Part shown: in pieces, positions 1-64,000 of the stretch
How positions within the stretch are numbered: the first letter of the stretch is position 1
How the letters are laid out: the number at the start of each line of letters is the position of its first letter
Source: an uncultured Bacteroidia bacterium
GTDB taxonomy: Bacteria; Bacteroidota; Bacteroidia; Bacteroidales; UBA932
DNA: 64,000 nt
Reading direction: 5' to 3'
Assembly (NCBI GenBank): GCA_902768985.1
Contig: CACXNA010000006.1
Span: 38,531-102,530, forward strand
Translations under genes and position numbers: made by a program
Notes under the pieces: model-generated
The model's database searches: none
The model's input: only the letters and a program-made list of their open reading frames with translations
Told to the model about the DNA's origin: nothing

Positions 1-255
1 CGCTTCCAGGATCTCATCCGTTGGGGTGATGCCGCGACGGAGCTTGCCGACAACGGTAAGTACTATCCCACCTTCTACGATGCAATGTCCAAGAAGGGCG
101 AAGCGGTACACCGCGGCTACATCGACGAAAGCGATGCTGATTGGTGCGCCAAGCTCTACAATGTCGGTTTCAAGACCAATAAGAACGAGCTCTTCCCGTT
201 CCCGTTCAACGAAATGCAGCTGAACCCGAACCTGGTCCAGAACCCTGGCTATTAA
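1..255 (+). CDS. SusD/RagB-family outer-membrane lipoprotein, C-terminal fragment
   Basis: The window opens inside this gene in frame 1; the last 84 codons are visible and end in TAA at 253-255. The peptide starts RFQDLIRWGDAA and ends ELFPFPFNEMQLNPNLVQNPGY, which is the typical end of SusD/RagB proteins (arginine-rich helix, then PFP..E...NP.L.QNPGY). Members are surface lipoproteins that bind glycans or peptides for a SusC TonB-dependent transporter, so a SusC homologue is expected just left of the window. A strong terminator follows 25 bases after the stop, so this is probably the last gene of its operon. The start, signal peptide and substrate cannot be seen. Confidence 0.9.
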   Translation, partial: RFQDLIRWGDAATELADNGKYYPTFYDAMSKKGEAVHRGYIDESDADWCAKLYNVGFKTNKNELFPFPFNEMQLNPNLVQNPGY

Positions 256-280
256 TAGTTGATTCGGACTATATGTCAAA

Positions 281-309
281 GGAGCCGCGCTTCATGCGCG
301 GCTCCTTTT
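281..309 (+). terminator. Rho-independent terminator of the SusD operon
   Basis: A perfect 10-bp stem (281-290 with 296-305, arm GGAGCCGCGC) with a 5-nt loop is followed by TTTT. It lies 25 nt after the SusD stop. Confidence 0.85.
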
Positions 310-327
310 GTGTAAATGGTGAAATTA

Positions 328-357
328 AAACGGGTTGCGCTCACGCGGAACCCGTTT
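328..357. other. Second hairpin in the 256-619 intergenic region
   Basis: A 9-bp perfect inverted repeat (AAACGGGTT at 328-336, AACCCGTTT at 349-357) has an inner GCG/CGC pair. There is no T-run on the plus strand, but on the minus strand it is followed by TTTTAATTT, so it may be a backup or bidirectional terminator. The rest of 256-619 is AT-rich and I see no gene in it; the only start-to-stop frame (273-488) runs through both hairpins. Confidence 0.5.
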
Positions 358-585
358 CCCACAATACAATTAACCAAAATCTACCACCCGAATTGTTGCG
401 AGTCGGGTTTGACATTACAAAGGTATCTCCTTTTTTTCTAACGTTTTATCACACAAAGACCAATTACGACAAATCTTGTTTCAAATGATTAAAAAGAGCG
501 TGGATATTTTGTTGTCAATTTTTTTATTGTTGTGAGAATGCATCATTTATAACGGGTTGCTGTTCCGATAATATGTTTTTATTGC

Positions 586-593
586 TATATTTG
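586..593 (+). promoter_or_regulatory. Bacteroidota -7 box for the GH9 gene
   Basis: TATATTTG matches the TAnnTTTG -7 consensus and sits 26 nt before the ATG at 620. No clear -33 TTTG is seen 19-21 nt upstream. Confidence 0.6.
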
Positions 594-619
594 AGAGATT
601 AACCGTTTAATTATCGCAC

Positions 620-3286
620 ATGAAACGTACCCTAATCCTTTTGTCCCTCCTGCTGTTGGGCGCTGCCGCGTCCGCGCAGGGACTCCGGCTCAACGAGTTC
701 GAAGTCTTCGAAGAAAACGGCATTTCCGTGCTGGTCTACAGCAACCAGTACAACGGCATGTTCTGTGACGAGAAGACCGCCGGCGTGGAGCTCATCCAGC
801 ATGGCGAGCGCATCGTCACGGGCGGCGGCATCCGCCTGATGGACACGCCGGAGCAGTGGGATATCTATCCCGACATCCTGCGGCGCGACCTGGACCGCTC
901 GCGGCAGTCCATCGATATGACCTTCGAATATCCGGACTACGCCTTCCGGCCGCGTATCGTCGTGGCTGCGAAGGGGACCGCTTTCACGCTCAGCGTGTAC
1001 CTTGACGAGCCGGTCCCGGCGAAGCTGGAGGGCAAGGCGGGCCTGAACCTCGAGTTCTTCCCGGCGAGCTACCACGGTAAAACGGTCTACGTGGACGGCA
1101 AATCGCTCATCCTGCCGAACTACCCGGCCGGCGACACGCAGATGCGCCCGGTCAGTGAGAAGATCCCGCAGTTCTTCGGCCTGTCGACCTTCGACGACCG
1201 CGGACGCGGGGAGTTCATTGACCCGGAACCGTTTGCCGTAGGCAAGCGTCTGGTGATGGCGCCGGAAGATGACGACCTTCGCGTGGCCGTGAGCTCGGAG
1301 CAGGGGATCTGCCTCTTCGACGGCCGCAACCTCGCGCAGAACGGCACCTTCGTGCTCCGCACCCTGCTGCCTGCCGGCAAGACCGGCAAGGTGGTGGAGT
1401 GGACGGTGCAGCCGGCGTACGACCCCGACTGGGTACGCCAGCCGAATATCGGTTTCTCGCAGGTCGGCTACACGCCCGCCCAGAAGAAGGTGGCCGTGCT
1501 GGAGCTCGACCGCCGCGATCCGGTGGCCGCGACCGCGCGCATCTGGCGTATCGCCGAGGACGGCTTCCGCCAGCTGGCGAAGGAGGTCCCCGTGAAGGAG
1601 TGGGGCGTCTACAACCATCGCTATAATTACGCGCGCGTGGACTTCTCCGACGTGCGCGAACCGGGCCTCTATTGCATCGAGTACAAGGGCACGCGCACCA
1701 ATCCGTTCCCGATCGACGCGAATGTCTACGCCGGCACCTGGTATCCCACGATGGATGTGTGGCTGCCGGTCCAGATGGACCACATGGAGGTCAACGAGGG
1801 CTACCGCATCTGGCACGGCCGCTCGCACATGGACGACGCCCTGCAGGCGCCTCCGGGCTACGAGCAGATGGACGGCTACCGCCAGGGTCCTGAGACCAAC
1901 ACGAAATACAAGGCCTACGAGCACATCCCGAACCTGGCTGTCGGCGCCTGGTATGACGCAGGCGACTTCGACATCCAGTCCGGCACCGTGATCGGCCTGA
2001 CGCAGCAGTTTGCGACCCTCTGGGAGGAATTCCGCCCGGAGCGCGACCAGACCTATATTGACCAGAAGACGCAGTTCGTCGACATCCACCGTCCGGACGG
2101 CGTGCCCGACGTGATCCAGCAGTGCGAGCACGGCGTGCTGAACATCAACGCGCAGGTGGAGAACATCGGTTTCGTGGCCCAGGGCATCGTCCAGGGCACG
2201 ATGCACCAGTACCACCACCTCGGCGACGCCTCCACGATCACCGATAACTTCGTCTACGACGCTTCGCTCGCCCCGTATGAGCAGCGCGGCCTCTTCACCG
2301 GCACGCGCGACGACCGCTTCGCCTTCACGACCAACGGCGCCAACCCGGCCGGGCAGATGTCCACCATCGCCGCGCTGGCGGCTGCGGCCCGCGTGCTGAA
2401 GCCGTACAACCCCGAGCTTGCGGAGCGTTCTTTGAAGAACGCGGTCAAGCTCTGGGAGGAGAACTTCGAGGCGGCCGATCCGGCCCGCAACGCCGCGGGC
2501 ATGGGCTTCGGCGGCTTCGGGATGGGCGGCGACGGCCGCATCTCGGCCGCCATCGAGCTGTGGCGCACGACGGGGGAGAAGAAGTATCGCGATTTCTTCG
2601 AGCCGAAGGTGCTCGCGCAGCTCAAGCCGGTCGAAATGCCGCAGACCGCACGCGCACGGACGGGCATCGGCCGCCAGGGCGTGGCCCGTGGCGTCGAGGT
2701 CCCGCAGGGCGAGGCCATCGGCAGCACGGGCGGCTGGGGCCGCATGGGCTTCGGCGGGGTCAACCTGACCACGGCGCTCTCTATTTATAAGGAGATGGAC
2801 GCCAGCTTCCAGGCGCAGGTGCGCGAGGCGCTGCCCGCGTACGTCGAGAGCCTGAAGGCCCAGGCGGAGACCACGCCGTACGGCGTGCCCATTTCCGGGC
2901 GCAGCTGGGGCGGCAACGAGCAGATCCTGGGCTGGGCCCTGAACTGCTACAACGTCTGGCGCCTCTTCCCGGATGCCATCGACCCCGAGCTGGTGCTCGA
3001 CGGCCTGAACTATCTCTACGGCTGCCACCCGTACAGCAACGTGTCCTTCATCACGGCGGTGGGCGCCAAGACCAAGAAGGTGGCCTACGGCAACAACCGC
3101 GCGGACTATACCGTCATCCCGGGCGGCCTGGTGCCGGGTCTGCTGCTGATGGCCCCGGACTACATGGAGAACAAGGACGACTATCCTTTCCACTGGGGAG
3201 AGAACGAGTGCTGCACCCGCAATGTGGTCCAGCTCGTGACCATCGCCCTGGCGGCGGAAGAGATTACGGCGGCTCTGGCTCGCTAA
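620..3286 (+). CDS. Glycoside hydrolase family 9 (endoglucanase-type), secreted
   Basis: An 888-residue protein that begins with a signal peptide (MKRTLILLSLLLLGAAASAQ). Residues about 25-280 form a domain I do not recognise. Residues about 285-375 look like the Ig-like CelD_N domain that precedes GH9 catalytic domains (NIGFSQVGYTPAQKKVAV). The catalytic domain fills the rest: WYDAGDFDIQSG near residue 445 carries the paired Asp residues (base and water-binding), and GENECCTRN near 860 carries the expected acid Glu. GH9 enzymes invert beta-1,4 linkages in cellulose or mixed-linkage glucans. It stands alone between a terminator and palindromic repeats. A Gly/Met-rich loop near residues 625-635 (GMGFGGFGMGG) is unusual for the family. 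Substrate is inferred from the family only. Confidence 0.88.
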   Translation: MKRTLILLSLLLLGAAASAQGLRLNEFEVFEENGISVLVYSNQYNGMFCDEKTAGVELIQHGERIVTGGGIRLMDTPEQWDIYPDILRRDLDRSRQSIDMTFEYPDYAFRPRIVVAAKGTAFTLSVYLDEPVPAKLEGKAGLNLEFFPASYHGKTVYVDGKSLILPNYPAGDTQMRPVSEKIPQFFGLSTFDDRGRGEFIDPEPFAVGKRLVMAPEDDDLRVAVSSEQGICLFDGRNLAQNGTFVLRTLLPAGKTGKVVEWTVQPAYDPDWVRQPNIGFSQVGYTPAQKKVAVLELDRRDPVAATARIWRIAEDGFRQLAKEVPVKEWGVYNHRYNYARVDFSDVREPGLYCIEYKGTRTNPFPIDANVYAGTWYPTMDVWLPVQMDHMEVNEGYRIWHGRSHMDDALQAPPGYEQMDGYRQGPETNTKYKAYEHIPNLAVGAWYDAGDFDIQSGTVIGLTQQFATLWEEFRPERDQTYIDQKTQFVDIHRPDGVPDVIQQCEHGVLNINAQVENIGFVAQGIVQGTMHQYHHLGDASTITDNFVYDASLAPYEQRGLFTGTRDDRFAFTTNGANPAGQMSTIAALAAAARVLKPYNPELAERSLKNAVKLWEENFEAADPARNAAGMGFGGFGMGGDGRISAAIELWRTTGEKKYRDFFEPKVLAQLKPVEMPQTARARTGIGRQGVARGVEVPQGEAIGSTGGWGRMGFGGVNLTTALSIYKEMDASFQAQVREALPAYVESLKAQAETTPYGVPISGRSWGGNEQILGWALNCYNVWRLFPDAIDPELVLDGLNYLYGCHPYSNVSFITAVGAKTKKVAYGNNRADYTVIPGGLVPGLLLMAPDYMENKDDYPFHWGENECCTRNVVQLVTIALAAEEITAALAR

Positions 3287-3291
3287 TAGTC

Positions 3292-3354
3292 ATTCCGGGC
3301 TTGACCCGGAATCCCAATATTTTATACGTCATTCGCCGGCTCAGACCGGCGAAT
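3292..3354. repeat. Two REP-like palindromes (types A and B)
   Basis: Type A at 3292-3312 reads ATTCCGGG, 5 nt, CCCGGAAT. Type B at 3331-3354 reads ATTCGCCGG, 6 nt, CCGGCGAAT. Both families recur elsewhere: A at 19684 and 34008; B at 20208, 27027 and 33933, including in coding regions. Here they sit between convergently spaced genes, where they may also act as transcript-end hairpins. Confidence 0.85.
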
Positions 3355-3368
3355 CTCGTTTTTTTATG

Positions 3369-3376
3369 TATATTTG
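3369..3376 (+). promoter_or_regulatory. -7 box almost touching the aminotransferase start
   Basis: TATATTTG ends only 7 nt before the ATG at 3384. Transcription should start 5-7 nt after the box, giving a leaderless or near-leaderless mRNA. It also rules out the in-frame upstream ATG at 3366. Confidence 0.7.
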
Positions 3377-3383
3377 CGCTATT

Positions 3384-4577
3384 ATGGAAATCTCGCAGCG
3401 AGCACAGAACATGCCTTCTTCCCCGATCCGGAAGCTGGCGCCGTACGCCGACGCGGCCAAGCGCAACGGCGTGCATGTCTATCACCTCAATATCGGCCAG
3501 CCAGACATCAAGACCCCGCAGTGCGGTCTTGACGCCCTCAAGGCTGTGGATCGCAGCATCCTGGAGTACAGCCCCTCCGACGGCTACCTCTCGCTGCGTA
3601 CCAAGATGGTGCAGTACTACGCAGAGTACGGGATTTACCTTTCTCCGGAGGAGATCATCGTCACCACCGGCGGCTCCGAGGCGGTGCTGTTCGCGTTTTT
3701 GGCTTGCCTCGGGCCGGGCGACGAAGTGATCGTCACGGATCCGTTCTACGCCAACTACATGGCCTTCGCCATCTCTGTGGGCGCCGTGATCAAGAGCGTC
3801 AAGACCAACATCGAGGACGGCTTCCGCCTGCCCTCCGTGGAGGCGTTTGAGGAGCAGATCACCCCGCGCACCAAGGCCATCCTGATTTGCAACCCCAACA
3901 ACCCGACGGGTTACCTTTATACCCGCAAGGAGATGCAGCGCCTGCGCGATATCGTCAAGAAACACAACTTGTTCCTGTTCAGCGATGAGGTCTACCGTGA
4001 GTTCATCTACACGGGCATGCCGTATATCTCCGCCTTCCACATGGAGGGGATTGAAGAGAATGTCGTGCTGTTCGACTCCGTGTCCAAGCGCTACTCCGAG
4101 TGCGGCATCCGCATCGGCTGCCTCTGCACGAAGAACAAGGCCGTTCGCGACGCGGTGATGAAGTTCTGCCAGGCGCGCCTGTCGCCGCCGCTGCTCGGCC
4201 AGATCGTCGCCGAGGCGACGATGAGCGTGCAGAAGGAGTATCTGCACAGCGTGTATGAGGAATATCTCGAGCGGCGCAACTTCCTGATCGACGGGCTCAA
4301 CAAGATCCCCGGCGTGTATTCGCCCATCCCGATGGGCGCTTTCTACACGATGGCGAAGCTCCCCGTCGACGATGCCGAGAAATTCTGCATCTGGTGCCTG
4401 CGTGACTTCCAGTACGAAGGCGCCACGGTCATGATGGCGCCCGGCGCCGGCTTCTATACCGAGCCCGGCGAGGGCCGCCAGGAGGTCCGCATCGCCTACG
4501 TCCTCTGCAAAGAGGACCTCGCCAAGGCCCTCGTCGTCCTCCAGAAGGCCCTCGAGGCCTACCCTGGACGCCTCTAG
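3384..4577 (+). CDS. PLP-dependent class I aminotransferase
   Basis: A 397-residue fold-type I aminotransferase in the aspartate aminotransferase group. The N-terminus ISQRAQNMPSSPIRKL and HLNIGQPDIKTP match family openings. CNPNNPTGYLY provides the conserved Asn-Pro turn, SDEVYREFIY the Asp that pairs with the PLP ring, and LFDSVSKRYSECGIRIG the Schiff-base Lys. The amino donor is probably aspartate, an aromatic amino acid or alanine; the sequence does not decide. The ATG at 3384 is chosen because an upstream ATG at 3366 falls inside the promoter box and because homologues begin at this residue. It is followed by the repeat array at 4619. Confidence 0.9.
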   Translation: MEISQRAQNMPSSPIRKLAPYADAAKRNGVHVYHLNIGQPDIKTPQCGLDALKAVDRSILEYSPSDGYLSLRTKMVQYYAEYGIYLSPEEIIVTTGGSEAVLFAFLACLGPGDEVIVTDPFYANYMAFAISVGAVIKSVKTNIEDGFRLPSVEAFEEQITPRTKAILICNPNNPTGYLYTRKEMQRLRDIVKKHNLFLFSDEVYREFIYTGMPYISAFHMEGIEENVVLFDSVSKRYSECGIRIGCLCTKNKAVRDAVMKFCQARLSPPLLGQIVAEATMSVQKEYLHSVYEEYLERRNFLIDGLNKIPGVYSPIPMGAFYTMAKLPVDDAEKFCIWCLRDFQYEGATVMMAPGAGFYTEPGEGRQEVRIAYVLCKEDLAKALVVLQKALEAYPGRL

Positions 4578-4618
4578 CCGCCTCGCACACAACGCCAACG
4601 CACGGGCGCCCGGCTTCA

Positions 4619-4748
4619 ATCCTCATTTGAGCCCTTTTTTGAGGATGCAGATCGGTTTTGGCCTGGTTTATCCTCAAAATGGGGCTGTTTTGAGGATGGA
4701 AGCTGGTTTTTGGAGGGTTTGTCCTCAAATCGGGGTGTTTTTGAGGAT
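4619..4748. repeat. Upstream array of three 28-nt palindromes, 51-nt period
   Basis: Units lie at 4619-4646, 4670-4697 and 4721-4748, each 28 nt and starting exactly 51 nt apart. Arms are (A/G)TCCTCA(AAA) and (TTT)TGAGGAT with a variable centre. The two 23-nt spacers (4647-4669, 4698-4720) resemble each other, sharing a GGTTTTGG-like core and ending in GTTT. The array is mirrored by one at 6382-6511 on the far side of the two-gene unit. This looks like a REP/BIME array belonging to the adjacent transposase-like gene. Confidence 0.9.
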
Positions 4749-4846
4749 TTGAAGAAAGATTATCGGGGTTAGTTTTTTCTTTTCGCGAAAAATCCCTATC
4801 CTTGTACTCGGAGTGAGGCCTTTGTTTAACCAATAAAGGTTTCTTT

Positions 4847-5440
4847 ATGGAGACTATTGAAAAACCCGTCGCCTCCCCGTCAACCCGGGAGGCCCTCATC
4901 CAGGAAGTTCTGGATGAACACCGTTCCCTGGCGCATGGTGCGCTGGATGATCTTATGTACGAGGCCTTCCTCGAGATTGGCCGTATTCTCAACACCCCGG
5001 ACAGCGAAGATCCTGGCGAGGCCCAGGCCGGAAGTCTTGCGCCTGCTCCTATTCAGGCTGTGAGCGGCATGTCCGCCTTTGCCTTGCGGCAGATCCAGCA
5101 CCATGCCGCCGCCGGAGACCTCGCGGATTGGCTGGCAGGCGGCGCCGACAAGGACAAATACCTCTACCTGCGCGATTTCCTGAATCTCGGCAAACTGCAA
5201 GCCGAAGAGCTGCGCCAGCGCTACCCAAAAGCTTTCACGAAGTGGACCGACGACCAGGACCAGGCGCTGCTTGCGGAATACCAGCGGGCGGCGGAGGGCG
5301 GAAGGAGAGTGGACTGGAAGAAACTGTCCGAGCCCTTCGGGCGAAATGTTAACGCCATCAAACTCCGCCTGGAGCGGCTCGGGGTTGACCTGGGCGCCGA
5401 GGCAGGCCATTCCAGAAGGCCGGGAGGGCCTGCCCAGTGA
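4847..5440 (+). CDS. Myb/SANT-like putative DNA-binding protein coupled to a RAYT-like gene
   Basis: A 197-residue protein with no family I can name with certainty. The N-terminal half is helical and acidic. The C-terminal part, about residues 127-180, has the tryptophan-spaced pattern of a Myb/SANT or trihelix DNA-binding fold: KWTDDQDQALLAEYQ, then VDWKKLSEPF, then GRNVNAIKLRLERLGV. The start at 4847 follows an AT-rich leader, with a possible -7 box (TATCCTTG) at 4797-4804. Its TGA overlaps the GTG start of the next gene (GTGA at 5437-5440), so the two are almost certainly co-translated. Position between mirror-image repeat arrays suggests it helps the transposase-like protein find or process these repeats; that role is inference. 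Confidence 0.75.
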   Translation: METIEKPVASPSTREALIQEVLDEHRSLAHGALDDLMYEAFLEIGRILNTPDSEDPGEAQAGSLAPAPIQAVSGMSAFALRQIQHHAAAGDLADWLAGGADKDKYLYLRDFLNLGKLQAEELRQRYPKAFTKWTDDQDQALLAEYQRAAEGGRRVDWKKLSEPFGRNVNAIKLRLERLGVDLGAEAGHSRRPGGPAQ

Positions 5441-6405
5441 ATCCGGAATCCGTATGCGAGGCCGCCTTTTCCCGGGGCGGCCCGTATTGGCATCTCTATA
5501 CGGATGGGGACGGGATGCCGATCTTTTTTGCGGAACCGGTCGATTTCGTGTTCGGTATCACGTTGTTGGGGATGAGTGCAGCGGAGATTCCCCGCTGCAG
5601 GATTATCACTTTTACGTTGATGAGCAATCATATACACGTCATCCTGGCTGGTTCTGAGGCAGATGTCCGCGCCTTTTTCTCCCTGTTTCGGGCGCGCCTG
5701 CAAAGATATCTCGCCAGAAAGAAACGCTTTTGGCCTTCCGAGCGCTTCGAGGCTTCGCTTTTCCGCATTCCCGACCTGCGCGCGCTTCGCAGCGAGATTA
5801 TCTACGTCAACCGTAACGGTTATGTGGTCTCGCCGGACTGTACACCGTTCTCTTATTGGTGGAGCGCTGGCGCATACTTCTTTAACCCGATGGCCGGGTT
5901 GCTCCCTACTGCTTCATTTGCGGAACTGCCACTTCGGGAGCGACGGGAGATGTGCCATAGCCGGGAGGCGGATCTGCCCGACCATTACAGAGTGCTTTTG
6001 TGTTTGCCCCTGCCGGCGGACAGGAAAGTCGGCCCCGTCCTGGCGGCCCCTTCGTTTTGCGCCTTGGGGGAAGCGGAATCGTTCTTCCGGGATGCACACC
6101 AGTATTTTCGCCTGCTCGGCCGAGACCAGGAAGCGCAGGCGGAGGTGGCGCGGCGGCTGGGAGATAAGGTGTTTCTGACGGACGACGAGCTGTTCGGAGC
6201 CGTCTGTGCCTTGTGTGCCAAAGAATATGATGTTTCCAATCCTGTCCTGGTACCTGCCGACGGGAAATTGGACCTTGCCCGGAAGATGCATTTCGACTAT
6301 AACGCCTCCAACAAACAGATCCAGCGGATGCTACGGCTGTCGCCCGCCATCGTCGAAGACCTCTTCCCGAGCGCCAAACCTATCCTCAAAAACACCCGGA
6401 ATTGA
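5437..6405 (+). CDS. RAYT-like HUH (Y1, IS200-type) transposase
   Basis: A 322-residue protein read from a GTG that overlaps the upstream stop. Residues about 60-75 read IITFTLMSNHIHVILAG; HIH is the metal-binding HUH motif of Y1 transposases. The segment LRSEIIYVNRNGYV (about residues 117-130) corresponds to the helix carrying the catalytic tyrosine in IS200 and REP-associated tyrosine transposases. The C-terminus (LARKMHFDYNASNKQIQRMLRLSPAIV) looks like a helix-turn-helix, as in RAYTs that end in a DnaA-like DNA-binding part. RAYTs cut single-stranded REP hairpins and are single-copy, domesticated elements. The stop codon TGA (6403-6405) lies inside the first downstream palindrome. Which tyrosine is catalytic is not certain by eye. 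Confidence 0.85.
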   Translation: MNPESVCEAAFSRGGPYWHLYTDGDGMPIFFAEPVDFVFGITLLGMSAAEIPRCRIITFTLMSNHIHVILAGSEADVRAFFSLFRARLQRYLARKKRFWPSERFEASLFRIPDLRALRSEIIYVNRNGYVVSPDCTPFSYWWSAGAYFFNPMAGLLPTASFAELPLRERREMCHSREADLPDHYRVLLCLPLPADRKVGPVLAAPSFCALGEAESFFRDAHQYFRLLGRDQEAQAEVARRLGDKVFLTDDELFGAVCALCAKEYDVSNPVLVPADGKLDLARKMHFDYNASNKQIQRMLRLSPAIVEDLFPSAKPILKNTRN

Positions 6406-6511
6406 GGATAAGTCCGTCCAAAACCGACTTCTGTCCTCAAATACACCCCATTTTGAGGATAAACCAGCCAAAAACCAGTTTCTGTCCTCAAAACTAGGCC
6501 AAAATGAGGAT
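6382..6511. repeat. Downstream array of three 28-nt palindromes, inverted orientation
   Basis: Units lie at 6382-6409, 6433-6460 and 6484-6511, again 28 nt with a 51-nt period. The spacers (6410-6432 and 6461-6483) are A-rich with an AAAACC-type core and match the reverse complement of the upstream spacers, so the two arrays are in opposite orientation around the gene pair. The first unit overlaps the last codons and stop of the transposase-like gene. Confidence 0.9.
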
Positions 6512-6568
6512 AGGAGCCGGTTTGCCCGTGCGGGGGCGTTGCGGAGGGCGGAGTGGAAGCCAGAGGGC

Positions 6569-7192
6569 CTACGACTGGGACTCCGCGTCGAAGATTGCGT
6601 CGAACAGGGTGCGGAGGCGGGGTTCGTCGGCGATGAGGGCGCGGAGGGCGGCGAGGCGGCCGGCGTTGGGGGACTCGGGGATCCAGAGCTTGAGGTAGCC
6701 GCCCTCCGCGTACTTCTCGTGGAGGTGCTCCAGGGTGCGGCGCCAGTGCTCCTCGCGGTCGAGCTCGGGGTAGTGGGCGAAGCCGAACTGGACGGTGCGG
6801 CGGACGATGGTCTCGGGCTCGATCTGCCGGTCGGCCTCGGCGATGATGCGCCCGTAGATCGAGCGGGGCTCGTGGTCGAGCGAGGCGCGGTGGTCCTCCG
6901 CCGCCTGGGCGATGGTCTCGATCTGCTCGGGGGAGAACCAGCGGGGGAGGGCGACGTCCTCCCGGATGATGCGCCCCGACACCAGGTGGTGCGTGGCGCG
7001 GTCCGCGCAGAGGCCCGTGTCGTGGAAGGCCGCGGCGGCGTAGATCATGTCCCGGTCGACGGGATAAAAAACCGCGAGCGCCAGGGCGTCGCGGATCACG
7101 CGCTCGACATGCGGGCGCTGGTGTGCCTTGTCAAAGGCGTCGTAGCGGGGAAGAATCTCCGCCTCCACGTAAGCTTGCAGTTCTGCTATCAT
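6569..7192 (-). CDS. HD-domain phosphohydrolase
   Basis: A 207-residue cytoplasmic protein of the HD superfamily. The metal ligands are visible in order: His in QRPHVERV, the HD pair in AAAFHDTG, His in AAEDHRAS, and Asp in IIAEADRQI. Such proteins hydrolyse phosphate esters of nucleotides; the substrate here is unknown. The gene reads away from the envelope genes, and a -7-like box (TATCTTCG on the minus strand, 7201-7208) lies just before its start. The end falls shortly after the repeat array at 6511. Length and motif spacing are normal for small stand-alone HD proteins. Confidence 0.85.
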   Translation of the reverse strand: MIAELQAYVEAEILPRYDAFDKAHQRPHVERVIRDALALAVFYPVDRDMIYAAAAFHDTGLCADRATHHLVSGRIIREDVALPRWFSPEQIETIAQAAEDHRASLDHEPRSIYGRIIAEADRQIEPETIVRRTVQFGFAHYPELDREEHWRRTLEHLHEKYAEGGYLKLWIPESPNAGRLAALRALIADEPRLRTLFDAIFDAESQS

Positions 7193-7219
7193 ACGGGAGG
7201 CGAAGATACGAAATAATCT

Positions 7220-8593
7220 TTAACGGTCGATCTCTTCCAGGATGGGAGCGGCCTGCCGGATGCCGCCGTCGAGCGCCTTCCGGAAATGCGGAACCGCCGC
7301 CTCGTAGTGCTCCTGCGAAGCCTCGAACACGCCGCGGGCGTACTCGGCTTCAGCGGACGAGCCCGCCTTGGCGAGCAGCGGCTTGGCCGCTGCGTAGTTG
7401 CCGGCGGCCATCTCCGCGTTGGCGGCGTTCAGGTTCGCCACCGGATCGTCCGGGAACTGCGCCAGTGCTGCGCGGCAAATGCGGGTGTGCTCCGCCGTGC
7501 CCGGCTTATACTGACCCGCGGCGGCGTAGAACTCCGCCAGCGTCAGGTTCTCCGGGGCCGTCTCCATCACCGCGAGGATGTCCTTCGGCTCCTCGTAGCC
7601 GGCGATCTCGTAGTCGATGCAGTAGCGCACGCGGCGCAGCTCGGGCAGGCACTCGGTGCTGATCGTCCGCCACGAAGCGGTGTGCTTGCTGCGGATCGCC
7701 TGCTCCTTGGCGTCGGGCTCCTGGTCGCTGTCGATAATCGCCAGGATGTCCTCCTTGTCCGCCAGCTCGGAAGCCGTCACGTAAGCGCGCAGGCCGGCCC
7801 AGTCTTCCGCGACGAAGTCGGTCTGGAAAATCTCCTCCGGCAGGTCCAGCTGCTTGGTGAGATAGGTGCGGATGGCTTCCGCGCGCGAAGCCGCCAGCTT
7901 CTCGTTGAAGGCGTACCGGCCTTCCGGCGAAGCGCCGCCCTGCAGCACGATGCCGCGGATGGTCACATTCGGGGTGGCGCGCACGGTCTCGATCGCCGTG
8001 CGGATCTCCTCCAGCATGGCGGCGTTGTCCCGCAGCTTGGGATTGATCCGATTGTTGCCAACGGAGAAAATGACGGATCCCTCGCCGCTCAGGGAGCGTG
8101 CCTTGACCTGCGCGGGCGCAGGGGCGTTGAGGTAGGCGGGATGATACTGAATAGGAGGACGCTGGTAGGCGGCCAGCGAATCCACGCGCTCCACGCCGCC
8201 GTCGCCGCAGCAACCCTCATAGAGGGTCACGAGCTCCAGCTTCGAATCATCCATCCAGCGCGCAAACGGGACGGCGGTCGCGTAGTGCATCGTGGCGGGA
8301 AGATCCTGCTTGCCGTAGACGGCGTCGCCCTCGGTCACGCCGAGGCCGGAGAGGAAGTGGTAATGCTTGTCTTTAAGATAGAGGCCGACCGGCTTGAGGT
8401 TCAGCGTGTCGGCCTCGCCCACGATGCGCGGCATCAGGGCCAGGGCTTTGATCCCGCGTACGAGCTCAGCGTCGAGTTGGAAATCGGCGGCGACCTCCAT
8501 CTGCTTGCCGTTGCGGACCAGGGAGGCCTGCTCCGTCTGCGCCAGGGCTGAAAGCGGGAACAGAAGTACAAGGACTGTGAAAATACGTTTCAT
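7220..8593 (-). CDS. OmpA-like outer-membrane protein with TPR-like tail
   Basis: A 457-residue exported protein; the start at 8593 gives a clear signal peptide (MKRIFTVLVLLFPLSALAQ), while upstream in-frame codons lie in AT-rich leader. Residues about 30-150 are a Bacteroidetes-type N-terminal domain, possibly DUF3868-like. Residues about 155-330 have an OmpA/MotB-like peptidoglycan-binding pattern (VIFSVGNNRINPKLRDN, then IVLQGGASPEGRYAFNEKLAASRAEAI). The last 100 residues form helix pairs resembling tetratricopeptide repeats (ALAQFPDDPVANLNAANAEMAAGNYAAA). Related proteins in Bacteroides anchor envelope or fimbrial assemblies. No fimbrial genes are visible beside it. Confidence 0.75.
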   Translation of the reverse strand: MKRIFTVLVLLFPLSALAQTEQASLVRNGKQMEVAADFQLDAELVRGIKALALMPRIVGEADTLNLKPVGLYLKDKHYHFLSGLGVTEGDAVYGKQDLPATMHYATAVPFARWMDDSKLELVTLYEGCCGDGGVERVDSLAAYQRPPIQYHPAYLNAPAPAQVKARSLSGEGSVIFSVGNNRINPKLRDNAAMLEEIRTAIETVRATPNVTIRGIVLQGGASPEGRYAFNEKLAASRAEAIRTYLTKQLDLPEEIFQTDFVAEDWAGLRAYVTASELADKEDILAIIDSDQEPDAKEQAIRSKHTASWRTISTECLPELRRVRYCIDYEIAGYEEPKDILAVMETAPENLTLAEFYAAAGQYKPGTAEHTRICRAALAQFPDDPVANLNAANAEMAAGNYAAAKPLLAKAGSSAEAEYARGVFEASQEHYEAAVPHFRKALDGGIRQAAPILEEIDR

Positions 8594-8742
8594 GAATGAA
8601 TACGTTTTTAAAATAACTGAGTAATACAAGCTGGAGAATAGCATAAACTGGTATACCCAGCTTGCGCCATTGTAAAATATTATATGAATACAGACCTTGT
8701 GTGTGCAAAAATAGTAAAAATTCTGAATTCGATACAAAAATA

Positions 8743-8774
8743 TTTGCAAAATATGGAGAATAGTGTTATGTTTG
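8743..8774 (+). promoter_or_regulatory. Bacteroidota promoter with long leader
   Basis: -33 TTTG at 8743-8746, a 20-nt gap, and -7 TATGTTTG at 8767-8774 fit the consensus exactly. The start point would be near 8780, leaving a leader of about 260 nt before the lipoprotein gene at 9043. Confidence 0.75.
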
Positions 8775-8859
8775 TGTCGGTATCAGCAAGGATATACCTA
8801 TGACTATTCTACGCCCTTTCCCTATCAATCGGCGCTCTCTTTTGTCGTTACCTCTTGTA

Positions 8860-8969
8860 ACTCATTGTGAATCAATGAGTAATTTGCTCATAGAAGTCCC
8901 GGATTCTAGCCGTCCCGGCGGCTGACTGACAGGTGTGGTTCCCGCAGTATGCGGGGGGCCACACCTGTC
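8860..8969 (+). other. Structured leader: two hairpins upstream of the lipoprotein gene
   Basis: The 8594-9042 intergenic region has no gene. It holds a perfect 8-bp hairpin at 8860-8880 (ACTCATTG/CAATGAGT) and a strong one at 8928-8969: an 11-bp outer stem (GACAGGTGTGG/CCACACCTGTC) with an inner CCCGC/GCGGG stem at 8941-8955. Neither is followed by a T-run, so both would stay in the mRNA leader of 9043-10713. It matches no riboswitch class I recognise; it could also be a small RNA. Confidence 0.6.
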
Positions 8970-9042
8970 GTTCTATTGTGAATACCAGACCCTGAAAACA
9001 ATTTTACCTTATCACCTAATTATTAACTAAAACCAAAAAGAA

Positions 9043-10713
9043 ATGAAATTTAAAGCATTATTTGCAGGTGTCCTGATAGGAGCCATCGCCCTGTCTTCCT
9101 GCGTGAAAAATGTTGAGTCGCCGGAAGTGACGGCTCTCCGCAACGCCCGCGCCGACGAGATTCGCGCCCTGGCCGAGTACCATCGCGCCGAAGCCGCCGC
9201 TGCTACGACGCTGGCCAACGCCCAGGCCGCCCTCGATCAGGCCCAGGCTGCTTACATCGCTGCTCAGACGCAGACGGAACAGGCGAACGCCGCTTCCGCC
9301 AAGGCACAGGCAGAGCTTGATCTCCAGCGCGCCCAGTATGCGAAGGAGCTTGCTGAATTGCGGTATCAAATTCAGTTGCTGCAGTTGCAGCAGGAGCTGG
9401 CGGCCGCTGTCGTGGCGGGTCAGATTGAAGCCAACGACAACTTACTCGAGGTTCTCGCCCAGTACAATATTGCCCGTTCCGGCCTGGTGGATTTGGTGGC
9501 CGATCTGGAAGATGATGAGTTCATGCTGGCTTTACTCAAGGAAATTGTAGAATCCGTTGATCCGACGGTCTACATTGAGGAGCTGAATAAAAAGGCTCAA
9601 GAAAATATCGCTAAGAAAGAGGCGGCGATCGCCCGCGTTCAGAAGGAACTGGATGCCATCAATGCTTACCGGACCTTTACACCGGATCAGCTGAAGGATA
9701 AGGAACTGGCTGCGCGGCTTGCACTCATTGACGCCAACACTAAATTTGAGCAGGCTGCCGATAATGAAAGCAAAGCATGGGATGCTTTTATTGAGAGTCG
9801 GAATGCAATCATGAATACAACTGTTTACTACGATTTATGCGACGAACAGGTATCCATGGGTTCTTCCGAATTACGTTCATTCTTAAACAAGTATTCAACC
9901 GGTCTTCACTTCCAGGACAATCCTGAGACTGGCGTCCATGAATGCTATGTTGTTAATAGCGAGAGTAAAAAAGTTGTTATTTTTAATTGGGCCACCTGGG
10001 AATATGCGGATTTGGAGCGTTACCCGGAAGCCAAGGACGGTATCTATGAAGGGGATGTTTGGACTTTGATCAGTCCTTCCTGGACTTACTTTGCCCCTGG
10101 CATTGACGCCGCGAATCTCGAGGCCATGTACAACGAATGGCGCAAACCGTTGGCGAAGGCAGTCGAAGATGCCAAGGCAGAGGATCCTGTCGATGAAACC
10201 AAGGTAGAAAACGCCCAGAAGGCGCTTGACGCTATCGATGATGACTATGCCAAAGTAACAGCCGTGCTTACGGAAATGGCCGCCGCCAAGCCCGCCTTCG
10301 ATGCCACCGTGAAGAAAGCCGAAGATACCTATCTGGAGTACGACAAGCGCCAGAAGGCCTACTATGACGCCTTGCAGGTCAAGAATGACGCTCAGGCTGA
10401 GTATGACGCCATCCAGAACCTTCTCTATTATGTTGACGAGTATGGCAATCAGGTGGAAATCGAAGAGAAGATTGCGGAGCTTGAAGATGAAATCGAAGAC
10501 CTGCAAGTGGATATCTTCTGGATCCAGAGGGACCTGATTGAAGACACGATTGATGTCCAGCAGATGGTCCAGCAGATGGAGGCCCAGATTGCCCGTCTGG
10601 AAACGGAAGTCGCAGAACTGAAGGATCAGATTGCGGTTCAGCAGAAGGTCGTTGCTGACCTCAAGGCCCAGCTCGAAGCTATGCTGAACGGCATTAATGG
10701 CGGTGCCGCCTAG
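9043..10713 (+). CDS. Lipoprotein, long alanine-rich coiled coil
   Basis: A 556-residue protein with a lipobox (MKFKALFAGVLIGAIALSSC; acylated Cys at about residue 20). Residues about 30-125 are an almost uninterrupted heptad coiled coil rich in Ala, Glu and Gln. A second coiled coil spans about 385-550 with alternating Glu/Asp/Ile/Val heptads (KIAELEDEIEDLQVDIFW). The middle part (about 240-370) is globular, with aromatic residues. No enzyme motif is seen. It probably sits in the envelope as a tether or spacer. It lies 51 nt before a predicted outer-membrane barrel and likely shares its mRNA, so the two may act together. Family not recognised. Confidence 0.8.
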   Translation: MKFKALFAGVLIGAIALSSCVKNVESPEVTALRNARADEIRALAEYHRAEAAAATTLANAQAALDQAQAAYIAAQTQTEQANAASAKAQAELDLQRAQYAKELAELRYQIQLLQLQQELAAAVVAGQIEANDNLLEVLAQYNIARSGLVDLVADLEDDEFMLALLKEIVESVDPTVYIEELNKKAQENIAKKEAAIARVQKELDAINAYRTFTPDQLKDKELAARLALIDANTKFEQAADNESKAWDAFIESRNAIMNTTVYYDLCDEQVSMGSSELRSFLNKYSTGLHFQDNPETGVHECYVVNSESKKVVIFNWATWEYADLERYPEAKDGIYEGDVWTLISPSWTYFAPGIDAANLEAMYNEWRKPLAKAVEDAKAEDPVDETKVENAQKALDAIDDDYAKVTAVLTEMAAAKPAFDATVKKAEDTYLEYDKRQKAYYDALQVKNDAQAEYDAIQNLLYYVDEYGNQVEIEEKIAELEDEIEDLQVDIFWIQRDLIEDTIDVQQMVQQMEAQIARLETEVAELKDQIAVQQKVVADLKAQLEAMLNGINGGAA

Positions 10714-10764
10714 TCCAACCCAACCCATCCTATACAAGTTTAATCCGACAATTCATTCAACAAG

Positions 10765-11514
10765 ATGAATATTAAACGTTTAACAACCCTTTTCCTTGCA
10801 TTGCTCGTCGGCGCCAGCCTGCTGGCGCAGGAGCAGGTCGGGCGCGTGAAGCCCGTCCGCTTCAGCGCAGCCGTGACGGTCGGCGCCAACGGGTATGCGA
10901 GCGTCGGGGCCCTGGATGGCAGGGCGGCGCTGCAGGAAATGCCGGAACTGTCCGTCAACTGGATGGACAAGGCACCTGCGTTCGGCGTGGAAGCCAGCCT
11001 GCTGTTCTGCGACAAGTGGAAGCTGGATGTGGGAGGAACCTTCAATTTCTCCTATAACCCCGGCTACCTCGGTGTCCCGGGCACGGCGGGTGACGACGGC
11101 TTTGTGATCGGCGACGTGCCCGAATATCGGGCCGTGCCGCAGGACCAGAAGGTCGGCTACCTTGCCTACATTGCCTGCAGCTATTACTTCCGGGTGCCCA
11201 AGGTTCCTGCGCTGCGTCCCTACCTCGGGATCCGCTTCTCGGGTACCTACGCGCAGAACCAGCAGAAATACGACGAACTCGAATCGATGGGCATCTCTGT
11301 CGGCGAGACCTTCCAGCTCGGTGCTTCGGTCATCGCAGGCATTGATTACTATCTGACGTCCAATTTCTATATCGGCGGCGGAATCGATCTGGCCCGCTAC
11401 ATCTATGGCGTGGCGCAGTACCGCCCGCAGGAGGGCCTGCCTCTCCTGGCCGGTGATACCCACAACATCGGCGCCTTCGGCGCGCCGCGGCTGAAGATCG
11501 GATTCCTGTTCTAA
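10765..11514 (+). CDS. Outer-membrane beta-barrel protein
   Basis: A 249-residue exported protein with a signal peptide (MNIKRLTTLFLALLVGASLLAQ). The mature part alternates polar and hydrophobic residues in strands separated by turns (FSAAVTVGANGYASVGAL, FNFSYNPGYLG, LAYIACSYYFRVPK, FYIGGGIDLARYIYGVAQY) and ends with an aromatic residue after LKIGFLF, the usual signal for barrel insertion. It follows the coiled-coil lipoprotein by 51 nt and is followed by a terminator, so it closes that operon. Function is not known; an adhesion or structural role is possible. Confidence 0.75.
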   Translation: MNIKRLTTLFLALLVGASLLAQEQVGRVKPVRFSAAVTVGANGYASVGALDGRAALQEMPELSVNWMDKAPAFGVEASLLFCDKWKLDVGGTFNFSYNPGYLGVPGTAGDDGFVIGDVPEYRAVPQDQKVGYLAYIACSYYFRVPKVPALRPYLGIRFSGTYAQNQQKYDELESMGISVGETFQLGASVIAGIDYYLTSNFYIGGGIDLARYIYGVAQYRPQEGLPLLAGDTHNIGAFGAPRLKIGFLF

Positions 11515-11535
11515 CATTTGGTTTTATGGTTAATT

Positions 11536-11568
11536 GGGAGGGGACCTCACGGGGTTCCCTCCCTTTTT
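11536..11568 (+). terminator. Rho-independent terminator
   Basis: An 11-bp stem with one G-T pair (GGGAGGGGACC with GGTTCCCTCCC at 11553-11563) is followed by TTTTT. It ends the lipoprotein/barrel operon. Confidence 0.85.
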
Positions 11569-11593
11569 GCGTTTTTTTTCGCATCTTTGCAGT

Positions 11594-12274
11594 ATGAAAC
11601 GCATTCTGTTGATCATGACCCTGCTGCTCGCGGGCTTCGCCGCGTGGGCAGGGGAGCCGTATTGTTGCACAACTCCCGGCCGCACGCTCGTTTACGAGCG
11701 GACCAAGGCGAACGGCCGCATCGAGCGGACCGTCACGATGGAGTACACCGCCGTGCGCCGCAGCGGCACAAAGCGCCTCGTGGATTGCATCCTCACGGTG
11801 CGCGGCCCCGGCGGGGCGGAGCTTTATGGCGGCCCTTCCGAGCAGACGACGACCGTCAACGCTGACGGCACGGTGGTGCAGAATCTGGGCGAGTCGCTTC
11901 GCGCGGTGCTGCACAACATGTTCCCGGGCGCCGCGCAGAGCGTGGAGGATATTCCCGCCATCCTGCCGGCCGACATGAAGCCCGGCGACAAGCTCCCGGA
12001 CGGCCGCGGCACGGTCAAGACCGGTGTCATGACCCACTCCATGGAGATCATCGAACGCGAGGTGCTCCGCTACGAGCGCGTCACCGTGCCCGCGGGCACC
12101 TTCGACTGCATCGTGGTGCGCGAGCACAAGATCGAGCGCGGCATCGGCCGCAACCGCGACACCCTCACCGAGAACTGGTACGCGCCGGGCATCGGCCCCG
12201 TCCGTCACGACTCCTATAATTATAATAATGGTAACCCCACCTTCGGGGCGCGCGAAGTCCTGAAAAAGTATTAA
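11594..12274 (+). CDS. Exported TapB/DUF3108-like protein of unknown function
   Basis: A 226-residue protein with a signal peptide (MKRILLIMTLLLAGFAAWA). The body looks like the all-beta TapB/DUF3108-type domain: VTVPAGTFDCIVVREHK followed by ENWYAPGIGPVRHDSY is the characteristic end, where cleaved residues of similar proteins line a lipid or periplasmic ligand groove. The ATG at 11594 is preferred to an in-frame start at 11534 because that one falls in the preceding terminator. A -7-like CATCTTTG at 11582-11589 ends 4 nt before the ATG, implying a leaderless mRNA. The stop codon overlaps the promoter box of the next gene. Confidence 0.7.
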   Translation: MKRILLIMTLLLAGFAAWAGEPYCCTTPGRTLVYERTKANGRIERTVTMEYTAVRRSGTKRLVDCILTVRGPGGAELYGGPSEQTTTVNADGTVVQNLGESLRAVLHNMFPGAAQSVEDIPAILPADMKPGDKLPDGRGTVKTGVMTHSMEIIEREVLRYERVTVPAGTFDCIVVREHKIERGIGRNRDTLTENWYAPGIGPVRHDSYNYNNGNPTFGAREVLKKY

Positions 12275-12279
12275 CTTTG
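12272..12279 (+). promoter_or_regulatory. -7 box overlapping the previous stop codon
   Basis: TAACTTTG begins with the TAA stop of the 11594 gene and ends 6 nt before the next ATG at 12286. This again points to a leaderless or near-leaderless transcript. Confidence 0.65.
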
Positions 12280-12285
12280 CAGGAT

Positions 12286-13569
12286 ATGAAAATGATCCAC
12301 CGGCTTCTGGTCCTCCTGCCGCTGCTGACGCCGCTCGCGTCGGCGGCCCAGGCGCCGTCCGACACCCTCGCGCTGGAAGCGTCCCGCGTCGAGGAGGCGG
12401 CCCGCCGGCTGGTGGAGGCAGGTTTCACGAACGTGCGTGCGGTGGAGACCGCGGCGTTCACGGCCTTCACGGTGGAGAACGATTACTACAAGCTCCCGGC
12501 GGACGGCTTCGCCCGCGCCGTGCAGATCCTGGAAGGTGCCGGGCTGGACGAGTCCAAGCCCGTGAAGATCATCGGCACTTCCTTCAAGGTCCCCGAGGTC
12601 ACGATCAGCTATAACCCCGCTGAGGGCCGCTGGCGGACGACCAAGCGCCTCGACGCGTCCTGGGACGCCGTCCGGAAGCAGCCGATGCTGAACAATTCTT
12701 TCGGCAAAGCCGACATCAATGTCTATCCGCAGGTCAGCCTGATGAACCTGATCATCACCCAGGTGTATCAGTCCCTCTGGCAGCTCAGCCCGGCCCTCGA
12801 AGTGCCGCTCTGGCCGGGCGCCAAATTCAGCTATCAGGTCAAGATCCCCGTCTTCAACGACGGCTACGGCGTCACGGAAGGCCTGCCGCACCCGGGTTTC
12901 ATCACCCTGTCGCAGCGTTTCCGCGATCCCTGGCACCTGAACGTCTTCGGCAAGCTCACGCTGGGTATCTTCAATTCCAATTACACGGGTGCCGCGCTGG
13001 AGCTGGCCTACTGGTTCCCCAACGAGCGCTTCTGGATTGACACGAAGATGGGCTACCTGGATCAGGTGCGCTTCGGCCCCTCGGTCATCGCCGTCGGCGG
13101 CGTCCGCAAGAAGGGCCCGCTGCCCGAATGGCTGGTCGGTTTCTGGTTCCATCCGAACGCCACCCCCAACTGGCGCTTCGTCTGGAACGCCGCCATCAAC
13201 TATTACAACCCTTCCCTCCAGACGCAGTTCACGCTGCGCGTCGAGCGCTTCCTGCTGCGCGACTATGGTGTTAAGTTCGAGATGATCAGGCATTTCCGCC
13301 ACTGTTCGATCGGCTTCTACGCCATGAAGGGCCTGGACAAGGCGGCCCACACCAACGGCGGCTTCCGCTTCCAGATCGCCCTGCCGCCGTACCGGAACCG
13401 CCGCTATGGCTACGTCCCCCGGATCACGACTTCCGGCCAGATGGGCATGAGCTACAACGCAAATAACGAGCAATACTATTATAAGGAGTTCCGTTCGGAA
13501 GCTTCGGACAACATCATGTCGAAGAACTACTATAATCCTTATTATATAGAATCTGCCCTAAACCGATAG
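12286..13569 (+). CDS. YjbH-like exopolysaccharide-associated outer-membrane protein
   Basis: A 427-residue exported protein; the signal peptide is MKMIHRLLVLLPLLTPLASA. Residues about 25-125 are a small alpha/beta part. The rest looks like a barrel in the YjbH (exopolysaccharide export-associated) group: paired aromatic strands such as PALEVPLWPGAKFSYQVKIPVFND, FNSNYTGAALELAYWFPNERFW and RHCSIGFYAMKG, then a motif resembling the YjbH end. The start at 12286 is chosen over TTG at 12277, which lies inside the -7 box; ATG 12292 is also possible. The family assignment is from pattern only. No capsule genes are adjacent. Confidence 0.6.
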   Translation: MKMIHRLLVLLPLLTPLASAAQAPSDTLALEASRVEEAARRLVEAGFTNVRAVETAAFTAFTVENDYYKLPADGFARAVQILEGAGLDESKPVKIIGTSFKVPEVTISYNPAEGRWRTTKRLDASWDAVRKQPMLNNSFGKADINVYPQVSLMNLIITQVYQSLWQLSPALEVPLWPGAKFSYQVKIPVFNDGYGVTEGLPHPGFITLSQRFRDPWHLNVFGKLTLGIFNSNYTGAALELAYWFPNERFWIDTKMGYLDQVRFGPSVIAVGGVRKKGPLPEWLVGFWFHPNATPNWRFVWNAAINYYNPSLQTQFTLRVERFLLRDYGVKFEMIRHFRHCSIGFYAMKGLDKAAHTNGGFRFQIALPPYRNRRYGYVPRITTSGQMGMSYNANNEQYYYKEFRSEASDNIMSKNYYNPYYIESALNR

Positions 13570-13582
13570 AAATCGGTCATTT
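13562..13582 (+). terminator. Weak terminator-like hairpin
   Basis: A 6-bp stem (ACCGAT/ATCGGT) with a 4-nt loop is followed by CATTTTT. It overlaps the stop codon at 13567-13569 and directly precedes the next promoter. Confidence 0.45.
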
Positions 13583-13593
13583 TTCTGAGATAT

Positions 13594-13625
13594 TTTGCTT
13601 TTTTAAATTTTTTATTGTATCTTTG
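13594..13625 (+). promoter_or_regulatory. Consensus Bacteroidota promoter
   Basis: -33 TTTG at 13594-13597, 20 nt, -7 TATCTTTG at 13618-13625. It drives the lipoprotein at 13720 and probably the OmpA gene at 14732. The leader is about 90 nt. Confidence 0.8.
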
Positions 13626-13719
13626 TCGGCTGGAGAGTGGTATGTCCTGACGTGACGTACGTCTTTCCGCAGGTAATTAGTTGATAATAAGTTTAATGTT
13701 TAATATTTATTTTAAAGAA

Positions 13720-14685
13720 ATGAAAAAGTTTATTTCTCTCATTGCGTTAGTTGGTGTATTCGCCGCTTGCGAGCCTGAGAATCTTCAGACCGCTTTCACC
13801 GTGTCCGAGGCCACCGCTACGATCAACGTGACCGTGCTCTGCCCTGCTCCTGGTTTCGACTCGAGCGCTGCGACCGTCACGTATGCGTGGTCCAACGGTG
13901 CGACCACTCAGTCCATCACCGGTAATCCGGCCATCGCTGCCGGTTCCGTTACCGTGACCGCCACTTACGACGGTGCTTCCCGTTCCGAGACTGTCTCCTT
14001 CCCGCAGATCTTCGCCGGTATGGACGCTGTCCTGAATGCTACTGTCCTTCTGCCGTACAATGCCGGTGGTTATGAGGTTGACTTTGATGTCGTTGACGAG
14101 ACCAAGACGGTCGAAGTCTATGGCCTCATCGCTGCTGCCCACGGCCATGGCTACAAGGCCGCTCAGACCGTCGAATACGGTGGCCAGAAGTACAAAGTCT
14201 ATATGATGGAGAATGCCAGCGAGTTCATCCTCGAGGATACCTACAGCTGGACTTCCTATGATGGCTTCCTTGTCAACGATGACCTCGTTGTGAATCCCGA
14301 TACCGAAGCTGATTTCGGTGCTTCCGTTGAGGAAATCTACGATTACGTCGAGTACATGTCCTACATGTATTACGATGAGATCGAAGAGTCCCTCGACTTC
14401 TCCGTCGGTGCCTGGTCCCTCTACAACGTGATCAACCCGGTGTTTACCACGACTGATAAGATTGCCATTACCGCTACGCCGCTTCCGGGTAGCAACAACC
14501 CGGCTCTCCCTGTGCTTGGTACCTTCTCCATCTCCTACCTGTCTTCTGCTGCCGGCGCCGTCGAGATCGCTCACCCGGATCACGCCAGCCACTATGTGCC
14601 GCACTCCGGCCACTACACCCACGATGGTCACGCCCTCCACGGTGACAACAACAACGCTGGTGGTGGTATCATCACGGCCGAGTAA
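13720..14685 (+). CDS. Cell-envelope lipoprotein with His-rich tail
   Basis: A 321-residue lipoprotein (MKKFISLIALVGVFAACEP; acylated Cys17). Residues about 25-110 contain two Ig/bacterial-immunoglobulin-like strands sets (TVTYAWSNGATTQSITG, SVTVTATYDGASRSETVSFP). The middle is rich in Asp, Tyr and Val. The C-terminus has spaced histidines (HPDHASHYVPHSGHYTHDGHALHGD), a possible metal-binding tail. Codons are strongly biased to GGT, GCT, GTC and AAG, like the OmpA gene that follows, which suggests high expression. ATG 13720 fits the lipoprotein signal; an in-frame ATG at 13681 would add a leader with no sense. Family not recognised. Confidence 0.75.
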   Translation: MKKFISLIALVGVFAACEPENLQTAFTVSEATATINVTVLCPAPGFDSSAATVTYAWSNGATTQSITGNPAIAAGSVTVTATYDGASRSETVSFPQIFAGMDAVLNATVLLPYNAGGYEVDFDVVDETKTVEVYGLIAAAHGHGYKAAQTVEYGGQKYKVYMMENASEFILEDTYSWTSYDGFLVNDDLVVNPDTEADFGASVEEIYDYVEYMSYMYYDEIEESLDFSVGAWSLYNVINPVFTTTDKIAITATPLPGSNNPALPVLGTFSISYLSSAAGAVEIAHPDHASHYVPHSGHYTHDGHALHGDNNNAGGGIITAE

Positions 14686-14731
14686 TTCGGACTTGCGTAC
14701 CTTAGTATAACGAATTTAAAAGTAACTAGAT

Positions 14732-15895
14732 ATGAAACTTAAAGCACTCGCTCTGTCTATCGCTCTCGCAGCCGGCATGTTCGCTGCGAACGCTCAGACT
14801 GCTTACAAGGGGAATGACATCTTTGTCGGCATCGGTGGTGGCGTTATCTCCGTCTACAACCGCGGCTTCAACACCCCGAATGTGTACGGCAACATCATGG
14901 TCGGTAAGTACATCACTCCGGTTTGGGGTGTCCGTGCCGTCATCGGTGGTCCTTTCCAGACCCTCGACTCTGTCGCCGGCAACGCTACCGATCGTACCGG
15001 TGGCCTCGCCGTCGCCCGTGGTTTCAAGAACCAGCTGTTCGGTGAGATCAACCTCGATGGTATGATCAACTTCAGCAACATCTTCGCCGCTGACCTCGCC
15101 AAGTTCGATGTCTATGGTTTCGTCGGTCCGACCGTGAACTTCTCCAAGGAGAACTCCAAGTTCGCCAACGAGGCTGATCAGAACGCTGTGGCCGTCAAGG
15201 TCATTGAGAGCAACGCTTTCAAGACCCGCTTTGGCGCTACCGCCGGTCTCGGTCTCGGTTATAACTTCACCAACGCCTTCGAGCTCGCTATTGAGGGTCG
15301 TTTCGGCATCACCCCGTCCCTCTTCGGCGACGCTTCCCAGTATCGCAAGGGTGAGGGCACCGGTCGCCTGACCCTGAACGCCATCTGGACTGTGGGTGGC
15401 AAGCATGGCAAGTTCGCCCGCGCTGCTGCCGCTGCCGCTGCTGCCGGTTACCTCTCCAAGGAGGCTGCTGACGCTCTGGCCCGCGAGTACGCCGAGAAGA
15501 ACCCGAAGATCATCGAGAAGGTGGTCGAGAAGGAGGTCATCAAGGAGGTCGAGAAGCTCGTCAACAAGGAGATCCCTGCTTCCACCGCTGTCTTCTTCGA
15601 CATCAACAAGGCTGTCCTCTCCGCCAAGGATAAGGCTCGCCTGCAGCTCTATGCTGACGAGATCAAGGGCGTGGACGCCAAGTTCGTCGTCGCCGGTTAC
15701 GCTGACAAGAAGACGGGTAGCGCCAAGCGCAACCAGACCCTGTCCGAGCAGCGCGCCAAGGTGGTGTACGACTTCCTCGTCGCCCAGGGCGTTCCTGCCA
15801 GCAAGCTCGAGACCGTCGCCTACGGTGGTGTCGATCCGATCTTCTTCAACAACGATGTGCTGAGCCGCACCGTTATCCTCAAGCCGAAGAACTAA
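14732..15895 (+). CDS. OmpA-family major outer-membrane protein
   Basis: A 387-residue protein with signal peptide MKLKALALSIALAAGMFAANA. Residues about 22-225 form an eight-strand-type barrel (NDIFVGIGGGVISVYNRG, YGNIMVGKYITPVWGVRAV). A short helical linker (IIEKVVEKEVIKEVEKLV, about 255-285) leads to the C-terminal OmpA domain (about 290-385), with FFDINKAVLSAKDKARL and the peptidoglycan-binding pattern AKRNQTLSEQRAKVVYDFL. It ties the outer membrane to peptidoglycan. Codon use is strongly biased, which fits a very abundant protein. It shares a promoter region with the lipoprotein upstream (46-nt gap) and ends at a strong terminator. Confidence 0.92.
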   Translation: MKLKALALSIALAAGMFAANAQTAYKGNDIFVGIGGGVISVYNRGFNTPNVYGNIMVGKYITPVWGVRAVIGGPFQTLDSVAGNATDRTGGLAVARGFKNQLFGEINLDGMINFSNIFAADLAKFDVYGFVGPTVNFSKENSKFANEADQNAVAVKVIESNAFKTRFGATAGLGLGYNFTNAFELAIEGRFGITPSLFGDASQYRKGEGTGRLTLNAIWTVGGKHGKFARAAAAAAAAGYLSKEAADALAREYAEKNPKIIEKVVEKEVIKEVEKLVNKEIPASTAVFFDINKAVLSAKDKARLQLYADEIKGVDAKFVVAGYADKKTGSAKRNQTLSEQRAKVVYDFLVAQGVPASKLETVAYGGVDPIFFNNDVLSRTVILKPKN

Positions 15896-15924
15896 TAATT
15901 CTTTAGATAAATATTACTCTCCCG

Positions 15925-15958
15925 GAGAGCCCGCGCTTCAGTGCGGGCTCTCTTTTTT
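15925..15958 (+). terminator. Strong Rho-independent terminator after OmpA
   Basis: A perfect 10-bp stem (GAGAGCCCGC at 15925-15934 with 15943-15952) is followed by TTTTTT. Confidence 0.9.
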
Positions 15959-15966
15959 GTGCCATC

Positions 15967-15997
15967 TTGATGTTTTGACAGAATTTCATTATATTTG
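15967..15997 (+). promoter_or_regulatory. Promoter of the zapA operon
   Basis: -33 TTG at 15967-15969, 20 nt, -7 TATATTTG at 15990-15997. Transcription would begin about 20 nt before the start codon at 16025. Confidence 0.7.
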
Positions 15998-16024
15998 CAT
16001 ATTGTATGTTAGGTATCCTCTGCG

Positions 16025-16294
16025 ATGCTCGAAGATGTCAAGTCAAATATCGCCAAGTTGGTAGCGCTGTACGAGGCCGAGAGGCAGCGGGCGGACACAC
16101 TTGCCGGGAAGCTGGCCGCGAGCGAGGAGAAGAACCTGCAGTACAAGGAGCAGATTGCTGATTTGAACCAACAGATAGACAATCTCGAGTTGCTGCGCGC
16201 CTTCCAGGCCGCCGGCGACCCTACGGAGTCCAAGGCCCGGATAGAACGGCTGATTCACGAGATTGACAAATGCATAAAGCTGCTGGAGAACTGA
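16025..16294 (+). CDS. Small coiled-coil protein upstream of zapA (ZapB-like)
   Basis: An 89-residue, mostly helical protein with heptads throughout (AEKLAASEEKNLQYKEQ-type pattern, residues about 20-65) and no membrane segment. It ends 1 nt before zapA. In Bacteroidetes a protein of this kind commonly precedes zapA. The size and coiled coil recall ZapB, the partner that stabilises FtsZ bundles with ZapA, but sequence identity to ZapB cannot be judged by eye. A division role is inferred from position. Confidence 0.65.
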   Translation: MLEDVKSNIAKLVALYEAERQRADTLAGKLAASEEKNLQYKEQIADLNQQIDNLELLRAFQAAGDPTESKARIERLIHEIDKCIKLLEN

Positions 16295-16295
16295 T

Positions 16296-16586
16296 ATGGC
16301 CCAGGACATCACATTGAAAGTTGCGGGCAAGCCCTATCGCCTCAGTGCTGCATCTCCCGAGATGGAGCAGTTGATGCGCCTTGCGGCTGCTGACGTTTCC
16401 GAGATGGTGACCAAGTTCGACGCCCGGTTCCCGGACAGCAGTCCGGAGGACAAGCTGGTCTTCGTGGCGATCCAGGAAGCCGCCGGCAAGCTCTCCGCCC
16501 AGAAGAAAATGTCGCGCCTCGTTGCAGAGGTGGAGGAACTTCAGGGGGATGTAACGAGCTATCTGGAGGGTATAACGAAAAAGTAA
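16296..16586 (+). CDS. zapA: Cell division protein ZapA
   Basis: A 96-residue protein with the ZapA pattern: ITLKVAGKPYRLSAASPEMEQLMRLAA at the N-terminus (the beta-strand and first helix) followed by a long helix (VFVAIQEAAGKLSAQKKM) that dimerises into an antiparallel coiled coil. ZapA binds and cross-links FtsZ filaments at the division ring. It follows the coiled-coil gene by 1 nt and precedes a structured RNA and rny, an arrangement that recalls the known proximity of zapA and 6S RNA in other bacteria. Confidence 0.85.
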   Translation: MAQDITLKVAGKPYRLSAASPEMEQLMRLAAADVSEMVTKFDARFPDSSPEDKLVFVAIQEAAGKLSAQKKMSRLVAEVEELQGDVTSYLEGITKK

Positions 16587-16587
16587 T

Positions 16588-16741
16588 AGCCGTCAGGCCC
16601 ATCTTCTGAAAACAACAAGTTCTTCGGAACCGGGTCAACTCGCGCTGAGGAAGGCAAGCCCGCTGGACGGGAAGCCCGATACAGAACGGAGCCCAAAACA
16701 TAATCAGAGGCTTTCTGAAAGCTCGGCTGACGGCTTTTTTT
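16588..16741 (+). ncRNA. ssrS: Probable 6S RNA (ssrS)
   Basis: About 150 nt close on themselves: AGCCGTCAG (16588-16596) pairs perfectly with CTGACGGCT (16727-16735), directly followed by a T7 run. An apical stem CCCG/CGGG (16659-16662 with 16668-16671) and a small hairpin on the 3' strand (GCTTT, 3 nt, AAAGC, 16710-16722) fit the long rod with a 3'-side hairpin at the central bubble seen in 6S RNA, which binds housekeeping RNA polymerase. Position just after zapA supports this. I cannot compute the fold, and another trans-acting RNA is possible. Confidence 0.5.
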
Positions 16742-16745
16742 CTAT

Positions 16746-16778
16746 AACAGTATCTGCTTCGGAAGAGTAGATACTGTT
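16746..16778 (+). other. Hairpin in the rny leader
   Basis: A perfect 10-bp inverted repeat (AACAGTATCT at 16746-16755 and AGATACTGTT at 16769-16778) lies 22 nt before the rny start. It has no following T-run. It could be an RNA-stability or regulatory hairpin for rny mRNA. Confidence 0.5.
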
Positions 16779-16800
16779 TATTATATTATAGAAACTAACT

Positions 16801-18339
16801 ATGTTTTTGTACTACATCCTAGCAGCAGTTGCCGGCGCCGTCCTGGCACTTGCAATTTATATACTCGTCAGCCGCTCCGCGTCCAAGGGACGCGCGGACG
16901 CCATCATTGAGAAGGCGAAGCTGGAGGCCGAAAGCATCAAGCAGCAGAAGATCCTGCAGGCCAAGGAGAAGTTCCTCCAGCTCAAGAGCGAGCACGAGAA
17001 TTTCGTGAACAACAAGAACAACGAGCTCCGCGAGCGTGAGAACAACATCAAGTCCCGCGAGGGACAGCTCAAGCAGCAGCAGGGCGAGCTGGACCGCCGC
17101 CAGCATGATCTGGATTCCCAAAAGGGCCAGGTGAACGCCCTCAAGACCAAGCTGGACGCCAAGATGGAGGAGTGTGAGCGCGTGACCGCGCAGGTCAACA
17201 AGGAGCTGGAGAACATCGCCGGCATGTCCGCCGAGGACGCCCGCAAGATGCTTGTCGAGAACATGAAGGCCGAGGCGCGCAGCGAGGCGCAGGCCTACAT
17301 CAACGATACCATGGACGAGGCGCGCCTGAACGCCGCCAAGGAGGCGAAGCGCATCGTGATCAACACCATTCAGCGTACCGCTACGGAAACGGCCATCGAG
17401 AACGCCGTGACGACCTTCCCGATCGAGAACGACGAGGTCAAGGGCCGCATCATCGGCCGTGAGGGCCGCAACATCCGCGCGCTGGAGGCCGCCACGGGCG
17501 TGGAGATCGTCGTGGACGACACGCCCGACGCCATCCTGCTGTCCGCTTTCGACCCGGTTCGCCGCGAGGTGGCGCGCCTGGCGCTGCACCAGCTGGTGAT
17601 CGACGGCCGCATCCACCCGGCCCGTATCGAGGAGGTGGTGACGAAGGTGAGCAAGCAGCTCGAGGACGAGATCCTGGAGACGGGCAAGCGCACCTGCATC
17701 GATATGGGTATCCATGGCCTGAATCTGGAGCTGGTCAAGCTGATCGGCCGCATGAAATACCGTTCTTCTTACGGACAGAACCTGCTGCAGCACTCCCGCG
17801 AGGTGGCGAACATCTGCGCCATCATGGCTTCCGAGCTGGGTCTGAACCCGAAGGTGGCCCGCCGCGCCGGCCTGCTGCACGATATCGGTAAGGTGAGCGA
17901 CGTGGAGCCGGAGCTGCCGCACGCCCTGCTGGGTGCCAAGCTCGCGGAGCAGTACAAGGAGCGTCCCGAGATTTGCAACGCCGTGGGTGCGCACCACGAG
18001 GAGATGGAGATGACCTCTATCTACGCGCCACTGGTGCTCGTGGCCGACGCCATTTCCGGCGCCCGTCCGGGTGCCCGCCGCGAGGTGATCGAGTCTTACA
18101 TCAAGCGCCTGAAGGGCATGGAGGATCTGGCCGCGTCTTATCCGGGCGTGACGAAGTCTTACGCCATCCAGGCCGGTCGCGAGCTGCGCGTGATCGTGGG
18201 CGCCGAGGAGGTGTCCGACGAGCAGGCCGCCCGTCTGTCCACCGACATCGCCCAGCGTATCCAGGATGAGATGACCTATCCCGGCCAGGTGAAGATCACC
18301 GTCATCCGTGAGACGCGTTCCGTCGCTATCGCGAAATAA
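16801..18339 (+). CDS. rny: Ribonuclease Y
   Basis: A 512-residue endoribonuclease of the membrane-bound RNase Y family, which starts mRNA decay. The N-terminal helix ([20 protein letters not shown]) anchors it. Residues about 30-165 are a coiled coil. A KH domain follows ([21 protein letters not shown], about 215-235). The HD domain carries [14 protein letters not shown] and [12 protein letters not shown] (His-Asp near residue 360), and AHHEEMEM. All key residues are present and length is standard. It begins after the 6S-like RNA and hairpin and is followed by dsbD 12 nt later, so the two may be co-transcribed. Confidence 0.95.
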
Positions 18340-18351
18340 TACCGTTGCCCC

Positions 18352-20205
18352 ATGTCCCGCCTGCTCTTGCTGATCACCCTGCTGCTGCAGCTGACGCCGC
18401 AGATTCACTGGAAGTCCGAGGTCAAGGAGACCGCGGACGGTCAGCAGATTGTCCTGACGGGCGATCTGGACGAGGGGATCGACCACGTGACCGGCACGGT
18501 CACGTATATGCCCTGCGCCGGCGAGGCCTGCTACATGCCCGTCGACTGGGACTTCGAGGCCTTTGTCGAAGCTACCACCGTTGCGCCGGAGTTGGCGGAT
18601 CAGGGTAGTGCCTCCGGAGACCGTAGCCACCCTCGGCTTCGTAAGAGGGAGGGGCCCGCTGCCGAAGGCAGTGGGAAGGGTCCTGCGCAGCAGGACGTCT
18701 CAGGAGGCACTACCCTGTCCGCAACGGAGGCGCAATCGAATCTGTGGGCATTGATCCTGGAGGCGATTTTGTGGGGATTTGCGATGCTGCTGACGCCGTG
18801 CGTGTTCCCGATGGTGCCGATGACGGTCTCCTTCTTCATGAAGGGCAGCGAAAATGCCCGCCAGGGCCGCCTGAAAGCCTTCTTCTACGGCCTCTTTATC
18901 GTGCTGCTGTATACGGTGCCGATTAGCGCCATTATTGGCGCGACTTGGCTCGTGGGCGGCAGCGGCGTCACGGCCGACATCTTCAACTGGCTCTCGACCC
19001 ACTGGCTGCCGAATATCCTCTTCTTCCTGGTCTTCATGGCCTTCGCCGCCAGCTTCTTCGGCGCGTTCGAGATTACGCTGCCGTCGAAGTGGACGAACGA
19101 TGCCGACAAGAACAGCGACCGCAAGGGCCTGGGCGGCATCTTCTTCCTCGCCCTGACGCTCGTGCTCGTCAGCTTCAGTTGCACGGGCCCCATCGTCGGC
19201 ACGGTCTTGATCAAGAGCACGCAGGGAGAGTTCTGGACCCCGATGGTCACGATGCTGGCCTTCAGCGTCGCCTTCGCGCTGCCGTTTACGGTGCTCGCGC
19301 TCTTCCCTTCGCTGCTGAAAAAGCTCCCCAAGAGCGGTGGCTGGCTCAATTCCGTCAAGGTGGTCCTCGGCTTCATCGAGATCGCTCTCGGCTTGAAGTT
19401 CCTCAGCACCGCCGACCAGACCTACCACTGGCACCTGCTGGACCGCGAGGTCTACCTGGCCATCTGGATCGCCGTCTTTACGCTGCTGGGGCTGTATCTC
19501 ATCGGCAAGATCCGCTTCAAGCACGACACGCCGCTGGAGTACCTCAGCGTGCCGCGCCTGACGCTCGCCATCGCCGTGTTCGCCTTCGTGGTGTACCTGC
19601 TGCCCGGCATGTGGGGCGCGCCGCTCAAGGCGCTCTCCGGCTACATGCCGCCGATGGAGACGCAGGACTTCGTTCTGTCAGAGATTCCGGGTCAAGCCCG
19701 GAATGACTATAATGGTGCCCGGAATGACTATAATGGTGCCCGGAATGACGACGCGGCGCTGACGGGCGCAGCGGGGACGATCACCGTCGCCCACGGGCTG
19801 CAGGCGTATGACAACCTGCCCGACGGGCTGGCCGCGGCGAAGGCCACCGGCAAGCCGGTCTTTCTCGATTTCACGGGCTACGGCTGCGTGAACTGCCGGG
19901 AGATGGAGGCGCGCGTGTGGTCGGATCCGGAGGTGCTGCGCCGCCTGCGCGACGACTTCATCATCGTGGCGCTGCACGTCGATGACAAGACGAAACTCCC
20001 GGAATCTGAATGGGTTCTCAACGATAAGGGCAAGCCCCTCAAGGACGTCGGCCGGGTCAATTCCTACATCGCTTTGCACGACTTCGGCGTCAACGCCCAG
20101 CCCAACTACTTCCTGTTGGACGAAAACGGGAACCGGCTCGCCGGTCCCCGTCCTTACAACCTTGATATCCAATGTTTTATCGATTTCTTAGATACTGCTT
20201 TGTAG
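18352..20205 (+). CDS. dsbD: Thiol:disulfide interchange protein DsbD, with in-frame repeat insertions
   Basis: A 617-residue inner-membrane protein that passes electrons from cytoplasmic thioredoxin to periplasmic partners. N-terminal signal, then a short periplasmic part with the paired cysteines YMPCAGEACYMP (about residues 57-66). The membrane part has eight or so segments and the two redox cysteines, one in LLTPCVFPMVPM and one in SFSCTGPIVGT. The C-terminal thioredoxin-like domain has GYGCVNCREME (about 510). Two DNA elements are inserted without breaking the frame: a hairpin-rich element at 18595-18722 and a REP-like palindrome plus 21-nt tandem repeat at 19684-19749. Both fall in linkers between domains. 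Confidence 0.88.
   Translation: MSRLLLLITLLLQLTPQIHWKSEVKETADGQQIVLTGDLDEGIDHVTGTVTYMPCAGEACYMPVDWDFEAFVEATTVAPELADQGSASGDRSHPRLRKREGPAAEGSGKGPAQQDVSGGTTLSATEAQSNLWALILEAILWGFAMLLTPCVFPMVPMTVSFFMKGSENARQGRLKAFFYGLFIVLLYTVPISAIIGATWLVGGSGVTADIFNWLSTHWLPNILFFLVFMAFAASFFGAFEITLPSKWTNDADKNSDRKGLGGIFFLALTLVLVSFSCTGPIVGTVLIKSTQGEFWTPMVTMLAFSVAFALPFTVLALFPSLLKKLPKSGGWLNSVKVVLGFIEIALGLKFLSTADQTYHWHLLDREVYLAIWIAVFTLLGLYLIGKIRFKHDTPLEYLSVPRLTLAIAVFAFVVYLLPGMWGAPLKALSGYMPPMETQDFVLSEIPGQARNDYNGARNDYNGARNDDAALTGAAGTITVAHGLQAYDNLPDGLAAAKATGKPVFLDFTGYGCVNCREMEARVWSDPEVLRRLRDDFIIVALHVDDKTKLPESEWVLNDKGKPLKDVGRVNSYIALHDFGVNAQPNYFLLDENGNRLAGPRPYNLDIQCFIDFLDTAL
18595..18722. repeat. Hairpin-rich element (about 117 nt) in frame inside dsbD
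   Basis: Perfect 15-nt terminal inverted repeats (CAGGGTAGTGCCTCC at 18601-18615; complement at 18703-18717) extend to GCGGA/TCCGC at the edges. Inside are several nested hairpins: GAGAC/GTCTC (18617-18621 with 18697-18701), CTGCC-GAA-GGCAG, and GTCCTGC/GCAGGAC (18680-18696). The 117 nt between the outer repeats are a multiple of three, add 39 residues (about GSASGDRSHPRLRKREG onward) and keep the frame. MITE-like or REP-derived. Confidence 0.8.
19684..19749 (+). repeat. Type A palindrome plus 21-nt tandem repeat inside dsbD
   Basis: ATTCCGGG, 5 nt, CCCGGAAT at 19684-19704 is followed by a 21-nt repeat (starting at about 19696 and 19717, third partial copy at 19738). It is translated in frame as PGQARNDYNGARNDYNGARNDD. 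It lies in the linker between the last membrane segment and the thioredoxin-like domain. Confidence 0.88.
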
Positions 20206-20207
20206 AG

Positions 20208-20229
20208 ATTCGCCGGTCAAGCCGGCGAA
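20208..20229. repeat. Type B REP-like palindrome after dsbD
   Basis: ATTCGCCGG, 4 nt, CCGGCGAA lies between dsbD and the convergent purine nucleoside phosphorylase gene. It may serve as a bidirectional end hairpin. Confidence 0.8.
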
Positions 20230-20236
20230 AGACGTA

Positions 20237-21064
20237 TCAGAGCGAAGCAATCATTTTGTTGAAGAGGTCGGACATCTTCATGGCCGCGGCGTCAGCCTGC
20301 TTGACGACATCGTCGCCGTCGTTCAGGTTCTTCGGCTGATTGTCGAAATTGGCGCAGTTCGTCACCACGCTCATGCCGAAGACGCGCAGCCCGCAGTGGC
20401 GGGCGACGATCACCTCCGGGATGGTGGACATGCCGAGCAGGTCGGCGCCGATGGTGCGGTAGAAGCGCACCTCGGCGGGCGTCTCGTAGGTCGGCCCCGT
20501 GCTGCCGAAATACACGCCCTTGCGGGGCTCGAAGCCCAGCTCGGCCGCGCATTTCTGCGCCAGCGCCTGCAGCTCCAGGTCGTACGCGCAGGTCATGTCC
20601 GGGAAGCGCGGGCCCATCTCGTCGAGATTCGGCCCGATCAGCGGGTTGGGGAACATGCTGATGTGGTCGCGGATGACGACCAGGTCGCCCACGCGGAAGT
20701 CCGGATTTGCCGCGCCGGCGGCGTTGGACACGAAGAGGAACTTCACGCCGAGGACGGCCATCGTGCGCACGCCGATGGTCACGAGGTCCATCGGATACCC
20801 TTCATAATAGTGGAAGCGGCCCTGCATGGCCATGACGGTCTTCCCGCCCAGGCGGCCGATGATGAAATTGCCTTTGTGACCCACCGCGGTCGAAATCGGG
20901 AAGCCCGGGATGTCGCGGTAGGGGATCACGACCGGCTGCTCGATGCGGTCGGCCAGGCGGCCGAGGCCGCTGCCGAGCACGATGCCCACGAGCGGGGCGT
21001 AGCCGCCGGTCTGCTGGCGGATATAGTCGGCTGCAACTTGGTATGTGCGGATTCTACTGTCCAT
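20237..21064 (-). CDS. punA: Purine nucleoside phosphorylase (trimeric type)
   Basis: A 275-residue enzyme that splits inosine or guanosine with phosphate to give free base and ribose-1-phosphate. Motifs: phosphate-binding LVGIVLGSGLGRLAD, AVGHKGNFIIGRLGG, MQGRFHYYEGYPM, SNAAGAANP, and the base-binding EVIVARHCGLRVFGMSVVTN with TNCAN following. It is the trimeric PunA/DeoD-II class, not the hexameric one. Together with the amidohydrolase (21-nt gap) and PUR-like gene it forms one minus-strand operon, which suggests nucleoside salvage. The symbol is by family. Confidence 0.92.
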   Translation of the reverse strand: MDSRIRTYQVAADYIRQQTGGYAPLVGIVLGSGLGRLADRIEQPVVIPYRDIPGFPISTAVGHKGNFIIGRLGGKTVMAMQGRFHYYEGYPMDLVTIGVRTMAVLGVKFLFVSNAAGAANPDFRVGDLVVIRDHISMFPNPLIGPNLDEMGPRFPDMTCAYDLELQALAQKCAAELGFEPRKGVYFGSTGPTYETPAEVRFYRTIGADLLGMSTIPEVIVARHCGLRVFGMSVVTNCANFDNQPKNLNDGDDVVKQADAAAMKMSDLFNKMIASL

Positions 21065-21085
21065 AGTATTCTCTGTTTTAGTGTT

Positions 21086-22360
21086 TTACGAAATCTTGGC
21101 GAGGACCTTGCGGGCCTCGGTGAGGATCTCCCGCTCGCCCGGAATCTCGCGGTGGCGCATCAGGAACTTGCCGTCGCAGATGACGGAGTCGATGCAGTCG
21201 GAATGGGCCGAATAGACCAGGTTCGCGAGGAACGGGCCGGGGGAGAGGAAGAAAGTGTTGTCGGTGTCCACGAGCGCGAGGTCGGCCGCGGCGCCTTCCT
21301 CGATGCGCCCGGCGTCGAGCCGCAGGGCCCGCGCGCCGTTGCGCGTGGCCATGTCCAGCAGCTCCGGCAGCGGCAGGGCCGAGGGGTCCTCCCGCCAGGC
21401 CTTCTGGAAGATGGCGGCGTTCTTCATGGCCTCGAGCAGGTCGAGGTTGTTGGACGACGCGCAACCGTCCGTGCCCAGGCAGAGGTTGATCCCGGCGTCG
21501 CGCATCTCGTTGTAGAGGAAGCGGTAGCCGGAGGAGAGCTTGGTGTTCGAGTTGATGTTGTGGATGCAATGCACGCCGTGGGCGGCGAGCAGCTCGATGT
21601 CGTGCGGCGAGAGCCAGAGCGTGTGGGCCGCCAGCAGGCGGGGGGAGAGCACGCCCAGGCGGTCGAGGTACTCGACGGGCGTGAGGCCGCCGTGCGCCGC
21701 CTTGCAGTTTTCGACTTCCCCGCGCGTCTCGCAGAGGTGGATGTGCAGGGGGACGTCGTATTTCTTCGAAAGTTCGTTGGTCCAGACGATCATCTCCTCG
21801 CTGACGGAGTAGATGGCGTGGAAGGCGAGTTCGTAGATGTGCCCGGGGTCGCCGGCGTGCAGGAAGGCCTCGCTCTTGGCGACGCACTGCTCCTTCTGGC
21901 GCTCCGACTCGCCGCGGTTGCCCTTGTCCATGACGTCGTAGCCCGTGGCGATGCGCATGCCCATCTCGCGGGCGGCCTTGACGGAGGAGTCGAAGAACCA
22001 GTACTGGTCGTTGAAGGTCGTCGTGCCGGTGCGGATCATCTCCAGGCAGGAGACCTTCGTCGCCCAGTACACGAAATCGTGGTCCAGGTGCTCCTCGACC
22101 TTCCAGATCTTGTCCAGCCAGGCGGGGAAGAGCATATCCTCGCCGATGCCGCGCATCAGCGACATCGGGGAGTGCGTGTGCATGTTGATCAGGCCCGGAA
22201 TGGCCACCATGCCCGAACAGTCCATGATGTCCAGGTCGCCGGCCATCTCCCAGTCGGCACACGAGCCGACTGGCCCGATCTTTCGGATCCGGCCCTGCCC
22301 GATCAGGATGTCCTTGCGTTCATCCCCGAGGGTGACGTCCCTGAGGAGGATGGAAGCCAT
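21086..22360 (-). CDS. Amidohydrolase, MTA/SAH deaminase family
   Basis: A 424-residue metal-dependent deaminase. Metal ligands are visible: GLINMHTHSPMSLMRG (HxH), HIHLCETRGEVEN, AHTLWLSPHDIELL, and LGTDGCASSNNLDLLEAM with the catalytic Asp. Such enzymes remove the amino group of methylthioadenosine, S-adenosylhomocysteine or related nucleosides. ATG 22360 is chosen because homologues start close to the metal domain; the longer frame (to 22477) overlaps the neighbour. It begins 4 nt after the PUR-like gene and precedes a nucleoside phosphorylase, consistent with purine salvage. Exact substrate is open. Confidence 0.85.
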   Translation of the reverse strand: MASILLRDVTLGDERKDILIGQGRIRKIGPVGSCADWEMAGDLDIMDCSGMVAIPGLINMHTHSPMSLMRGIGEDMLFPAWLDKIWKVEEHLDHDFVYWATKVSCLEMIRTGTTTFNDQYWFFDSSVKAAREMGMRIATGYDVMDKGNRGESERQKEQCVAKSEAFLHAGDPGHIYELAFHAIYSVSEEMIVWTNELSKKYDVPLHIHLCETRGEVENCKAAHGGLTPVEYLDRLGVLSPRLLAAHTLWLSPHDIELLAAHGVHCIHNINSNTKLSSGYRFLYNEMRDAGINLCLGTDGCASSNNLDLLEAMKNAAIFQKAWREDPSALPLPELLDMATRNGARALRLDAGRIEEGAAADLALVDTDNTFFLSPGPFLANLVYSAHSDCIDSVICDGKFLMRHREIPGEREILTEARKVLAKIS

Positions 22361-22364
22361 CAGA

Positions 22365-22706
22365 TTAAAGGTTTTCGAAATCCGCTTCTCCGAAGCCTTC
22401 GGCGGTCCGCTGGGGGATCTCGCCGTGGAAGCAGTTGTCGCGGATGTAGGCCACGACCTCTTCCAGGCCTTCGGCAAATTTCTCGAAATCTTCCTTATAG
22501 AGGAATATCTTGTGCTTGTCGTAGTTGAAACTGCCGTCCGGATTGGTGCGGCGTTTGCTCTCGGTTATCGTCAGGTAGAAATCCTTCCGGCCCTTGGTGG
22601 CCTTGACATCGAAGAAATAGGTCCGCTTCCCGGCCCGAACGGGCTTGGAGTACACATCTTCTGCATCTCGGCTGTCGTAGCGCGAATCGTAATCGTCTCT
22701 GTACAT
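22365..22706 (-). CDS. PUR-alpha-like nucleic-acid-binding protein (DUF3276)
   Basis: A 113-residue protein with the PUR repeat pattern: RTYFFDVKATKGRKDFYLTITESKR then HKIFLYKEDFEKFAEGL, typical of the Bacteroidetes DUF3276 family, related to the Borrelia PUR-alpha protein. Such proteins bind single-stranded DNA or RNA. The N-terminus is rich in Asp, Tyr, Arg and Ser (RDDYDSRYDSRDAEDVY), probably disordered. It is the first gene of a minus-strand operon; the -7 box CAAAAATA (TATTTTTG on the minus strand) is at 22734-22741. Confidence 0.85.
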   Translation of the reverse strand: MYRDDYDSRYDSRDAEDVYSKPVRAGKRTYFFDVKATKGRKDFYLTITESKRRTNPDGSFNYDKHKIFLYKEDFEKFAEGLEEVVAYIRDNCFHGEIPQRTAEGFGEADFENL

Positions 22707-22733
22707 AGCGTTATTTTGGTTGATATCTTCTTA

Positions 22734-22771
22734 CAAAAATAGGATTTTTTATCGATTACTTGTTATCTTTG
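22734..22771. promoter_or_regulatory. Divergent promoter region, PUR operon and nusB operon
   Basis: Minus-strand -7 TATTTTTG at 22734-22741; plus-strand -7 TATCTTTG at 22764-22771. The latter ends 21 nt before the nusB ATG at 22793. Confidence 0.6.
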
Positions 22772-22792
22772 CAGATAAATTTGTTTGAAAGT

Positions 22793-23713
22793 ATGCTCAA
22801 CCGAAGAATTCTCCGTATCAAGGCCTTCAAGACCATTTACTGCTACGCAGAAAACCACGGTATGACTCTCAAGGAAGCAGAGTCCCTTCTGGACCTTTCA
22901 TGTGAGTCCACGCGGGACTTGTACCTGTTCCTGCTCGCCCTCACGGGCCCGCTGACCGAAGAGGCCCGCGCCCGCATCGAGGCGGCCCGTGCCAAGTTCA
23001 ACCCCACGGAAGAGGAGCTGCATCCCAACCTCAAGTTCGTCAATAACAAAATCGCGCCCCTGTTGGCGCAGGATCCCGATTTCAGCAAGCTCGTGTCCCG
23101 CAAGAAATTCGCCTGGGACCAGTACGACGTGCTGCTGCGCCACCTCTATGAGCGCATCCGCAGCCGCAAGTATTTCCAGGAGTACCTGGAGAGCGGCGAG
23201 GACTCGCTGGAGGAGGACGCGCGCCTGTGGTGCAAGATCTACGAGCGCGAGCTGGAGGACAGCACCGAGTTGTCCGCCATCCTCGAGGATCTGTCCATCC
23301 ACTGGAACGACGACCTGGGCTATGCCCTGGGCTGGTGCATCCGCTCCATGCGCGAACTGGGACAGGGCGGGGTGTGGCGGCTGCCGCCCCTCTACCAGAG
23401 CGAACTGCCCGGCGGGGAGGCCCTTGAGAGCGACAAGAAGTTCGTGGTGAACCTGCTGCGTACCGCTTATGCCCATTATGATGATTTCTGCGCGCAGGTG
23501 GCGGCGCTCACGCCCGGCTGGAACCGCGACCGGCTCTGCACCACCGACCTCTGCCTGATCGCCTGCGGCATGGCCGAGGCGAAGATGGCCCCGGCGGTCT
23601 CGCCGCGCATCATCATCAACGAGTATGTCGAAATTTCGAAGTATTACAGCACGCCCGAGAGCAGCGCTTTCGTGAACGGCCTGCTGGATAAATTGATTAA
23701 CCAACACGAATAG
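22793..23713 (+). CDS. nusB: Transcription antitermination protein NusB
   Basis: A 306-residue NusB with the long N-terminal half usual in Bacteroidetes. The start MLNRRILRIKAFKTIYCY recalls the RNA-binding Arg helix of NusB. The helical C-terminal core (about residues 205-300: DKKFVVNLLRTAYAHYDDF, TTDLCLIACGMAE, RIIINEYVEISKYYSTPESSAFVNGLLDKL) carries the family signature. NusB binds boxA in rRNA leaders with NusE. It is followed by yajC 3 nt later, an arrangement common in this phylum. The in-frame codon at 22760 lies inside the promoter box, so it is not the start. Confidence 0.9.
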   Translation: MLNRRILRIKAFKTIYCYAENHGMTLKEAESLLDLSCESTRDLYLFLLALTGPLTEEARARIEAARAKFNPTEEELHPNLKFVNNKIAPLLAQDPDFSKLVSRKKFAWDQYDVLLRHLYERIRSRKYFQEYLESGEDSLEEDARLWCKIYERELEDSTELSAILEDLSIHWNDDLGYALGWCIRSMRELGQGGVWRLPPLYQSELPGGEALESDKKFVVNLLRTAYAHYDDFCAQVAALTPGWNRDRLCTTDLCLIACGMAEAKMAPAVSPRIIINEYVEISKYYSTPESSAFVNGLLDKLINQHE

Positions 23714-23716
23714 AAT

Positions 23717-24049
23717 ATGAATATGATGCTTTTACAGGCAGCTCCCGCTGCCGGACAGGGTGGCAGCAGCTGGAGCTTCCTCCTGATGCTCGCCCTGATG
23801 TTCCTGGTGATGTGGCTCTTCATGATCCGTCCCCAGCGTCAGCAGCAGAAGAAACTCGAGGAGATGCGCAACGCCCTCAAGAAGGGTGACAAGGTCATCA
23901 CCGCCGGCGGTATCTACGGTACCATCGCCGACGTGGACGAGCGCACCGTGCTCGTGAAGGTGGACGGTGAGGTGAAGATCCGCGTGGACAAGAGCTCCAT
24001 CAACAAGGACACCACCGCCGAGGCCCCTGCCCAGAGCGACAAGAAATAA
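23717..24049 (+). CDS. yajC: Preprotein translocase subunit YajC
   Basis: A 110-residue single-span membrane protein. One hydrophobic segment (WSFLLMLALMFLVMWLFMI) is followed by RPQRQQQKKLEEMRNALKKGDKV and GGIYGTIADVDERTVLV, the YajC signature. It is an accessory of the SecDF-YajC complex. Several Met codons (23717, 23723, 23726) can start it. It is part of the nusB-yajC-YbbR-coaE block. Confidence 0.92.
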   Translation: MNMMLLQAAPAAGQGGSSWSFLLMLALMFLVMWLFMIRPQRQQQKKLEEMRNALKKGDKVITAGGIYGTIADVDERTVLVKVDGEVKIRVDKSSINKDTTAEAPAQSDKK

Positions 24050-24052
24050 GGC

Positions 24053-24982
24053 GTGAAAGTCTGGGTACAGTTCCTGCTCTGCGTGCTGTTCTCGGCCAGC
24101 ATCTGGCTCGTTCTCAATCTGTCGCTGGATTACGTGGCGATTGTGAGCGTCCCGGTGACGGCCCGGAGCAACATCGAAGGCCGTGCGGCCCTGTCGCAGT
24201 CGGAGGCCACCGTGACCGCCCAGGTCTCGGCGTCCGGCTACCGGCATGTGGTCATGGCCCGGCGGCACAAGCGCACCGGCCAGGTGAGCTTCGCCGCGTC
24301 GGACTTCCGGCACACGGAGGGGGATCGGTACGCGATTTCCAATACGGCCCTCTATCGCTACGCTTCCCAGATTTTCGGGGAAGGCGTGACGGTGGAGAGC
24401 TTCATTTCCGAGGATCCTGAATTCTCCTTCCCGGAGGAGACCTTCAAGAAGGTCCCCGTCCGGCCCGTCCTGGCGCTCGACTACGCGCCGCAGTACATGG
24501 CGCTGCGTCCGCTGCAGCTGCAGCCGGACTCCGTGCTCGTGTACGGCGAGCCGTCGCGGCTGGAGAACGTGTCCGTCGTGGCGACGAAGCCGCTCGACCT
24601 GGACGGCCTGCGCAGCAGCGTGCACGGCAAGCTGCGGCTGGAGACGCCCCTGGGCGTGCGCCTTTCGCACGACGAGTGCGTCTATTCGCTCGAGGTCACG
24701 CGCTTCGTGGAGTTGCGCTCCGAGGTGCGCCTCGAGACGCGCAACGTCCCGGCCCGCGTGGACCTGGCGGTCCTGCCTTCCACGGCGACGGTCGTGTTCC
24801 GCTGCATCTTCCCGACGGCGACCGATCCCGCCCGGCAGGCGAAGTTCTACATCGACTACAACGACTTCGCCGGCTCGATGAGCGGCCGCTGCGTGGCACA
24901 TTGCGAGCATCTCCCGTCGAATGTGATCGACTACTCGATCACGCCGGAAGTGTTTGACTGTCTGGTGAAAACGGCGGAGTAG
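24053..24982 (+). CDS. YbbR-like domain protein
   Basis: A 309-residue protein with a GTG start 3 nt after yajC. An N-terminal membrane segment (WVQFLLCVLFSASIWLVLNLSL) is followed by repeats of about 80 residues of the YbbR type (DYVAIVSVPVTARS, TVTAQVSASGYRHVVM, PVRPVLALDYAPQYMALRPLQLQPDSVLVYGEPSRL). In other phyla YbbR binds the diadenylate cyclase DacA; no dacA is present here, so the role is open. It lies between yajC and coaE, the usual place in Bacteroidetes. Confidence 0.75.
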   Translation: MKVWVQFLLCVLFSASIWLVLNLSLDYVAIVSVPVTARSNIEGRAALSQSEATVTAQVSASGYRHVVMARRHKRTGQVSFAASDFRHTEGDRYAISNTALYRYASQIFGEGVTVESFISEDPEFSFPEETFKKVPVRPVLALDYAPQYMALRPLQLQPDSVLVYGEPSRLENVSVVATKPLDLDGLRSSVHGKLRLETPLGVRLSHDECVYSLEVTRFVELRSEVRLETRNVPARVDLAVLPSTATVVFRCIFPTATDPARQAKFYIDYNDFAGSMSGRCVAHCEHLPSNVIDYSITPEVFDCLVKTAE

Positions 24983-24984
24983 CG

Positions 24985-25506
24985 ATGCGCACGATCCTGG
25001 TCACGGGCCCCATCGGGAGTGGCAAGAGCGAGGTCTGCAAGTACCTCGCCTCGCTCGGTTTCCCGGTTTACGAGTGCGACGCGCGCACGAAGATGCTCTA
25101 CTCGCTCGTCCCGGGCCTGAAGTGCAGCATCGAGGAGCGGCTGGGACTGCCCTGGAGCGAGATCGGCCGCGTCTTTGCCGAGCCGGACAAGCTCCGGACG
25201 CTGGAGGAGATGGTCTATCCGCATGTGCTGGAGGACCTGAAGGCCTGGAAGGCCGCGCAGAAGACGTCGCTGCTCTTCGTGGAGTCGGCGATTGCGCTGG
25301 ACAAACCGCAGTTCGACGGCCTCTACGACAAGGTCCTGCTGGTCACGGCGCCGTACGAGGTGCGCGTGCAGCGCAACCCCAAGGCGGCGGAGCGGGACGC
25401 TCTGCAGGCGTTCGACCCCGCGCGGGCCGACTGGGTCCTGGAAAACGAAGGAACGAAAGAAGAATTGAACATTAAAATAAGACAACTGATATGCAAACTG
25501 ATTTAG
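24985..25506 (+). CDS. coaE: Dephospho-CoA kinase
   Basis: A 173-residue P-loop kinase for the last step of coenzyme A synthesis. The Walker A is GPIGSGKS (residues 8-15); the CoA-binding lid region PYEVRVQRNPKAAERDA and the DWVLENEGTKEEL tail fit CoaE. It is a little shorter than typical (about 195-200 residues). Its last 16 nt overlap the start of the next gene (25491). Confidence 0.88.
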   Translation: MRTILVTGPIGSGKSEVCKYLASLGFPVYECDARTKMLYSLVPGLKCSIEERLGLPWSEIGRVFAEPDKLRTLEEMVYPHVLEDLKAWKAAQKTSLLFVESAIALDKPQFDGLYDKVLLVTAPYEVRVQRNPKAAERDALQAFDPARADWVLENEGTKEELNIKIRQLICKLI

Positions 25507-25910
25507 CACGGATCCTTTCCGTGGCCGGCCAGCATGGCCTTTTCCAATACGTGGCGCAGGCCCGTGGCGGCGCGATCGCCGAGAGTCTCGAGACCAAGCA
25601 GCGCAAGGTGTTCTCCACCTCCAGCCGCATTTCCACCCTGGCGGACATCGCCATCTACACCAGCGAAGGCGAGATGAAGCTGGACCAGGTGTTCCTGGCC
25701 CTGAAGGCCGCCCTCGGCGATGCCGAGGCCCCTTCTTCCAAGGCGTCCGAGAAGGAGATCGTCGCCCTGTTCAAGAAGGCGATCCCGAACTACGACGGCG
25801 ACCGCTTCTATGTCTCCCACATGCGTAAGGTGATCGACTGGTACGACCAGCTCGTTAAGTACGCTTCGCTGGATTTCGTCAAGGAAGAGGATGCAGCCCA
25901 GGAGGCTTAA
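25491..25910 (+). CDS. DUF5606 family protein
   Basis: A 139-residue protein of the conserved Bacteroidetes DUF5606 family. The start MQTDLARILSVAGQHGLFQYVAQARGG matches its usual N-terminus (small SH3-like fold with a GGxIxES turn: RGGAIAESLE). The C-terminal half is helical with a conserved Asp/Arg-rich region (NYDGDRFYVSHMRKVIDWY). Biochemical function is unknown. It overlaps coaE by 16 nt and rimO by 20 nt, so all three are tightly coupled in translation. Confidence 0.8.
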   Translation: MQTDLARILSVAGQHGLFQYVAQARGGAIAESLETKQRKVFSTSSRISTLADIAIYTSEGEMKLDQVFLALKAALGDAEAPSSKASEKEIVALFKKAIPNYDGDRFYVSHMRKVIDWYDQLVKYASLDFVKEEDAAQEA

Positions 25911-27201
25911 AGTCATCACCCTCGGCTGTTCGAAGAACACCGTCGATACCGAGCATCTGCTGGCCCAACTGCCTGCGGATGCTTTTACCATTGTCGAAGG
26001 CGAGGAGCCTTGCGACGTGCTGCTGCTGAACACCTGCGGCTTTATCGGCGACGCCAAGGAGGAGTCGGTGAACGCCATCCTGGCGGCCGTGGAGGCGAAG
26101 AAGCGGGGCGAGGCGGGGGAGCTGGTCGTGTTCGGCTGCCTGTCGCAGCGCTATCCCAACGAGCTGCGTGCGGAGATCCCCGAGGTGGACGCGTGGTACG
26201 GCGCGCGCGACCTTGCGCCGGTGCTGCGGCACCTGGGCGTGCAGCCCGGGCCGCTGACCGCGCGCCGCATTTCCCGCCCGCAGGGCTATGCCTATTTGAA
26301 GATTTCCGAGGGCTGCGACCGCCGCTGCTCCTATTGCGCCATTCCCTTCATCCGCGGCGCGCACCGCTCCGTGCCGATGGAGGACCTGCTCGCGGAGGCG
26401 ACCTCGCTCGCCGCGGCCGGCGTGAAGGAGCTGATCCTGATCGCGCAGGACACGACCTACTACGGGCTGGACCTGTACAAGCGCCGCGCGCTGGGCGAGC
26501 TGCTCGAGCGCCTGTCGGCGATCCCCGGGATCGTGTGGATCCGCATCCATTATTCCTATCCGGCCGATTTCCCGGAGGACGTGCTCGTCGCGATGGCGAA
26601 CAACCCCAAGGTCTGCCGCTACCTGGACATCCCCCTGCAGCACATTGCGGACGGGATGCTGGAGCGGATGCACCGCCACGTGGACGGCGCGTGGACGCGC
26701 GCGCTGATCGCCCGCCTGCGGGCGGAAGTGCCCGGCGTCGCGCTGCGCACGACCATGATCGTGGGGCATCCCGGCGAGACGGATGCGGAGTTCGAAGAAC
26801 TGCTGGACTTCGTGCGCGAGGCGCGTTTCGAGCGCCTGGGCGCGTTCACCTATTCCGAAGAGGAGGGGACCTGGGGCGCGGAGCACCTGCGCGACGACGT
26901 CCCGGCGGAGGTCAAGCAGGCGCGCCTGGACCGCCTGATGGAGCTCCAGCGCGAGATTTCGCTTGCCTGCAACGAGGCCCGCGTCGGCACGGAGTGCCTC
27001 GTGATGGTCGACAGCACCGCGTCGTCATTCGCCGGCTCGACCGGCGAATCCTTCGCCGTCTGCCGCAGCGAGTTCGAGAGCCCCGAGGTCGACGGCGAGA
27101 TCCTGCTGCGCAACCCCGCGCCCGACCTGCAGGTCGGCGACATGCTCCGCGTCCGCATCGTCGCCGCGGAGGACTACGACCTCATCGCCGAAGCTGTTTA
27201 G
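25891..27201 (+). CDS. rimO: Ribosomal protein S12 methylthiotransferase RimO, with a repeat in its TRAM domain
   Basis: A 436-residue radical-SAM enzyme that methylthiolates Asp88 of ribosomal protein S12. N-terminal UPF0004 domain: LGCSKNTVDTEHL, LNTCGFI, VFGCLSQRY carry the three auxiliary-cluster cysteines. The radical-SAM motif CDRRCSYC is at about 141-148. The C-terminal TRAM domain (from about 370) contains an insertion, STASSFAGSTGESFAV, encoded by the type B palindrome at 27027-27049, which lies in a loop where homologues are shorter. The stop sits inside the terminator hairpin. Confidence 0.92.
   Translation: MQPRRLKVITLGCSKNTVDTEHLLAQLPADAFTIVEGEEPCDVLLLNTCGFIGDAKEESVNAILAAVEAKKRGEAGELVVFGCLSQRYPNELRAEIPEVDAWYGARDLAPVLRHLGVQPGPLTARRISRPQGYAYLKISEGCDRRCSYCAIPFIRGAHRSVPMEDLLAEATSLAAAGVKELILIAQDTTYYGLDLYKRRALGELLERLSAIPGIVWIRIHYSYPADFPEDVLVAMANNPKVCRYLDIPLQHIADGMLERMHRHVDGAWTRALIARLRAEVPGVALRTTMIVGHPGETDAEFEELLDFVREARFERLGAFTYSEEEGTWGAEHLRDDVPAEVKQARLDRLMELQREISLACNEARVGTECLVMVDSTASSFAGSTGESFAVCRSEFESPEVDGEILLRNPAPDLQVGDMLRVRIVAAEDYDLIAEAV
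27027..27049. repeat. Type B palindrome in frame in rimO
   Basis: ATTCGCCGG, 5 nt, CCGGCGAAT lies within the TRAM-domain coding region and is read as SFAGSTGES without a frame change. Confidence 0.88.
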
Positions 27202-27215
27202 CTTCGGCTTTTTTT
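27187..27215 (+). terminator. Terminator overlapping the rimO stop codon
   Basis: An 8-bp stem (GCCGAAGC at 27187-27194 with 27201-27208) is followed by TTTTTTT. The rimO stop TAG (27199-27201) lies in the loop. Confidence 0.88.
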
Positions 27216-27217
27216 AT

Positions 27218-27225
27218 TATCTTTG
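27218..27225 (+). promoter_or_regulatory. -7 box of rnpB
   Basis: TATCTTTG directly follows the rimO terminator. Transcription would start near 27231. Confidence 0.7.
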
Positions 27226-27230
27226 CGCCG

Positions 27231-27535
27231 TTGAAATAAAGGTGGGGCGATCTGCCGCCCGTAAGGGAGGAAAGTCCGGACAGGACAGGGCATCCCGCTG
27301 CGGAAAGCGCAGGTAGGGGTAACCTTACGCCCGTCGTAACAGAAAATGACCGCCGAAAGGTAAGGGTGAAAACGCGGGGCAAGAGCCCACGACGCACGGC
27401 AGCGATGTCGTGCGGGTACGACACCGGGACCTGCAAGACCAAATATACTGGCAGACGAGGACGGCCCGTCCGATGCCAGGGGGTAGGTTGCGAAGATAAA
27501 TGGCAGAAAAAACGTGAACAGAAACCGGCTTACGG
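27231..27535 (+). ncRNA. rnpB: RNase P RNA
   Basis: The catalytic RNA of RNase P, which trims tRNA 5' ends. The conserved core is visible: GAGGAAAGTCCGGAC at about 27267-27281 (P4/CR I), ACAGAAA at 27339-27345, and the 3' core CAGAAACCGGCTTAC at about 27519-27533. Length about 300 nt and bacterial type A layout fit. The ends are approximate. The 3' end overlaps the stop codon of the convergent glsB gene (27530-27532). Confidence 0.95.
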
Positions 27536-28609
27536 CTCCACCTTTTCTATTTTCTTTTTCTTCTTCAGGAAAGCGTTGAAGCGGCGGGCACGCTGCCGCT
27601 CGTTCTTGCTGAGCAGCTTGTCCTTCAGCTCCGACAGCTCCGCACGGATCGCACGGCGACTCAGATATGTCTCTGCCAAATGCTTGAAATACGGCTCCTT
27701 GTGGCGGTCGCGCTTGTCGGCGTACATCTCGTCGAAGCCGATCAGGATGCCGATCTCGATGGAGTCGAAGAATTCGTCGTTGATGCTGCCGCCGAACATT
27801 TTCATCTTCGGCGACGCATTCATATAGGAGTTGACGAGCGGCGGAATGCCCGTGCCCAGACGCCGGATGGCGTCCTTGAGGTTGCGGTAGTCCAGTTTGT
27901 AGTCTTCGTCCTTGAGGATCAGGTCCAGCAGACGGCCGTTCGTCGCGACCGCGTAGGGCTGCTTCGGGCGGACCAGGTTGTCCTTATCCTCGAAATGCTT
28001 CCACAGGAAATGCTGGATCAGGTCGAGCGCGCCCTTGTCGTAGTCCGGGTAGACGGTCATCTTCCCGAAATAGTACATCATGTCGGCATGCTGGAGCATG
28101 ATGGCGGCGAGGCCGTCCCAGAGGTTGTCCAGGGCGAAGATGGCCTTCGCGCCGGCCTTGGAGCTCTGGTATTCCGGCGCCACGAAGGAGCGGCCGAGCT
28201 CGATGGTGTGCGGGAGGTAATCCTGGATAAACTCTTCCGAGAAATGGAAAAGGTGCGCGGAAGCCAGGATGGGCTGGCCCTCCGCGTCAAGGTTCACGTC
28301 CGTGCCCAGGATGTAGCGGTAGCCGCCCAGGATGGCGGAAGCCTCGGGATCCCAGATGACGATCTGCTTGTAGAGGCGGTCGTCCTTGAAATCGAACTCA
28401 TCCAGATCCGTGGCGGCACCCGTGCCGCCGCCGCTGTCGCGGAAGGCGATCTCGCGCAGGCGCCCAATCTCCTGGAGGACATTGGGGGCGTTGTGGCAGT
28501 CGACCACGTAAATCTCGTTGTCGGATTTATTGGTGTCGCACAGTTTCTTGTCGGGCGTGAGCTCGGCCTTGAGCAGGTCCACGCTCACCGGGTCGATGAT
28601 TTTTTCCAT
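27530..28609 (-). CDS. glsB: GNAT-family N-acyltransferase, glycine-lipid synthesis (GlsB/OlsB-like)
   Basis: A 359-residue enzyme of the hemolysin-like acyltransferase (OlsB) group: REIAFRDSGGGTGAATDLDEFD, IVIWDPEASAILGGYRYI, HLFHFSEEF and the motif IELGRSFVAPEYQ are characteristic. In Bacteroides thetaiotaomicron GlsB, with GlsA, makes N-acyl-3-acyloxyglycine lipids; GlsB puts the first acyl chain on the amino group. The residues KKKKKIEKVEP at the end are encoded next to rnpB. It follows glsA by 6 nt. The gene symbol is by homology with the Bacteroides pair, inferred from the sequence and gene order. Confidence 0.85.
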   Translation of the reverse strand: MEKIIDPVSVDLLKAELTPDKKLCDTNKSDNEIYVVDCHNAPNVLQEIGRLREIAFRDSGGGTGAATDLDEFDFKDDRLYKQIVIWDPEASAILGGYRYILGTDVNLDAEGQPILASAHLFHFSEEFIQDYLPHTIELGRSFVAPEYQSSKAGAKAIFALDNLWDGLAAIMLQHADMMYYFGKMTVYPDYDKGALDLIQHFLWKHFEDKDNLVRPKQPYAVATNGRLLDLILKDEDYKLDYRNLKDAIRRLGTGIPPLVNSYMNASPKMKMFGGSINDEFFDSIEIGILIGFDEMYADKRDRHKEPYFKHLAETYLSRRAIRAELSELKDKLLSKNERQRARRFNAFLKKKKKIEKVEP

Positions 28610-28615
28610 GACTCG

Positions 28616-29434
28616 CTAGAGTTGATATACTTTTTCACGCACCCACGCGGCCCACTCGACGGGCTTGCGGCTGTTGTCGAAGGTAGCGGCCGGGATGGGC
28701 TTGCTGAGAATGATCTTGAAGGTCTTGTGCTGCGAATGATACAGCGCATCCGGCAGGAAGAGCATCGGGATGTTGAACTTGGTCTTCAGGAACTTGCGGA
28801 AGAACCAGTCGGCGCGGTAGAAGCGCGCGGGGTTGCGGCCCACGAAGTGGACCGGCACCACCGGGCGGCCGGTCTCCACACTCTTGGTGATGAATGTCTT
28901 GGTCCAGGGGAAATCCTGGATCTTGCCCTTGATGCGGCGGGAGCAGACGCCCGCCGGGAAGATCATGATCTGGTCGCCCGAGCGGAAGGCGTCGTCCATC
29001 AGCTGCGGCAGGTTGCGCACCTGGTTGCCCGTCTTGTTGATGGGCACGCAGAGCGGCGCCAGGGGCTTGAGGAACATCAGGAAATCGTTGACCGGCATGC
29101 AGACCTTGCCAAATTCGCGCGTGATCAGGCCACAGAGCGCCAGGCCGTCGGCGGCGCCCAGCGGATGGTTGGAAGCGAAGGTATAGAGCGTGCCGTCCTT
29201 GGGGACATTTTCCAGTCCTTCCACCTCGATCTTGATGTCCATATACTGGAGCGCATCGTCGCAGAATTCCGCGCCGTCATAGCCGCGCGAGAGAATCTCG
29301 TTCATCCAGTCCTGGTGGATGAAGCGCTTGAAGAAATTGACGACGAACTGGGGGATCTTCTTCCCCTTGAATTTGGTGGCCAGGACCTTGTCCAGGTCGA
29401 TCAGGCGGTCTTGTACACGAACACTGCTAACCAT
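28616..29434 (-). CDS. glsA: Acyltransferase (PlsC-like), glycine-lipid synthesis (GlsA/OlsA-like)
   Basis: A 272-residue membrane-associated O-acyltransferase of the AGPAT/PlsC family. The HX4D-type motif is ASNHPLGAADGLAL (about residue 88); IFPAGVCSRRIKGKIQDFPW is the substrate block. In the two-gene glycine-lipid system GlsA adds the second, ester-linked chain. It is the first gene of the pair. Its promoter -7 (CAAAGTTA, i.e. TAACTTTG on the minus strand) is at 29452-29459, about 20 nt before the start. Confidence 0.85.
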   Translation of the reverse strand: MVSSVRVQDRLIDLDKVLATKFKGKKIPQFVVNFFKRFIHQDWMNEILSRGYDGAEFCDDALQYMDIKIEVEGLENVPKDGTLYTFASNHPLGAADGLALCGLITREFGKVCMPVNDFLMFLKPLAPLCVPINKTGNQVRNLPQLMDDAFRSGDQIMIFPAGVCSRRIKGKIQDFPWTKTFITKSVETGRPVVPVHFVGRNPARFYRADWFFRKFLKTKFNIPMLFLPDALYHSQHKTFKIILSKPIPAATFDNSRKPVEWAAWVREKVYQL

Positions 29435-29451
29435 AGTAAGACAAAGTTAAG

Positions 29452-29551
29452 CAAATCTTGGCAAATGCCAAAACAACGTCGCAAGATACGCATTTTTATA
29501 TACTTTTGGTCTATCCGTGCTAGTATTCCTTCGCAGCAAAAGGTAACTTTG
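29452..29551. promoter_or_regulatory. Divergent promoters, glsA and carboxylesterase
   Basis: Minus-strand -7 TAACTTTG at 29452-29459 for glsA. Plus-strand -7 candidates TACTTTTG at 29501-29508 and TAACTTTG at 29544-29551 for the gene at 29594. No good -33 is seen for the second. Confidence 0.6.
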
Positions 29552-29593
29552 TAGAAGATTACACGGAATCACTAACCAATTTTTCAAATCAAT

Positions 29594-31078
29594 ATGAAAA
29601 AAGCACTTCTTTTGTTGTCCGTGCTCGCCCTTTTCGGGTGCAGCAAGGCTGTTGACACGCCGGTCCTCACCATTGAGGGCGGCCAGATCAAAGGTGTCAC
29701 CACGGAGATTCCCGGCGTCCTCGTGTACCGGGGCATTCCTTATGCCGCTCCGCCTATCGGCGAAAACCGCTGGAAAGAACCCCAGCCGGTCGTTCCCTGG
29801 CAGGGCGTGAAGCTTTGCGACAAGTTCGGTCATCCGAGCTACCAGGCCATCCAGTACCCCGGTGGTTACTTCACCGAGTGGGGCTATGGCGACGAAGCGC
29901 CGTACAGTGAGGACTGCCTCTACCTGAACGTCTGGACCAAGGCCTCCGGCCAGCCCGATAAGAAGCTCCCTGTGGCTCTGTGGATCCACGGTGGCGGCTA
30001 CCGCGAAGGCTGGGGCTCCGAGCCTGAGTTCGACGCCAAGGCCTGGGGTGCGAAGGACGTCGTCCTCGTGTCCATCAACTACCGCCTCGGTGTTTTCGGC
30101 TTCCTGACCCACCCTGAGCTCTCCGCCGAGAGCCCGCACGGTGTGTCCGGCAACTACGGTATCCTCGACCAGATCGAGGCCCTGAAGTGGATCAAGAAGA
30201 ATATCGCCCAGTTCGGCGGCGATCCTGACAACGTCATGATCTTCGGCCAGAGCGCCGGCGCCGGCAGTGTGAAGACCATCTGCGAGTCCCCGCTCGCCCG
30301 CGGTCTCTTCCACAAGGCCGTCATCATGTCCGGCGGCGGCATCACCGTCCCGCAGCCGGCTCCCGCAGCCGCTCCCGCCGGCCGTCCCGCCGGTATGCCC
30401 GCCATGCCTGCCGGCATGATGCGCATGTTCCGCCCGACCAACATCAAGGAGGCCGAGCAGTCCTGCAAGGAGATCCTCGACTGGGCCGGTCTGACCGACC
30501 TCAAGAAGATGCGTGCCGCTTCCACCGAGACCCTCTATGCCCTCAGCACCATCTACAATGGCGCCAGCGGCAAGTTCGGCTCCCTCACCGGTATGCCGAT
30601 GGTGGACGGTTATGTCAGCAAGGAGAGCTTTGACGACGCCGCCAAGGATGGCTCGCTCGCCGATGTCCCTTACATGATCGGTTACACGCTCAACGATATG
30701 GGCAACATGTCCGGCGGTATCGCCGCCTTCTGTCTCAACCGTGAGGAGAAGGGCGCCAAGGCCTGGGCTTACGAGTTCGCCCGCCCGCTGCCTGACGACG
30801 GTTCCCATCCGGAGGTGACCGCCCGCCTGAAGGGTGCGTTCCACTCCTCTGACCTGTGGTTCGTCTTCAAGTCCCTCGAGCACTGCTGGCGTCCCTGGAC
30901 CCAGGGTGACTGGGATCTCTCCGAGAAGATGCTGACCGCCTGGACCAACTTCGCCAAGAACAGCGATCCGGGCCTCGGCTGGGAGCCTTACACCAAGGAC
31001 AACAGCCAGTTCATGCTCTTCAAGCTGGACGCCCAGGATAAGGAGAATTCCGAGGTCGGTGAGCCCATCGTTCCGTAA
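29594..31078 (+). CDS. Type B carboxylesterase, lipoprotein
   Basis: A 494-residue alpha/beta hydrolase. The signal ends in a lipobox (LALFGC; acylated Cys at about residue 16), so it is lipid-anchored in the envelope. Oxyanion motif WIHGGGYREGWG; nucleophile GQSAGAGS (Ser at about 219); the Glu and the His near AFHSSDLWFVF complete the type B (cholinesterase/para-nitrobenzyl esterase) triad. A Pro/Ala/Met-rich loop (about 255-275: APAAAPAGRPAGMPAMP) is inserted between the serine and the next helix. Such esterases act on esterified sugars or plant aromatics. A terminator follows. Confidence 0.9.
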   Translation: MKKALLLLSVLALFGCSKAVDTPVLTIEGGQIKGVTTEIPGVLVYRGIPYAAPPIGENRWKEPQPVVPWQGVKLCDKFGHPSYQAIQYPGGYFTEWGYGDEAPYSEDCLYLNVWTKASGQPDKKLPVALWIHGGGYREGWGSEPEFDAKAWGAKDVVLVSINYRLGVFGFLTHPELSAESPHGVSGNYGILDQIEALKWIKKNIAQFGGDPDNVMIFGQSAGAGSVKTICESPLARGLFHKAVIMSGGGITVPQPAPAAAPAGRPAGMPAMPAGMMRMFRPTNIKEAEQSCKEILDWAGLTDLKKMRAASTETLYALSTIYNGASGKFGSLTGMPMVDGYVSKESFDDAAKDGSLADVPYMIGYTLNDMGNMSGGIAAFCLNREEKGAKAWAYEFARPLPDDGSHPEVTARLKGAFHSSDLWFVFKSLEHCWRPWTQGDWDLSEKMLTAWTNFAKNSDPGLGWEPYTKDNSQFMLFKLDAQDKENSEVGEPIVP

Positions 31079-31103
31079 GTAAATTCCTTTCCATATTGCA
31101 ACC

Positions 31104-31140
31104 AGACCCCCGACTGCTCCTGCAGCCGGGGGTCTATTTT
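31104..31140 (+). terminator. Rho-independent terminator
   Basis: A stem (AGACCCCCG at 31104-31112 with CGGGGGTCT at 31127-31135) is followed by ATTTTT. It ends the carboxylesterase transcript. Confidence 0.85.
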
Positions 31141-31162
31141 TAAGCTGGCTGAAAACAATTCC

Positions 31163-31241
31163 GTCCTCAAAAACATGCTGTTTTGAGGACGGAATGCCTT
31201 TTTTCTGTTGTTTGTCCTCAAAAACAGGGTGTTTTGAGGAC
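31163..31241. repeat. Dispersed two-unit copy of the 28-nt palindrome
   Basis: Units at 31163-31190 and 31214-31241, each 28 nt, with a 51-nt period. Arms GTCCTCAAAA/TTTTGAGGAC are the best match to a perfect palindrome. The 23-nt spacer is T-rich and ends GTTT, like the upstream array at 4619. It lies between the carboxylesterase terminator and the end of the GH3 gene. Confidence 0.88.
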
Positions 31242-31248
31242 GGAATGG

Positions 31249-33858
31249 CTACAGCACCTGGAAGTCGAGGGCCTTGAGGTCCTCGTCGCGGGAAGAGGAG
31301 CCGTAGAGGATGCGGTACTTGCCCGGGCGGACGGAGAGGCCGTCCACGGAGGCGTCGTAGTACTCGAAGGCCTCGTCGTCGAGGGTGATGGCCACCTTGG
31401 CCGTGGCACCCGGGGCGAGCTGCACCTTGTCGAAGCCCTTGAGGGCCTTGATCGGGGCGTCAGGGTTGTCGAGGGCCTGGACATAGACCTGGGCGATCTC
31501 GGCGCCGGCGACGGAGCCGGTGTTCGTGACCGGGAAGGTGACGGTGACCTTGCCGCCCTTCTTCATGGAGGACTTGTTGAGCTTGCCCTCACCGTAGGCG
31601 AAGGTGGTGTAGCTCAGGCCGTAACCGAAGGCGTACTGCGGCGTGCCGCGGAAGTAGCGGTAGGTGCGGTTGTCCATGTTGTAATCCAGGAAGTCCGGGA
31701 GGTCGGCGGTGGAAGCGTAGAAGGTGACAGGCAGCTTGGCGGACGGGTTGTAGTCGCCGAAGAGCACGTCGGCAAGGGCCTTGGCGCCGCCCTGGCCGGG
31801 ATACCAGGCCTGGAGGAGGGCGTTGTACTGGCCCTCGACGCTCGCGAAGGCGATCGCGGAGCCGGAGCAGTTCACGAACACCACCGGCTTGCCGGTCTCG
31901 TGCATGGCGCGGACGAGGCGCTGCTGCACGGCGGGGAGCTCGATGTCGGCCTTGTCGCCGCCTTCGCCTTCCATCTGGGCGGAGATGCCGCCGATGATGA
32001 TGATGGCGTCAGCGTTGGCCGCCAGGGCCTTCTCCTCGGCGAAGTCGGCATACTTGCGCTCGACGAAGTCGGCGCGCAGCATGGCGAACGGACCCGCACC
32101 GCGGCGGTACTCGATCTCGATGTCGATCGGCTTGCCGGCCTTGACGTCGAAGGTCTTGTAGGAGGCGCCGCCGCGACGGCCGAAGCCGAAGCCCATGCCG
32201 CCCATGGCGGGCTTGGCGTTCTCCACCACGCGGCCATTGACCTTGAGGATGTAGCCGTTGTCGGAGGAGACGGTGTAGCTCATCGGACCGTTGAAGGTAG
32301 GCACGAAGCGGCCCTTGATGCGGACGGAGATCTTGTCCGTCGGGATGCCCTCGGCGAAGCCGTATGCACCGAAGGTGCTGAAGTTCAGCTCCTTGTAGTA
32401 GCCGCTGGTCTTGGGCTCACCCTTCATCTCGCTGTTGTCCCAGAACTCGACGAACACGCCCTGGCCGTCGTTGAACTCCGGCAGGTGGTAGATCGTGTTG
32501 TACTCGTCGGCGAGGGTGCAGCCCTTGGAGTAGAGGATGTTGGCCTCAGGAAGGGCGTTCTTGATGCCCTCGAGCAGGGAGTGCTTGTGGTTGTCGGTCG
32601 GGGTGCCGCCGTAGTTGCCGTTCAGCAGGGCGACGTCGTCGGCGTTCGGGCCGACCACGAGGACGGTCTTCAGGCTCTTGGAGAGCGGGAGGATGCCGTC
32701 GTTGGCGAGGAGAACCATGGACTCGCGCGCGGCCTGGGTGGCCAGGGCGTCATGCTCCTCGCTGCTGATCACGTCTTCGCCGAGCTTGGACCAGGGCACC
32801 ATGTCGGCCGGGTCGAACATACCCAGCTCGAAGCGGCCGCGCAGGGTGCGGCGCAGGTGCTCGTCGAGGTCAGCCTCGCTGATCATACCCTTCTCCAGGG
32901 CCTCGGTGAGGGCCATCATGGTCTTGCCGCACTCGAGGTCGGTGCCGTGCAGGACGGCGTCCACGGTGGCGTGGAGGGCATCCGGCTGGGTCTCGTGCTG
33001 GCCGCGGGTGAAGTAGTTGTTGATGGCGTCGCAGTCCGTCAGGACGATGGCCTCGTAGCCCCACTTGTTGCGCAGGATATCCGTCAGCAGACGGTCGCTG
33101 GAGCAGCAGGGAACGTCCTCGTAGCGGTTGTAGGCGCACATGACTTCGCGCACGTCACCGTCCACGACGAGCTTCTCGAAGGCCGGGAGGTAGGTCTCGA
33201 AGAGGTCGCGCTGCGAGACGTGGGCGTTGTAGGTGTGGCGGAGGGGCTCCGGACCGCTGTGCACGGCGTAGTGCTTGGCGCACGCGTGGGTCTTATAATA
33301 TTTGGAGTCATTGCCCTGCATGCCGAGCACAGTCTGCACGCCCAGGACGCCGGAGAGGTAAGGATCCTCACCGCAGGTCTCCTGGCCACGGCCCCAGCGC
33401 GGGTCGCGGAAGATGTTGACGTTCGGGCACCAGAAGGTGAGCTCCGGGTTGCCGGGATAGTAGGTCACGCCCATCGGCACATTGAAGATGTTGTGGTCGG
33501 AGCGGTTCCAGTTGGCGCGGGCCTCGTCGGACACCTGCGAGAAGACGTCGTACATCTGCTGCGGGTTGAAGGCGGCGGCCATGCCGATCGGCTGGGGATA
33601 GACGGTGTAGCCGTCCTCGCGCACGCCGTGGCAGGCCTCGCTCCACCAGTTGTAGGAGGGGATGCCGAGGCGGTCGACGGAGATGGATTTGTTCATCATC
33701 AGGCCCACTTTCTCTTCGGGGGTGAGCAGGGAGATCAGGTTCTCCACGCGGTCCTCAATCTTGAGTTTAGGGTTCTGGAAGGGGTACTCGTAGGTCTGCT
33801 TGGGGCCGCAGGCGGCCAGCAGGACCAGGGAAGAAAGTAAGATTAGTGTTTTACGCAT
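31249..33858 (-). CDS. Glycoside hydrolase family 3 lipoprotein (beta-xylosidase or beta-glucosidase)
   Basis: An 869-residue lipid-anchored enzyme (signal MRKTLILLSSLVLLAAC). Domains: GH3 N-terminal barrel (about 35-330) with catalytic Asp in VLTDCDAI (near residue 272) and the substrate motifs CPNVNIFRDPRWGRGQE and KHYAVHSGPE; GH3 C-terminal alpha/beta domain interrupted by a PA14-like part (about 470-610); and a fibronectin-like tail (about 770-860). It removes beta-linked xylose or glucose from chain ends; the close similarity in layout to Prevotella-type xylosidases is suggestive only. Gly-rich GMGFGFGRRGG lies in the PA14 region. It is the last gene of the esterase operon. Confidence 0.9.
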   Translation of the reverse strand: MRKTLILLSSLVLLAACGPKQTYEYPFQNPKLKIEDRVENLISLLTPEEKVGLMMNKSISVDRLGIPSYNWWSEACHGVREDGYTVYPQPIGMAAAFNPQQMYDVFSQVSDEARANWNRSDHNIFNVPMGVTYYPGNPELTFWCPNVNIFRDPRWGRGQETCGEDPYLSGVLGVQTVLGMQGNDSKYYKTHACAKHYAVHSGPEPLRHTYNAHVSQRDLFETYLPAFEKLVVDGDVREVMCAYNRYEDVPCCSSDRLLTDILRNKWGYEAIVLTDCDAINNYFTRGQHETQPDALHATVDAVLHGTDLECGKTMMALTEALEKGMISEADLDEHLRRTLRGRFELGMFDPADMVPWSKLGEDVISSEEHDALATQAARESMVLLANDGILPLSKSLKTVLVVGPNADDVALLNGNYGGTPTDNHKHSLLEGIKNALPEANILYSKGCTLADEYNTIYHLPEFNDGQGVFVEFWDNSEMKGEPKTSGYYKELNFSTFGAYGFAEGIPTDKISVRIKGRFVPTFNGPMSYTVSSDNGYILKVNGRVVENAKPAMGGMGFGFGRRGGASYKTFDVKAGKPIDIEIEYRRGAGPFAMLRADFVERKYADFAEEKALAANADAIIIIGGISAQMEGEGGDKADIELPAVQQRLVRAMHETGKPVVFVNCSGSAIAFASVEGQYNALLQAWYPGQGGAKALADVLFGDYNPSAKLPVTFYASTADLPDFLDYNMDNRTYRYFRGTPQYAFGYGLSYTTFAYGEGKLNKSSMKKGGKVTVTFPVTNTGSVAGAEIAQVYVQALDNPDAPIKALKGFDKVQLAPGATAKVAITLDDEAFEYYDASVDGLSVRPGKYRILYGSSSRDEDLKALDFQVL

Positions 33859-33861
33859 TGT

Positions 33862-34917
33862 TTATAAATAGTTGATACTGATTTCTTTGGCGGGGCGCAG
33901 GGGGTCGTTGCTGAAGACGGTCAGGCGGGGAGATTCGCCGGTCGGGGCCGGCGAATGACGAGCTGTTAACGTAACCTTCAGCGATTTGCCCGGGGCAATG
34001 CGGAGAGATTCCGGGTCAAGCCCGGAATGACTATATCCGTCCGGGAGTTCGATGGCGTGGATGACCAGGTCGGAGGCGCCGTCGTTGAAGAGCTCGAGGG
34101 TGCCGCGCGGCGTGCGCGCGAGCAGGCCGCGGCGCAGCTCCACGGTGGCGTTGCGCAGCCGCGGCGCGTCGGGCGACTCCGGCGCCTGGGTCAGGCAGAG
34201 GCCGCTGACGGGCAGCTCCCGCAGGGCGGGGAGCCCGTCGGGCGTGAGCCGTAGCGAGGCGCGCAGGGTGGCGAAGTACGCCGGGTCGGCGGGCGCGTCG
34301 CACCAGAGTTCGAGGCGCGCCTCTTCGCCCGGGGCGAGCGTCTCGGGGAAGACGGCGCGGAAGCGCGTCCCCGCGAGCCCCTCGGCGCGCAGGCGCATCG
34401 GGCGGGCGGAGGCGTTCGCGATGAAGACGACCTTGCCGCTGGAGCGGCCGCGCTCGAGGTAGCCGAAGCGGACGTCGGAGCGGCTGGCGTAGAGGCCTTC
34501 GGCCAATACGACCGGGTAGCGCTCCTGGATGCTCCGGTCCGCGGGCAGCACGTCCGCGCGGATGCTGAGGAGCCCGAGGCTGCGGCCGCCGGCCGCCTGG
34601 ATCTCCACGTTGCGCTCCACGAGTCCGGACGCGCCCGCGGGCGTGAAACGGACTTCCACGACGGCGGACTGCCCGGGGGCGATGGCCTCCGAGGGCACGC
34701 TGGCGCTGATGCAGGAGCAGCCGGGGATGGCGCGCGTGAGGCGCAGCGGACGGCTGTCGCCGTTGAATACGGTAAAGGCGTGGGTGACCACGCCGTCTGC
34801 CTCGCGGATGGCGCCGAAATCCCACTCCCGCGAATCGAAAGCCGCCGGCCCTTCCTGTGACAGAAGGACCGGGGCGGCTGTCAAGAGTGCCAGGAGCAGC
34901 AGGACGCCTTTTCTCAT
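33862..34917 (-). CDS. DUF1573-type secreted protein with two in-frame palindromes
   Basis: A 351-residue protein with a signal peptide (MRKGVLLLLALLTAAPVLLS). Residues about 30-115 are a DUF1573 Ig-like domain: FDFGAIREADGVVTHAFTVFN-type pattern and the CSC site GCSCISASVPSEAIAPGQSAVVEV. A second similar unit is near 155-235. The last 65 residues carry two repeats read in frame: type A as GYSHSGLDPESLR and type B as ARHSPAPTGESPRL. It lies 3 nt before the GH3 gene and 1 nt after an esterase gene, so it is in that operon. Function unknown. Confidence 0.75.
   Translation of the reverse strand: MRKGVLLLLALLTAAPVLLSQEGPAAFDSREWDFGAIREADGVVTHAFTVFNGDSRPLRLTRAIPGCSCISASVPSEAIAPGQSAVVEVRFTPAGASGLVERNVEIQAAGGRSLGLLSIRADVLPADRSIQERYPVVLAEGLYASRSDVRFGYLERGRSSGKVVFIANASARPMRLRAEGLAGTRFRAVFPETLAPGEEARLELWCDAPADPAYFATLRASLRLTPDGLPALRELPVSGLCLTQAPESPDAPRLRNATVELRRGLLARTPRGTLELFNDGASDLVIHAIELPDGYSHSGLDPESLRIAPGKSLKVTLTARHSPAPTGESPRLTVFSNDPLRPAKEISINYL
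33933..34028. repeat. Type B and type A palindromes in frame in the DUF1573 gene
   Basis: Type B at 33933-33956 (ATTCGCCGG, 6 nt, CCGGCGAAT); type A at 34008-34028 (ATTCCGGG, 5 nt, CCCGGAAT). Both fall near the 3' end of the gene and keep the frame. Confidence 0.85.
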
Positions 34918-34918
34918 G

Positions 34919-36091
34919 CTATTTGAAGAGCAACTGGGCGATGTGGGTGAGGTAATCGCGGCAGTTCATCCAGGTGTGGCCTCCGTCGGGGGTGTAGAAG
35001 GTGTGCTTCACCCCGTTGGCGGTCAGGAAGGCGTCCAGCCCGCGGGACGGATCGATCAGGAAATCGGACGTGCCCGTGCCGAGCCAGATGAGCTTGTAGT
35101 TCTTGTTCAGCGTGTTCACGGGGACGTAGGTGCCGTTCTGGAAGTTGGTCTCGTACTCGTTGCCGAAGATGGCCGGCGCCATGGCGCAGACCCACGCGAA
35201 CTCCTTCGGATGGCCCAGGCCGGTGGCGAGCGCCTGCCGTCCGCCGAGCGAGAAGCCGGCCACGGCGCGGTCGCGCGCGGAGGTCTTGACCTTGTAGTTG
35301 GCCTCGATGAAGGGCTTGACATCATTGATGATCTCGGCGGCCACGCGGTCGGTGTCCATGGAGTCATAGTGGTCGGCGAGGCCCTGGCGCATCATCTCGA
35401 TGTACGGATTGGCGTAAGGCATCACGATGATCATGCGCTTGGCGAGACCCTGCGCGATGAGGTTGTCCATGATGTTGTTGACGTGGCCCACCTTGAACCA
35501 GGTCTCATACGTGTCCGTCATGCCGTGGATGAGGTAGAGGACCGGGAGCTTCTCGTTGCCGTTCGGATTGTATCCGGCCGGGGTGTAGACGGTCAGCGGA
35601 CGGTCGATGCCGCAGGTGTTGGAATGGTAGAAACGGTAGGAGACCTTGCCGTGCGGCACGTCCTGGATGTCCTGGATGGACGGCTCCGGGCCGCGCACGT
35701 CGGCGAGCGAATACTTGAATCCCTCGTTGGGGAAGATGAACATGTTGTTGGGGTCGGCGATCTTGGTCCCGTCGATCACGAAGGCGTACGGGTAGATGTC
35801 CGGCTTGCCCGGCGTCACGGTGATGCTCCAGACGCCGTTCTCGCCCTTGACCATGGGCAGGGCCTGCGGGAACATCTGGCAGTCGAGCTCGACGACCTTG
35901 GCGTTCGGCGCCTGGCAGCGGAAGGTCACGGAGCCGTCGGCGTGGTAGTCCGGCGACACGACGCCGGCGGGGAACAGGCGCGCCATGACCTGCGGGGTGA
36001 GGCGCTGGCCTTCGCCGGCCTGCGGCTGGGCCTGGGAGAACAGCGGGGCGAATACAAGGGCCGCCGCAAAGAGAATTCTATATGCTTTCAT
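34919..36091 (-). CDS. Secreted CE1-type (feruloyl/acetyl) esterase with N-terminal E-set domain
   Basis: A 390-residue exported protein (MKAYRILFAAALVFAPLFSQA). Residues about 35-130 form an E-set/CBM48-like domain (HADGSVTFRCQAPNAKVVELD). The alpha/beta hydrolase fold follows: PVLYLIHGMTDTYETW, then nucleophile GFSLGG (about residue 280), and the His in GGHTWMNCRDY near the end. Similar enzymes in xylan clusters (XynZ/Fae1A-like) release ferulic acid or acetate from hemicellulose. It closely resembles the C-terminal module of the next upstream gene. Operon partner of the GH43-like fusion (11-nt gap). Confidence 0.88.
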   Translation of the reverse strand: MKAYRILFAAALVFAPLFSQAQPQAGEGQRLTPQVMARLFPAGVVSPDYHADGSVTFRCQAPNAKVVELDCQMFPQALPMVKGENGVWSITVTPGKPDIYPYAFVIDGTKIADPNNMFIFPNEGFKYSLADVRGPEPSIQDIQDVPHGKVSYRFYHSNTCGIDRPLTVYTPAGYNPNGNEKLPVLYLIHGMTDTYETWFKVGHVNNIMDNLIAQGLAKRMIIVMPYANPYIEMMRQGLADHYDSMDTDRVAAEIINDVKPFIEANYKVKTSARDRAVAGFSLGGRQALATGLGHPKEFAWVCAMAPAIFGNEYETNFQNGTYVPVNTLNKNYKLIWLGTGTSDFLIDPSRGLDAFLTANGVKHTFYTPDGGHTWMNCRDYLTHIAQLLFK

Positions 36092-36102
36092 ATCTCGTCG
36101 TC

Positions 36103-39100
36103 TTATTCTTGGAACAGGAGGGGAAGGGACTCGTCGAGCCAGTACTTGGCGTTCATCCAGGTGTGGCCGAACTTGTCGTCGGTGAACACCTTGACGTTGT
36201 TGATGCCTTTGCTGTCAAGGAAATCCATGTATTCCTTGGCGTTGCCGTAGAGGAAGTCGTCCGTGCCTACGCCGAGCCAGAAGAGGTGGAGCTGCTTGTT
36301 GAGCGCCTCGGCGTCGTCGTACACGTTCGGCAGGTCCATGCTCGTGAAGGAGCTGTAGGAGCACAGCCAGGAGAACTTGCCCAGGTGGGTCAGGCCGATG
36401 GAGAGGGCCTGGTTGCCGCCGCGGGAGAAGCCGCCGATGGCGCGGTGGTCGCGGTCGTTGATGGTGCGGTAGTTCTTCTCCACGAAGGGCAGCAGGTCAT
36501 GCATGACGTCGCGGGTGAAGGAGTGGCCGTTGAGGTTGCCCTCGCCCGGCTTGAAGTACTTGGACGGGTTGCCGTACGGCAGGACGATGATCATCTCCTT
36601 GGCCTTGCCTGCGGCGATGAGGTTGTCGAGGATGAGGTTCATCCGGCCGACCTTGAAGTAAACCTCCTCGGTGTCGGTGGTGCCGCTGATGAGGTAGAAG
36701 ACAGGATACTTCTTATTCTTGTTCTTGTCGTACATCGGCGGGGTGTAGACGATGGCGTTGCCCCAGGTGTTCAGCGTGTTGGACCAGTAGTTGACATAGT
36801 CCACGCTGCCGTGCGGCACGTCCTTGAGGGCGTGGAGCAGGGGCTCGCCCGTGCCGCGCACGTCCACGAGGCTGTTCTTGAAGGTCTCGTTGGGGAACCA
36901 CTCGGGGTTCTGCGGGTCCATGACCTGCACGCCGTCCACGTCGAAGCTGTACGGGTACATGTCCGGGGCCACGGGGCCGAGGGTGACGGTCCAGACGCCG
37001 TTGGCGCCCTTGGTCATCTCCTGCGTGCCGGCGAACTGGGTGTTCACCTTGACGGACTTGGCGTTGGGATCGCGGTAGTTGAAGGTGATGGTGTTGTCCG
37101 GGTTGACGACCGGGGAGGAAACGCCGCCGCCCATCTGCGGAGCGCCCATGGCGCCGCCCATCATGCCGGGCCAGCCGCCGCGGCGGGCCTGCCGGCGAAT
37201 TTCGACGATGATCTTGCCGGTCTCGGGACCGCGCACGACCTTCATCCACATTTCGGCCTCGACGTTCGTGCCGTGGCCCATCTCGGTGAGCTTGGCCTCG
37301 ATGCCCGGCTCGCCTTCGCCGATGAGGTCGGCCTCGGTCAGTTCACCTGCCCAGAGGACGGGACCGAAGGTGTGGTTGAGCGTCCAGAAGCCCGGATCGA
37401 TGCCGTCGAAGACGTACTCGTCGACACCTTCCTTGACCATGGCGCGCTTGCTCTGGTCGTTGCCGCCGTAGTTGAAGGCGGGACGGCCGGCGACGCGCTT
37501 GTTGAGCTCGAGCTCACCGCCGGTGCCGTTCACTTCCTCGCTTCTCGGATAGAAGTAATCCAGGCCGGAGTCGAAGGACTCGACCTCGAAGAAGTACTCG
37601 GACGCCGTGTTGAGGCTGTGCATCTTGAAGGAGTTCTGGTCGTAGACGATGTAGCTGTTGTAGAGCTTGTTCGGCTCGATGCCGTAGCGGATGATGTAGC
37701 CGTCGGCGCCCGGCACGGGATCCCAAAGGAGCTCGGCCTCGCGGCGGTCACGCTGGTTGCGGACCACCTTGACGCCCGCCACCTTGACGGAACCGGCGGA
37801 GTACGGGTTGCCGAAGATGCGGAGGTCCTTGATGCTGAACTTGGCGCCGTCGTGGCACTCCCGGGCGTTGACGACCTTGATGTAGCGGGCCTGGGCCGGG
37901 GTCTTCAGCTGGGTGTAGTCGTGGTGGAAGTCGAGCTTGTTGGCGCTCTTGTCGATGATCTTCGTCCAGTTCTTGCCATCCACGGAAGCCTCCACGGTGA
38001 AGCACTGGTAGAACTCGGGATTGGCGGGAGCCTGCATGGCGCCGGGGGCGCCGAAACCGCCGCGGGCGGCCTGCGCCGCGCCGATGTGGTCGAAGTTGCA
38101 CTGGATGGCGTAGATGTCGGCCACCTTGCCGAGGTCGACCTGGAACCATTCACCGGCATTGCCGGTCTCGGCGGCCCAGTTGGTCATGAAGTCCTCGTCC
38201 ACGGCGTTCTCGGGAACGTAGTTCTCGAAGGTGGAGGAGACGGTGACCTTCTTCTGGTGCGAGAGGAGCTTCCAGCCGGTCCAGTTGTGGTCGACCGCGT
38301 CGGTGCGGGTGCCCGGCCAGTACTGCGGGTAGTCGCCGAATTCGACGTTGGAGTGCATGACGCCGTCCTCGTCGACGGCCGTCGGGAAGATGGCGAGCTC
38401 GGAGCCGCGGCCTGCGCCGCCGTAGCTGGACGGGATCATGCAGATGGTCCAGAGCTGGCCGTTCTTGTCATGGAAGGTGCTGCCGTGGCCGGCGCCCACC
38501 GCGAAGCCCGTGGTCTTGAAGGTCAGCGGGTTGTGCGGGGAGTACGTGAAGGGGCCCATCGGGCTGTCGGACACGTACACGCCGTGCGAGTAGGAGAGGA
38601 ACTCCAGGCCGATGGCGGCGTACTGGAGGTAGTATTTGCCGTTGTGCTTGGTCATCCACGGGCCTTCGATCCAGGGATATTCCTCCTCGAAGTAGTCGCG
38701 GCGGCCGTTGAAGATGGAGTAGATCACATCGTCGCGGGTGCGCTTCTCGAAGCCGTGGTTGCGGTAGTCGCTGAAGAAGAGGACCTCCGGACCGGCGATC
38801 TCCTTGAAGGTGGTCTTGTCCAGCTCGACGACCTTGAAGGGCATCAGCTGGGACCAGCCGTAGTAGAGGTAGAGGTGGCCGTCATCGTAGAACATGTTGG
38901 CATCGCCGTAGCGGTCGGAATCGAAGGTTCCGACCTGCTCCCAGGTGCCTGCCTTGGGGTCGATGGCCTTGTAGACGTTCTTGTTGTTCATGGAGCATCC
39001 GTAGAGGCTGCCGTCCATCTCCACGACGGAGACCACGCCGCCCGGGTAGTTCGGGGCGTCGACGTAGGTCCAGTCCTTGAAGTCGGGAGAGTACCAGTAG

Positions 39101-39300
39101 CCTTTGCGGTGCGAGACGAAGAGGTAGTAGTTGTCCTCGTAGATCAGGACGACGGGCTCTCCGCCGCGGTAGGAACGCTCGCCGGGAACCACCAGATCGA
39201 GCGGGTTGCAGAATGTGGTCTTGTCCTGTCCGTGCAACGAAAGGGACAGGCACAGGGCGACGGCCGCCAGAACGGCGCGCGCGATGGTTTTGGTGTGCAT
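36103..39300 (-). CDS. Multidomain GH43-like / F5/8C / Fn3 / E-set / CE1 esterase fusion
   Basis: A 1065-residue exported protein; start 39300 gives signal MHTKTIARAVLAAVALCLSLSLHG. Domains: five-bladed propeller of GH43 type (about 25-345; NPLDLVVPGERSYRGGEPVVLIYEDNYY, then DANMFYDDGHLYLYYGW and IEGPWMTKHNGKYYLQYA), an F5/8 type C discoidin domain (about 370-500; DVNWAAETG-like and WFQVDLGKVADIYAI), a Fn3-like part (about 520-610), E-set (about 770-840) and a CE1 esterase (nucleophile GFSRGG near 957; HTWMNA at the end). The enzyme should remove a sugar side chain and an ester from the same hemicellulose. The exact GH family and substrate need a model search. Confidence 0.82.
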   Translation of the reverse strand: MHTKTIARAVLAAVALCLSLSLHGQDKTTFCNPLDLVVPGERSYRGGEPVVLIYEDNYYLFVSHRKGYWYSPDFKDWTYVDAPNYPGGVVSVVEMDGSLYGCSMNNKNVYKAIDPKAGTWEQVGTFDSDRYGDANMFYDDGHLYLYYGWSQLMPFKVVELDKTTFKEIAGPEVLFFSDYRNHGFEKRTRDDVIYSIFNGRRDYFEEEYPWIEGPWMTKHNGKYYLQYAAIGLEFLSYSHGVYVSDSPMGPFTYSPHNPLTFKTTGFAVGAGHGSTFHDKNGQLWTICMIPSSYGGAGRGSELAIFPTAVDEDGVMHSNVEFGDYPQYWPGTRTDAVDHNWTGWKLLSHQKKVTVSSTFENYVPENAVDEDFMTNWAAETGNAGEWFQVDLGKVADIYAIQCNFDHIGAAQAARGGFGAPGAMQAPANPEFYQCFTVEASVDGKNWTKIIDKSANKLDFHHDYTQLKTPAQARYIKVVNARECHDGAKFSIKDLRIFGNPYSAGSVKVAGVKVVRNQRDRREAELLWDPVPGADGYIIRYGIEPNKLYNSYIVYDQNSFKMHSLNTASEYFFEVESFDSGLDYFYPRSEEVNGTGGELELNKRVAGRPAFNYGGNDQSKRAMVKEGVDEYVFDGIDPGFWTLNHTFGPVLWAGELTEADLIGEGEPGIEAKLTEMGHGTNVEAEMWMKVVRGPETGKIIVEIRRQARRGGWPGMMGGAMGAPQMGGGVSSPVVNPDNTITFNYRDPNAKSVKVNTQFAGTQEMTKGANGVWTVTLGPVAPDMYPYSFDVDGVQVMDPQNPEWFPNETFKNSLVDVRGTGEPLLHALKDVPHGSVDYVNYWSNTLNTWGNAIVYTPPMYDKNKNKKYPVFYLISGTTDTEEVYFKVGRMNLILDNLIAAGKAKEMIIVLPYGNPSKYFKPGEGNLNGHSFTRDVMHDLLPFVEKNYRTINDRDHRAIGGFSRGGNQALSIGLTHLGKFSWLCSYSSFTSMDLPNVYDDAEALNKQLHLFWLGVGTDDFLYGNAKEYMDFLDSKGINNVKVFTDDKFGHTWMNAKYWLDESLPLLFQE

Positions 39301-39329
39301 ATGCGGAATGGTTTTGGTTTTCCTAGTCT

Positions 39330-39360
39330 CAAAGGTACGCACACCCGCGCGCAAAAGCAA
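39330..39360 (-). promoter_or_regulatory. Promoter of the hemicellulase operon (minus strand)
   Basis: Minus-strand -7 TACCTTTG at 39330-39337 and -33 TTG at 39358-39360, 20 nt apart. The leader is about 25 nt before the start at 39300. It probably drives the genes down to GH3. Confidence 0.7.
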
Positions 39361-39403
39361 TAGCCTTCGGCGCAAAAACTTTCGTTTTCCGTTCAGCGGA
39401 GAA

Positions 39404-41098
39404 TTAGTTCAGGGCGTCGGGGTCGGTGTAGCGGATGGTGACGCCGTAGTCGCGGATGTAGCGGTTCAGGCCGTTGGCGTTCTCCGCCACGCCCTGGCGC
39501 TTGCCGGCGAGGAGCTCCTGCGACATCTTCTTCTCGTCCAGGACGCGCTGCAGCGTCTCCACGTTCGGGCCGCCGTAGTGGCCCGGGAAGAGCTTCTCGA
39601 TGCCGTTCTTCTGCATGTAATCGGCCGTGCGGGTGCAGGTCTCGATCAGGGTGCTGAAGGACGGGACGAAGAGCAGCAGGTTCGTGGAGCCGAAGGCGTC
39701 GCCGCTGAAGCCGTAGTGGCGCTCCTTGTCGAAGAAGGTGATGGAACCGGAGGTGTGGCCCGGGGTGTGGAGCACCTTAATTTCACGGCCGCCGAGGTCG
39801 ATGACATCGCCGTCATTCAGCTCGTGGATTTCGCCCTGGTAGCCTTCGCCGTTGCGCGCAATCATCGGAATGTCAGCCGGATGGATCCAGACCTCCGGGA
39901 AGCAGACGATGCCGCCCACATGGTCGCCGTGGCCGTGCGTGAGGGCCACCATGACCGGCTTGTCGGTCAGCGCGGCCACGGCCTGGTCGAGGTGCGGCAT
40001 ATAGGCGCCCGCGTCGATCAGCAGGGCCTTTTCCTCACCTTCCACGAGGTACACGGATTCATTATAGACTTGGTAGCCGTTGCCCTCCCAGGTGTGCTCG
40101 TCGATCTGGCGGAAGACCACGTCGGCGTCGCGGTAGGCGAACTTCTCGCTGTAGCGCTGGCGGAACTGCTCCGCCTGCTCGGCGCTCCAGGTGATGATGG
40201 CGTCGCCGTGGCGGAAATAGGTCTCCAGGCCCGGCCGGCCAAGGTTCGAGGGCTCGGTGGCGGCGGTGCCGGACTCGATCTCGTCGCAGAGCGCCTTCAT
40301 GTCGCGCAGGTACTGCATGCCGAGTTCCGTCCCCTTGGGGAGGTTCAGCCAGTCCTTCTGCCAGTAATGCCCCCCGTAGATCTTTAGGCGTTTCTCGTTC
40401 ACGCCGCGCTCCTCGAGCGTCCGGATCAGGTACGGCACGCCGGAGACGTACTGGTTGAACGCGTTCGCGTTAAATAGCCACACGCCGTGGCCGGACCCCA
40501 CGGCGTCGCCGCTGAAGAGCAGGTCGCGCCCCTGCAGGAGGTACACCATCGACCCGTCCGTGTGGCCGGGCACGCCGATGGCCTCCAGCTTCAGGCCGCC
40601 GAGGTCGAAGATCTCGCCCTCGTCGAAGAAGCGGGTCCGCTCCTCGGGGAAGCGGTCCGCCAGGCGGGCGAAGTCGATCTGCGGCAGGGCGAACTGCACG
40701 CCCGGGTCATTGACGAAAGCGGGCAGCATGCCCGTGTGGTCGCCGTGGTTGTGGGTGAAGGTAATCGTCAGCGGCATGCCGCCGGCACGCTCCCAGACGA
40801 TGTCGCGCAGCGACTCCGCGGCATTATCCGCCCAGGTAATGGGGTTGGACAGGTCCAGCAGCAGGGCTTCGTTCTTGCCCACGAACAGGTAAATATCCGA
40901 ACAGTTGTTGAAATGGGTCTTGCTCCCCTCCGCGTCGAAAGACTCTCCGGCGGGGTTCTCGCTGTTGTAATCCTGGATGTGGTAGACGTTCTTCTCGATG
41001 ATGGACACGGTGTACGGTCCAACCTCCACATCCTTGGGGGCGGCACAGGCGGCCAGCAGGGCCAGCGCGAAGGCCGGCAGGAGCGGTTTCAGTTGCAT
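39404..41098 (-). CDS. Lipoprotein with two tandem metallo-beta-lactamase domains
   Basis: A 564-residue lipoprotein; start 41098 gives a signal with lipobox (LALLAAC). Two MBL-fold domains follow one another: the first with TFTHNHGDHTG (about residue 125) and GHTDGSMVYLLQG, the second with ALTHGHGDHVGG (about 405) and TPGHTSGSITFF. Both keep the His-x-His-x-Asp-His zinc pattern. Such duplicated enzymes are rare; most MBL hydrolases have one. Substrate unknown; a lactonase or glycan-ester activity would fit the neighbourhood. It has its own promoter and lies before the hemicellulase operon. Confidence 0.82.
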   Translation of the reverse strand: MQLKPLLPAFALALLAACAAPKDVEVGPYTVSIIEKNVYHIQDYNSENPAGESFDAEGSKTHFNNCSDIYLFVGKNEALLLDLSNPITWADNAAESLRDIVWERAGGMPLTITFTHNHGDHTGMLPAFVNDPGVQFALPQIDFARLADRFPEERTRFFDEGEIFDLGGLKLEAIGVPGHTDGSMVYLLQGRDLLFSGDAVGSGHGVWLFNANAFNQYVSGVPYLIRTLEERGVNEKRLKIYGGHYWQKDWLNLPKGTELGMQYLRDMKALCDEIESGTAATEPSNLGRPGLETYFRHGDAIITWSAEQAEQFRQRYSEKFAYRDADVVFRQIDEHTWEGNGYQVYNESVYLVEGEEKALLIDAGAYMPHLDQAVAALTDKPVMVALTHGHGDHVGGIVCFPEVWIHPADIPMIARNGEGYQGEIHELNDGDVIDLGGREIKVLHTPGHTSGSITFFDKERHYGFSGDAFGSTNLLLFVPSFSTLIETCTRTADYMQKNGIEKLFPGHYGGPNVETLQRVLDEKKMSQELLAGKRQGVAENANGLNRYIRDYGVTIRYTDPDALN

Positions 41099-41125
41099 GC
41101 GGAAAATGGTTAGTTGTTTGTGTAC

Positions 41126-41157
41126 CAAATATAAAAACATACTCGCGTAAAAACAAA
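41126..41157 (-). promoter_or_regulatory. Consensus promoter of the tandem-MBL gene (minus strand)
   Basis: Minus-strand -7 TATATTTG at 41126-41133 and -33 TTTG at 41154-41157, with 20 nt between. It lies directly beside a palindromic repeat pair. Confidence 0.8.
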
Positions 41158-41161
41158 CTTT

Positions 41162-41240
41162 GTCCTCAAAAATGCCTGGTTTTGAGGACAAAAGGTAGAA
41201 AAACCGGGTTCTGTCCTCAAATAAAGGCTCATTTGAGGAT
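41162..41240. repeat. Dispersed two-unit copy of the 28-nt palindrome
   Basis: Units at 41162-41189 and 41213-41240, with a 51-nt period. The 23-nt spacer (AAAAACCGGG core, ends TTCT) is of the orientation found in the downstream array at 6382. Confidence 0.88.
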
Positions 41241-41259
41241 TTGTTTCTTTGAAGGGGGA

Positions 41260-42819
41260 CTAGAACTGATAGTAGATAAATGGCTGGATGTCGCCGCTGC
41301 GGAGCTGGATGACCAGCTGGACGGCGAGCAGAAAGACCACAAAGATGACCACCCAGGGCAGGCGCTTGAAGCCTGCCCTGAGTGCGTTATAGGCGCGGGG
41401 CGGGATGAGCAGCCCCGCCGCCGCGACGGCCAGCACGCAGCACCAGAGCTTGCGCGCCGCCCAGAAAGGTGCGGCATAGGCCAGGTCGAACTCCGTGAAG
41501 ATGCGGCGGAAGATCTCGCCGACATCCTGCAGGCTCCCGGCGCGGAAAAACACCCAACACGCCATCACGAAAGCCATCGTCAGCAGCCAGGAAAGGGCCT
41601 TGACGGGCCAGGAGTCAGGAATTCTCTTCAGCCAGCCCCGGCAGAGCTTGTGCACCGCGAGGCCCGCGCCGTGCAGCGCGCCCCAGAGCACGAACATCCA
41701 GGTGGAGCCGTGCCAGAGGCCGGCCACGACCATGGTCAGGAAATTGTTGAGCAGCGTGCGCGCCTGCCCCTTGCGGTTGCCGCCGAGCGGGATGTAAACA
41801 TAGTCCCGGAACCAGGTGGAGAGCGAAATGTGCCAGCGGCGCCAGAACTCCGTGAGGTTCAGCGAGCGGTAGGGGAAGAGGAAGTTGTCGTCCAGGCGGA
41901 AGCCCATCAGGGCGGCGATGCCGATGGAGAGGTCGCTGTAGCCGGAGAAATCCAGGTAGATCTGCATCGTGTAGCCCAGCACCGCCATCAGCAGCTCGTA
42001 GCCGGAATAGGCGACGGGGGAGTCGAACGCCAGGTTGTTGTAGACGGCCAGGTAGTCGGCCAGCACGCCCTTCTTCAGCAGGCCGCAGATGACCAGCCAG
42101 AAGCCCAGGCGCAGCTCGCGGCGCGTGGCGGGCCGGGCGCGGCGGATCTGCGGCAGGAAGCGCCCGGCGCGCGTGATCGGGCCCGCGAGCAGCAGCGGGA
42201 AAAACGACAGGTAGAAGCAGAACTCCAGGAAGTCCGGCCGCCCGTCATACGTACCCCGATACACGTCCACCGAATAACTGATCGCCTGAAAAGTATAAAA
42301 CGAAATACCGATCGGCAATACAATCTCGCCAATCGCCAAATTGCTACCTGTCAGCGAATTCCATATCCCCGCAAAGAATCCCGCATACTTGAAATACACC
42401 AGCGCCCCCAGGTCCAGCAGCACAATCAGCGCCAGCAGCCATTTCCGACCAGCCCCGCGGGTGCTTTCCTGCGGCCCGGTGTGCCTGCGCCTCGGCTTCC
42501 ATCCTCGCTTTCCGCTTTCGCGGAAACCGGATTCGGCGCCACGAATCCTGCTGCGGCTGAGCCTTCGGCGACAGGCAACACCGGCGCCGCTGCTGGTTTC
42601 AGCACCCGCTGGCTGGCGCAATAATTCCGTGAGGAAGTAGTTGACGGCGGCCGTTGCAGGCAGGAGGAGCATCAGCCAGCCGTTGGCCTGCCAGAAAAAG
42701 AACAGGTCGAAGGCGAGCACCCAGAGAAGCATGGCCGTGCGCGACCATTTCCTGACGAAAATATAGATCAGGAAAAACGCGCAGAACGCTGCCCAGAAGC
42801 TGATACTCAGGAAATTCAT
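41260..42819 (-). CDS. MBOAT-family O-acyltransferase (AlgI/DltB-like)
   Basis: A 519-residue multi-pass membrane protein. The family core is visible: PIGISFYTFQAISYSVDVYRG, LDFSGYSDLSIGIAALMGF, FWRRWHISLSTWFRDYVYIPLGG and the catalytic His in GLWHGSTWMF (near residue 363). It moves acetyl groups across the membrane for O-acetylation of an extracellular polysaccharide, with the SGNH partner upstream. It is longer than usual (about 470-480): a 55-residue Arg/Ser/Gly-rich stretch after the third membrane segment comes from an inserted element at 42451-42615. Its start is 6 nt after the SGNH gene. Confidence 0.9.
   Translation of the reverse strand: MNFLSISFWAAFCAFFLIYIFVRKWSRTAMLLWVLAFDLFFFWQANGWLMLLLPATAAVNYFLTELLRQPAGAETSSGAGVACRRRLSRSRIRGAESGFRESGKRGWKPRRRHTGPQESTRGAGRKWLLALIVLLDLGALVYFKYAGFFAGIWNSLTGSNLAIGEIVLPIGISFYTFQAISYSVDVYRGTYDGRPDFLEFCFYLSFFPLLLAGPITRAGRFLPQIRRARPATRRELRLGFWLVICGLLKKGVLADYLAVYNNLAFDSPVAYSGYELLMAVLGYTMQIYLDFSGYSDLSIGIAALMGFRLDDNFLFPYRSLNLTEFWRRWHISLSTWFRDYVYIPLGGNRKGQARTLLNNFLTMVVAGLWHGSTWMFVLWGALHGAGLAVHKLCRGWLKRIPDSWPVKALSWLLTMAFVMACWVFFRAGSLQDVGEIFRRIFTEFDLAYAAPFWAARKLWCCVLAVAAAGLLIPPRAYNALRAGFKRLPWVVIFVVFLLAVQLVIQLRSGDIQPFIYYQF
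42451..42615. repeat. Hairpin-rich element in frame inside the MBOAT gene
   Basis: Long imperfect inverted repeats: GCGGGTGCT at 42457-42465 matches AGCACCCGC at 42601-42609, and CCGGTGT (42476-42482) matches 42578-42584. Inside are perfect 7-bp hairpins TTTCCGC/GCGGAAA and GGATTCG/CGAATCC (about 42508-42550). It is translated as an Arg/Ser/Gly-rich insert. Layout resembles the element inside dsbD (18595), though the sequence differs. Confidence 0.7.
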
Positions 42820-42825
42820 GCCGCG

Positions 42826-43590
42826 TCAATCTTCGGGAGGCATGAGGAGGGTTACACCGTGGGTCTTGGGCGTATCCTCCGCCGGAATCTCCCAGCGGAT
42901 GGGGTGCGCGCAAGAATCACGCAGCCAGGTCGAAACGGAGTCCGCCCACATATTATAAGAACTCAGCACCGGATGCGCCCCGTCCTTCGCGCGCTCGAAC
43001 GTCAGCCGCAGGCTGGGATAATACCTTCGCTTGCCGCAAAGCCGCAGCAGGATATCGTTGATGCCCGTATCGGGCTTCCAGTTGGGCGGCCCGATCCAGA
43101 TGAACGGCCGGTCGCCGATCTTGCTGATGATCTTCCCGACGGCCGCCTCCCGCTCGTCCAGATTCCTGACAAAGAGCTCGTTGGCGCCCATGCAGACGAA
43201 GATATAGGTCGGATCGAAGCGTCGGATGAAATAGTCGAGCGTATCGCACTGCGCCCAGTACTTCGACGAAGAACTGTACCAGATCACACACTCCATCGAA
43301 TGGCCGTTGGCCACGGCGTACTGCGACAGCCGGTAGCGCAGCCCCTCCACCATGGAGTCGCCCAGGAAAAGGATGCGGTGCGCATTGGTGTCCGGCCACA
43401 TGGGCTCCGGGATGGGCGCGGGCTCCGGAATAGGGGGAATGACGAGGGTGTCCGTGCGCGGCGCCCAGGCGCCCAGGTCGATGCGCCGCAGGCCCTTCTC
43501 CGGCTGCTGCGGCGGGCAGAAACGGGCGAAGGCCACGATGCAGAGCAGCGCGGCGGCGAGGACGGCAAAAGCGGACAGGGAATGTTTCAT
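42826..43590 (-). CDS. SGNH-hydrolase-fold protein, partner of the MBOAT
   Basis: A 254-residue protein with one N-terminal membrane segment (SAFAVLAAALLCIVAFA) and a periplasmic SGNH domain. Block I is ILFLGDSMVEGLRYRL (catalytic Ser), block III FVCMGANELFV, block V near the end is only weakly visible. Such pairs of MBOAT and SGNH proteins acetylate cell-surface polysaccharides. It lies 6 nt before the MBOAT gene and 6 nt after an esterase gene; all three form one minus-strand operon. Confidence 0.8.
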   Translation of the reverse strand: MKHSLSAFAVLAAALLCIVAFARFCPPQQPEKGLRRIDLGAWAPRTDTLVIPPIPEPAPIPEPMWPDTNAHRILFLGDSMVEGLRYRLSQYAVANGHSMECVIWYSSSSKYWAQCDTLDYFIRRFDPTYIFVCMGANELFVRNLDEREAAVGKIISKIGDRPFIWIGPPNWKPDTGINDILLRLCGKRRYYPSLRLTFERAKDGAHPVLSSYNMWADSVSTWLRDSCAHPIRWEIPAEDTPKTHGVTLLMPPED

Positions 43591-43596
43591 GCGCCG

Positions 43597-44685
43597 CTAT
43601 TCCAGCACTTTGGCCTCCAGCGGCCAGCCCGTAATGGTGGAGACGTAGGGGAGGATGGCGTAGGCCTTCTTCAGCTGCCCCCGGTAGTTGGGATGATAGC
43701 TGGCCCCCAGCTCGCCGGCGCTGTCGTGCACCTTCCCGGTCAGCACCATGTAATTGACATTCTTCATCTTGTTCTGCAGCATGGCGGCCTTGATGTAGTC
43801 GAACATCAGGTCGCGCCCTTTCGGGACGATGCAGAGCACGGGATGCTCGGCGCCGTAATTGTCCTTGGCCTGCTTGATGAGGCGCAGGTAGTTGGCGACG
43901 AAGGCCTCGCGGGTGGGCTGTTTCTGGCCGGAGACGTCGTTCGTGGCGAGGTAAATCACCGTCAGGGCGGGCTTGGCGCCATATTTCCCCGCCGACCAGG
44001 CGGGCTGCTTCTGCTCGTCGAAGGTCTGCAGGTAGCGGTCGGGCATGTACCAGCCGGAGAACTTGTCGCCATAGTTGCGCGCGACGCCCATCCCGGAGTG
44101 CGCGATGAGCCAGTAGTCCGCGTCGAAGAAGCGGGCGATGATGGCGGCGTAGGTGAGGTTGCAGTCCTCCGTCTCGGGGGTGAAGGGGTCCGTGGCCTTG
44201 TGGCTCAGCGTGCCGTAGCCGCAGGTGTAGGAGTCTCCGACGAATTCGATCACGCGCTCCCGCAGGGGGCGGGCCTGCCCGAGGTCCTCGGCGATGAAGG
44301 CGTGGAAAGTCGCGCAGCCCTGCTCGCCCTCGGTGCGCTTCTGGATGTAAGCCGTGTGGAAGTCCGCGCGGTCCGTCTTGATGACGGTCACCGTCGTGTC
44401 GCGGCTCTGCAGGCAGAAGGTGCTGTGCGGCTCCGCGGACATCCCGTCCAGCCATACATTATAATAATCCTTGCCGCTGTCGGAAGCGCGCAGGCGGAGC
44501 TCGTCGCCGTAGAATTGGACGATGGCGTAAACGCCGCTCCAGTCGAAAGATACGTCGCCGCCCTGCACGGCCGTGCGGCCGACCCAGGTGATGCGCGCAT
44601 CGGAAGCGGGGAACTCCTCGGCGCCGGCGCGGCAGGCGGACGCAGCGGCCAGGAGGAGGCATGCAAGAATGAATTTTCCCTTCAT
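43597..44685 (-). CDS. CE2-family carbohydrate esterase (SGNH)
   Basis: A 362-residue exported protein. The start at 44685 gives signal MKGKFILACLLLAAASACRA. An N-terminal jelly-roll (about 30-130; WSGVYAIVQFYGDELRLRASD) is followed by the SGNH domain: VIEFVGDSYTCGYG (nucleophile Ser), IYLATNDVSG and the Asp/His near SYHPNYRGQLKKAY. This order is typical of CE2 acetyl esterases of xylan, mannan or glucan. A longer in-frame extension to 45615 is antisense to ftcD. First gene of the MBOAT operon, so one operon both adds and removes acetyl groups. Confidence 0.88.
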   Translation of the reverse strand: MKGKFILACLLLAAASACRAGAEEFPASDARITWVGRTAVQGGDVSFDWSGVYAIVQFYGDELRLRASDSGKDYYNVWLDGMSAEPHSTFCLQSRDTTVTVIKTDRADFHTAYIQKRTEGEQGCATFHAFIAEDLGQARPLRERVIEFVGDSYTCGYGTLSHKATDPFTPETEDCNLTYAAIIARFFDADYWLIAHSGMGVARNYGDKFSGWYMPDRYLQTFDEQKQPAWSAGKYGAKPALTVIYLATNDVSGQKQPTREAFVANYLRLIKQAKDNYGAEHPVLCIVPKGRDLMFDYIKAAMLQNKMKNVNYMVLTGKVHDSAGELGASYHPNYRGQLKKAYAILPYVSTITGWPLEAKVLE

Positions 44686-44693
44686 AACGTTTG

Positions 44694-44720
44694 CGAAGAT
44701 ACGAAAAAACGATATATTTG
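44694..44720. promoter_or_regulatory. Divergent promoters, CE2 operon and ftcD
   Basis: Minus-strand -7-like TATCTTCG at 44694-44701; plus-strand -7 TATATTTG at 44713-44720, which ends 22 nt before the ftcD start. Confidence 0.6.
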
Positions 44721-44742
44721 AGGATAGTTCAAAGTGCCTTTT

Positions 44743-45735
44743 ATGGAAAAACTCATCGAGTGTGTCCCCAATTACAGCGAGGGCCGCGACCGCTCGGTCA
44801 TCGACGCGATCGCGGGCGCCATCGCGTCCGTGGAGGGCGTCCGCGTGCTCCACGTGGACCTGGGCCAGGCCGCGAACCGCACGGTCATCACCTTCGTCGG
44901 TGCGCCGGAGGCGGTAGTCGAGGCGGCGTTCCGCGGCAGCGCCATGGCGCAGGAGCGCATCGACATGCGCCGCCACCACGGCGAGCACCCGCGCATCGGC
45001 GCCACCGACGTCCTCCCGCTCGTCCCCGTGAGCGGGGTGAGCCTGGAGGAATGCGCCACGCTCGCGCGCGGGCTCGCGAAAAGGATGTATGAGGAGCTGG
45101 GCATCCCGTGCTACTGCTACGAAGCCGCCGCGTTCGCGCCCGAGCGGCGCAACCTCGCGGTCTGCCGGGCGGGGGAGTACGAGTCCCTCCCGGAGAAGAT
45201 GGCGGACCCGGCGCGCCGCCCCGATTTCTGCGGCGCCTGGGACGAGCGTGCCGCCCGCAGCGGCGCCTCGGTCGTCGGCGCCCGCAATTTCCTGATCGCC
45301 GTCAACTTCAACCTGGATACGAAAGACGCCGCCGCGGCCACGGAAGTGGCCAAGGACGTGCGGGAAAAAGGCCGGAAGCTGCCGGACGGCAGCTGGCAGC
45401 GCGGCCCCCTGAAGGGCTGCAAGGCCATCGGCTGGTACATCGAAGAATACGGCATCGCGCAGGTGTCCATGAACGTCACGGACATCGCCGCCACGCCCCT
45501 GCACGTCGCGTACGAGACCGTCGCCCGCGCGGCCGCCGCGCGCGGCCTGCGCGTCACGGGCACGGAGATCATCGGCCTCGTGCCCCGGCAGGTCCTGCTG
45601 GACGCGGGTCGCCATTTCCTGAAAGGGAGGGATGCGGGGGAGGAAGAACTGGTGCAGGCCGCCATCCGCGGGATGTCGCTGGACGACCTCTGCCCCTTCG
45701 ATCCGAAACGGAAAGTGATCGAGTACCAGTTATAA
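44743..45735 (+). CDS. ftcD: Glutamate formimidoyltransferase
   Basis: A 330-residue enzyme that moves the formimino group of formiminoglutamate to tetrahydrofolate in histidine breakdown. MEKLIECVPNYSEGRD is the family start, which decides ATG 44743 over an upstream GTG (44734). Later motifs: RMDMRRHHGEHPRIGATDVLP-like (IDMRRHHGEHPRIGATDVLP), the substrate-binding KGCKAIGWYIEEYGIAQVSMN, and TGTEIIGLVPRQVLLDAG. It has no cyclodeaminase domain. No other histidine-degradation genes are next to it. Confidence 0.94.
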   Translation: MEKLIECVPNYSEGRDRSVIDAIAGAIASVEGVRVLHVDLGQAANRTVITFVGAPEAVVEAAFRGSAMAQERIDMRRHHGEHPRIGATDVLPLVPVSGVSLEECATLARGLAKRMYEELGIPCYCYEAAAFAPERRNLAVCRAGEYESLPEKMADPARRPDFCGAWDERAARSGASVVGARNFLIAVNFNLDTKDAAAATEVAKDVREKGRKLPDGSWQRGPLKGCKAIGWYIEEYGIAQVSMNVTDIAATPLHVAYETVARAAAARGLRVTGTEIIGLVPRQVLLDAGRHFLKGRDAGEEELVQAAIRGMSLDDLCPFDPKRKVIEYQL

Positions 45736-45741
45736 AAAAAT

Positions 45742-45772
45742 GAAGGGTCGCGCTGTCACAGTGCGGCCCTTC
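45742..45772. terminator. Terminator-like hairpin after ftcD
   Basis: GAAGGGTCGC at 45742-45751 pairs with GCGGCCCTTC at 45763-45772 with one G-T pair. The T-run is on the minus-strand side (the A7 at 45735-45741), so efficiency on the plus strand is uncertain. The remaining 45773-45955 is AT-rich with no gene seen. Confidence 0.6.
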
Positions 45773-45955
45773 CCCCATCAGTATATTTACTAACTAACTA
45801 TAAATATAAGGAAATTGTATTGTGTTGCTTTTTCCTATTGCAAAGGTAGGCAAACTATTCTTGCTAGCAGGACAACATTCCGTCAAACTAGGATAAATTA
45901 CCTTCAACCCGACATGTTTCATGGCTTGGGACATTCCCTGTACCGAAATAATAAG

Positions 45956-45963
45956 TACTTTTG
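45956..45963 (+). promoter_or_regulatory. -7 box of the hybrid regulator gene
   Basis: TACTTTTG ends 9 nt before the ATG at 45973, so the mRNA leader would be very short. Confidence 0.6.
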
Positions 45964-45972
45964 CGCTGTCGA

Positions 45973-48900
45973 ATGAACCAAACCATGAAGAGACTGCTTC
46001 TGTCGTTTAACCTGATCTTGATCGCCGTGCTGGCCCATGCGGCCGGCAGCGGCTATTCCTTCAATCATTACCTGACCCGGGACGGTCTGCCCAGCAATAC
46101 CATATACTGCACCATGCAGGACCGCAACGGTTTCATCTGGATCGGCACGGACGACGGCATCTGCGTGTACGACGGATACCGCTTCACCTACCTGGGCGGA
46201 CAGGACCCCGAGAGCCTGATGCGGGGCATGTCCACGGCCATGTGCGTGGACGCGGACGGCCTGGTGTGGTTCTCCACCGTGGGCGGCAGCGGATACTATA
46301 ATCCCGAGACTGACGAGACGGTCAACGTCGGCATCCACGAGCGGGTCCCGGCTACGACCATCGTGGTGGATGCGGACGGCTGCGCCTGGTTCCAGTTCCA
46401 GACACTCTATAAATATAATAAGAGTACGGACATGCTGTACCACTATCCGGAGGAGGAATTTTTCCGGGCAGCGTCCCTGACGGTCGACTCTTACGGCTCC
46501 CCCTGGTGCACGTCGTCCGAAGGGGAACTGTATCGCTACGAGAGCCGCGCGGACCGTTTCCGCAAGGAGCGGCCCGGTGGCATCCGCTCGGTGAAGGGCC
46601 TTTCCAACGGGCGCCTGCTGGTTGTGGACGACGAAGAAAACGTCTGGCTGGTGGATCCGGAAAACTACAACCGGGAATGCATCTTCAACTGCAGCCAGAA
46701 CGGCGGACGGAGTATCCTCTGCCTGCTGGAGCGCACGGTCGGCGAATACTGGGTCAGTACGGAAACCGGCATTTGGATTTACCTGGAAGGAGAAGGCCTG
46801 CAGGCGCATATCACCCGTTCCGAAACGGATCGCAAGACGCTCTCTTCCAGCTATATTACGAATATGTACGCGGACGTGGAGGGCAACGTCTGGGCCGGCA
46901 CGAACTATCGCGGCCTGAATGTGTGGCTGAACAGCCACGACGCCTATACCCTTTATTATCCGGACGGTGGTGCGCAGTCCATGCAGGGCCGCATCGTCCG
47001 GGCCATCACGCCCGATGCGTCCGGCTTCATCTGGATGGGCACCGAAGACGGCGGGCTGAACCGCTTCGATCCCAAGACGGAAACGTTCGAGCGCCATGAC
47101 CTGTCCGGTACGTACCATAACATCCAGGCCATCCTCGTGGATGGGGACGACCTGCTGGTCGCCACGTTCGGGAGCGGACTGCTCCGCTATAACCCGGCGC
47201 GGCGCAGCCTGGTGGCCCGCCAGCGGGTGGGGGACAACCGCCTGTCCAGCCTGCTCTGCACTTCCGACGGTACTTTGCTGGTCGGCGCGGGGAACGGCCT
47301 GTACCGACTGGTCCCCGAAACGGACCGATACGAGGCAGTGCCGGAAGTGGGTGACAACCTGGTGCAGTGCCTGGCCGAAGACAGCCTCGGCCGGATCTGG
47401 GTCGGAACGGAAGGTTCCGGCATCTTCCTCCTGGACGCCGAACTGGGCTTGCTCGATCACCTGGAGCCGGAACTGGATATTCCGGGCTCCGGCCGCATCA
47501 CCTCTTTCTTTGAAGATGGTTGGAACCGCATGTGGGTGACGACCGGCGGCGCCGGCATCCTGATGACCTACGTGCAGTCGGACGACAGTATCCGTTTCCA
47601 GACCTTTACCCGTGCGGAAGGCCTCCCTTCGAACAATACCTGTTCCGTGATGGAGGACAATGCCGGCATGCTGTGGGTGTCCACCAACAAGGGCCTGTTC
47701 ATGATGCATCCGGACAACTTCCAGCTCACGACCTTCTTCGGCGACTCGCAGATGGTCGGGAACCAGTATTCCTACGGGGCCTCCTACCTTTCCCCCGAAG
47801 GGACCATCTACCTGGGCATGACGGACGGCGTCTTCGCCTTCGATCCGGAGGTCCTGACGGGCATGTACCGGAACCGGGAAGTTTATATTATAGATGTCAG
47901 CGCCTTTGTGGGCGACCGGGTGACCCGGCTTTCCAGCACCGGCTCCTCTGTCCATTATTCCGGGCAGATCCGGGTCAGCTACAAGGACGTGTCGTTGCTG
48001 AACATCGCTTTTGCGGCGCCGAACTTCTCCAACGTGCTGGCGACCCGGTACGAGACCTCCCTGGTCTCGAAGGACGCGGACATCCGTGCGGTGTCCACCC
48101 AGAACGTCGTCCAGTATGCGAATATCGGCTACGGGAAGCATGTCTTCACCGTGAGTATCTACGGCAGCGACGATCCGGCTTCCACGAAGAGCCTGGAGAT
48201 TTACGTGACGCCGCCTTTCTCGAAGAGCATCGCTGCCAAGATCCTTTGGGGCCTGCTGTTCGTGTCCGTCTGGTTCCTGGTCATGTATGCCACCCGCCGC
48301 GTGCGCAAGGCCAAGCGCGACCGGCAGCTCGAAGCGCTCGAGCAGCTGAAGCAGCGCGAGCTGTACGAGTCCAAGAACAGCTTCTTCACGAACATCACGC
48401 ACGAGATCCGCACGCCGCTGACGCTGATCAAGATGCCGCTCGACAAGATCATCCGCCTGAAGGAATATTCGCCGGAGGCGGAGAAAGATATGCTGGTCAT
48501 CCAGGCCAACACCAACCGACTGCTGGCGCTGACCAACCAGCTCCTCGATATGAAGAAGCTGGAGAACGGCGACGAGAAGCTCGAATTCACGCGCCAGAAC
48601 ATCTGCGACACCGTCCGCAAGACCTGCGAGCGCTTCGCGCCGATGGCGGTGGAGCAGGAGGTGCACCTGACGGTCCATGTGCCGGACGAGGTGATCGACA
48701 TGCAGTATGCCGTCGACAGCGTGGAGAAGATCATCAGCAATCTGCTCTCCAACGCGATGAAATACGGCCAGGGCCTGATCGACCTGTACCTGGAGCACCC
48801 GGATGAGAAGAAGGTGATCGTGCGGGTGGACAGCAACGGCTGGCCCATCCCGGAGGCCGAGCGCGAGAAGATTTTCGAGAAATTCTACCAGGGCGGCAAG

Positions 48901-49848
48901 GGCACCGGCCTCGGCCTGCCGCTGGCCCGCACGCTCGCGGAGCTGCACGGCGGCCGCCTGTACCTGGACACGGCGCGCACGGACCGCAATTCCTTCGTGC
49001 TGGAGCTGCCTGTCGACCACCCGGAGCAGGTGGAAGTGATGCCTTCCGTCCAGGCGGAGGAAGCCAAGGAGTTCTCCGAATACGACAGCACGCGCTCCTC
49101 GCTGCTGATCGTGGAGGACAACCAGGAATTCCGCCTCTACCTGGCCGGCGAATTCAACGAAGAATACAACGTGTTCCTGGCCGCGAACGGCAAGATGGCC
49201 CTCGAGGTGCTCCAGACCCAGAAGATCGACCTGGTGATCAGCGACATCATGATGCCGGTGATGGACGGTTGCGAACTCTGCAACGAGATCAAGTCCAACC
49301 CCGAATACAGCCATATCCCGGTGCTGCTGCTGACCGCCGCCGTGGGCACGGAAACCCGCATCGAGACCCTTCAGGTGGGTGCCGACGGCTACATCGAGAA
49401 GCCTTTCCCGATCGAGCTGCTCCGCGCCAACATCACCAACCTCTTCAAGAACAAGGAGATCGCGTACCGCCAGTTCACTTCCTCGCCGCTGTCGCACTTC
49501 AGCAGCGCCGCCAGCAAAGTGGACGAGGCCTTCATGGACCGGCTGCACAAGATCATCCAGGACAACATGGCCGACAACAACCTCGGTCTGGACGAGCTGG
49601 CCTCGCAGATGAACACGAGCAACTCGACGCTCTACCGCAAGGTGAAGGCGAATACGGGCATGAACGTCAACGAGTACGTCCGCCTCTGCCGCCTCAAGCG
49701 CGCCGCGGAGCTGCTCGCCACGCAGCAGTATCGTATCAACGAGGTGGCTGACATGCTCGGATTCTCGTCGTCGTCCTACTTCGCGGCGAGCTTCCAGAAG
49801 CAGTTCAACATCTCACCGTCCGCGTTCGTGAAGAACTTGAAACGGTAA
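45973..49848 (+). CDS. Hybrid two-component system regulator (HTCS)
   Basis: A 1291-residue one-piece sensor-regulator. A signal segment (residues about 5-22) is followed by about 650 residues of Reg_prop beta-propeller repeats (GFIWIGTDDGICVYDG, FIWMGTEDGGLNRFDPK, MLWVSTNKGLF), a Y_Y_Y domain (about 650-745), a membrane segment (about 753-775), a HisKA with NITHEIRTPLTL (His near 808), an ATPase with NLLSNAMKYGQG and GTGLGLPLA, a receiver (LLIVEDNQEF near 1043; Asp in LVISDIMMPVMDG), and an AraC-type HTH at the end (about 1184-1291). Such regulators turn on polysaccharide utilisation genes when the propeller binds glycan pieces. The target locus is not certain; esterase and glycosidase genes lie upstream. 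Confidence 0.95.
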   Translation: MNQTMKRLLLSFNLILIAVLAHAAGSGYSFNHYLTRDGLPSNTIYCTMQDRNGFIWIGTDDGICVYDGYRFTYLGGQDPESLMRGMSTAMCVDADGLVWFSTVGGSGYYNPETDETVNVGIHERVPATTIVVDADGCAWFQFQTLYKYNKSTDMLYHYPEEEFFRAASLTVDSYGSPWCTSSEGELYRYESRADRFRKERPGGIRSVKGLSNGRLLVVDDEENVWLVDPENYNRECIFNCSQNGGRSILCLLERTVGEYWVSTETGIWIYLEGEGLQAHITRSETDRKTLSSSYITNMYADVEGNVWAGTNYRGLNVWLNSHDAYTLYYPDGGAQSMQGRIVRAITPDASGFIWMGTEDGGLNRFDPKTETFERHDLSGTYHNIQAILVDGDDLLVATFGSGLLRYNPARRSLVARQRVGDNRLSSLLCTSDGTLLVGAGNGLYRLVPETDRYEAVPEVGDNLVQCLAEDSLGRIWVGTEGSGIFLLDAELGLLDHLEPELDIPGSGRITSFFEDGWNRMWVTTGGAGILMTYVQSDDSIRFQTFTRAEGLPSNNTCSVMEDNAGMLWVSTNKGLFMMHPDNFQLTTFFGDSQMVGNQYSYGASYLSPEGTIYLGMTDGVFAFDPEVLTGMYRNREVYIIDVSAFVGDRVTRLSSTGSSVHYSGQIRVSYKDVSLLNIAFAAPNFSNVLATRYETSLVSKDADIRAVSTQNVVQYANIGYGKHVFTVSIYGSDDPASTKSLEIYVTPPFSKSIAAKILWGLLFVSVWFLVMYATRRVRKAKRDRQLEALEQLKQRELYESKNSFFTNITHEIRTPLTLIKMPLDKIIRLKEYSPEAEKDMLVIQANTNRLLALTNQLLDMKKLENGDEKLEFTRQNICDTVRKTCERFAPMAVEQEVHLTVHVPDEVIDMQYAVDSVEKIISNLLSNAMKYGQGLIDLYLEHPDEKKVIVRVDSNGWPIPEAEREKIFEKFYQGGKGTGLGLPLARTLAELHGGRLYLDTARTDRNSFVLELPVDHPEQVEVMPSVQAEEAKEFSEYDSTRSSLLIVEDNQEFRLYLAGEFNEEYNVFLAANGKMALEVLQTQKIDLVISDIMMPVMDGCELCNEIKSNPEYSHIPVLLLTAAVGTETRIETLQVGADGYIEKPFPIELLRANITNLFKNKEIAYRQFTSSPLSHFSSAASKVDEAFMDRLHKIIQDNMADNNLGLDELASQMNTSNSTLYRKVKANTGMNVNEYVRLCRLKRAAELLATQQYRINEVADMLGFSSSSYFAASFQKQFNISPSAFVKNLKR

Positions 49849-49854
49849 ATATTT

Positions 49855-49885
49855 TTTGATATGCGGAGGAAATAAACTACCTTCG
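49855..49885 (+). promoter_or_regulatory. Promoter of the riboflavin operon
   Basis: -33 TTTG at 49855-49858, 19 nt, -7 TACCTTCG at 49878-49885. Transcription would start just at the beginning of the FMN riboswitch. Confidence 0.7.
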
Positions 49886-49892
49886 CGACCGA

Positions 49893-50010
49893 TATCTCTT
49901 CAGGGCAGGGTGAAATTCCCTACTGGCGGTAAAGTCCGCGACTCCCCGAGAGGGGACTGAGCCGGTGAAACTCCGACACCAACGGTATAGTCCGGATGGA
50001 AGACGGGATA
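49893..50010 (+). promoter_or_regulatory. FMN riboswitch (RFN element)
   Basis: The conserved RFN core is present: ATCTTCAGGGCAGGG-type opening (TCTCTTCAGGGCAGGGTGAA at about 49896), CCCTACTGGCGGTAAAG, AGCCGGTGAAACTCCGAC and the closing GGATGGAAGA near 49994-50003. Binding of FMN would shut down riboflavin synthesis. The ribD start codon (50014) is 4 nt past the end, so control may be at translation. The ATG at 49996 belongs to the conserved core and is not a start. Confidence 0.94.
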
Positions 50011-50013
50011 AGT

Positions 50014-51132
50014 ATGGTTAGAATTCTCAACACCTGGTCGGACGCCGACCGGGCATACATGCAGGAGGCGATCGCCCTTGCAGAACGCGGGCGCGGACAC
50101 ACGGCGCCCAACCCCATGGTAGGATGCGTCCTCGTGAAGGACGGCCGGACCATCGGACGCGGTTATCACCATCGATACGGAGACCTTCACGCGGAGCGCG
50201 ACGCGCTGGCCGCGTGCACGGAGGACCCGGCGGGCGCGACGATGTACGTCACGCTCGAGCCCTGCTGCCACCACGGCAAGCAACCGCCGTGCACGGACGC
50301 GATCCTCGCGGCCGGGATCACCCGCGTGGTGGTGGGTGCGACCGATCCCAACCCGCTGGTAGGCGGGCGGGGGATCGCGCTGCTGCGCGCGGGCGGCGTG
50401 GCCGTCGAGGCCGGCCTGCTGGAGGCGGAGATCCGCGAGCAGAACCGCATTTTCCTGAAATACATCACGCAGAAGCGCCCCTGGGTCAGCCTCAAGGTGG
50501 CGATGACCCTGGACGGGAAAATCGCCACCGCGGATGGCGACGCCCGCTGGGTGACGTCCGCGCCCGCGCGCGAATTCGTGCAGCGGCTGCGCGGGCAGCG
50601 CAGCGGCATCTGCGTCGGCGCCGGGACCGTCCGGCTCGACGATCCGATGCTGAACTGCCGCGCGGCGGGGTACAAGGACCCTGTCCGCATCCTGCCCGAC
50701 AGCGCGGCCGCGCTCGCGCCGGAGAGCCGGATCGCGCGGAGCGCCGGCGAAATCCGAACCATCGTCGCGCACACCGACGCGGCGCCGGCCGGGCGGCTGG
50801 AGCGGCTGCGCGCCTGCGGCGCCGAGCTCCTGCCGTGCGCCGCCCGCGACGGCCGCGTGGACCTGCCGGACATGCTCGCGCGCCTCGGCGCGCTGGGCAT
50901 CGACTCCCTCCTCCTGGAGGGCGGCGAAGCGCTCAACGGGAGCTTCGTCGCGCAGGGGCTTGTCGACGAATACTACTTTTTTATTGCGCCCAAGATTCTG
51001 GGCGGGCAGGATGCCAAAACCGCCGTCGGCGGCCCCGGCTTTGCGAAAATGGCGGACGCGCAGGCGCTCGACATCCGCTCCGTAGAGCAGATCGGTCCCG
51101 ACCTGCTGGTCCACGCCTATCCCAAGAAATGA
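50014..51132 (+). CDS. ribD: Riboflavin biosynthesis protein RibD (deaminase/reductase)
   Basis: A 372-residue bifunctional enzyme for two early steps of riboflavin synthesis. N-terminal zinc deaminase: MQEAIALAERGRGHTAPNPMVGCVLV, then HAERDAL (zinc His and catalytic Glu) and PCCHHGKQPPCTDAI (zinc cysteines). C-terminal reductase: SLKVAMTLDGKIATADGDARWVT, GAGTVRLDDPML, and LLLEGGEALNGSF. The start is taken as 50014, directly after the riboswitch. Confidence 0.95.
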   Translation: MVRILNTWSDADRAYMQEAIALAERGRGHTAPNPMVGCVLVKDGRTIGRGYHHRYGDLHAERDALAACTEDPAGATMYVTLEPCCHHGKQPPCTDAILAAGITRVVVGATDPNPLVGGRGIALLRAGGVAVEAGLLEAEIREQNRIFLKYITQKRPWVSLKVAMTLDGKIATADGDARWVTSAPAREFVQRLRGQRSGICVGAGTVRLDDPMLNCRAAGYKDPVRILPDSAAALAPESRIARSAGEIRTIVAHTDAAPAGRLERLRACGAELLPCAARDGRVDLPDMLARLGALGIDSLLLEGGEALNGSFVAQGLVDEYYFFIAPKILGGQDAKTAVGGPGFAKMADAQALDIRSVEQIGPDLLVHAYPKK

Positions 51133-51136
51133 CCTT

Positions 51137-51784
51137 ATGTTTACCGGAATCATAGAAGAAATCGGCACGGTCCGTGCCATTACCTCCCGGGCCGCCGGCA
51201 CCGCGCTGCGCATCGCCGCGCGCACGGTGACGGAGGGGACGCGCGTCGGCGACAGCATCGCCGTGAACGGCGTCTGCCTGACGGTCACGGCCTGCGGCGG
51301 CGGGGAGTTCACGGCGGACGTGATGCCCGAGACCGTGCGCCTCACCAGCCTCGCCCGGCTGCGGCCGGGGGCGCGCGTCAATCTCGAGCGCGCCATGTCG
51401 CCCGCCGGGCGGCTGGGCGGACACATCGTCTCCGGCCACGTGGACGCCTGCGGGCGGGTCGTGGCCGTGGAGACGGACGGCATTGCCCGGCGCGTGCGCG
51501 TCGCGCTCGAGCCGGGGCTGCTTAAATACATTGCCCGAAAGGGCTCCGTGACCCTGGACGGCGTCAGCCTCACGGTCGTCGCCGTGGACGCGCGCTCGTT
51601 CGCGGTCTCGCTCATTCCCCAGACGCGCGCCGCCACGACCCTCGGCGCGCTCGCGCCCGGCAGCCCCGTGAACGTGGAGGTGGACCTGCTCGCGCGCTAC
51701 GCCGAGCGCCTGCTCGCCGCGCAAACTCCTCAGCATGAAACGAACGGCCTCTCCCTGGAGTGGCTCGCAGAAAATGGATTTTAA
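51137..51784 (+). CDS. ribE: Riboflavin synthase alpha chain
   Basis: A 215-residue enzyme that makes riboflavin from two molecules of dimethylribityllumazine. Two similar beta-barrel halves: [15 protein letters not shown] with NGVCLTV and NLERAM at the N-terminal half, and the second copy with [21 protein letters not shown] and [11 protein letters not shown]. The catalytic cysteine sits in VCLTV. It lies 4 nt after ribD and 1 nt before ribBA. Confidence 0.94.
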
Positions 51785-51785
51785 T

Positions 51786-53006
51786 ATGAACGACAATACT
51801 TTATCAACGATTGAAGAGGCGCTCGAAGAGCTGCGGCAGGGCCACCTCATCGTCGTCATCGACGACCCCGAGCGGGAGAACGAAGGCGACCTGATCTGCG
51901 CCGCGCGCTACGCGACGCCCGACAATGTCAATTTTATGGCCACCCACGGCAAAGGCCTGATCTGTATGCCGATGAGCGAGGTCTATACCTCGCGATTGGA
52001 CCTCAATCCGATGGTTACCTATAATACTGACAACCATCATACGGCCTTCACCGTGTCCATCGACCACGTGTCCACGACCACGGGCATTTCGGCCGTGGAG
52101 CGCTCCGTGACGGCGCTCAAGTGCATCGCGCCGGACGCGACGCCCGCCGACTTCCGCCGCCCGGGCCACATGTTCCCGCTCAAGGCGCGCCGCGGCGGCG
52201 TGCTCATCCGCGCGGGGCACACGGAGGCCACGGTGGACCTGATGCGCCTGGCGGGCCTGGAGGAGTGCGGCCTCTGCTGCGAGATCATGCGCGAGGACGG
52301 CACGATGATGCGCACGCCGGAGCTGGTCGGCTTCGCGCGGGAGCACGGCCTGAAGGTCGTCTCCATCGCCGACCTGATCCGCTACCGCCGCGCGCACGAG
52401 AAGACCATCGAGTGCGTGACGGTGGCTGATTTGCCGACGAAGTACGGCCATTTCAAGGCCTACGGCTACGAGAGCAAGATCACGGGCGAGCACCACATCG
52501 CCCTCGTCAAGGGCGACGTGACCACGCCCGAGCCGGTCCTCTGCCGGGTGCACTCCGAGTGCCTGACCGGCGACGTGTTCGGCTCGCTGCGCTGCGACTG
52601 CGGCGAGCAGCTCGAAGAGGCGCTGCGCCGCATCGAGCAGACCGGGCGCGGCATCCTGCTCTACCTCCGGCAGGAGGGGCGCGGCATCGGCCTGATCAAC
52701 AAGCTCCGCGCCTACCGGCTGCAGGAGCAGGGGATGGATACGGTCGAGGCGAACCTCGCCCTGGGCTTCGCGCCCGACCTGCGCGAGTACGGCACGGGCG
52801 CGGCCATCCTGGCCGACCTCGGTGCCCGGCAGCTGATCCTGATGACCAATAATCCCGAGAAGATCAGCGGCCTGGACGGCTTCGGCATCGAGATCGTCGG
52901 CCGGGAGCCGATCGAAATCCGCAGCAACCCGGTCAACGACCGCTACCTGCGCACCAAATGCAGCAAGATGGGGCACCTGCTCCACCTCGACGAAAGAAAC
53001 AATTAA
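51786..53006 (+). CDS. ribBA: Bifunctional DHBP synthase / GTP cyclohydrolase II
   Basis: A 406-residue protein joining the two entry reactions of riboflavin synthesis. RibB half (about 1-205): [45 protein letters not shown]-like and [24 protein letters not shown]. RibA half (about 205-406): [23 protein letters not shown] with the zinc cysteines, [17 protein letters not shown], and [22 protein letters not shown]. The start at 51786 is chosen because an earlier in-frame codon lies within ribE. Confidence 0.95.
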
Positions 53007-53018
53007 ATTTTAAAAGAT

Positions 53019-53480
53019 ATGAAAACCATTGAAGGAAAGCTCATTGCATCTAAAATGAAGATCGGCGTCGTCGCCTCCCGTTTCAACGAATTCATCACGG
53101 GCAAGCTGCTCGGCGGCGCGGAAGACGCGTTCGTGCGCCACGGTGGCAACGCCGACGACCTGACCGTTGCCTGGGTCCCGGGCGCTTTCGAGATCCCGCT
53201 CGTCGCCCAGAAGATGGCTCAGTCCGGCCAGTACGACGCCGTGGTGTGCCTCGGCGCCGTGATCCGCGGCAACACCCCGCACTTCGACATGGTCGCGAAC
53301 GAGTCCGTCAAGGGCATCGCCCAGGCCGGCCTGCAGAGCGGCATCCCCGTCATCTACGGCGTGCTGACCACCGACTCCATCGAGCAGGCCGTCGAGCGCG
53401 CCGGCACCAAGGCCGGCAACAAGGGCTTCGACGCCATGACCTCCGCCATCGAGATGGTCGACCTGACCCGGCAGCTTTAG
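53019..53480 (+). CDS. ribH: 6,7-dimethyl-8-ribityllumazine synthase
   Basis: A 153-residue lumazine synthase. [18 protein letters not shown] and [16 protein letters not shown] are the family landmarks; [22 protein letters not shown] carries the phosphate loop and catalytic His. It completes a ribD-ribE-ribBA-ribH operon that contains every riboflavin enzyme except FAD synthetase. Its last codons overlap the stop of the convergent gene by 4 nt. Confidence 0.95.
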
Positions 53481-53878
53481 GCCGCTTTCTTAATATAGGC
53501 AAAGGCCGGATAGGCCCTGAAGATGTCCTTGACGGATGCGTTGAACCAGGCTTCCAGTTGGGGACATCCGGGGCAGTTATTAACGTGATATTTGGCTGAG
53601 AGCTTGAAGGGCTCGATCAGCTCGAATTCCACAAAGTCAGGCAGGTTGATCCGCTCGCTCGAGATCCTGAGCTCGAGCTTCATTTCCGTATCGTCGCCGG
53701 CGAGAATGTCCAGGACCATGTTCCCGGTGCCGCTGGTCGTGACCTTGCAGATATCGTGTCCCATCTCCTGGAAATAGTAGGTTTTGAAGGGCTTGAAGAA
53801 GGGTGTCACGTCCTCGAGGACCCAAAGCTTGCCGATTTTCTTGGAGAGGGACAGGGTGTAGTTGGTGGTTTTGCTCAT
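53477..53878 (-). CDS. Hypothetical protein with Cys pair
   Basis: A 133-residue soluble protein; not recognised. It is rich in aromatic and acidic residues ([23 protein letters not shown]) and has [12 protein letters not shown] near the end, where the CxxC pair could bind metal or be redox-active. No membrane segment. Start 53878 fits; upstream in-frame codons to 53938 contain the promoter. The 3' end overlaps ribH by 4 nt in convergent orientation. A -7 box (TATCTTTG on the minus strand) is at 53936-53943, about 58 nt before the start. Confidence 0.6.
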
Positions 53879-53935
53879 AAGTCTGTTTTTTTGGTTTGCA
53901 AGAATAAAGACGGGATCGAAGACGGAATCTATCAG

Positions 53936-53943
53936 CAAAGATA
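53936..53943 (-). promoter_or_regulatory. -7 box of the 53477-53878 gene (minus strand)
   Basis: CAAAGATA on the plus strand reads as TATCTTTG on the minus strand. A leader of about 50 nt would follow. Confidence 0.6.
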
Positions 53944-54005
53944 ATTTTTCTTTTCAAGATTTTTCGATGATAGATTATGTGTGCGTTTTCCGTCTTTCTA
54001 TGCGT

Positions 54006-55001
54006 ATGGAACAAAACGAATTAACCCTTTTTGCCCGGGAAGCGCTGATGAACGCGTTGGACACGGCAGAACTCAAGAAAATCTTTCACGGCGAGGACTT
54101 TGAGCGTGCGCACCTGGCCGGCCACATTCTGAAATACCGGGCCGCCAGGAGGCGGAAGCAGGCTTCCTCCCATCGTCTGAATTATCCCATCGAGGAGGTG
54201 CTGGATGATTATATCAACCGGCGCAAGGGCAAGTTGCTGGAGGCCAAGCGGCAGCTTCGCAAGCGCTTCGACGGGCTGGATCATGCGATGCAGACGCGGG
54301 TGATGCTGGCGTTCATGGAGCACGGCTGTGCACCGGAACGGGACTTTATCAGCGAGAAGTTGCTCGGCGAGGACTTCTGGGTGGATGATTTCATCCCGCT
54401 TGTCCAGCAGTGGTGGGAAGCGTCGCGCGACTTTGGGATGGCCCGCGTGGTGGTCAAATACTGCCCCCGGGAGTATCTTATGAGCCATATTGACGAACTT
54501 CTTTTTGTCGACTATGCCACCTTCTGCATCCGGACCGGGTTCTTCCCGAACTCGGAACGCCTTACACCGTGGACCTACCTCTATGTTTTGAAGACCAGCG
54601 GCGGGCAGCTGGGCTTCCGGGAAGGGGAGAGGTTGGTTTTCAAGTGCATCCGGCAGTATCTTTACGAGGAAACGCCCGACGAGCCGCCGTATTGCATCTA
54701 CGGGATTCCCCATGTCCGCCAGATGATGGCCTATCTGGGGGAGATGGGGATGGAAGAGGACATCCGGGCCATCGACGCCTTCGAACTGCGGATGGCCAAG
54801 GTCGCGCCGCCCGCCTGGGGCCCCGCCGTGATCAAAGCCATCGAAGAAACGTTCCCGTTCTATCCGTATGTCCCCAAGCGGTTTGGTTTATCTCGTAGCC
54901 AGGATGATGATGCCGCAGATGCCGATGTAGGCATAGACTACGTAGCGGAAGATCTTGGCGGGGATTCGGTTGAAGACCTTGGCGCCGAGGTAGGTGCCTA
55001 A
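54006..55001 (+). CDS. Hypothetical protein, overlaps a transporter gene at its 3' end
   Basis: A 331-residue, mostly helical protein without a recognised domain, signal or membrane segment. The middle is rich in Arg, Lys and aromatic residues (YRAARRRKQASSHRLNYPIEEVL, DDYINRRKGKLLEAKRQLRKRF), then WTYLYVLKTSGGQLGFREGERLVFKCIRQYLYEE. The last 38 codons (from about 54888) are antisense to the TauE gene and have an unnatural acidic composition (DDDAADADVG), so the original end is probably lost and the tail is read-through. ATG 54000 is an alternative start. No clear promoter was seen. Confidence 0.55.
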   Translation: MEQNELTLFAREALMNALDTAELKKIFHGEDFERAHLAGHILKYRAARRRKQASSHRLNYPIEEVLDDYINRRKGKLLEAKRQLRKRFDGLDHAMQTRVMLAFMEHGCAPERDFISEKLLGEDFWVDDFIPLVQQWWEASRDFGMARVVVKYCPREYLMSHIDELLFVDYATFCIRTGFFPNSERLTPWTYLYVLKTSGGQLGFREGERLVFKCIRQYLYEETPDEPPYCIYGIPHVRQMMAYLGEMGMEEDIRAIDAFELRMAKVAPPAWGPAVIKAIEETFPFYPYVPKRFGLSRSQDDDAADADVGIDYVAEDLGGDSVEDLGAEVGA

Positions 55002-55613
55002 GAAGACTCCGGCGATGCCGGCGAGAAATCCTTTGCCGACCGTCGCGGTCAGGAAACCGTTGTGCGCCCGGAAGAAGGTCATGGCGAGGTTGCCCAGGCA
55101 GAAATACATCGAAATGACGGCCATGTAGCGGTCTTTGTCCGGTTCGGACGAGATGAAATACAGCACGGCCGGCGGGCCCTGCATGCCGAAGAATCCGCCC
55201 ATCAGGCCGCTGAGCGTGCCGGTGATGATCTGTGCAGTCGGCGTCGGTTTGATGTGGATCTTCCCGCCCAGGAAGATGAAATAGAGGCTGACGACGATGA
55301 GGATGATGCCCAGCATCAGCGTGAGCGAATGCGTCTGCATCCTTGCGAGCACGTAGATGGCCCCGGCGGAGACGACGATAAAAGTGGCGAGAATCAGCCA
55401 CAGGTGCTTCCAGTCGATCAGGTTCCACATCCGGATGCAGATGATGAGCGTCGTGGCGAAGGCCAGCAGGCCCGACAGGGTCGTCGCTTCGCCGTACGAC
55501 GGCATCAGGAAGGGGAGTACCGTCATGATGAAGATCCCGAAGCCGAAGCCCGTCGTCCGTTCGACGAAACTGGCTCCGACCGCCAACAGCGCTATGAGCA
55601 GGTACTCGGTCAT
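54888..55613 (-). CDS. TauE/SafE-family membrane transporter
   Basis: A 241-residue integral membrane protein of the sulfite exporter TauE/SafE family. About seven membrane segments are visible (EYLLIALLAVGASFVERTTGFGFGIF, LWLILATFIVVSAGAIYVLA, LTLMLGIILIVVSLYFIFLG, FLAGIAGVFLGTYLGAKVF). The family GG..G...G pattern appears in LSGLMGGFFGMQGPPAVLYF. These transporters move sulfite, sulfoacetate or related organic anions. The start overlaps the EamA stop (55610-55613), so the two are co-translated. Substrate is not known. Confidence 0.82.
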   Translation of the reverse strand: MTEYLLIALLAVGASFVERTTGFGFGIFIMTVLPFLMPSYGEATTLSGLLAFATTLIICIRMWNLIDWKHLWLILATFIVVSAGAIYVLARMQTHSLTLMLGIILIVVSLYFIFLGGKIHIKPTPTAQIITGTLSGLMGGFFGMQGPPAVLYFISSEPDKDRYMAVISMYFCLGNLAMTFFRAHNGFLTATVGKGFLAGIAGVFLGTYLGAKVFNRIPAKIFRYVVYAYIGICGIIILATR

Positions 55614-56521
55614 TTGGCTTTCTTCGGGACGAAGTTGACCAGGCCGACGCCGGTGAACACCAGGACGGAGGCCAGCACCTTCAGGAGCGTGAGATGGTCC
55701 AGGCCCATCGCCAGGGCAATCACCATGGCGATGACGGGCTGGACATAGGTGTACATGCACACCACGACCGGCCGCAGGCGCTTCTGCGCCACGGGAATCA
55801 GGAAATAGGAGATGAAGGTGGCGCCGACCACCACGTAGATGACTTGCCACATCACGTTCATCGGCACGGCCGCCAAGTCGGAGGCCCCGAACGCGCTGAA
55901 GGAGAAGGGGAGTGCCATCAGCGAGGAGAAGAGGAACATCCACTTCATGAAGGTGACGACGGAGTACTTTTGAATCAGCGGCTTAAAGACGCCCACGTAC
56001 GTGGCGAAGCTCAGGGTGTTGACAATCATCCCGAGGATGCCCCAGATGGACGTGGAATCGGCGCCGGATCGGATGGAGACGCAGTTGAAGATCAGAATCA
56101 GCACACCGACGAGACTCAGGGCAATGCCCGTCACGCCGCTCCAGGTGATCCGCTCGTTAATGACAATAGCGGAGATGATGAGCGTCATGATAGGGCTCAG
56201 CGTGCTCATGATGGAGGCGTCGATGGCCGTGGCCTTTGTGATGGCGAAGAGGAAGGACAGTTGCGTCATGAAGAGCCCGAGGAAGGACGCGATGGCGACC
56301 TTCCACATGTCAGCTTTTGCAATCTGCTCCTTCGGCGCCGTGAAGAGCGACCAGATCCAGAACAGCGCCGTCGCTCCGAACGAGCGTAGGCAGAACAGCG
56401 CCATCGGCGTGATATTTCCGTCAATGGCTATGTTCTTGCAGCAGATTATATTGAATCCGAAGATGGCGTATGCCGTAAAGCATGCCAGGTTCCCGATCAG
56501 TGTGCTATTTGTTTTCCTCAT
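55610..56521 (-). CDS. EamA/DMT-family transporter
   Basis: A 303-residue ten-span membrane protein of the drug/metabolite transporter superfamily. Two EamA halves: N-terminal (ACFTAYAIFGFNIICCKNIAI, ALFCLRSFGATALFWIW, LSPIMTLIISAIVINERITW) and C-terminal (WGILGMIVNTLSFATYVGVF, QVIYVVVGATFISYFLIPVAQKRL, YVQPVIAMVIALAMG). It exports or imports amino acids or metabolites. Its start (ATG 56519-56521) overlaps the stop of the sigma gene (56518-56520), and its own stop overlaps the TauE start. Confidence 0.88.
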   Translation of the reverse strand: MRKTNSTLIGNLACFTAYAIFGFNIICCKNIAIDGNITPMALFCLRSFGATALFWIWSLFTAPKEQIAKADMWKVAIASFLGLFMTQLSFLFAITKATAIDASIMSTLSPIMTLIISAIVINERITWSGVTGIALSLVGVLILIFNCVSIRSGADSTSIWGILGMIVNTLSFATYVGVFKPLIQKYSVVTFMKWMFLFSSLMALPFSFSAFGASDLAAVPMNVMWQVIYVVVGATFISYFLIPVAQKRLRPVVVCMYTYVQPVIAMVIALAMGLDHLTLLKVLASVLVFTGVGLVNFVPKKAK

Positions 56522-57537
56522 TCTCCGCAGGATACCATGTAATTGTTAGAGTCGTTCCAGGCATCCAGGAAGTGGGCGATGGTGACGGTGAGGGGGATTT
56601 CGCCGAAGGCCGGGTCGAAGAGGATAACCTCGTCGGCCGGGATGTCGGCAGACAGGACGACCACGCAGTGGTCCACGATTCCGCCGACCAGCACATCTTC
56701 CAGGCGCTCCTCGACGGGGTCGCCGATTAGTTCGCCGCCGTCGACGGCGGCCATGACTTGTTTCCCTTCGTCCAGGGCCTGGACGATGTCCTGCAGGGTC
56801 CCTTCTTCTTTCCGTTCAACCTGCAGGCCCAGTGCCTCAGCCGTATTCCCCAGATCGTGGATATAAGCGCCGTTCTCTGTGAGCCAGCCTGCATTCTGCG
56901 CCAGGTCGCGAAGTTCCTGCATTGTCTTATGGATGCCGAAGCAATGCAGGATGTACTCCTCGCAGCGAACGGCGCACAGGACATCACCCTGCGTGCGGGC
57001 GATGCGGGCAATCTTCTCCAGCGCATTGAGCGCGCGCCTTTTGATGTTGTAGAGGTTGGCCTTCTTGATGCCTGTTATCTTCTCCAACTCGTCAAAGCTC
57101 AGGCCCTCCATGACGTGCTTCTGGAGTACGAGGCGGTAGTTCTCATTCTTGATCTGGTCCAGGATGGCGGCGACGTCCGTCTCGGTCTCCTGTGTGGAAT
57201 CGTCCGTCGGGATTTTTTTTGCTTCTTCCAAAAGTCGGTTGTCCGTTGCGTTGTCCACCACGCGCTCCCGGCTGACCTTGTCGAGGAAATAGTTCCCGGC
57301 TACTCGCTTGAGCCACTGGTAGATGGATGCGCGCCCCTCGTACTTCCGCAGCCGTCGCGCATTGTCCTCCATCAAGTGCAGGTACAATTCGTTCACCAAC
57401 TCGTCGTAGTCCGCCCCGGAAGGGTAGAACTTGGCGATCAGCGCGAAGAAGAGCGGCTGGCACCGCCGGAAGAAAAACTCCCGTGTGATGCGCTCATTCC
57501 GCTCGATGAGCCCCTGTATGATTTCCTGGTCGGTCAT
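56518..57537 (-). CDS. ECF sigma factor fused to a C39-like cysteine peptidase domain
   Basis: A 339-residue fusion. Residues about 10-180 are an ECF sigma factor: region 2 (SGADYDELVNELYLHLMED, YEGRASIYQWLKRVAGNYFLDKV) and region 4 (LQKHVMEGLSFDELEKITGIKKANLYNIKRRAL). Residues about 185-339 match the papain-like C39 peptidase pattern: LCAVRCEEYILHCFG (Cys188 aligned to the C39 nucleophile), HCVVVLSADIP (His290) and LFDPAFGEIPL (Asp308). The complete Cys-His-Asp set suggests an active peptidase rather than a dead domain. The gene is the second in an operon that starts with an M48 protease. Confidence 0.8.
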   Translation of the reverse strand: MTDQEIIQGLIERNERITREFFFRRCQPLFFALIAKFYPSGADYDELVNELYLHLMEDNARRLRKYEGRASIYQWLKRVAGNYFLDKVSRERVVDNATDNRLLEEAKKIPTDDSTQETETDVAAILDQIKNENYRLVLQKHVMEGLSFDELEKITGIKKANLYNIKRRALNALEKIARIARTQGDVLCAVRCEEYILHCFGIHKTMQELRDLAQNAGWLTENGAYIHDLGNTAEALGLQVERKEEGTLQDIVQALDEGKQVMAAVDGGELIGDPVEERLEDVLVGGIVDHCVVVLSADIPADEVILFDPAFGEIPLTVTIAHFLDAWNDSNNYMVSCGE

Positions 57538-57543
57538 GCCTGC

Positions 57544-58755
57544 TTAGCAGATAGCTGCTAGCGAAGGTACGTATTTTCGCTGAATGATTTCTGCGAATTT
57601 GACGGAAATTTCCTTTTCGGAGAAGCCGATGTTCTTGCCGAAGCCGTAAACGAACTCGATTTCTTTTTGGTCGATCTGTTTGTCAGAGAGGACGAGGTTG
57701 ATCATGTAGGTCAGCAGGCCGTCTCGCATCCCGGGATCATGGCTCAGGATGTTGGCGACAGACATCTCAAAGAGCTTCGGCACGTCGCTTTTAGCCACGG
57801 AGTCCAGGAAATGCTTCGGGAAGATCTGCAGGGCGGCAAGGCTTTGGATGATGTGGTCGATTTCTTTCTCGGAGACCTGCTCGTCGGCGTTGGCCACGAT
57901 GAGGCCCGCAGAAGCGATGAATACAGAAAGATCCTCGTCCAGCGGGCCGTTGCCGACTTTTAGGAGGATGCCGATCAGTTCTTCCATGCCTTTCTCCAGT
58001 TCCTTCTCGTCCTTGGCCGTGGCGAAGAGGTTGATCGCTTGCACGCGAATGGGATTGACGGGATGGTCGTAGCGGCTTAATCCTTTGTCGTTGAGGAAGT
58101 AATCGAGCCGCTTGCGGTTGTCGGCCAACAACGCTTCGATGCTCACATTCATCTTGGCAAGGTCCAGGCCGGAGGACATTTTGTAGAAGGCCGTCACGCA
58201 TGCGTTGAGGTCGCCGCAGGCGAGGTAGCCGTAGCGGTCGGCAACCAACTCCGCGAGCTGATCATGCAGGCGAATCTTGTGCTGCATGGTGATGGGAATC
58301 TCCGTGCTGTCCGGCGGGAAAACGAAGTAAATCAGGCGTTTGAGCGCCGTGTCCTTGTTGATCAAGTGGCCCAGTTCGTGGCCGACCACGAAACGCAACT
58401 CGTCCTCGCTCATCAGGTCGAACATCGCGGAATTGATGTTGACGATGTGCGGCTGCCCCTCGTCTTCCGCGGCGACGCTGAAGGCATTCAGATCACTGTC
58501 GCCCGTGACGTAGAAATCGACTTTTTCCTTGATATCCAGTCGCTTCATGACGTCCTGGCACAGTGCGTGGAAGGCCGGCAGAAGGTCTTTGTCGACCTTC
58601 ATGCAGTGCCCCTCCATTCGACTGCGCCAGTAGGCGTCGCTGGACTCGTCCGTAGCGGATTTGATAATCATTTCGACAACGGACCCCTGCAGGGCGTTGT
58701 AAATCTGTTTGCCGAGCTCCTGCTCCAGCGGGATGGCGAGGTTGAGGTGTGCCAT
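57544..58755 (-). CDS. M48-family metallopeptidase with C-terminal TerB-like domain
   Basis: A 403-residue protein (ATG 58755). The zinc motif is FVVGHELGHLINKDT (HELGH at about residues 126-130), with the third ligand likely in AELVADRYGYLAC. No signal or membrane segment is visible, unlike HtpX-type M48 enzymes, so it may be cytosolic. Residues about 265-395 form a helical TerB-like domain (LSVFIASAGLIVANADEQVSEKEI, LVLSDKQIDQKEIEFVYGFG). It is the first gene of the operon, 6 nt before the sigma-C39 fusion. A -7-like box lies upstream (58784-58791). Confidence 0.83.
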   Translation of the reverse strand: MAHLNLAIPLEQELGKQIYNALQGSVVEMIIKSATDESSDAYWRSRMEGHCMKVDKDLLPAFHALCQDVMKRLDIKEKVDFYVTGDSDLNAFSVAAEDEGQPHIVNINSAMFDLMSEDELRFVVGHELGHLINKDTALKRLIYFVFPPDSTEIPITMQHKIRLHDQLAELVADRYGYLACGDLNACVTAFYKMSSGLDLAKMNVSIEALLADNRKRLDYFLNDKGLSRYDHPVNPIRVQAINLFATAKDEKELEKGMEELIGILLKVGNGPLDEDLSVFIASAGLIVANADEQVSEKEIDHIIQSLAALQIFPKHFLDSVAKSDVPKLFEMSVANILSHDPGMRDGLLTYMINLVLSDKQIDQKEIEFVYGFGKNIGFSEKEISVKFAEIIQRKYVPSLAAIC

Positions 58756-58783
58756 AATCGGTCGAGGTTTGTTTCGTGATAGA

Positions 58784-58814
58784 CAAATATACAAAAAGAA
58801 ATTCGTTATATTTG
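58784..58814. promoter_or_regulatory. Divergent -7 boxes, M48 operon and membrane protein
   Basis: Minus-strand TATATTTG at 58784-58791; plus-strand TATATTTG at 58807-58814. Clear -33 boxes are not visible. Confidence 0.55.
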
Positions 58815-58850
58815 CATTTGTGCGATTCTCAATGAATTGTGCCCATTTAT

Positions 58851-59642
58851 ATGAACACTAAAACTGATAACAATGAGGAGTTCGCTCCCGTTAAGCCGGG
58901 TGCCGAGCAGTTCAAAGATGAATCTACTGTCCAGCATGATCTTAAAACCCTGTATGTCCAGGCGTGTCGTGAGTTGACGCTGCAGCAGGATAAGCGGGAC
59001 AAAACCATTTCTATTTATGTGGCGGTGATTGCTTTCCTTGTTCCATTCCTGTTTTCGAAGGAAACGATGACGCTTGATGGCTTCCGGATGACTTTTGCCG
59101 GGTGGGTATTGGTGATCGCCGGACTGATAGGTGTCTTCTTTTCCTTGTCCGTTGTGCGCTATCGCATCTACAAGGAGGTTTACTGGATCACGTGCAGCGT
59201 GATTGCGCAAATGCAAAACCTTCTCGAGCAGTCCTTCCAGAAAAAATACATCCAGGGTTTATTCCTCCACTGTATGGAGAAGAAGTGGAAGGATTATGTT
59301 AAAGATTATGATGAGAATTCCCAATATGATGAGAAATCGCCCAAGCTGAAGGTTGAGTATTGTGAGCTGATCCGAGATAGCTACAATAGTGCGGAGTTTT
59401 ATATGTTTGCATCCATTGCGTTAATTGCTTCTGCTTTAATCGGTTTTGGTTTGGGCCTCGTCTTTAATGCAAGCGGACTGGCATGGCCTTTTATTGTGGT
59501 CGGAGTCGCCGTCTTGGGTGGATTGTGCTGGGCTTATTTCCATGGACTTGCCCATGTGTTCCGCTACCTCTCGGATCATCAGAGAGAATCATTTAACTTC
59601 TCTTTCGGGAAAGCCTGGTTCTTGCACATTTATAAAGACTAG
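58851..59642 (+). CDS. Four-span membrane protein of unknown function
   Basis: A 263-residue protein with four predicted membrane segments: ISIYVAVIAFLVPFLF, WVLVIAGLIGVFFSLSVV, FYMFASIALIASALIGFGLG and PFIVVGVAVLGGLCWAYF. The N-terminus is acidic, and a charged loop (about residues 115-165; YVKDYDENSQYDEKSPKL) separates the second and third segments. No recognised family. It is divergent from the protease-sigma operon, and the base composition (AT-richer third positions) differs from the core genes. The GTG at 58839 is an alternative start. Confidence 0.65.
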   Translation: MNTKTDNNEEFAPVKPGAEQFKDESTVQHDLKTLYVQACRELTLQQDKRDKTISIYVAVIAFLVPFLFSKETMTLDGFRMTFAGWVLVIAGLIGVFFSLSVVRYRIYKEVYWITCSVIAQMQNLLEQSFQKKYIQGLFLHCMEKKWKDYVKDYDENSQYDEKSPKLKVEYCELIRDSYNSAEFYMFASIALIASALIGFGLGLVFNASGLAWPFIVVGVAVLGGLCWAYFHGLAHVFRYLSDHQRESFNFSFGKAWFLHIYKD

Positions 59643-59687
59643 ACGGGCCTTCGATAGGAAATATACACTCGGTGTGATAGATTATAC

Positions 59688-59717
59688 TTGCAGGTTCGTC
59701 TTTATATCGTAACTTTG
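59688..59717 (+). promoter_or_regulatory. Promoter with long structured leader
   Basis: -33 TTG at 59688-59690, 19 nt, -7 TAACTTTG at 59710-59717. The start is about 59723, leaving a leader of about 147 nt before 59870. Confidence 0.7.
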
Positions 59718-59780
59718 CAAACAGAAGCGCGTCTTATGCACACATAACAATCTCATAGTCATAACAATTTTGTGAACAAA

Positions 59781-59846
59781 CAGCCGGACGAAGGTCCACT
59801 CCCCGGGCGTATTGCGCCCCGACGCGAGCGACCCGGTGGCCGGCTG
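59781..59846 (+). other. Multi-stem RNA-like structure in the leader of 59870
   Basis: CAGCCGG at 59781-59787 pairs with CCGGCTG at 59840-59846. An inner hairpin GGGCG/CGCCC lies at 59805-59819. It sits 23 nt before the start codon. No known riboswitch class is recognised. Confidence 0.5.
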
Positions 59847-59869
59847 AGTTCATTGAAATACTTTTTGTT

Positions 59870-60421
59870 ATGGCTAATTCTTATCAGCTTGTGGCCTGGA
59901 CCGAGAAGGGCCAGGTCAGAATGATTCCCAGCGAAGTAACCGCTTACCTTCACGCCGAACTGGACGCTATCAATCGTCTCGTCGACAGTATCCGTTACCG
60001 CACCGTTTATGAGCGTGGCGACATCTTCCGGGTCAGTCAAGCCTATGAAAAGCTGGCAGTGAGGCTCTTGAATCTGGGGCGTATCGAGGATGCTTTCGAG
60101 CAGTATGCCCATGCGGCCCAGTGCTGCCTCTCCAGCAATGAGTGGCAGGATACAGAATGGGGAGAGATCCTCTGCAGGCCGCTCAGGGGCCGCTTCTTCG
60201 CCATGTACTGCGAGTGCAAGGACCTGGTGCGGAATAATCCCCAGCTCAAATTAAGCTGGGACGATAGCGGCCTGCGGGATTCCTTGATCAGCGTCACCTA
60301 TGCGTTCGACTGCTTCGAAAACGAGTGGAACGCAAATTCCGGGGACCCCAAAGAAGCCAGGGCCTACACAAAGGCCCTGTGTTTCGGAAAGAATGAAGTC
60401 TATCGCCGTCGAAAGGCATAG
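59870..60421 (+). CDS. Hypothetical helical (TPR-like) protein
   Basis: A 183-residue soluble protein. Residues about 45-95 pair as helices with TPR-like spacing (RVSQAYEKLAVRLLNLGRIEDAFEQYAHAAQCCLSS). No signal or enzyme motif. The 3' end and that of the convergent vWA gene share a perfect 13-bp inverted repeat (60391-60430), which probably terminates both. Expression may respond to its structured leader. Function unknown. Confidence 0.65.
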   Translation: MANSYQLVAWTEKGQVRMIPSEVTAYLHAELDAINRLVDSIRYRTVYERGDIFRVSQAYEKLAVRLLNLGRIEDAFEQYAHAAQCCLSSNEWQDTEWGEILCRPLRGRFFAMYCECKDLVRNNPQLKLSWDDSGLRDSLISVTYAFDCFENEWNANSGDPKEARAYTKALCFGKNEVYRRRKA

Positions 60422-60430
60422 ACTTCATTC
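60391..60430. terminator. Bidirectional hairpin inside two convergent gene ends
   Basis: A perfect 13-bp inverted repeat (GAATGAAGTCTAT at 60391-60403 and 60418-60430) spans the stop codons of the 59870 gene and the vWA gene. T-runs are weak on both sides, so it may act mainly as a 3'-end stabiliser. Confidence 0.6.
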
Positions 60431-61120
60431 TTCCCCCTTCTTCTCCTCATAATACCCGTCCGCCAGGCTTGAATTGAAGGCCCTGCGCTCCTCGGTGGTG
60501 GCGCAGGGAGTGGCGAGGTTGAAGTCCTCCACCTCCTGGAGATAGCGCTCGCGGGCGCGGCGCTCCTTCTTGAACGAGCGCACCGTCGCCTCGGCCGTCT
60601 TCTCGAACTTGACGACGTTGGTGATGGACAGGCTCACCGTCACGCTCTCCACGTCGTGGTCCGTCCCCATGTAGGCGAACGACCAGCCCTGCTTCTTCAG
60701 GTTCTCGATCAGGCCCCGCAATGCCGGCAGGTCATACTCCTGCGAATCGTTTTCATACCCGTCCGTGATGACGGTCACGACCACCGAGTAGTTCTCGGTG
60801 TCCTTCAGCTCCTTCTGCAGCTTGGTCAGCGTCCGACCCATGGCATCGTACAGGGGAGTGCATGCGCCGGGCACATAGGTCTCTTCCGTCAGGATGGCCG
60901 CCGTGGAGGGATCGGCATTCCAGTACACCTCGTCGATGGACGTGCTGTCGAAGAGCACCAGGGTGATGTACTGCTCCTGCGTGTTCGCGAACTTCTTAAC
61001 GGCAGCCTTCACGCCGCCCAGCACCTCATTGAAGCCCATGATGGCCGGCTTCTGGATATCCCACATGGAGCCGCTGCGGTCCATGATAATCACGTTGTAA
61101 ACTTTGGTCTTCTGTTCCAT
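60425..61120 (-). CDS. vWA-domain protein
   Basis: A 231-residue protein with a von Willebrand A domain. The metal site is complete: DRSGSM near the start (DxSxS), TPLYDAM (Thr) and ITDGYEN (Asp). No signal or membrane segment, so cytoplasmic. The C-terminal 50 residues are charged and helical (SFKKERRARERYLQEVEDF). Its promoter (minus strand, 61161-61192) overlaps an operator-like palindrome of the divergent Nudix regulator gene, so that regulator probably controls it. Substrate or partner unknown. Confidence 0.8.
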   Translation of the reverse strand: MEQKTKVYNVIIMDRSGSMWDIQKPAIMGFNEVLGGVKAAVKKFANTQEQYITLVLFDSTSIDEVYWNADPSTAAILTEETYVPGACTPLYDAMGRTLTKLQKELKDTENYSVVVTVITDGYENDSQEYDLPALRGLIENLKKQGWSFAYMGTDHDVESVTVSLSITNVVKFEKTAEATVRSFKKERRARERYLQEVEDFNLATPCATTEERRAFNSSLADGYYEEKKGEE

Positions 61121-61146
61121 AATGCGTCTTGTTTTAAGTGTTAATT

Positions 61147-61213
61147 GTGTCGTTGTGACGCAAAAGTAGAACAAAGAATCGACACTTCCAAATAAAATGC
61201 GTCAAAACGACAC
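61147..61213. promoter_or_regulatory. Paired operator-like palindromes between vWA and Nudix genes
   Basis: Two inverted copies: GTGTCGTTGTGACGC at 61147-61161 and GCGTCAAAACGACAC at 61199-61213; extended to 17 nt they match as inverted repeats at 16 of 17 positions. Each is itself an imperfect dyad of the form G(T/C)GTC-5 nt-GAC(A/G)C. One overlaps the vWA start region, the other lies just before the -33 box of the regulator. Likely binding sites for the Nudix-family regulator next door. Confidence 0.65.
61161..61192 (-). promoter_or_regulatory. Consensus promoter of the vWA gene (minus strand)
   Basis: Minus-strand -7 TACTTTTG at 61161-61168 and -33 TTTG at 61189-61192, 20 nt apart. Confidence 0.78.
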
Positions 61214-61218
61214 AAAAA

Positions 61219-61249
61219 TTTGCAAAACCCCTGAAAACACCTATCTTTG
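61219..61249 (+). promoter_or_regulatory. Promoter of the Nudix regulator gene
   Basis: -33 TTTG at 61219-61222, 19 nt, -7 TATCTTTG at 61242-61249. It ends 7 nt before the ATG at 61257, again near-leaderless. Confidence 0.78.
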
Positions 61250-61256
61250 CATTGCG

Positions 61257-62117
61257 ATGGGAAAGAATTTCACATACGTCAAAGGCGCTGAATTCCCGTA
61301 CCAGTACAAGTACGAGCACATGGCCGTGACCACCGACTGCGTCATCTTCACTTACGAAGACCGTCAGTTGAAGGTGCTGTTGGTGCGGCGCGGCGGCGAG
61401 CCCTACCAGGGCAGCTGGGCGTTCCCGGGCGGCTTCCTGCAAATGCGGGAGACCGCAAAAGATGGCGCCTTGCGGGAGCTCCGGGAGGAGACCGGCCTCG
61501 AGGCCTCGGCCGTGGGCGAGCTGGGCGTCTTCTCCGACCCGGACCGCGACCCGCGCGAGCGCGTGATCACCATTGCCTTCTACGCGCTCGTCAAGCCCGC
61601 CGAGGTTGTCGGCGGCGACGACGCCGCGGAAGCCGCATGGTTTCCCATCGACGCCCTGCCCGAGCTGGCCTTCGACCACCGGCAGATCTTCGAGGCGGCG
61701 ATGGAGCGGCTGCGCCGCGATATCCACTTCGAGCCCATCGGTTTCGACCTGCTGGACGAAACCTTCACCATCCCCGACCTCCAGCGCCTCTACGAGGCCA
61801 TCCTCGGCGTCAAGTTCGACCGCCGCAACTTCCAGCGGAAGATGATGGCATCCGGCATCCTGGAGGAAGCGGACCCGGAAGGGGAGGAGCCGATCATGTT
61901 CGGCGCGCCGCCCATGCCGAGCGCGGAGATGGACTTCAGCGTTTGCGAAAAGCGGAGCATGCCCAGGCTCGCGGAGGCCTCAGTGTGCTACGAGGCGGCA
62001 GAACCGCAGCCCTCTCTTCCGCGCAAAGGCCGTCCCGGCCGCATCGCCTCCCTGTTCCGTCTCAACCGCGCGAAGTACCGCGCCATGAAGGACGACGGCG
62101 GAAAGACGGAGTTCTAG
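61257..62117 (+). CDS. Nudix-domain transcriptional regulator (NrtR-like)
   Basis: A 286-residue protein. Residues about 20-155 are a Nudix domain: the box reads GGFLQMRETAKDGALRELREETG, a near-complete GX5EX7REUXEEXGU but with Gln and Met near the beginning, as is common in NrtR regulators that bind ADP-ribose derivatives rather than hydrolysing them. A winged-helix part follows (about 165-225; LLDETFTIPDLQRLYEAIL, FDRRNFQRKMMASGIL). NrtR-type repressors control NAD or sugar genes and release DNA on ligand binding. Its site (61199) lies in its own promoter, so autoregulation is likely. The C-terminal 60 residues are basic and low in complexity. Ligand unknown. Confidence 0.82.
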   Translation: MGKNFTYVKGAEFPYQYKYEHMAVTTDCVIFTYEDRQLKVLLVRRGGEPYQGSWAFPGGFLQMRETAKDGALRELREETGLEASAVGELGVFSDPDRDPRERVITIAFYALVKPAEVVGGDDAAEAAWFPIDALPELAFDHRQIFEAAMERLRRDIHFEPIGFDLLDETFTIPDLQRLYEAILGVKFDRRNFQRKMMASGILEEADPEGEEPIMFGAPPMPSAEMDFSVCEKRSMPRLAEASVCYEAAEPQPSLPRKGRPGRIASLFRLNRAKYRAMKDDGGKTEF

Positions 62118-62148
62118 ATCACTCCAGAAGAATTCTCTTCGTAGGTTT

Positions 62149-62227
62149 GTCCTCAAATTTGGCTCGTTTTGAGGATAAGTGGTGGAAAAACCGGCTTTTG
62201 TCCTCAAATTGTGCAGTTTTTGAGGAT
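62149..62227. repeat. Dispersed two-unit copy of the 28-nt palindrome
   Basis: Units at 62149-62176 and 62200-62227, with a 51-nt period. The 23-nt spacer (AAAAACCGGC core) has the orientation of the array at 6382. It lies between the Nudix and GH95-like genes, directly before the latter. Confidence 0.88.
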
Positions 62228-62262
62228 ATTTTGTATTTTTACACAAAACTAATACACCAGTC

Positions 62263-64000
62263 ATGAAAAAGTTAATAGCACTTTTCGCATTCCTGAGCTT
62301 TGCGGTGGGGGCCATCGGCGCCAAGATTGATACCAAAAAGCTCGAGTATCCCATTCCCTATATTCCGGTGGAGCAGCGCGCCACCATTCTGCCGCAGCAC
62401 AGTATCTGCTCCATCGCTCCCGCGGCGGAATCTTCGGACGATTTCATCACCGGCAGCGGCACCCTGCGCCTCCAGGCTTCCGGCCAGCCCTATAACGAGG
62501 TGATGACCTATACCCAGGAGATGCTCTATGAGCCGAAATGGGCGGAGACGCCCCTGCCTCCCGATCTGCGCCCCTACCTGCCCCGCATCCGCCAGCTGCT
62601 GCTGGAGGGCAAGCCGGATGAGGCGAACGCCCTGGTGGACGAGGCCCAGAAAAAGGCTGGCTTTGACAAGTACATGAATTTCGACAACAAGATTCTGTAC
62701 CCCGAAGCCGGGCCGCGGAGGCACACCGCTTTCACGCTCACCTTCCGCCGTCCGGAGCAGACCGGTACCCGGGATTATCTTCGTTTCCTGGACATGCAGA
62801 ACGGCATGATCACCTCCATGTGGACCGATGCGCGCGGATCCTTCCGGAACGAATCCTTCTGCGCCTATGACGGGGACGTCACCGTGAACCGCTTCACCGC
62901 CCCGAAGGGACAGTTGGACCTGGATGTGGAGATGGGGTTGCCCAGACTGTCCGGCAGCACCCATGAGCTGAAGATCGAGGACGGCGTGATCACGCTGGCT
63001 ACAGCGTACAATCCCGACTTCGGCAAAAAGGGCTACGCCGTGGTCATCCGCTTCCTGCCCAAAGGCGGCACCATGCAGAAGACCGAAAAGGGCATGCGCA
63101 TTGCCGGCGCGGACGGCCTGACGGTAGTCGCTAAGATCGAGCGCTTCGAAAACGACTTCACCTTTGACTGCGTCAAGCCCGTCCGGGACGCCCTGATGGC
63201 CATGAAGGTCGATTTCAACAAAATGCTCAAGGGGAACGAAAAGTACATTGGCGAGCGGATGGACCGTTCCCGGATCCACCTGAGCTCCGACGAAGACCTG
63301 CTGCTTTCCGGCGAAGAACTGCTCCGTCGCGCCCACAGCAAGAACGAGCTGGATCCCACCCTGCTGGAGAAGCTCTATGACATGGGCCGCTTCTTCCAGA
63401 TCTACGAGACGGGCAAGTATATTCCTCCTTTTACGGGCCAGCACAACATCAACACCAACCTGCAGGTCTGCGCGGGAAACAACACGGGACTCTTCGACGA
63501 GATGGACGTGTATTTCAAGTATTACGAGACCAAGTTCGACGACTTCCGCACCAACGCACAGCTGCTCTACGGCGCCCGCGGCCTGCTGGCCAGCGTCCAC
63601 TGCGACCCGGATTCCGGCCTGTACTATCACTTCTCCCACACCTATCCGCATTACGCCTTTACGGGCGTCCTGGGTTGGGTTTACAACGAGCTGTGGGGGT
63701 ACTACCTCGTCTCGGGCGACAAGGAATTCCTGCGGACCCGACTGATCCCCGCTTACAAGGAAATGGCCCTGTTCTACGAGGATTACGCGTGCGACCGCGG
63801 CCCGGACGGCAAGGTCATCTTCTACCCGTCCTTCTCTCCGGAGAACCCGACCCCGAATCCCGGCTATGAGACGGTCACCAGCCGGGACATCAATCCCACG
63901 CGGATCAACTCCGTCATGGACATCGCCATCTGCCGCGAGATCCTGATGAACCTGATCGACGGCTGCAAGACCCTGGGCATCGAGCAGGAGAACATCCCCC
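62263..64000 (+). CDS. GH95-like (alpha-L-fucosidase family) enzyme, partial
   Basis: The open frame runs from ATG 62263 past the right edge; 579 codons are visible with no stop. Signal peptide MKKLIALFAFLSFAVGAIG. The N-terminal beta domain (about 45-280; PILPQHSI.. and RQLLLEGKPDEANALVDEAQKK) and the start of the helical barrel (NTNLQVCAGNNTGLFD near 410; RLIPAYKEMALFYEDYA near 495; FYPSFSPENPTPNPGYE near 522) fit GH95-type layout. Family members remove alpha-1,2-linked fucose or galactose. The usual NxNxQMNYW stretch reads NTNLQVCAGNN here, so the activity may differ. Missing part: catalytic acid region and C-terminus. Confidence 0.75.
   Translation, partial: MKKLIALFAFLSFAVGAIGAKIDTKKLEYPIPYIPVEQRATILPQHSICSIAPAAESSDDFITGSGTLRLQASGQPYNEVMTYTQEMLYEPKWAETPLPPDLRPYLPRIRQLLLEGKPDEANALVDEAQKKAGFDKYMNFDNKILYPEAGPRRHTAFTLTFRRPEQTGTRDYLRFLDMQNGMITSMWTDARGSFRNESFCAYDGDVTVNRFTAPKGQLDLDVEMGLPRLSGSTHELKIEDGVITLATAYNPDFGKKGYAVVIRFLPKGGTMQKTEKGMRIAGADGLTVVAKIERFENDFTFDCVKPVRDALMAMKVDFNKMLKGNEKYIGERMDRSRIHLSSDEDLLLSGEELLRRAHSKNELDPTLLEKLYDMGRFFQIYETGKYIPPFTGQHNINTNLQVCAGNNTGLFDEMDVYFKYYETKFDDFRTNAQLLYGARGLLASVHCDPDSGLYYHFSHTYPHYAFTGVLGWVYNELWGYYLVSGDKEFLRTRLIPAYKEMALFYEDYACDRGPDGKVIFYPSFSPENPTPNPGYETVTSRDINPTRINSVMDIAICREILMNLIDGCKTLGIEQENIP

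Follow-up and report, generated by a model that had tools for sequence, protein, structure and literature searches.

The window, by which we mean the whole 64-kb stretch of DNA that was analyzed, contains a two-gene unit set between two arrays of short palindromes. A 197-aa open reading frame (ORF) at 4847–5440 is followed by a 322-aa ORF at 5437–6405, with an overlap of 4 nt. Matches to the pattern TCCTCA-N14-TGAGGA start at 4620, 4671, and 4722 on the left and at 6383, 6434, and 6485 on the right, with every step within either array being exactly 51 nt. These results confirmed the description in an earlier note on this DNA, which reported three palindromes per side with an exact 51-nt period, and its coordinates were correct. 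The features are as follows, in window positions.

4590–4607, plus strand: outermost left arm, inverted relative to 6524–6541, the pair being 89% complementary
4619–4646, no strand: left palindrome 1 (pattern match)
4647–4669, minus strand: left 23-nt spacer, of reverse-strand polarity by spacer comparison
4670–4697, no strand: left palindrome 2 (pattern match)
4698–4720, minus strand: left 23-nt spacer (spacer comparison)
4721–4748, no strand: left palindrome 3 (pattern match)
4847–5440, plus strand: partner ORF, 197 aa, with a weak C-terminal match to a Myb/SANT-like helix-turn-helix (Pfam Myb_DNA-bind_6, E 0.0036, under the cut-off)
5437–6405, plus strand: RAYT-like HUH-Y1 protein, 322 aa, predicted from conserved motifs and an AlphaFold2 (AF2) model; its GTG start overlaps the partner stop
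5626–5637, plus strand: codons 64–67, NHIH (HUH motif)
5803–5805, plus strand: codon of Tyr123, the predicted catalytic tyrosine (YVNRNG)
6046–6366, plus strand: C-terminal helical region, residues 204–310, a proposed second DNA-contact region (AF2 helices 204–309, block pLDDT at least 83; conserved C-terminal motif)
6382–6409, no strand: right palindrome 1, holding the RAYT-like stop codon (pattern match)
6410–6432, plus strand: right 23-nt spacer (spacer comparison)
6433–6460, no strand: right palindrome 2 (pattern match)
6461–6483, plus strand: right 23-nt spacer (spacer comparison)
6484–6511, no strand: right palindrome 3 (pattern match)
6524–6541, minus strand: outermost right arm, partner of 4590–4607
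31163–31241, minus strand: dispersed 79-nt doublet; both palindromes also in sister genome G101, missing from the matching intergenic stretch of sister genome G103
41162–41240, plus strand: dispersed 79-nt doublet bordering a segment that is inverted in G101 and G102
62149–62227, plus strand: dispersed 79-nt doublet

The left and right array regions form a 139-nt inverted pair that is 78% complementary, and the stop codon of the RAYT-like ORF (TGA, 6403–6405) lies inside the first right-hand palindrome. Allowing a central stretch of 14–16 nt, the palindrome pattern was found 12 times in the window, compared to a mean of 0.01 in 100 shuffles; six of the 12 make up the three doublets away from the gene pair, each again at 51 nt, which the earlier note did not mention. 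By reading of the sequence, these three doublets are intergenic. A terminator scan of the locus stayed at chance (3 found, 2.6 expected), as did predicted promoters, and the one match to a known RNA family (E 0.086) reached 25 bits, short of the gathering score of 101.7.

The 322-aa protein is predicted to contain an HUH-Y1 enzyme core, with an HUH motif and one tyrosine. N64, H65, H67, and Tyr123 were invariant in alignments of 28 and 53 family members; because some of the named loci in the 53-member set were found by a pattern containing the HUH stretch, Tyr123 is the more independent witness. The consensus around the tyrosine is YVNRNG, with R126 and N127 invariant in the 53, and differs from the Y..xNP motif of RAYTs. 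Curated profiles gave weak signals: Pfam Y1_Tnp returned no row for the window protein up to E 1, and NCBIfam REP_Tyr_transpos scored it at 14.1 bits, below the cut-off of 80, while among the 28 members 12 and 11, respectively, had weak matches (best E 0.0071 and 0.00068). Searched against the PDB, the family profile matched ISDra2 TnpA at E 0.029. An AlphaFold model built from the 53 sequences had a mean pLDDT of 91.5, and its best Foldseek match in the PDB was 4er8, the E. coli REP transposase with its REP hairpin (E 1.5e-3, probability 1.00, TM by target 0.61), followed by ISDra2 and IS608. No PDB match reached E ≤ 0.001, and the structural matches span at most about 150 columns of the 322 residues. 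Both the invariant NHxH and Tyr123 and the modeled fold support the suggestion in the earlier note of a transposase-like protein with the HUH motif of Y1 enzymes.

The genome of the window carries one full copy of this enzyme; the remaining matches were two ORFs at 26–27% identity and a 35-residue fragment, such that the many identical copies expected of an ordinary IS200 element were looked for and not found. Estimates of dN/dS of 0.10 and 0.14 indicate purifying selection, and no match was detected in 72,556 plasmid or 50,697 phage records. Like RAYTs, the window enzyme is single-copy and vertically retained. Other genomes of the genus-level group have several divergent members each.

Across its own 2.35-Mb genome, the window palindrome has 69 exact-pattern copies, while a reversed-pattern control gave none. 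We examined 52 of them: 6 beside the gene, 6 elsewhere in the window, and 40 in 19 other genome stretches. Among the copies listed, adjacent exact copies were 51 nt apart in 28/28 cases (26 from an unfiltered listing and 2 more in L060), in line with the unusually regular spacing claimed earlier; a separate spacing script kept only neighbors near multiples of 51, making the unfiltered listing the better witness. The 22 dispersed sites that were read comprised, by exact match, 14 doublets, 5 triples, and 3 singles. In 14 units classed as doublets by the spacer comparison and oriented by their spacer, palindrome 1 had 1.33 bits of conservation, the spacer 1.04, and palindrome 2 1.08; the five bases just ahead of the unit had 0.36 bits and the rest of the flanks at most 0.17. 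Given these sharp limits and the usual two copies per site, the dispersed unit is mostly palindrome-spacer-palindrome, 79 nt long (28 + 23 + 28), with a directional spacer. The doublet is thus the dispersed unit, as in REPINs, and the gene is flanked by palindromes dispersed genome-wide, as in REPtrons; the latter also holds in a second host genome.

Two hallmarks of known REP units were not detected in these copies. GT[AG]G was absent within 8 nt of the palindrome at all 104 ends of the 52 own-genome copies, compared to 4.1 expected at equal base frequencies. Pairing that would fold the doublet into one long hairpin was 0.743 in 39 oriented units and 0.744 after shuffling, and pairing of palindrome 1 with palindrome 2, of the inner palindromes, and of the spacer was no better than shuffled. 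A long REPIN-type hairpin, a spacer hairpin, and pairing within the palindromes are therefore unsupported in the oriented units. Single-sequence folds show a long doublet hairpin in several units, and GTGG is present inside the spacer of many dispersed copies.

We surveyed 101 genomes, 61 from the genus-level group (own genome included) and 40 others, the 11 listed among these being of the same taxonomic order. Enzyme matches occurred in 52 of the 101, all within the genus-level group. The window palindrome was present in 14 of the 61 group genomes, at 0–3 copies in each of the 60 congeners compared to 69 at home, which ties the genome-wide repeats to this enzyme; repeats widespread without the gene pair, named by the earlier note as evidence against its reading, were not found in these 60. 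A second relative behaved likewise: arms of the type TTGTTCC-N18-GGAACAA, which flank L021, had 16 copies in its own genome (G045) and 0–1 in each of the other 60. The genome-wide counts across the group cover these two 51-nt arm types. Of 30 neighboring copies in four sister genomes, 27 were spaced at 51 nt, with the others at 48, 49, and 72. G103 has an apparently intact enzyme and 4 palindromes, and G104 a truncated enzyme and 2; the low count in G103 indicates that having the enzyme is no guarantee of a large repeat family.

Next to the enzymes of relatives, we scored the 51-nt phasing as the earlier note had proposed, using the best 80 of 193 relatives from a scan of named genomes; their record titles read Bacteroidales, Bacteroidia, or Rikenellaceae, uncultured or MAG. 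A flank was called periodic at z ≥ 4. Of 156 flanks measured, 102 were periodic: 74 at 51 nt, 11 at 102, 5 at 52, and 12 spread over nine lags. With another seed the run gave 101 periodic flanks, 73 at 51 and 11 at 102. At least one flank at 51 or 102 was present in 57/80 loci, and 85/102 periodic flanks fell at one of these two lags. Control segments were rarely periodic, both those distal at the same loci (10/133, 2 at 51) and those from the window (12/84, 1 at 51). Phased palindromes were called in 68/80 loci compared to 3/55 distal control pairs. These 68 loci yielded 54 different 9-nt arm consensuses, some differing only by register; merging those with a common word of 7 left 36 groups, and those with a common word of 6, 17. 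Some members have a pitch of 50 or 52, and 52 is also seen in mixed arrays. Across the relatives, the pitch is common and the arm letters are not.

Other traits of the window locus did not extend to the relatives. Among 77 loci with both flanks, 51 had a clear left-right match, 44 direct and 7 inverted. The mirror-image layout reported earlier therefore holds at the window locus but is ruled out as a defining trait. A palindrome that encloses the stop codon is likewise a feature of the window locus rather than a general one: in 9/68 loci the ORF extends past the start of the first right-hand palindrome detected. We also rejected the idea that phase is kept across the gene in direct-orientation loci, where offsets modulo 51 were scattered (40 loci).

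The unit adjoins the same aminotransferase gene in L079, L080, L081, L082, and L087, which allowed arms and enzymes to be compared at one locus. L079, L080, and L082 carry the unit collinear with the window, and L081 and L087 carry it reversed, a change that inverted arrays would permit. L080 and L081 have TCCACA/TGTGGA arms, while TCCTCA/TGAGGA arms are shared by the window locus, L079, and L082; an enzyme 87% identical to that of the window goes with TCCTCA/TGAGGA and one 65% identical with TCCACA/TGTGGA. The change is genome-wide. Among 31 copies in the L080 genome, 22 are changed to the new base pair on each side, 8 are hybrids changed on one side, and 1 is unchanged, whereas the L079 genome has 26 old-type copies and 3 hybrids among 29. 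In a count made without orienting the units, the switching stem pair was matched in 97% of 79 distinct copies, compared to 78% after shuffling. More broadly, an arm word of at least 7 was shared by all 12 enzyme pairs with at least 90% identity, by 59% of 39 pairs at 80–90%, and by 1% of 674 pairs at 40–50%. Arm similarity fell with enzyme identity across 69 loci (Mantel r 0.48, 0/2000 permutations), a correlation that includes shared descent and is partly due to it. Arms and enzyme diverge together, with the arms switching genome-wide by compensatory changes.

A second spacing was found in the same genome. A distant paralog, L019, is flanked by GGGGAAGG-N19-CCTTCCCC palindromes, which occur in 7/61 genomes. 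Of the 11 in the own genome, eight make up four pairs spaced exactly 75 nt apart; the 27 in G034 include 13 pairs at 75; and G040 has 5, at 62–63 nt or single. Since a 51-nt and a 75-nt system are found in one genome, the pitch seems to be a property of the enzyme lineage.

The dedicated partner gene claimed in the earlier note holds for the window locus and its closest lineage, where the partner is kept at the same locus. Generally it does not: a partner adjoins the enzyme in 5/80 relatives' loci, a count that is a lower bound because upstream DNA is short at some loci, and that includes the L081 copy at a contig edge and the L079 copy split in two frames. Beyond the closest lineage, we therefore reject the partner as a defining part of the system. 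Partner homologs in 5/60 congeners had no adjoining enzyme in the stretches read.

Overall, the layout at the window locus supports the earlier assignment to the REP/RAYT type. As far as the available text of PMC8266576 describes them, RAYT/TnpAREP REPtrons of E. coli, Stenotrophomonas, and Marinomonas share a single-copy Y1 enzyme, bordering palindromes that are spread genome-wide, and cognate pairing, and the predicted structure of the window enzyme has its best match in the E. coli enzyme with hairpin. Unlike in that description, there is no GT[AG]G before the palindrome, and the tyrosine motif is YVNRNG rather than Y..xNP. The type of protein here runs to about 310 aa, including a C-terminal helical region, roughly twice the usual length in the accounts at hand. 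The 51-nt pitch is a further difference, as are units with a conserved one-way spacer in place of alternating REP and inverted REP. The earlier note described RAYTs as known mainly from Proteobacteria and suggested that this Bacteroidales version with its partner gene may be a distinct type. Bacteroidetes RAYTs are already published as TnpAY1 subclass 2.6, equivalent to RAYT group 5 (PMC6006769, in the part available). Subclass 2.6 is the nearest published group by that partial description, sharing the Bacteroidetes host, NH[LIV]H, and genes bordered by "atypical secondary structures" that recur at other sites of the genome; it is set apart by a median of 179 aa and YIH[QN]NP, compared to 322 aa and YVNRNG here. 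As the curated profile, the GT[AG]G foot tag, and the tyrosine motif all fail to match, we do not place the family in a named RAYT subclass.

Two other published arrangements are comparable. Pseudomonas REPINs, in the portion of PMC3116915 at hand, also have a dispersed two-palindrome unit, a group-specific spacing (71 or 110 bp), and a cognate enzyme, but they are inverted pairs that form a hairpin and have a less conserved spacer, whereas here the pairing test fails and the spacer is conserved. The TIRtron/TIRYT system, as given in the accessible part of PMC3733652, likewise has terminal repeats on either side of a Y1 gene, and some of these repeats are dispersed; the repeats here are instead phased palindromes, mostly in direct orientation in the relatives. 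The pattern of IS200/IS605 elements, with a whole mobile element in several near-identical copies, was not found. In the parts of the RAYT, REP, and REPIN literature available to us, including that on Bacteroidetes, we found no mention of a 51-nt pitch or of this long family.

We propose that the system works like a REPtron, in which a vertically kept, single-copy HUH-Y1 (RAYT-like) enzyme is paired with cognate REP-like repeats, a reading to which we give a probability of roughly three in four. We infer a mechanism in which the enzyme would bind single-stranded hairpins, by analogy on the lagging-strand template, nick via Tyr123, and copy or move the two-hairpin unit into new intergenic sites. 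Two contact surfaces, either the HUH core and the helical C-terminal region or two protomers, could set the 51-nt distance between successive hairpins. Strong selection would then act on the spacing, while arm letters would drift by compensatory change as the hairpin reader of the enzyme follows, and the arrays beside the gene may act as a home stock of active copies. That dozens of relatives share the spacing but differ in hairpin sequence hints that the enzyme gauges distance instead of recognizing a single sequence.

Shared ancestry may account for some of the constancy of the pitch. Taken further, the 51-nt pitch might be a frozen accident of one ancestral tandem array in which arms drift and indels are rare, with no functional ruler. 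The 51-nt members seen are one protein family, confined to the genus-level group among the 101 genomes, and the pitch is not immutable, with 50 and 52 in some members, 48, 49, and 72 in single sister-genome copies, and 75 in the paralog. However, the arms are far diverged (54 consensuses in 36 groups over 68 loci), yet 85 of 102 periodic flanks stay at 51 or 102, and neighbors in the own genome are at 51 in every listed case (28/28); neutral spacers with such substitution would be expected to show more indels. We consider this explanation unlikely, though a real contender. An improbable alternative is that the repeats serve the host as regulatory or structural sites, such as transcription stops, mRNA end protection, or nucleoid-protein sites, with the enzyme as a passenger or maintenance factor. 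Roles of this kind have been ascribed to known REPs in the available text of PMC8266576, and the three dispersed window doublets read as intergenic, but the terminator scan of the locus was at chance (3 against 2.6) and the repeat sequence tracks the enzyme, not the host, with congeners that have other enzymes nearly devoid of the window palindrome.

Arrays on both sides of the gene, the predicted fold of Y1 transposases, and the unit reversed relative to its neighbors in L081 and L087 would also suit an insertion sequence of the IS200 type, mobile as one piece and bounded by the arrays. A single full copy, beside two ORFs at 26–27% and a 35-residue fragment, the same aminotransferase neighbor in five relatives, purifying selection, and the lack of a match in the plasmid and phage records make this very improbable. 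There is also little chance that the SANT/Myb-like partner binds the repeats and the enzyme only copies what the partner marks: the partner stop overlaps the enzyme start, the gene is kept at the locus in the closest relatives, and it has a weak DNA-binding domain match, but the partner is found in 5/80 loci compared to a 51- or 102-nt flank in 57/80, and the L079 copy is split between two frames.

Beyond the REPtron-like reading, a broader proposal is held tentatively, at somewhat less than even odds. This may be an HUH family whose substrate code is distance more than sequence, with arbitrary arms in each lineage at a fixed pitch (51 nt, or 75 nt in a paralog of the same cell). As arms would be lineage-specific at a lineage-fixed pitch, dozens of parallel, mutually exclusive enzyme-repeat codes would then evolve in one genus-level group of gut Bacteroidales, switching compensatorily at fixed chromosomal loci. 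The system bears on how RAYTs recognize and spread their repeats and co-evolve with them; bench work covers few such pairs, three to four REPtrons according to the available portion of PMC8266576. Within this single genus-level group there are many naturally occurring enzyme-repeat pairs whose arms differ but whose spacing hardly varies, together with a relative that is mid-switch at one stem base pair, as its hybrid copies show, and a genome with two pitches, so recognition, the ruler, and code-switching should be testable by simple swaps. The system could also add single-strand DNA cutters with distinct specificities.

The mobility of the doublets was examined in sister genomes. No clean empty site was found at the three sites examined, which counts against the proposed mechanism, as does the lack of support for one long hairpin; a doublet was missing from G103 (the 31163 site) and from G102 (L177 site A), but both intergenic stretches are rearranged too heavily for a seamless insertion to be recognized. 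Own-genome doublet sites were matched by 5 of the 10 sister-genome stretches examined, which indicates that movement is slow.

A genome-wide pattern search of the bacterium's own genome recovered a second palindrome family, GTGCGCAAAA..TTTTGCGCAC, with nine forward matches compared to 0 for the control. Some copies lie 51-52 nt from TCCTCA palindromes, forming mixed arrays. No cognate enzyme for this family was recognised. The forward matches, by contig and position, are:

C1:134961
C3:87674
C3:136949
C5:17985
C7:59803
C7:59854
C13:53762
C18:7825
C23:13699

A palindrome with GGGCAC/GTGCCC arms, found in sister genome G101 (L189; C12, between contig positions 15449 and 16471), has the inner core AAAATGGGGCGCTGGT, nearly the same as the core AAAATGGGGTGCTGGT of the TCCTCA-armed own-genome copies. 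Judged from these cores, the arms appear to have been exchanged while the core was kept.

Between the window and the close relative's locus L079, synonymous divergence is 0.75 for the enzyme gene (5437-6405) and 0.25 for the adjoining aminotransferase gene (3366-4577). This roughly threefold difference suggests either exchange or a different codon constraint at the locus.

The own genome also encodes a third, distant family member (L017/L061, C3:65648-66601), which is 317 aa long and contains HUH-like and Tyr-like motifs; a search for a repeated palindrome around it found none. Two truncated members, L041 and L045, lack the HUH motif, and their flanks showed no significant period, which is what a requirement of the arrays for enzyme activity would predict.

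In the sister genomes G101 and G102, a segment of about 1.7 kb (window 39400-41240) has the opposite orientation to that in the window. The dispersed TCCTCA-type doublet at 41162-41240 (+) is close to one breakpoint, and G102 carries two GGGGAAGG palindromes near this breakpoint region.

Two further kinds of short palindrome occur in the window:

3288, 19681 and 34005: ATTCCGGG..CCCGGAAT followed by GACT, with a mismatch at one of the three places
about 33933-33962: ATTCGCCGG..CCGGCGAAT followed by GACG

Both resemble the CGTC-tagged REPs named in the TIRtron/TIRYT paper (PMC3733652). BLAST located additional ATTCCGGG..CCCGGAAT palindromes in the sister genomes.
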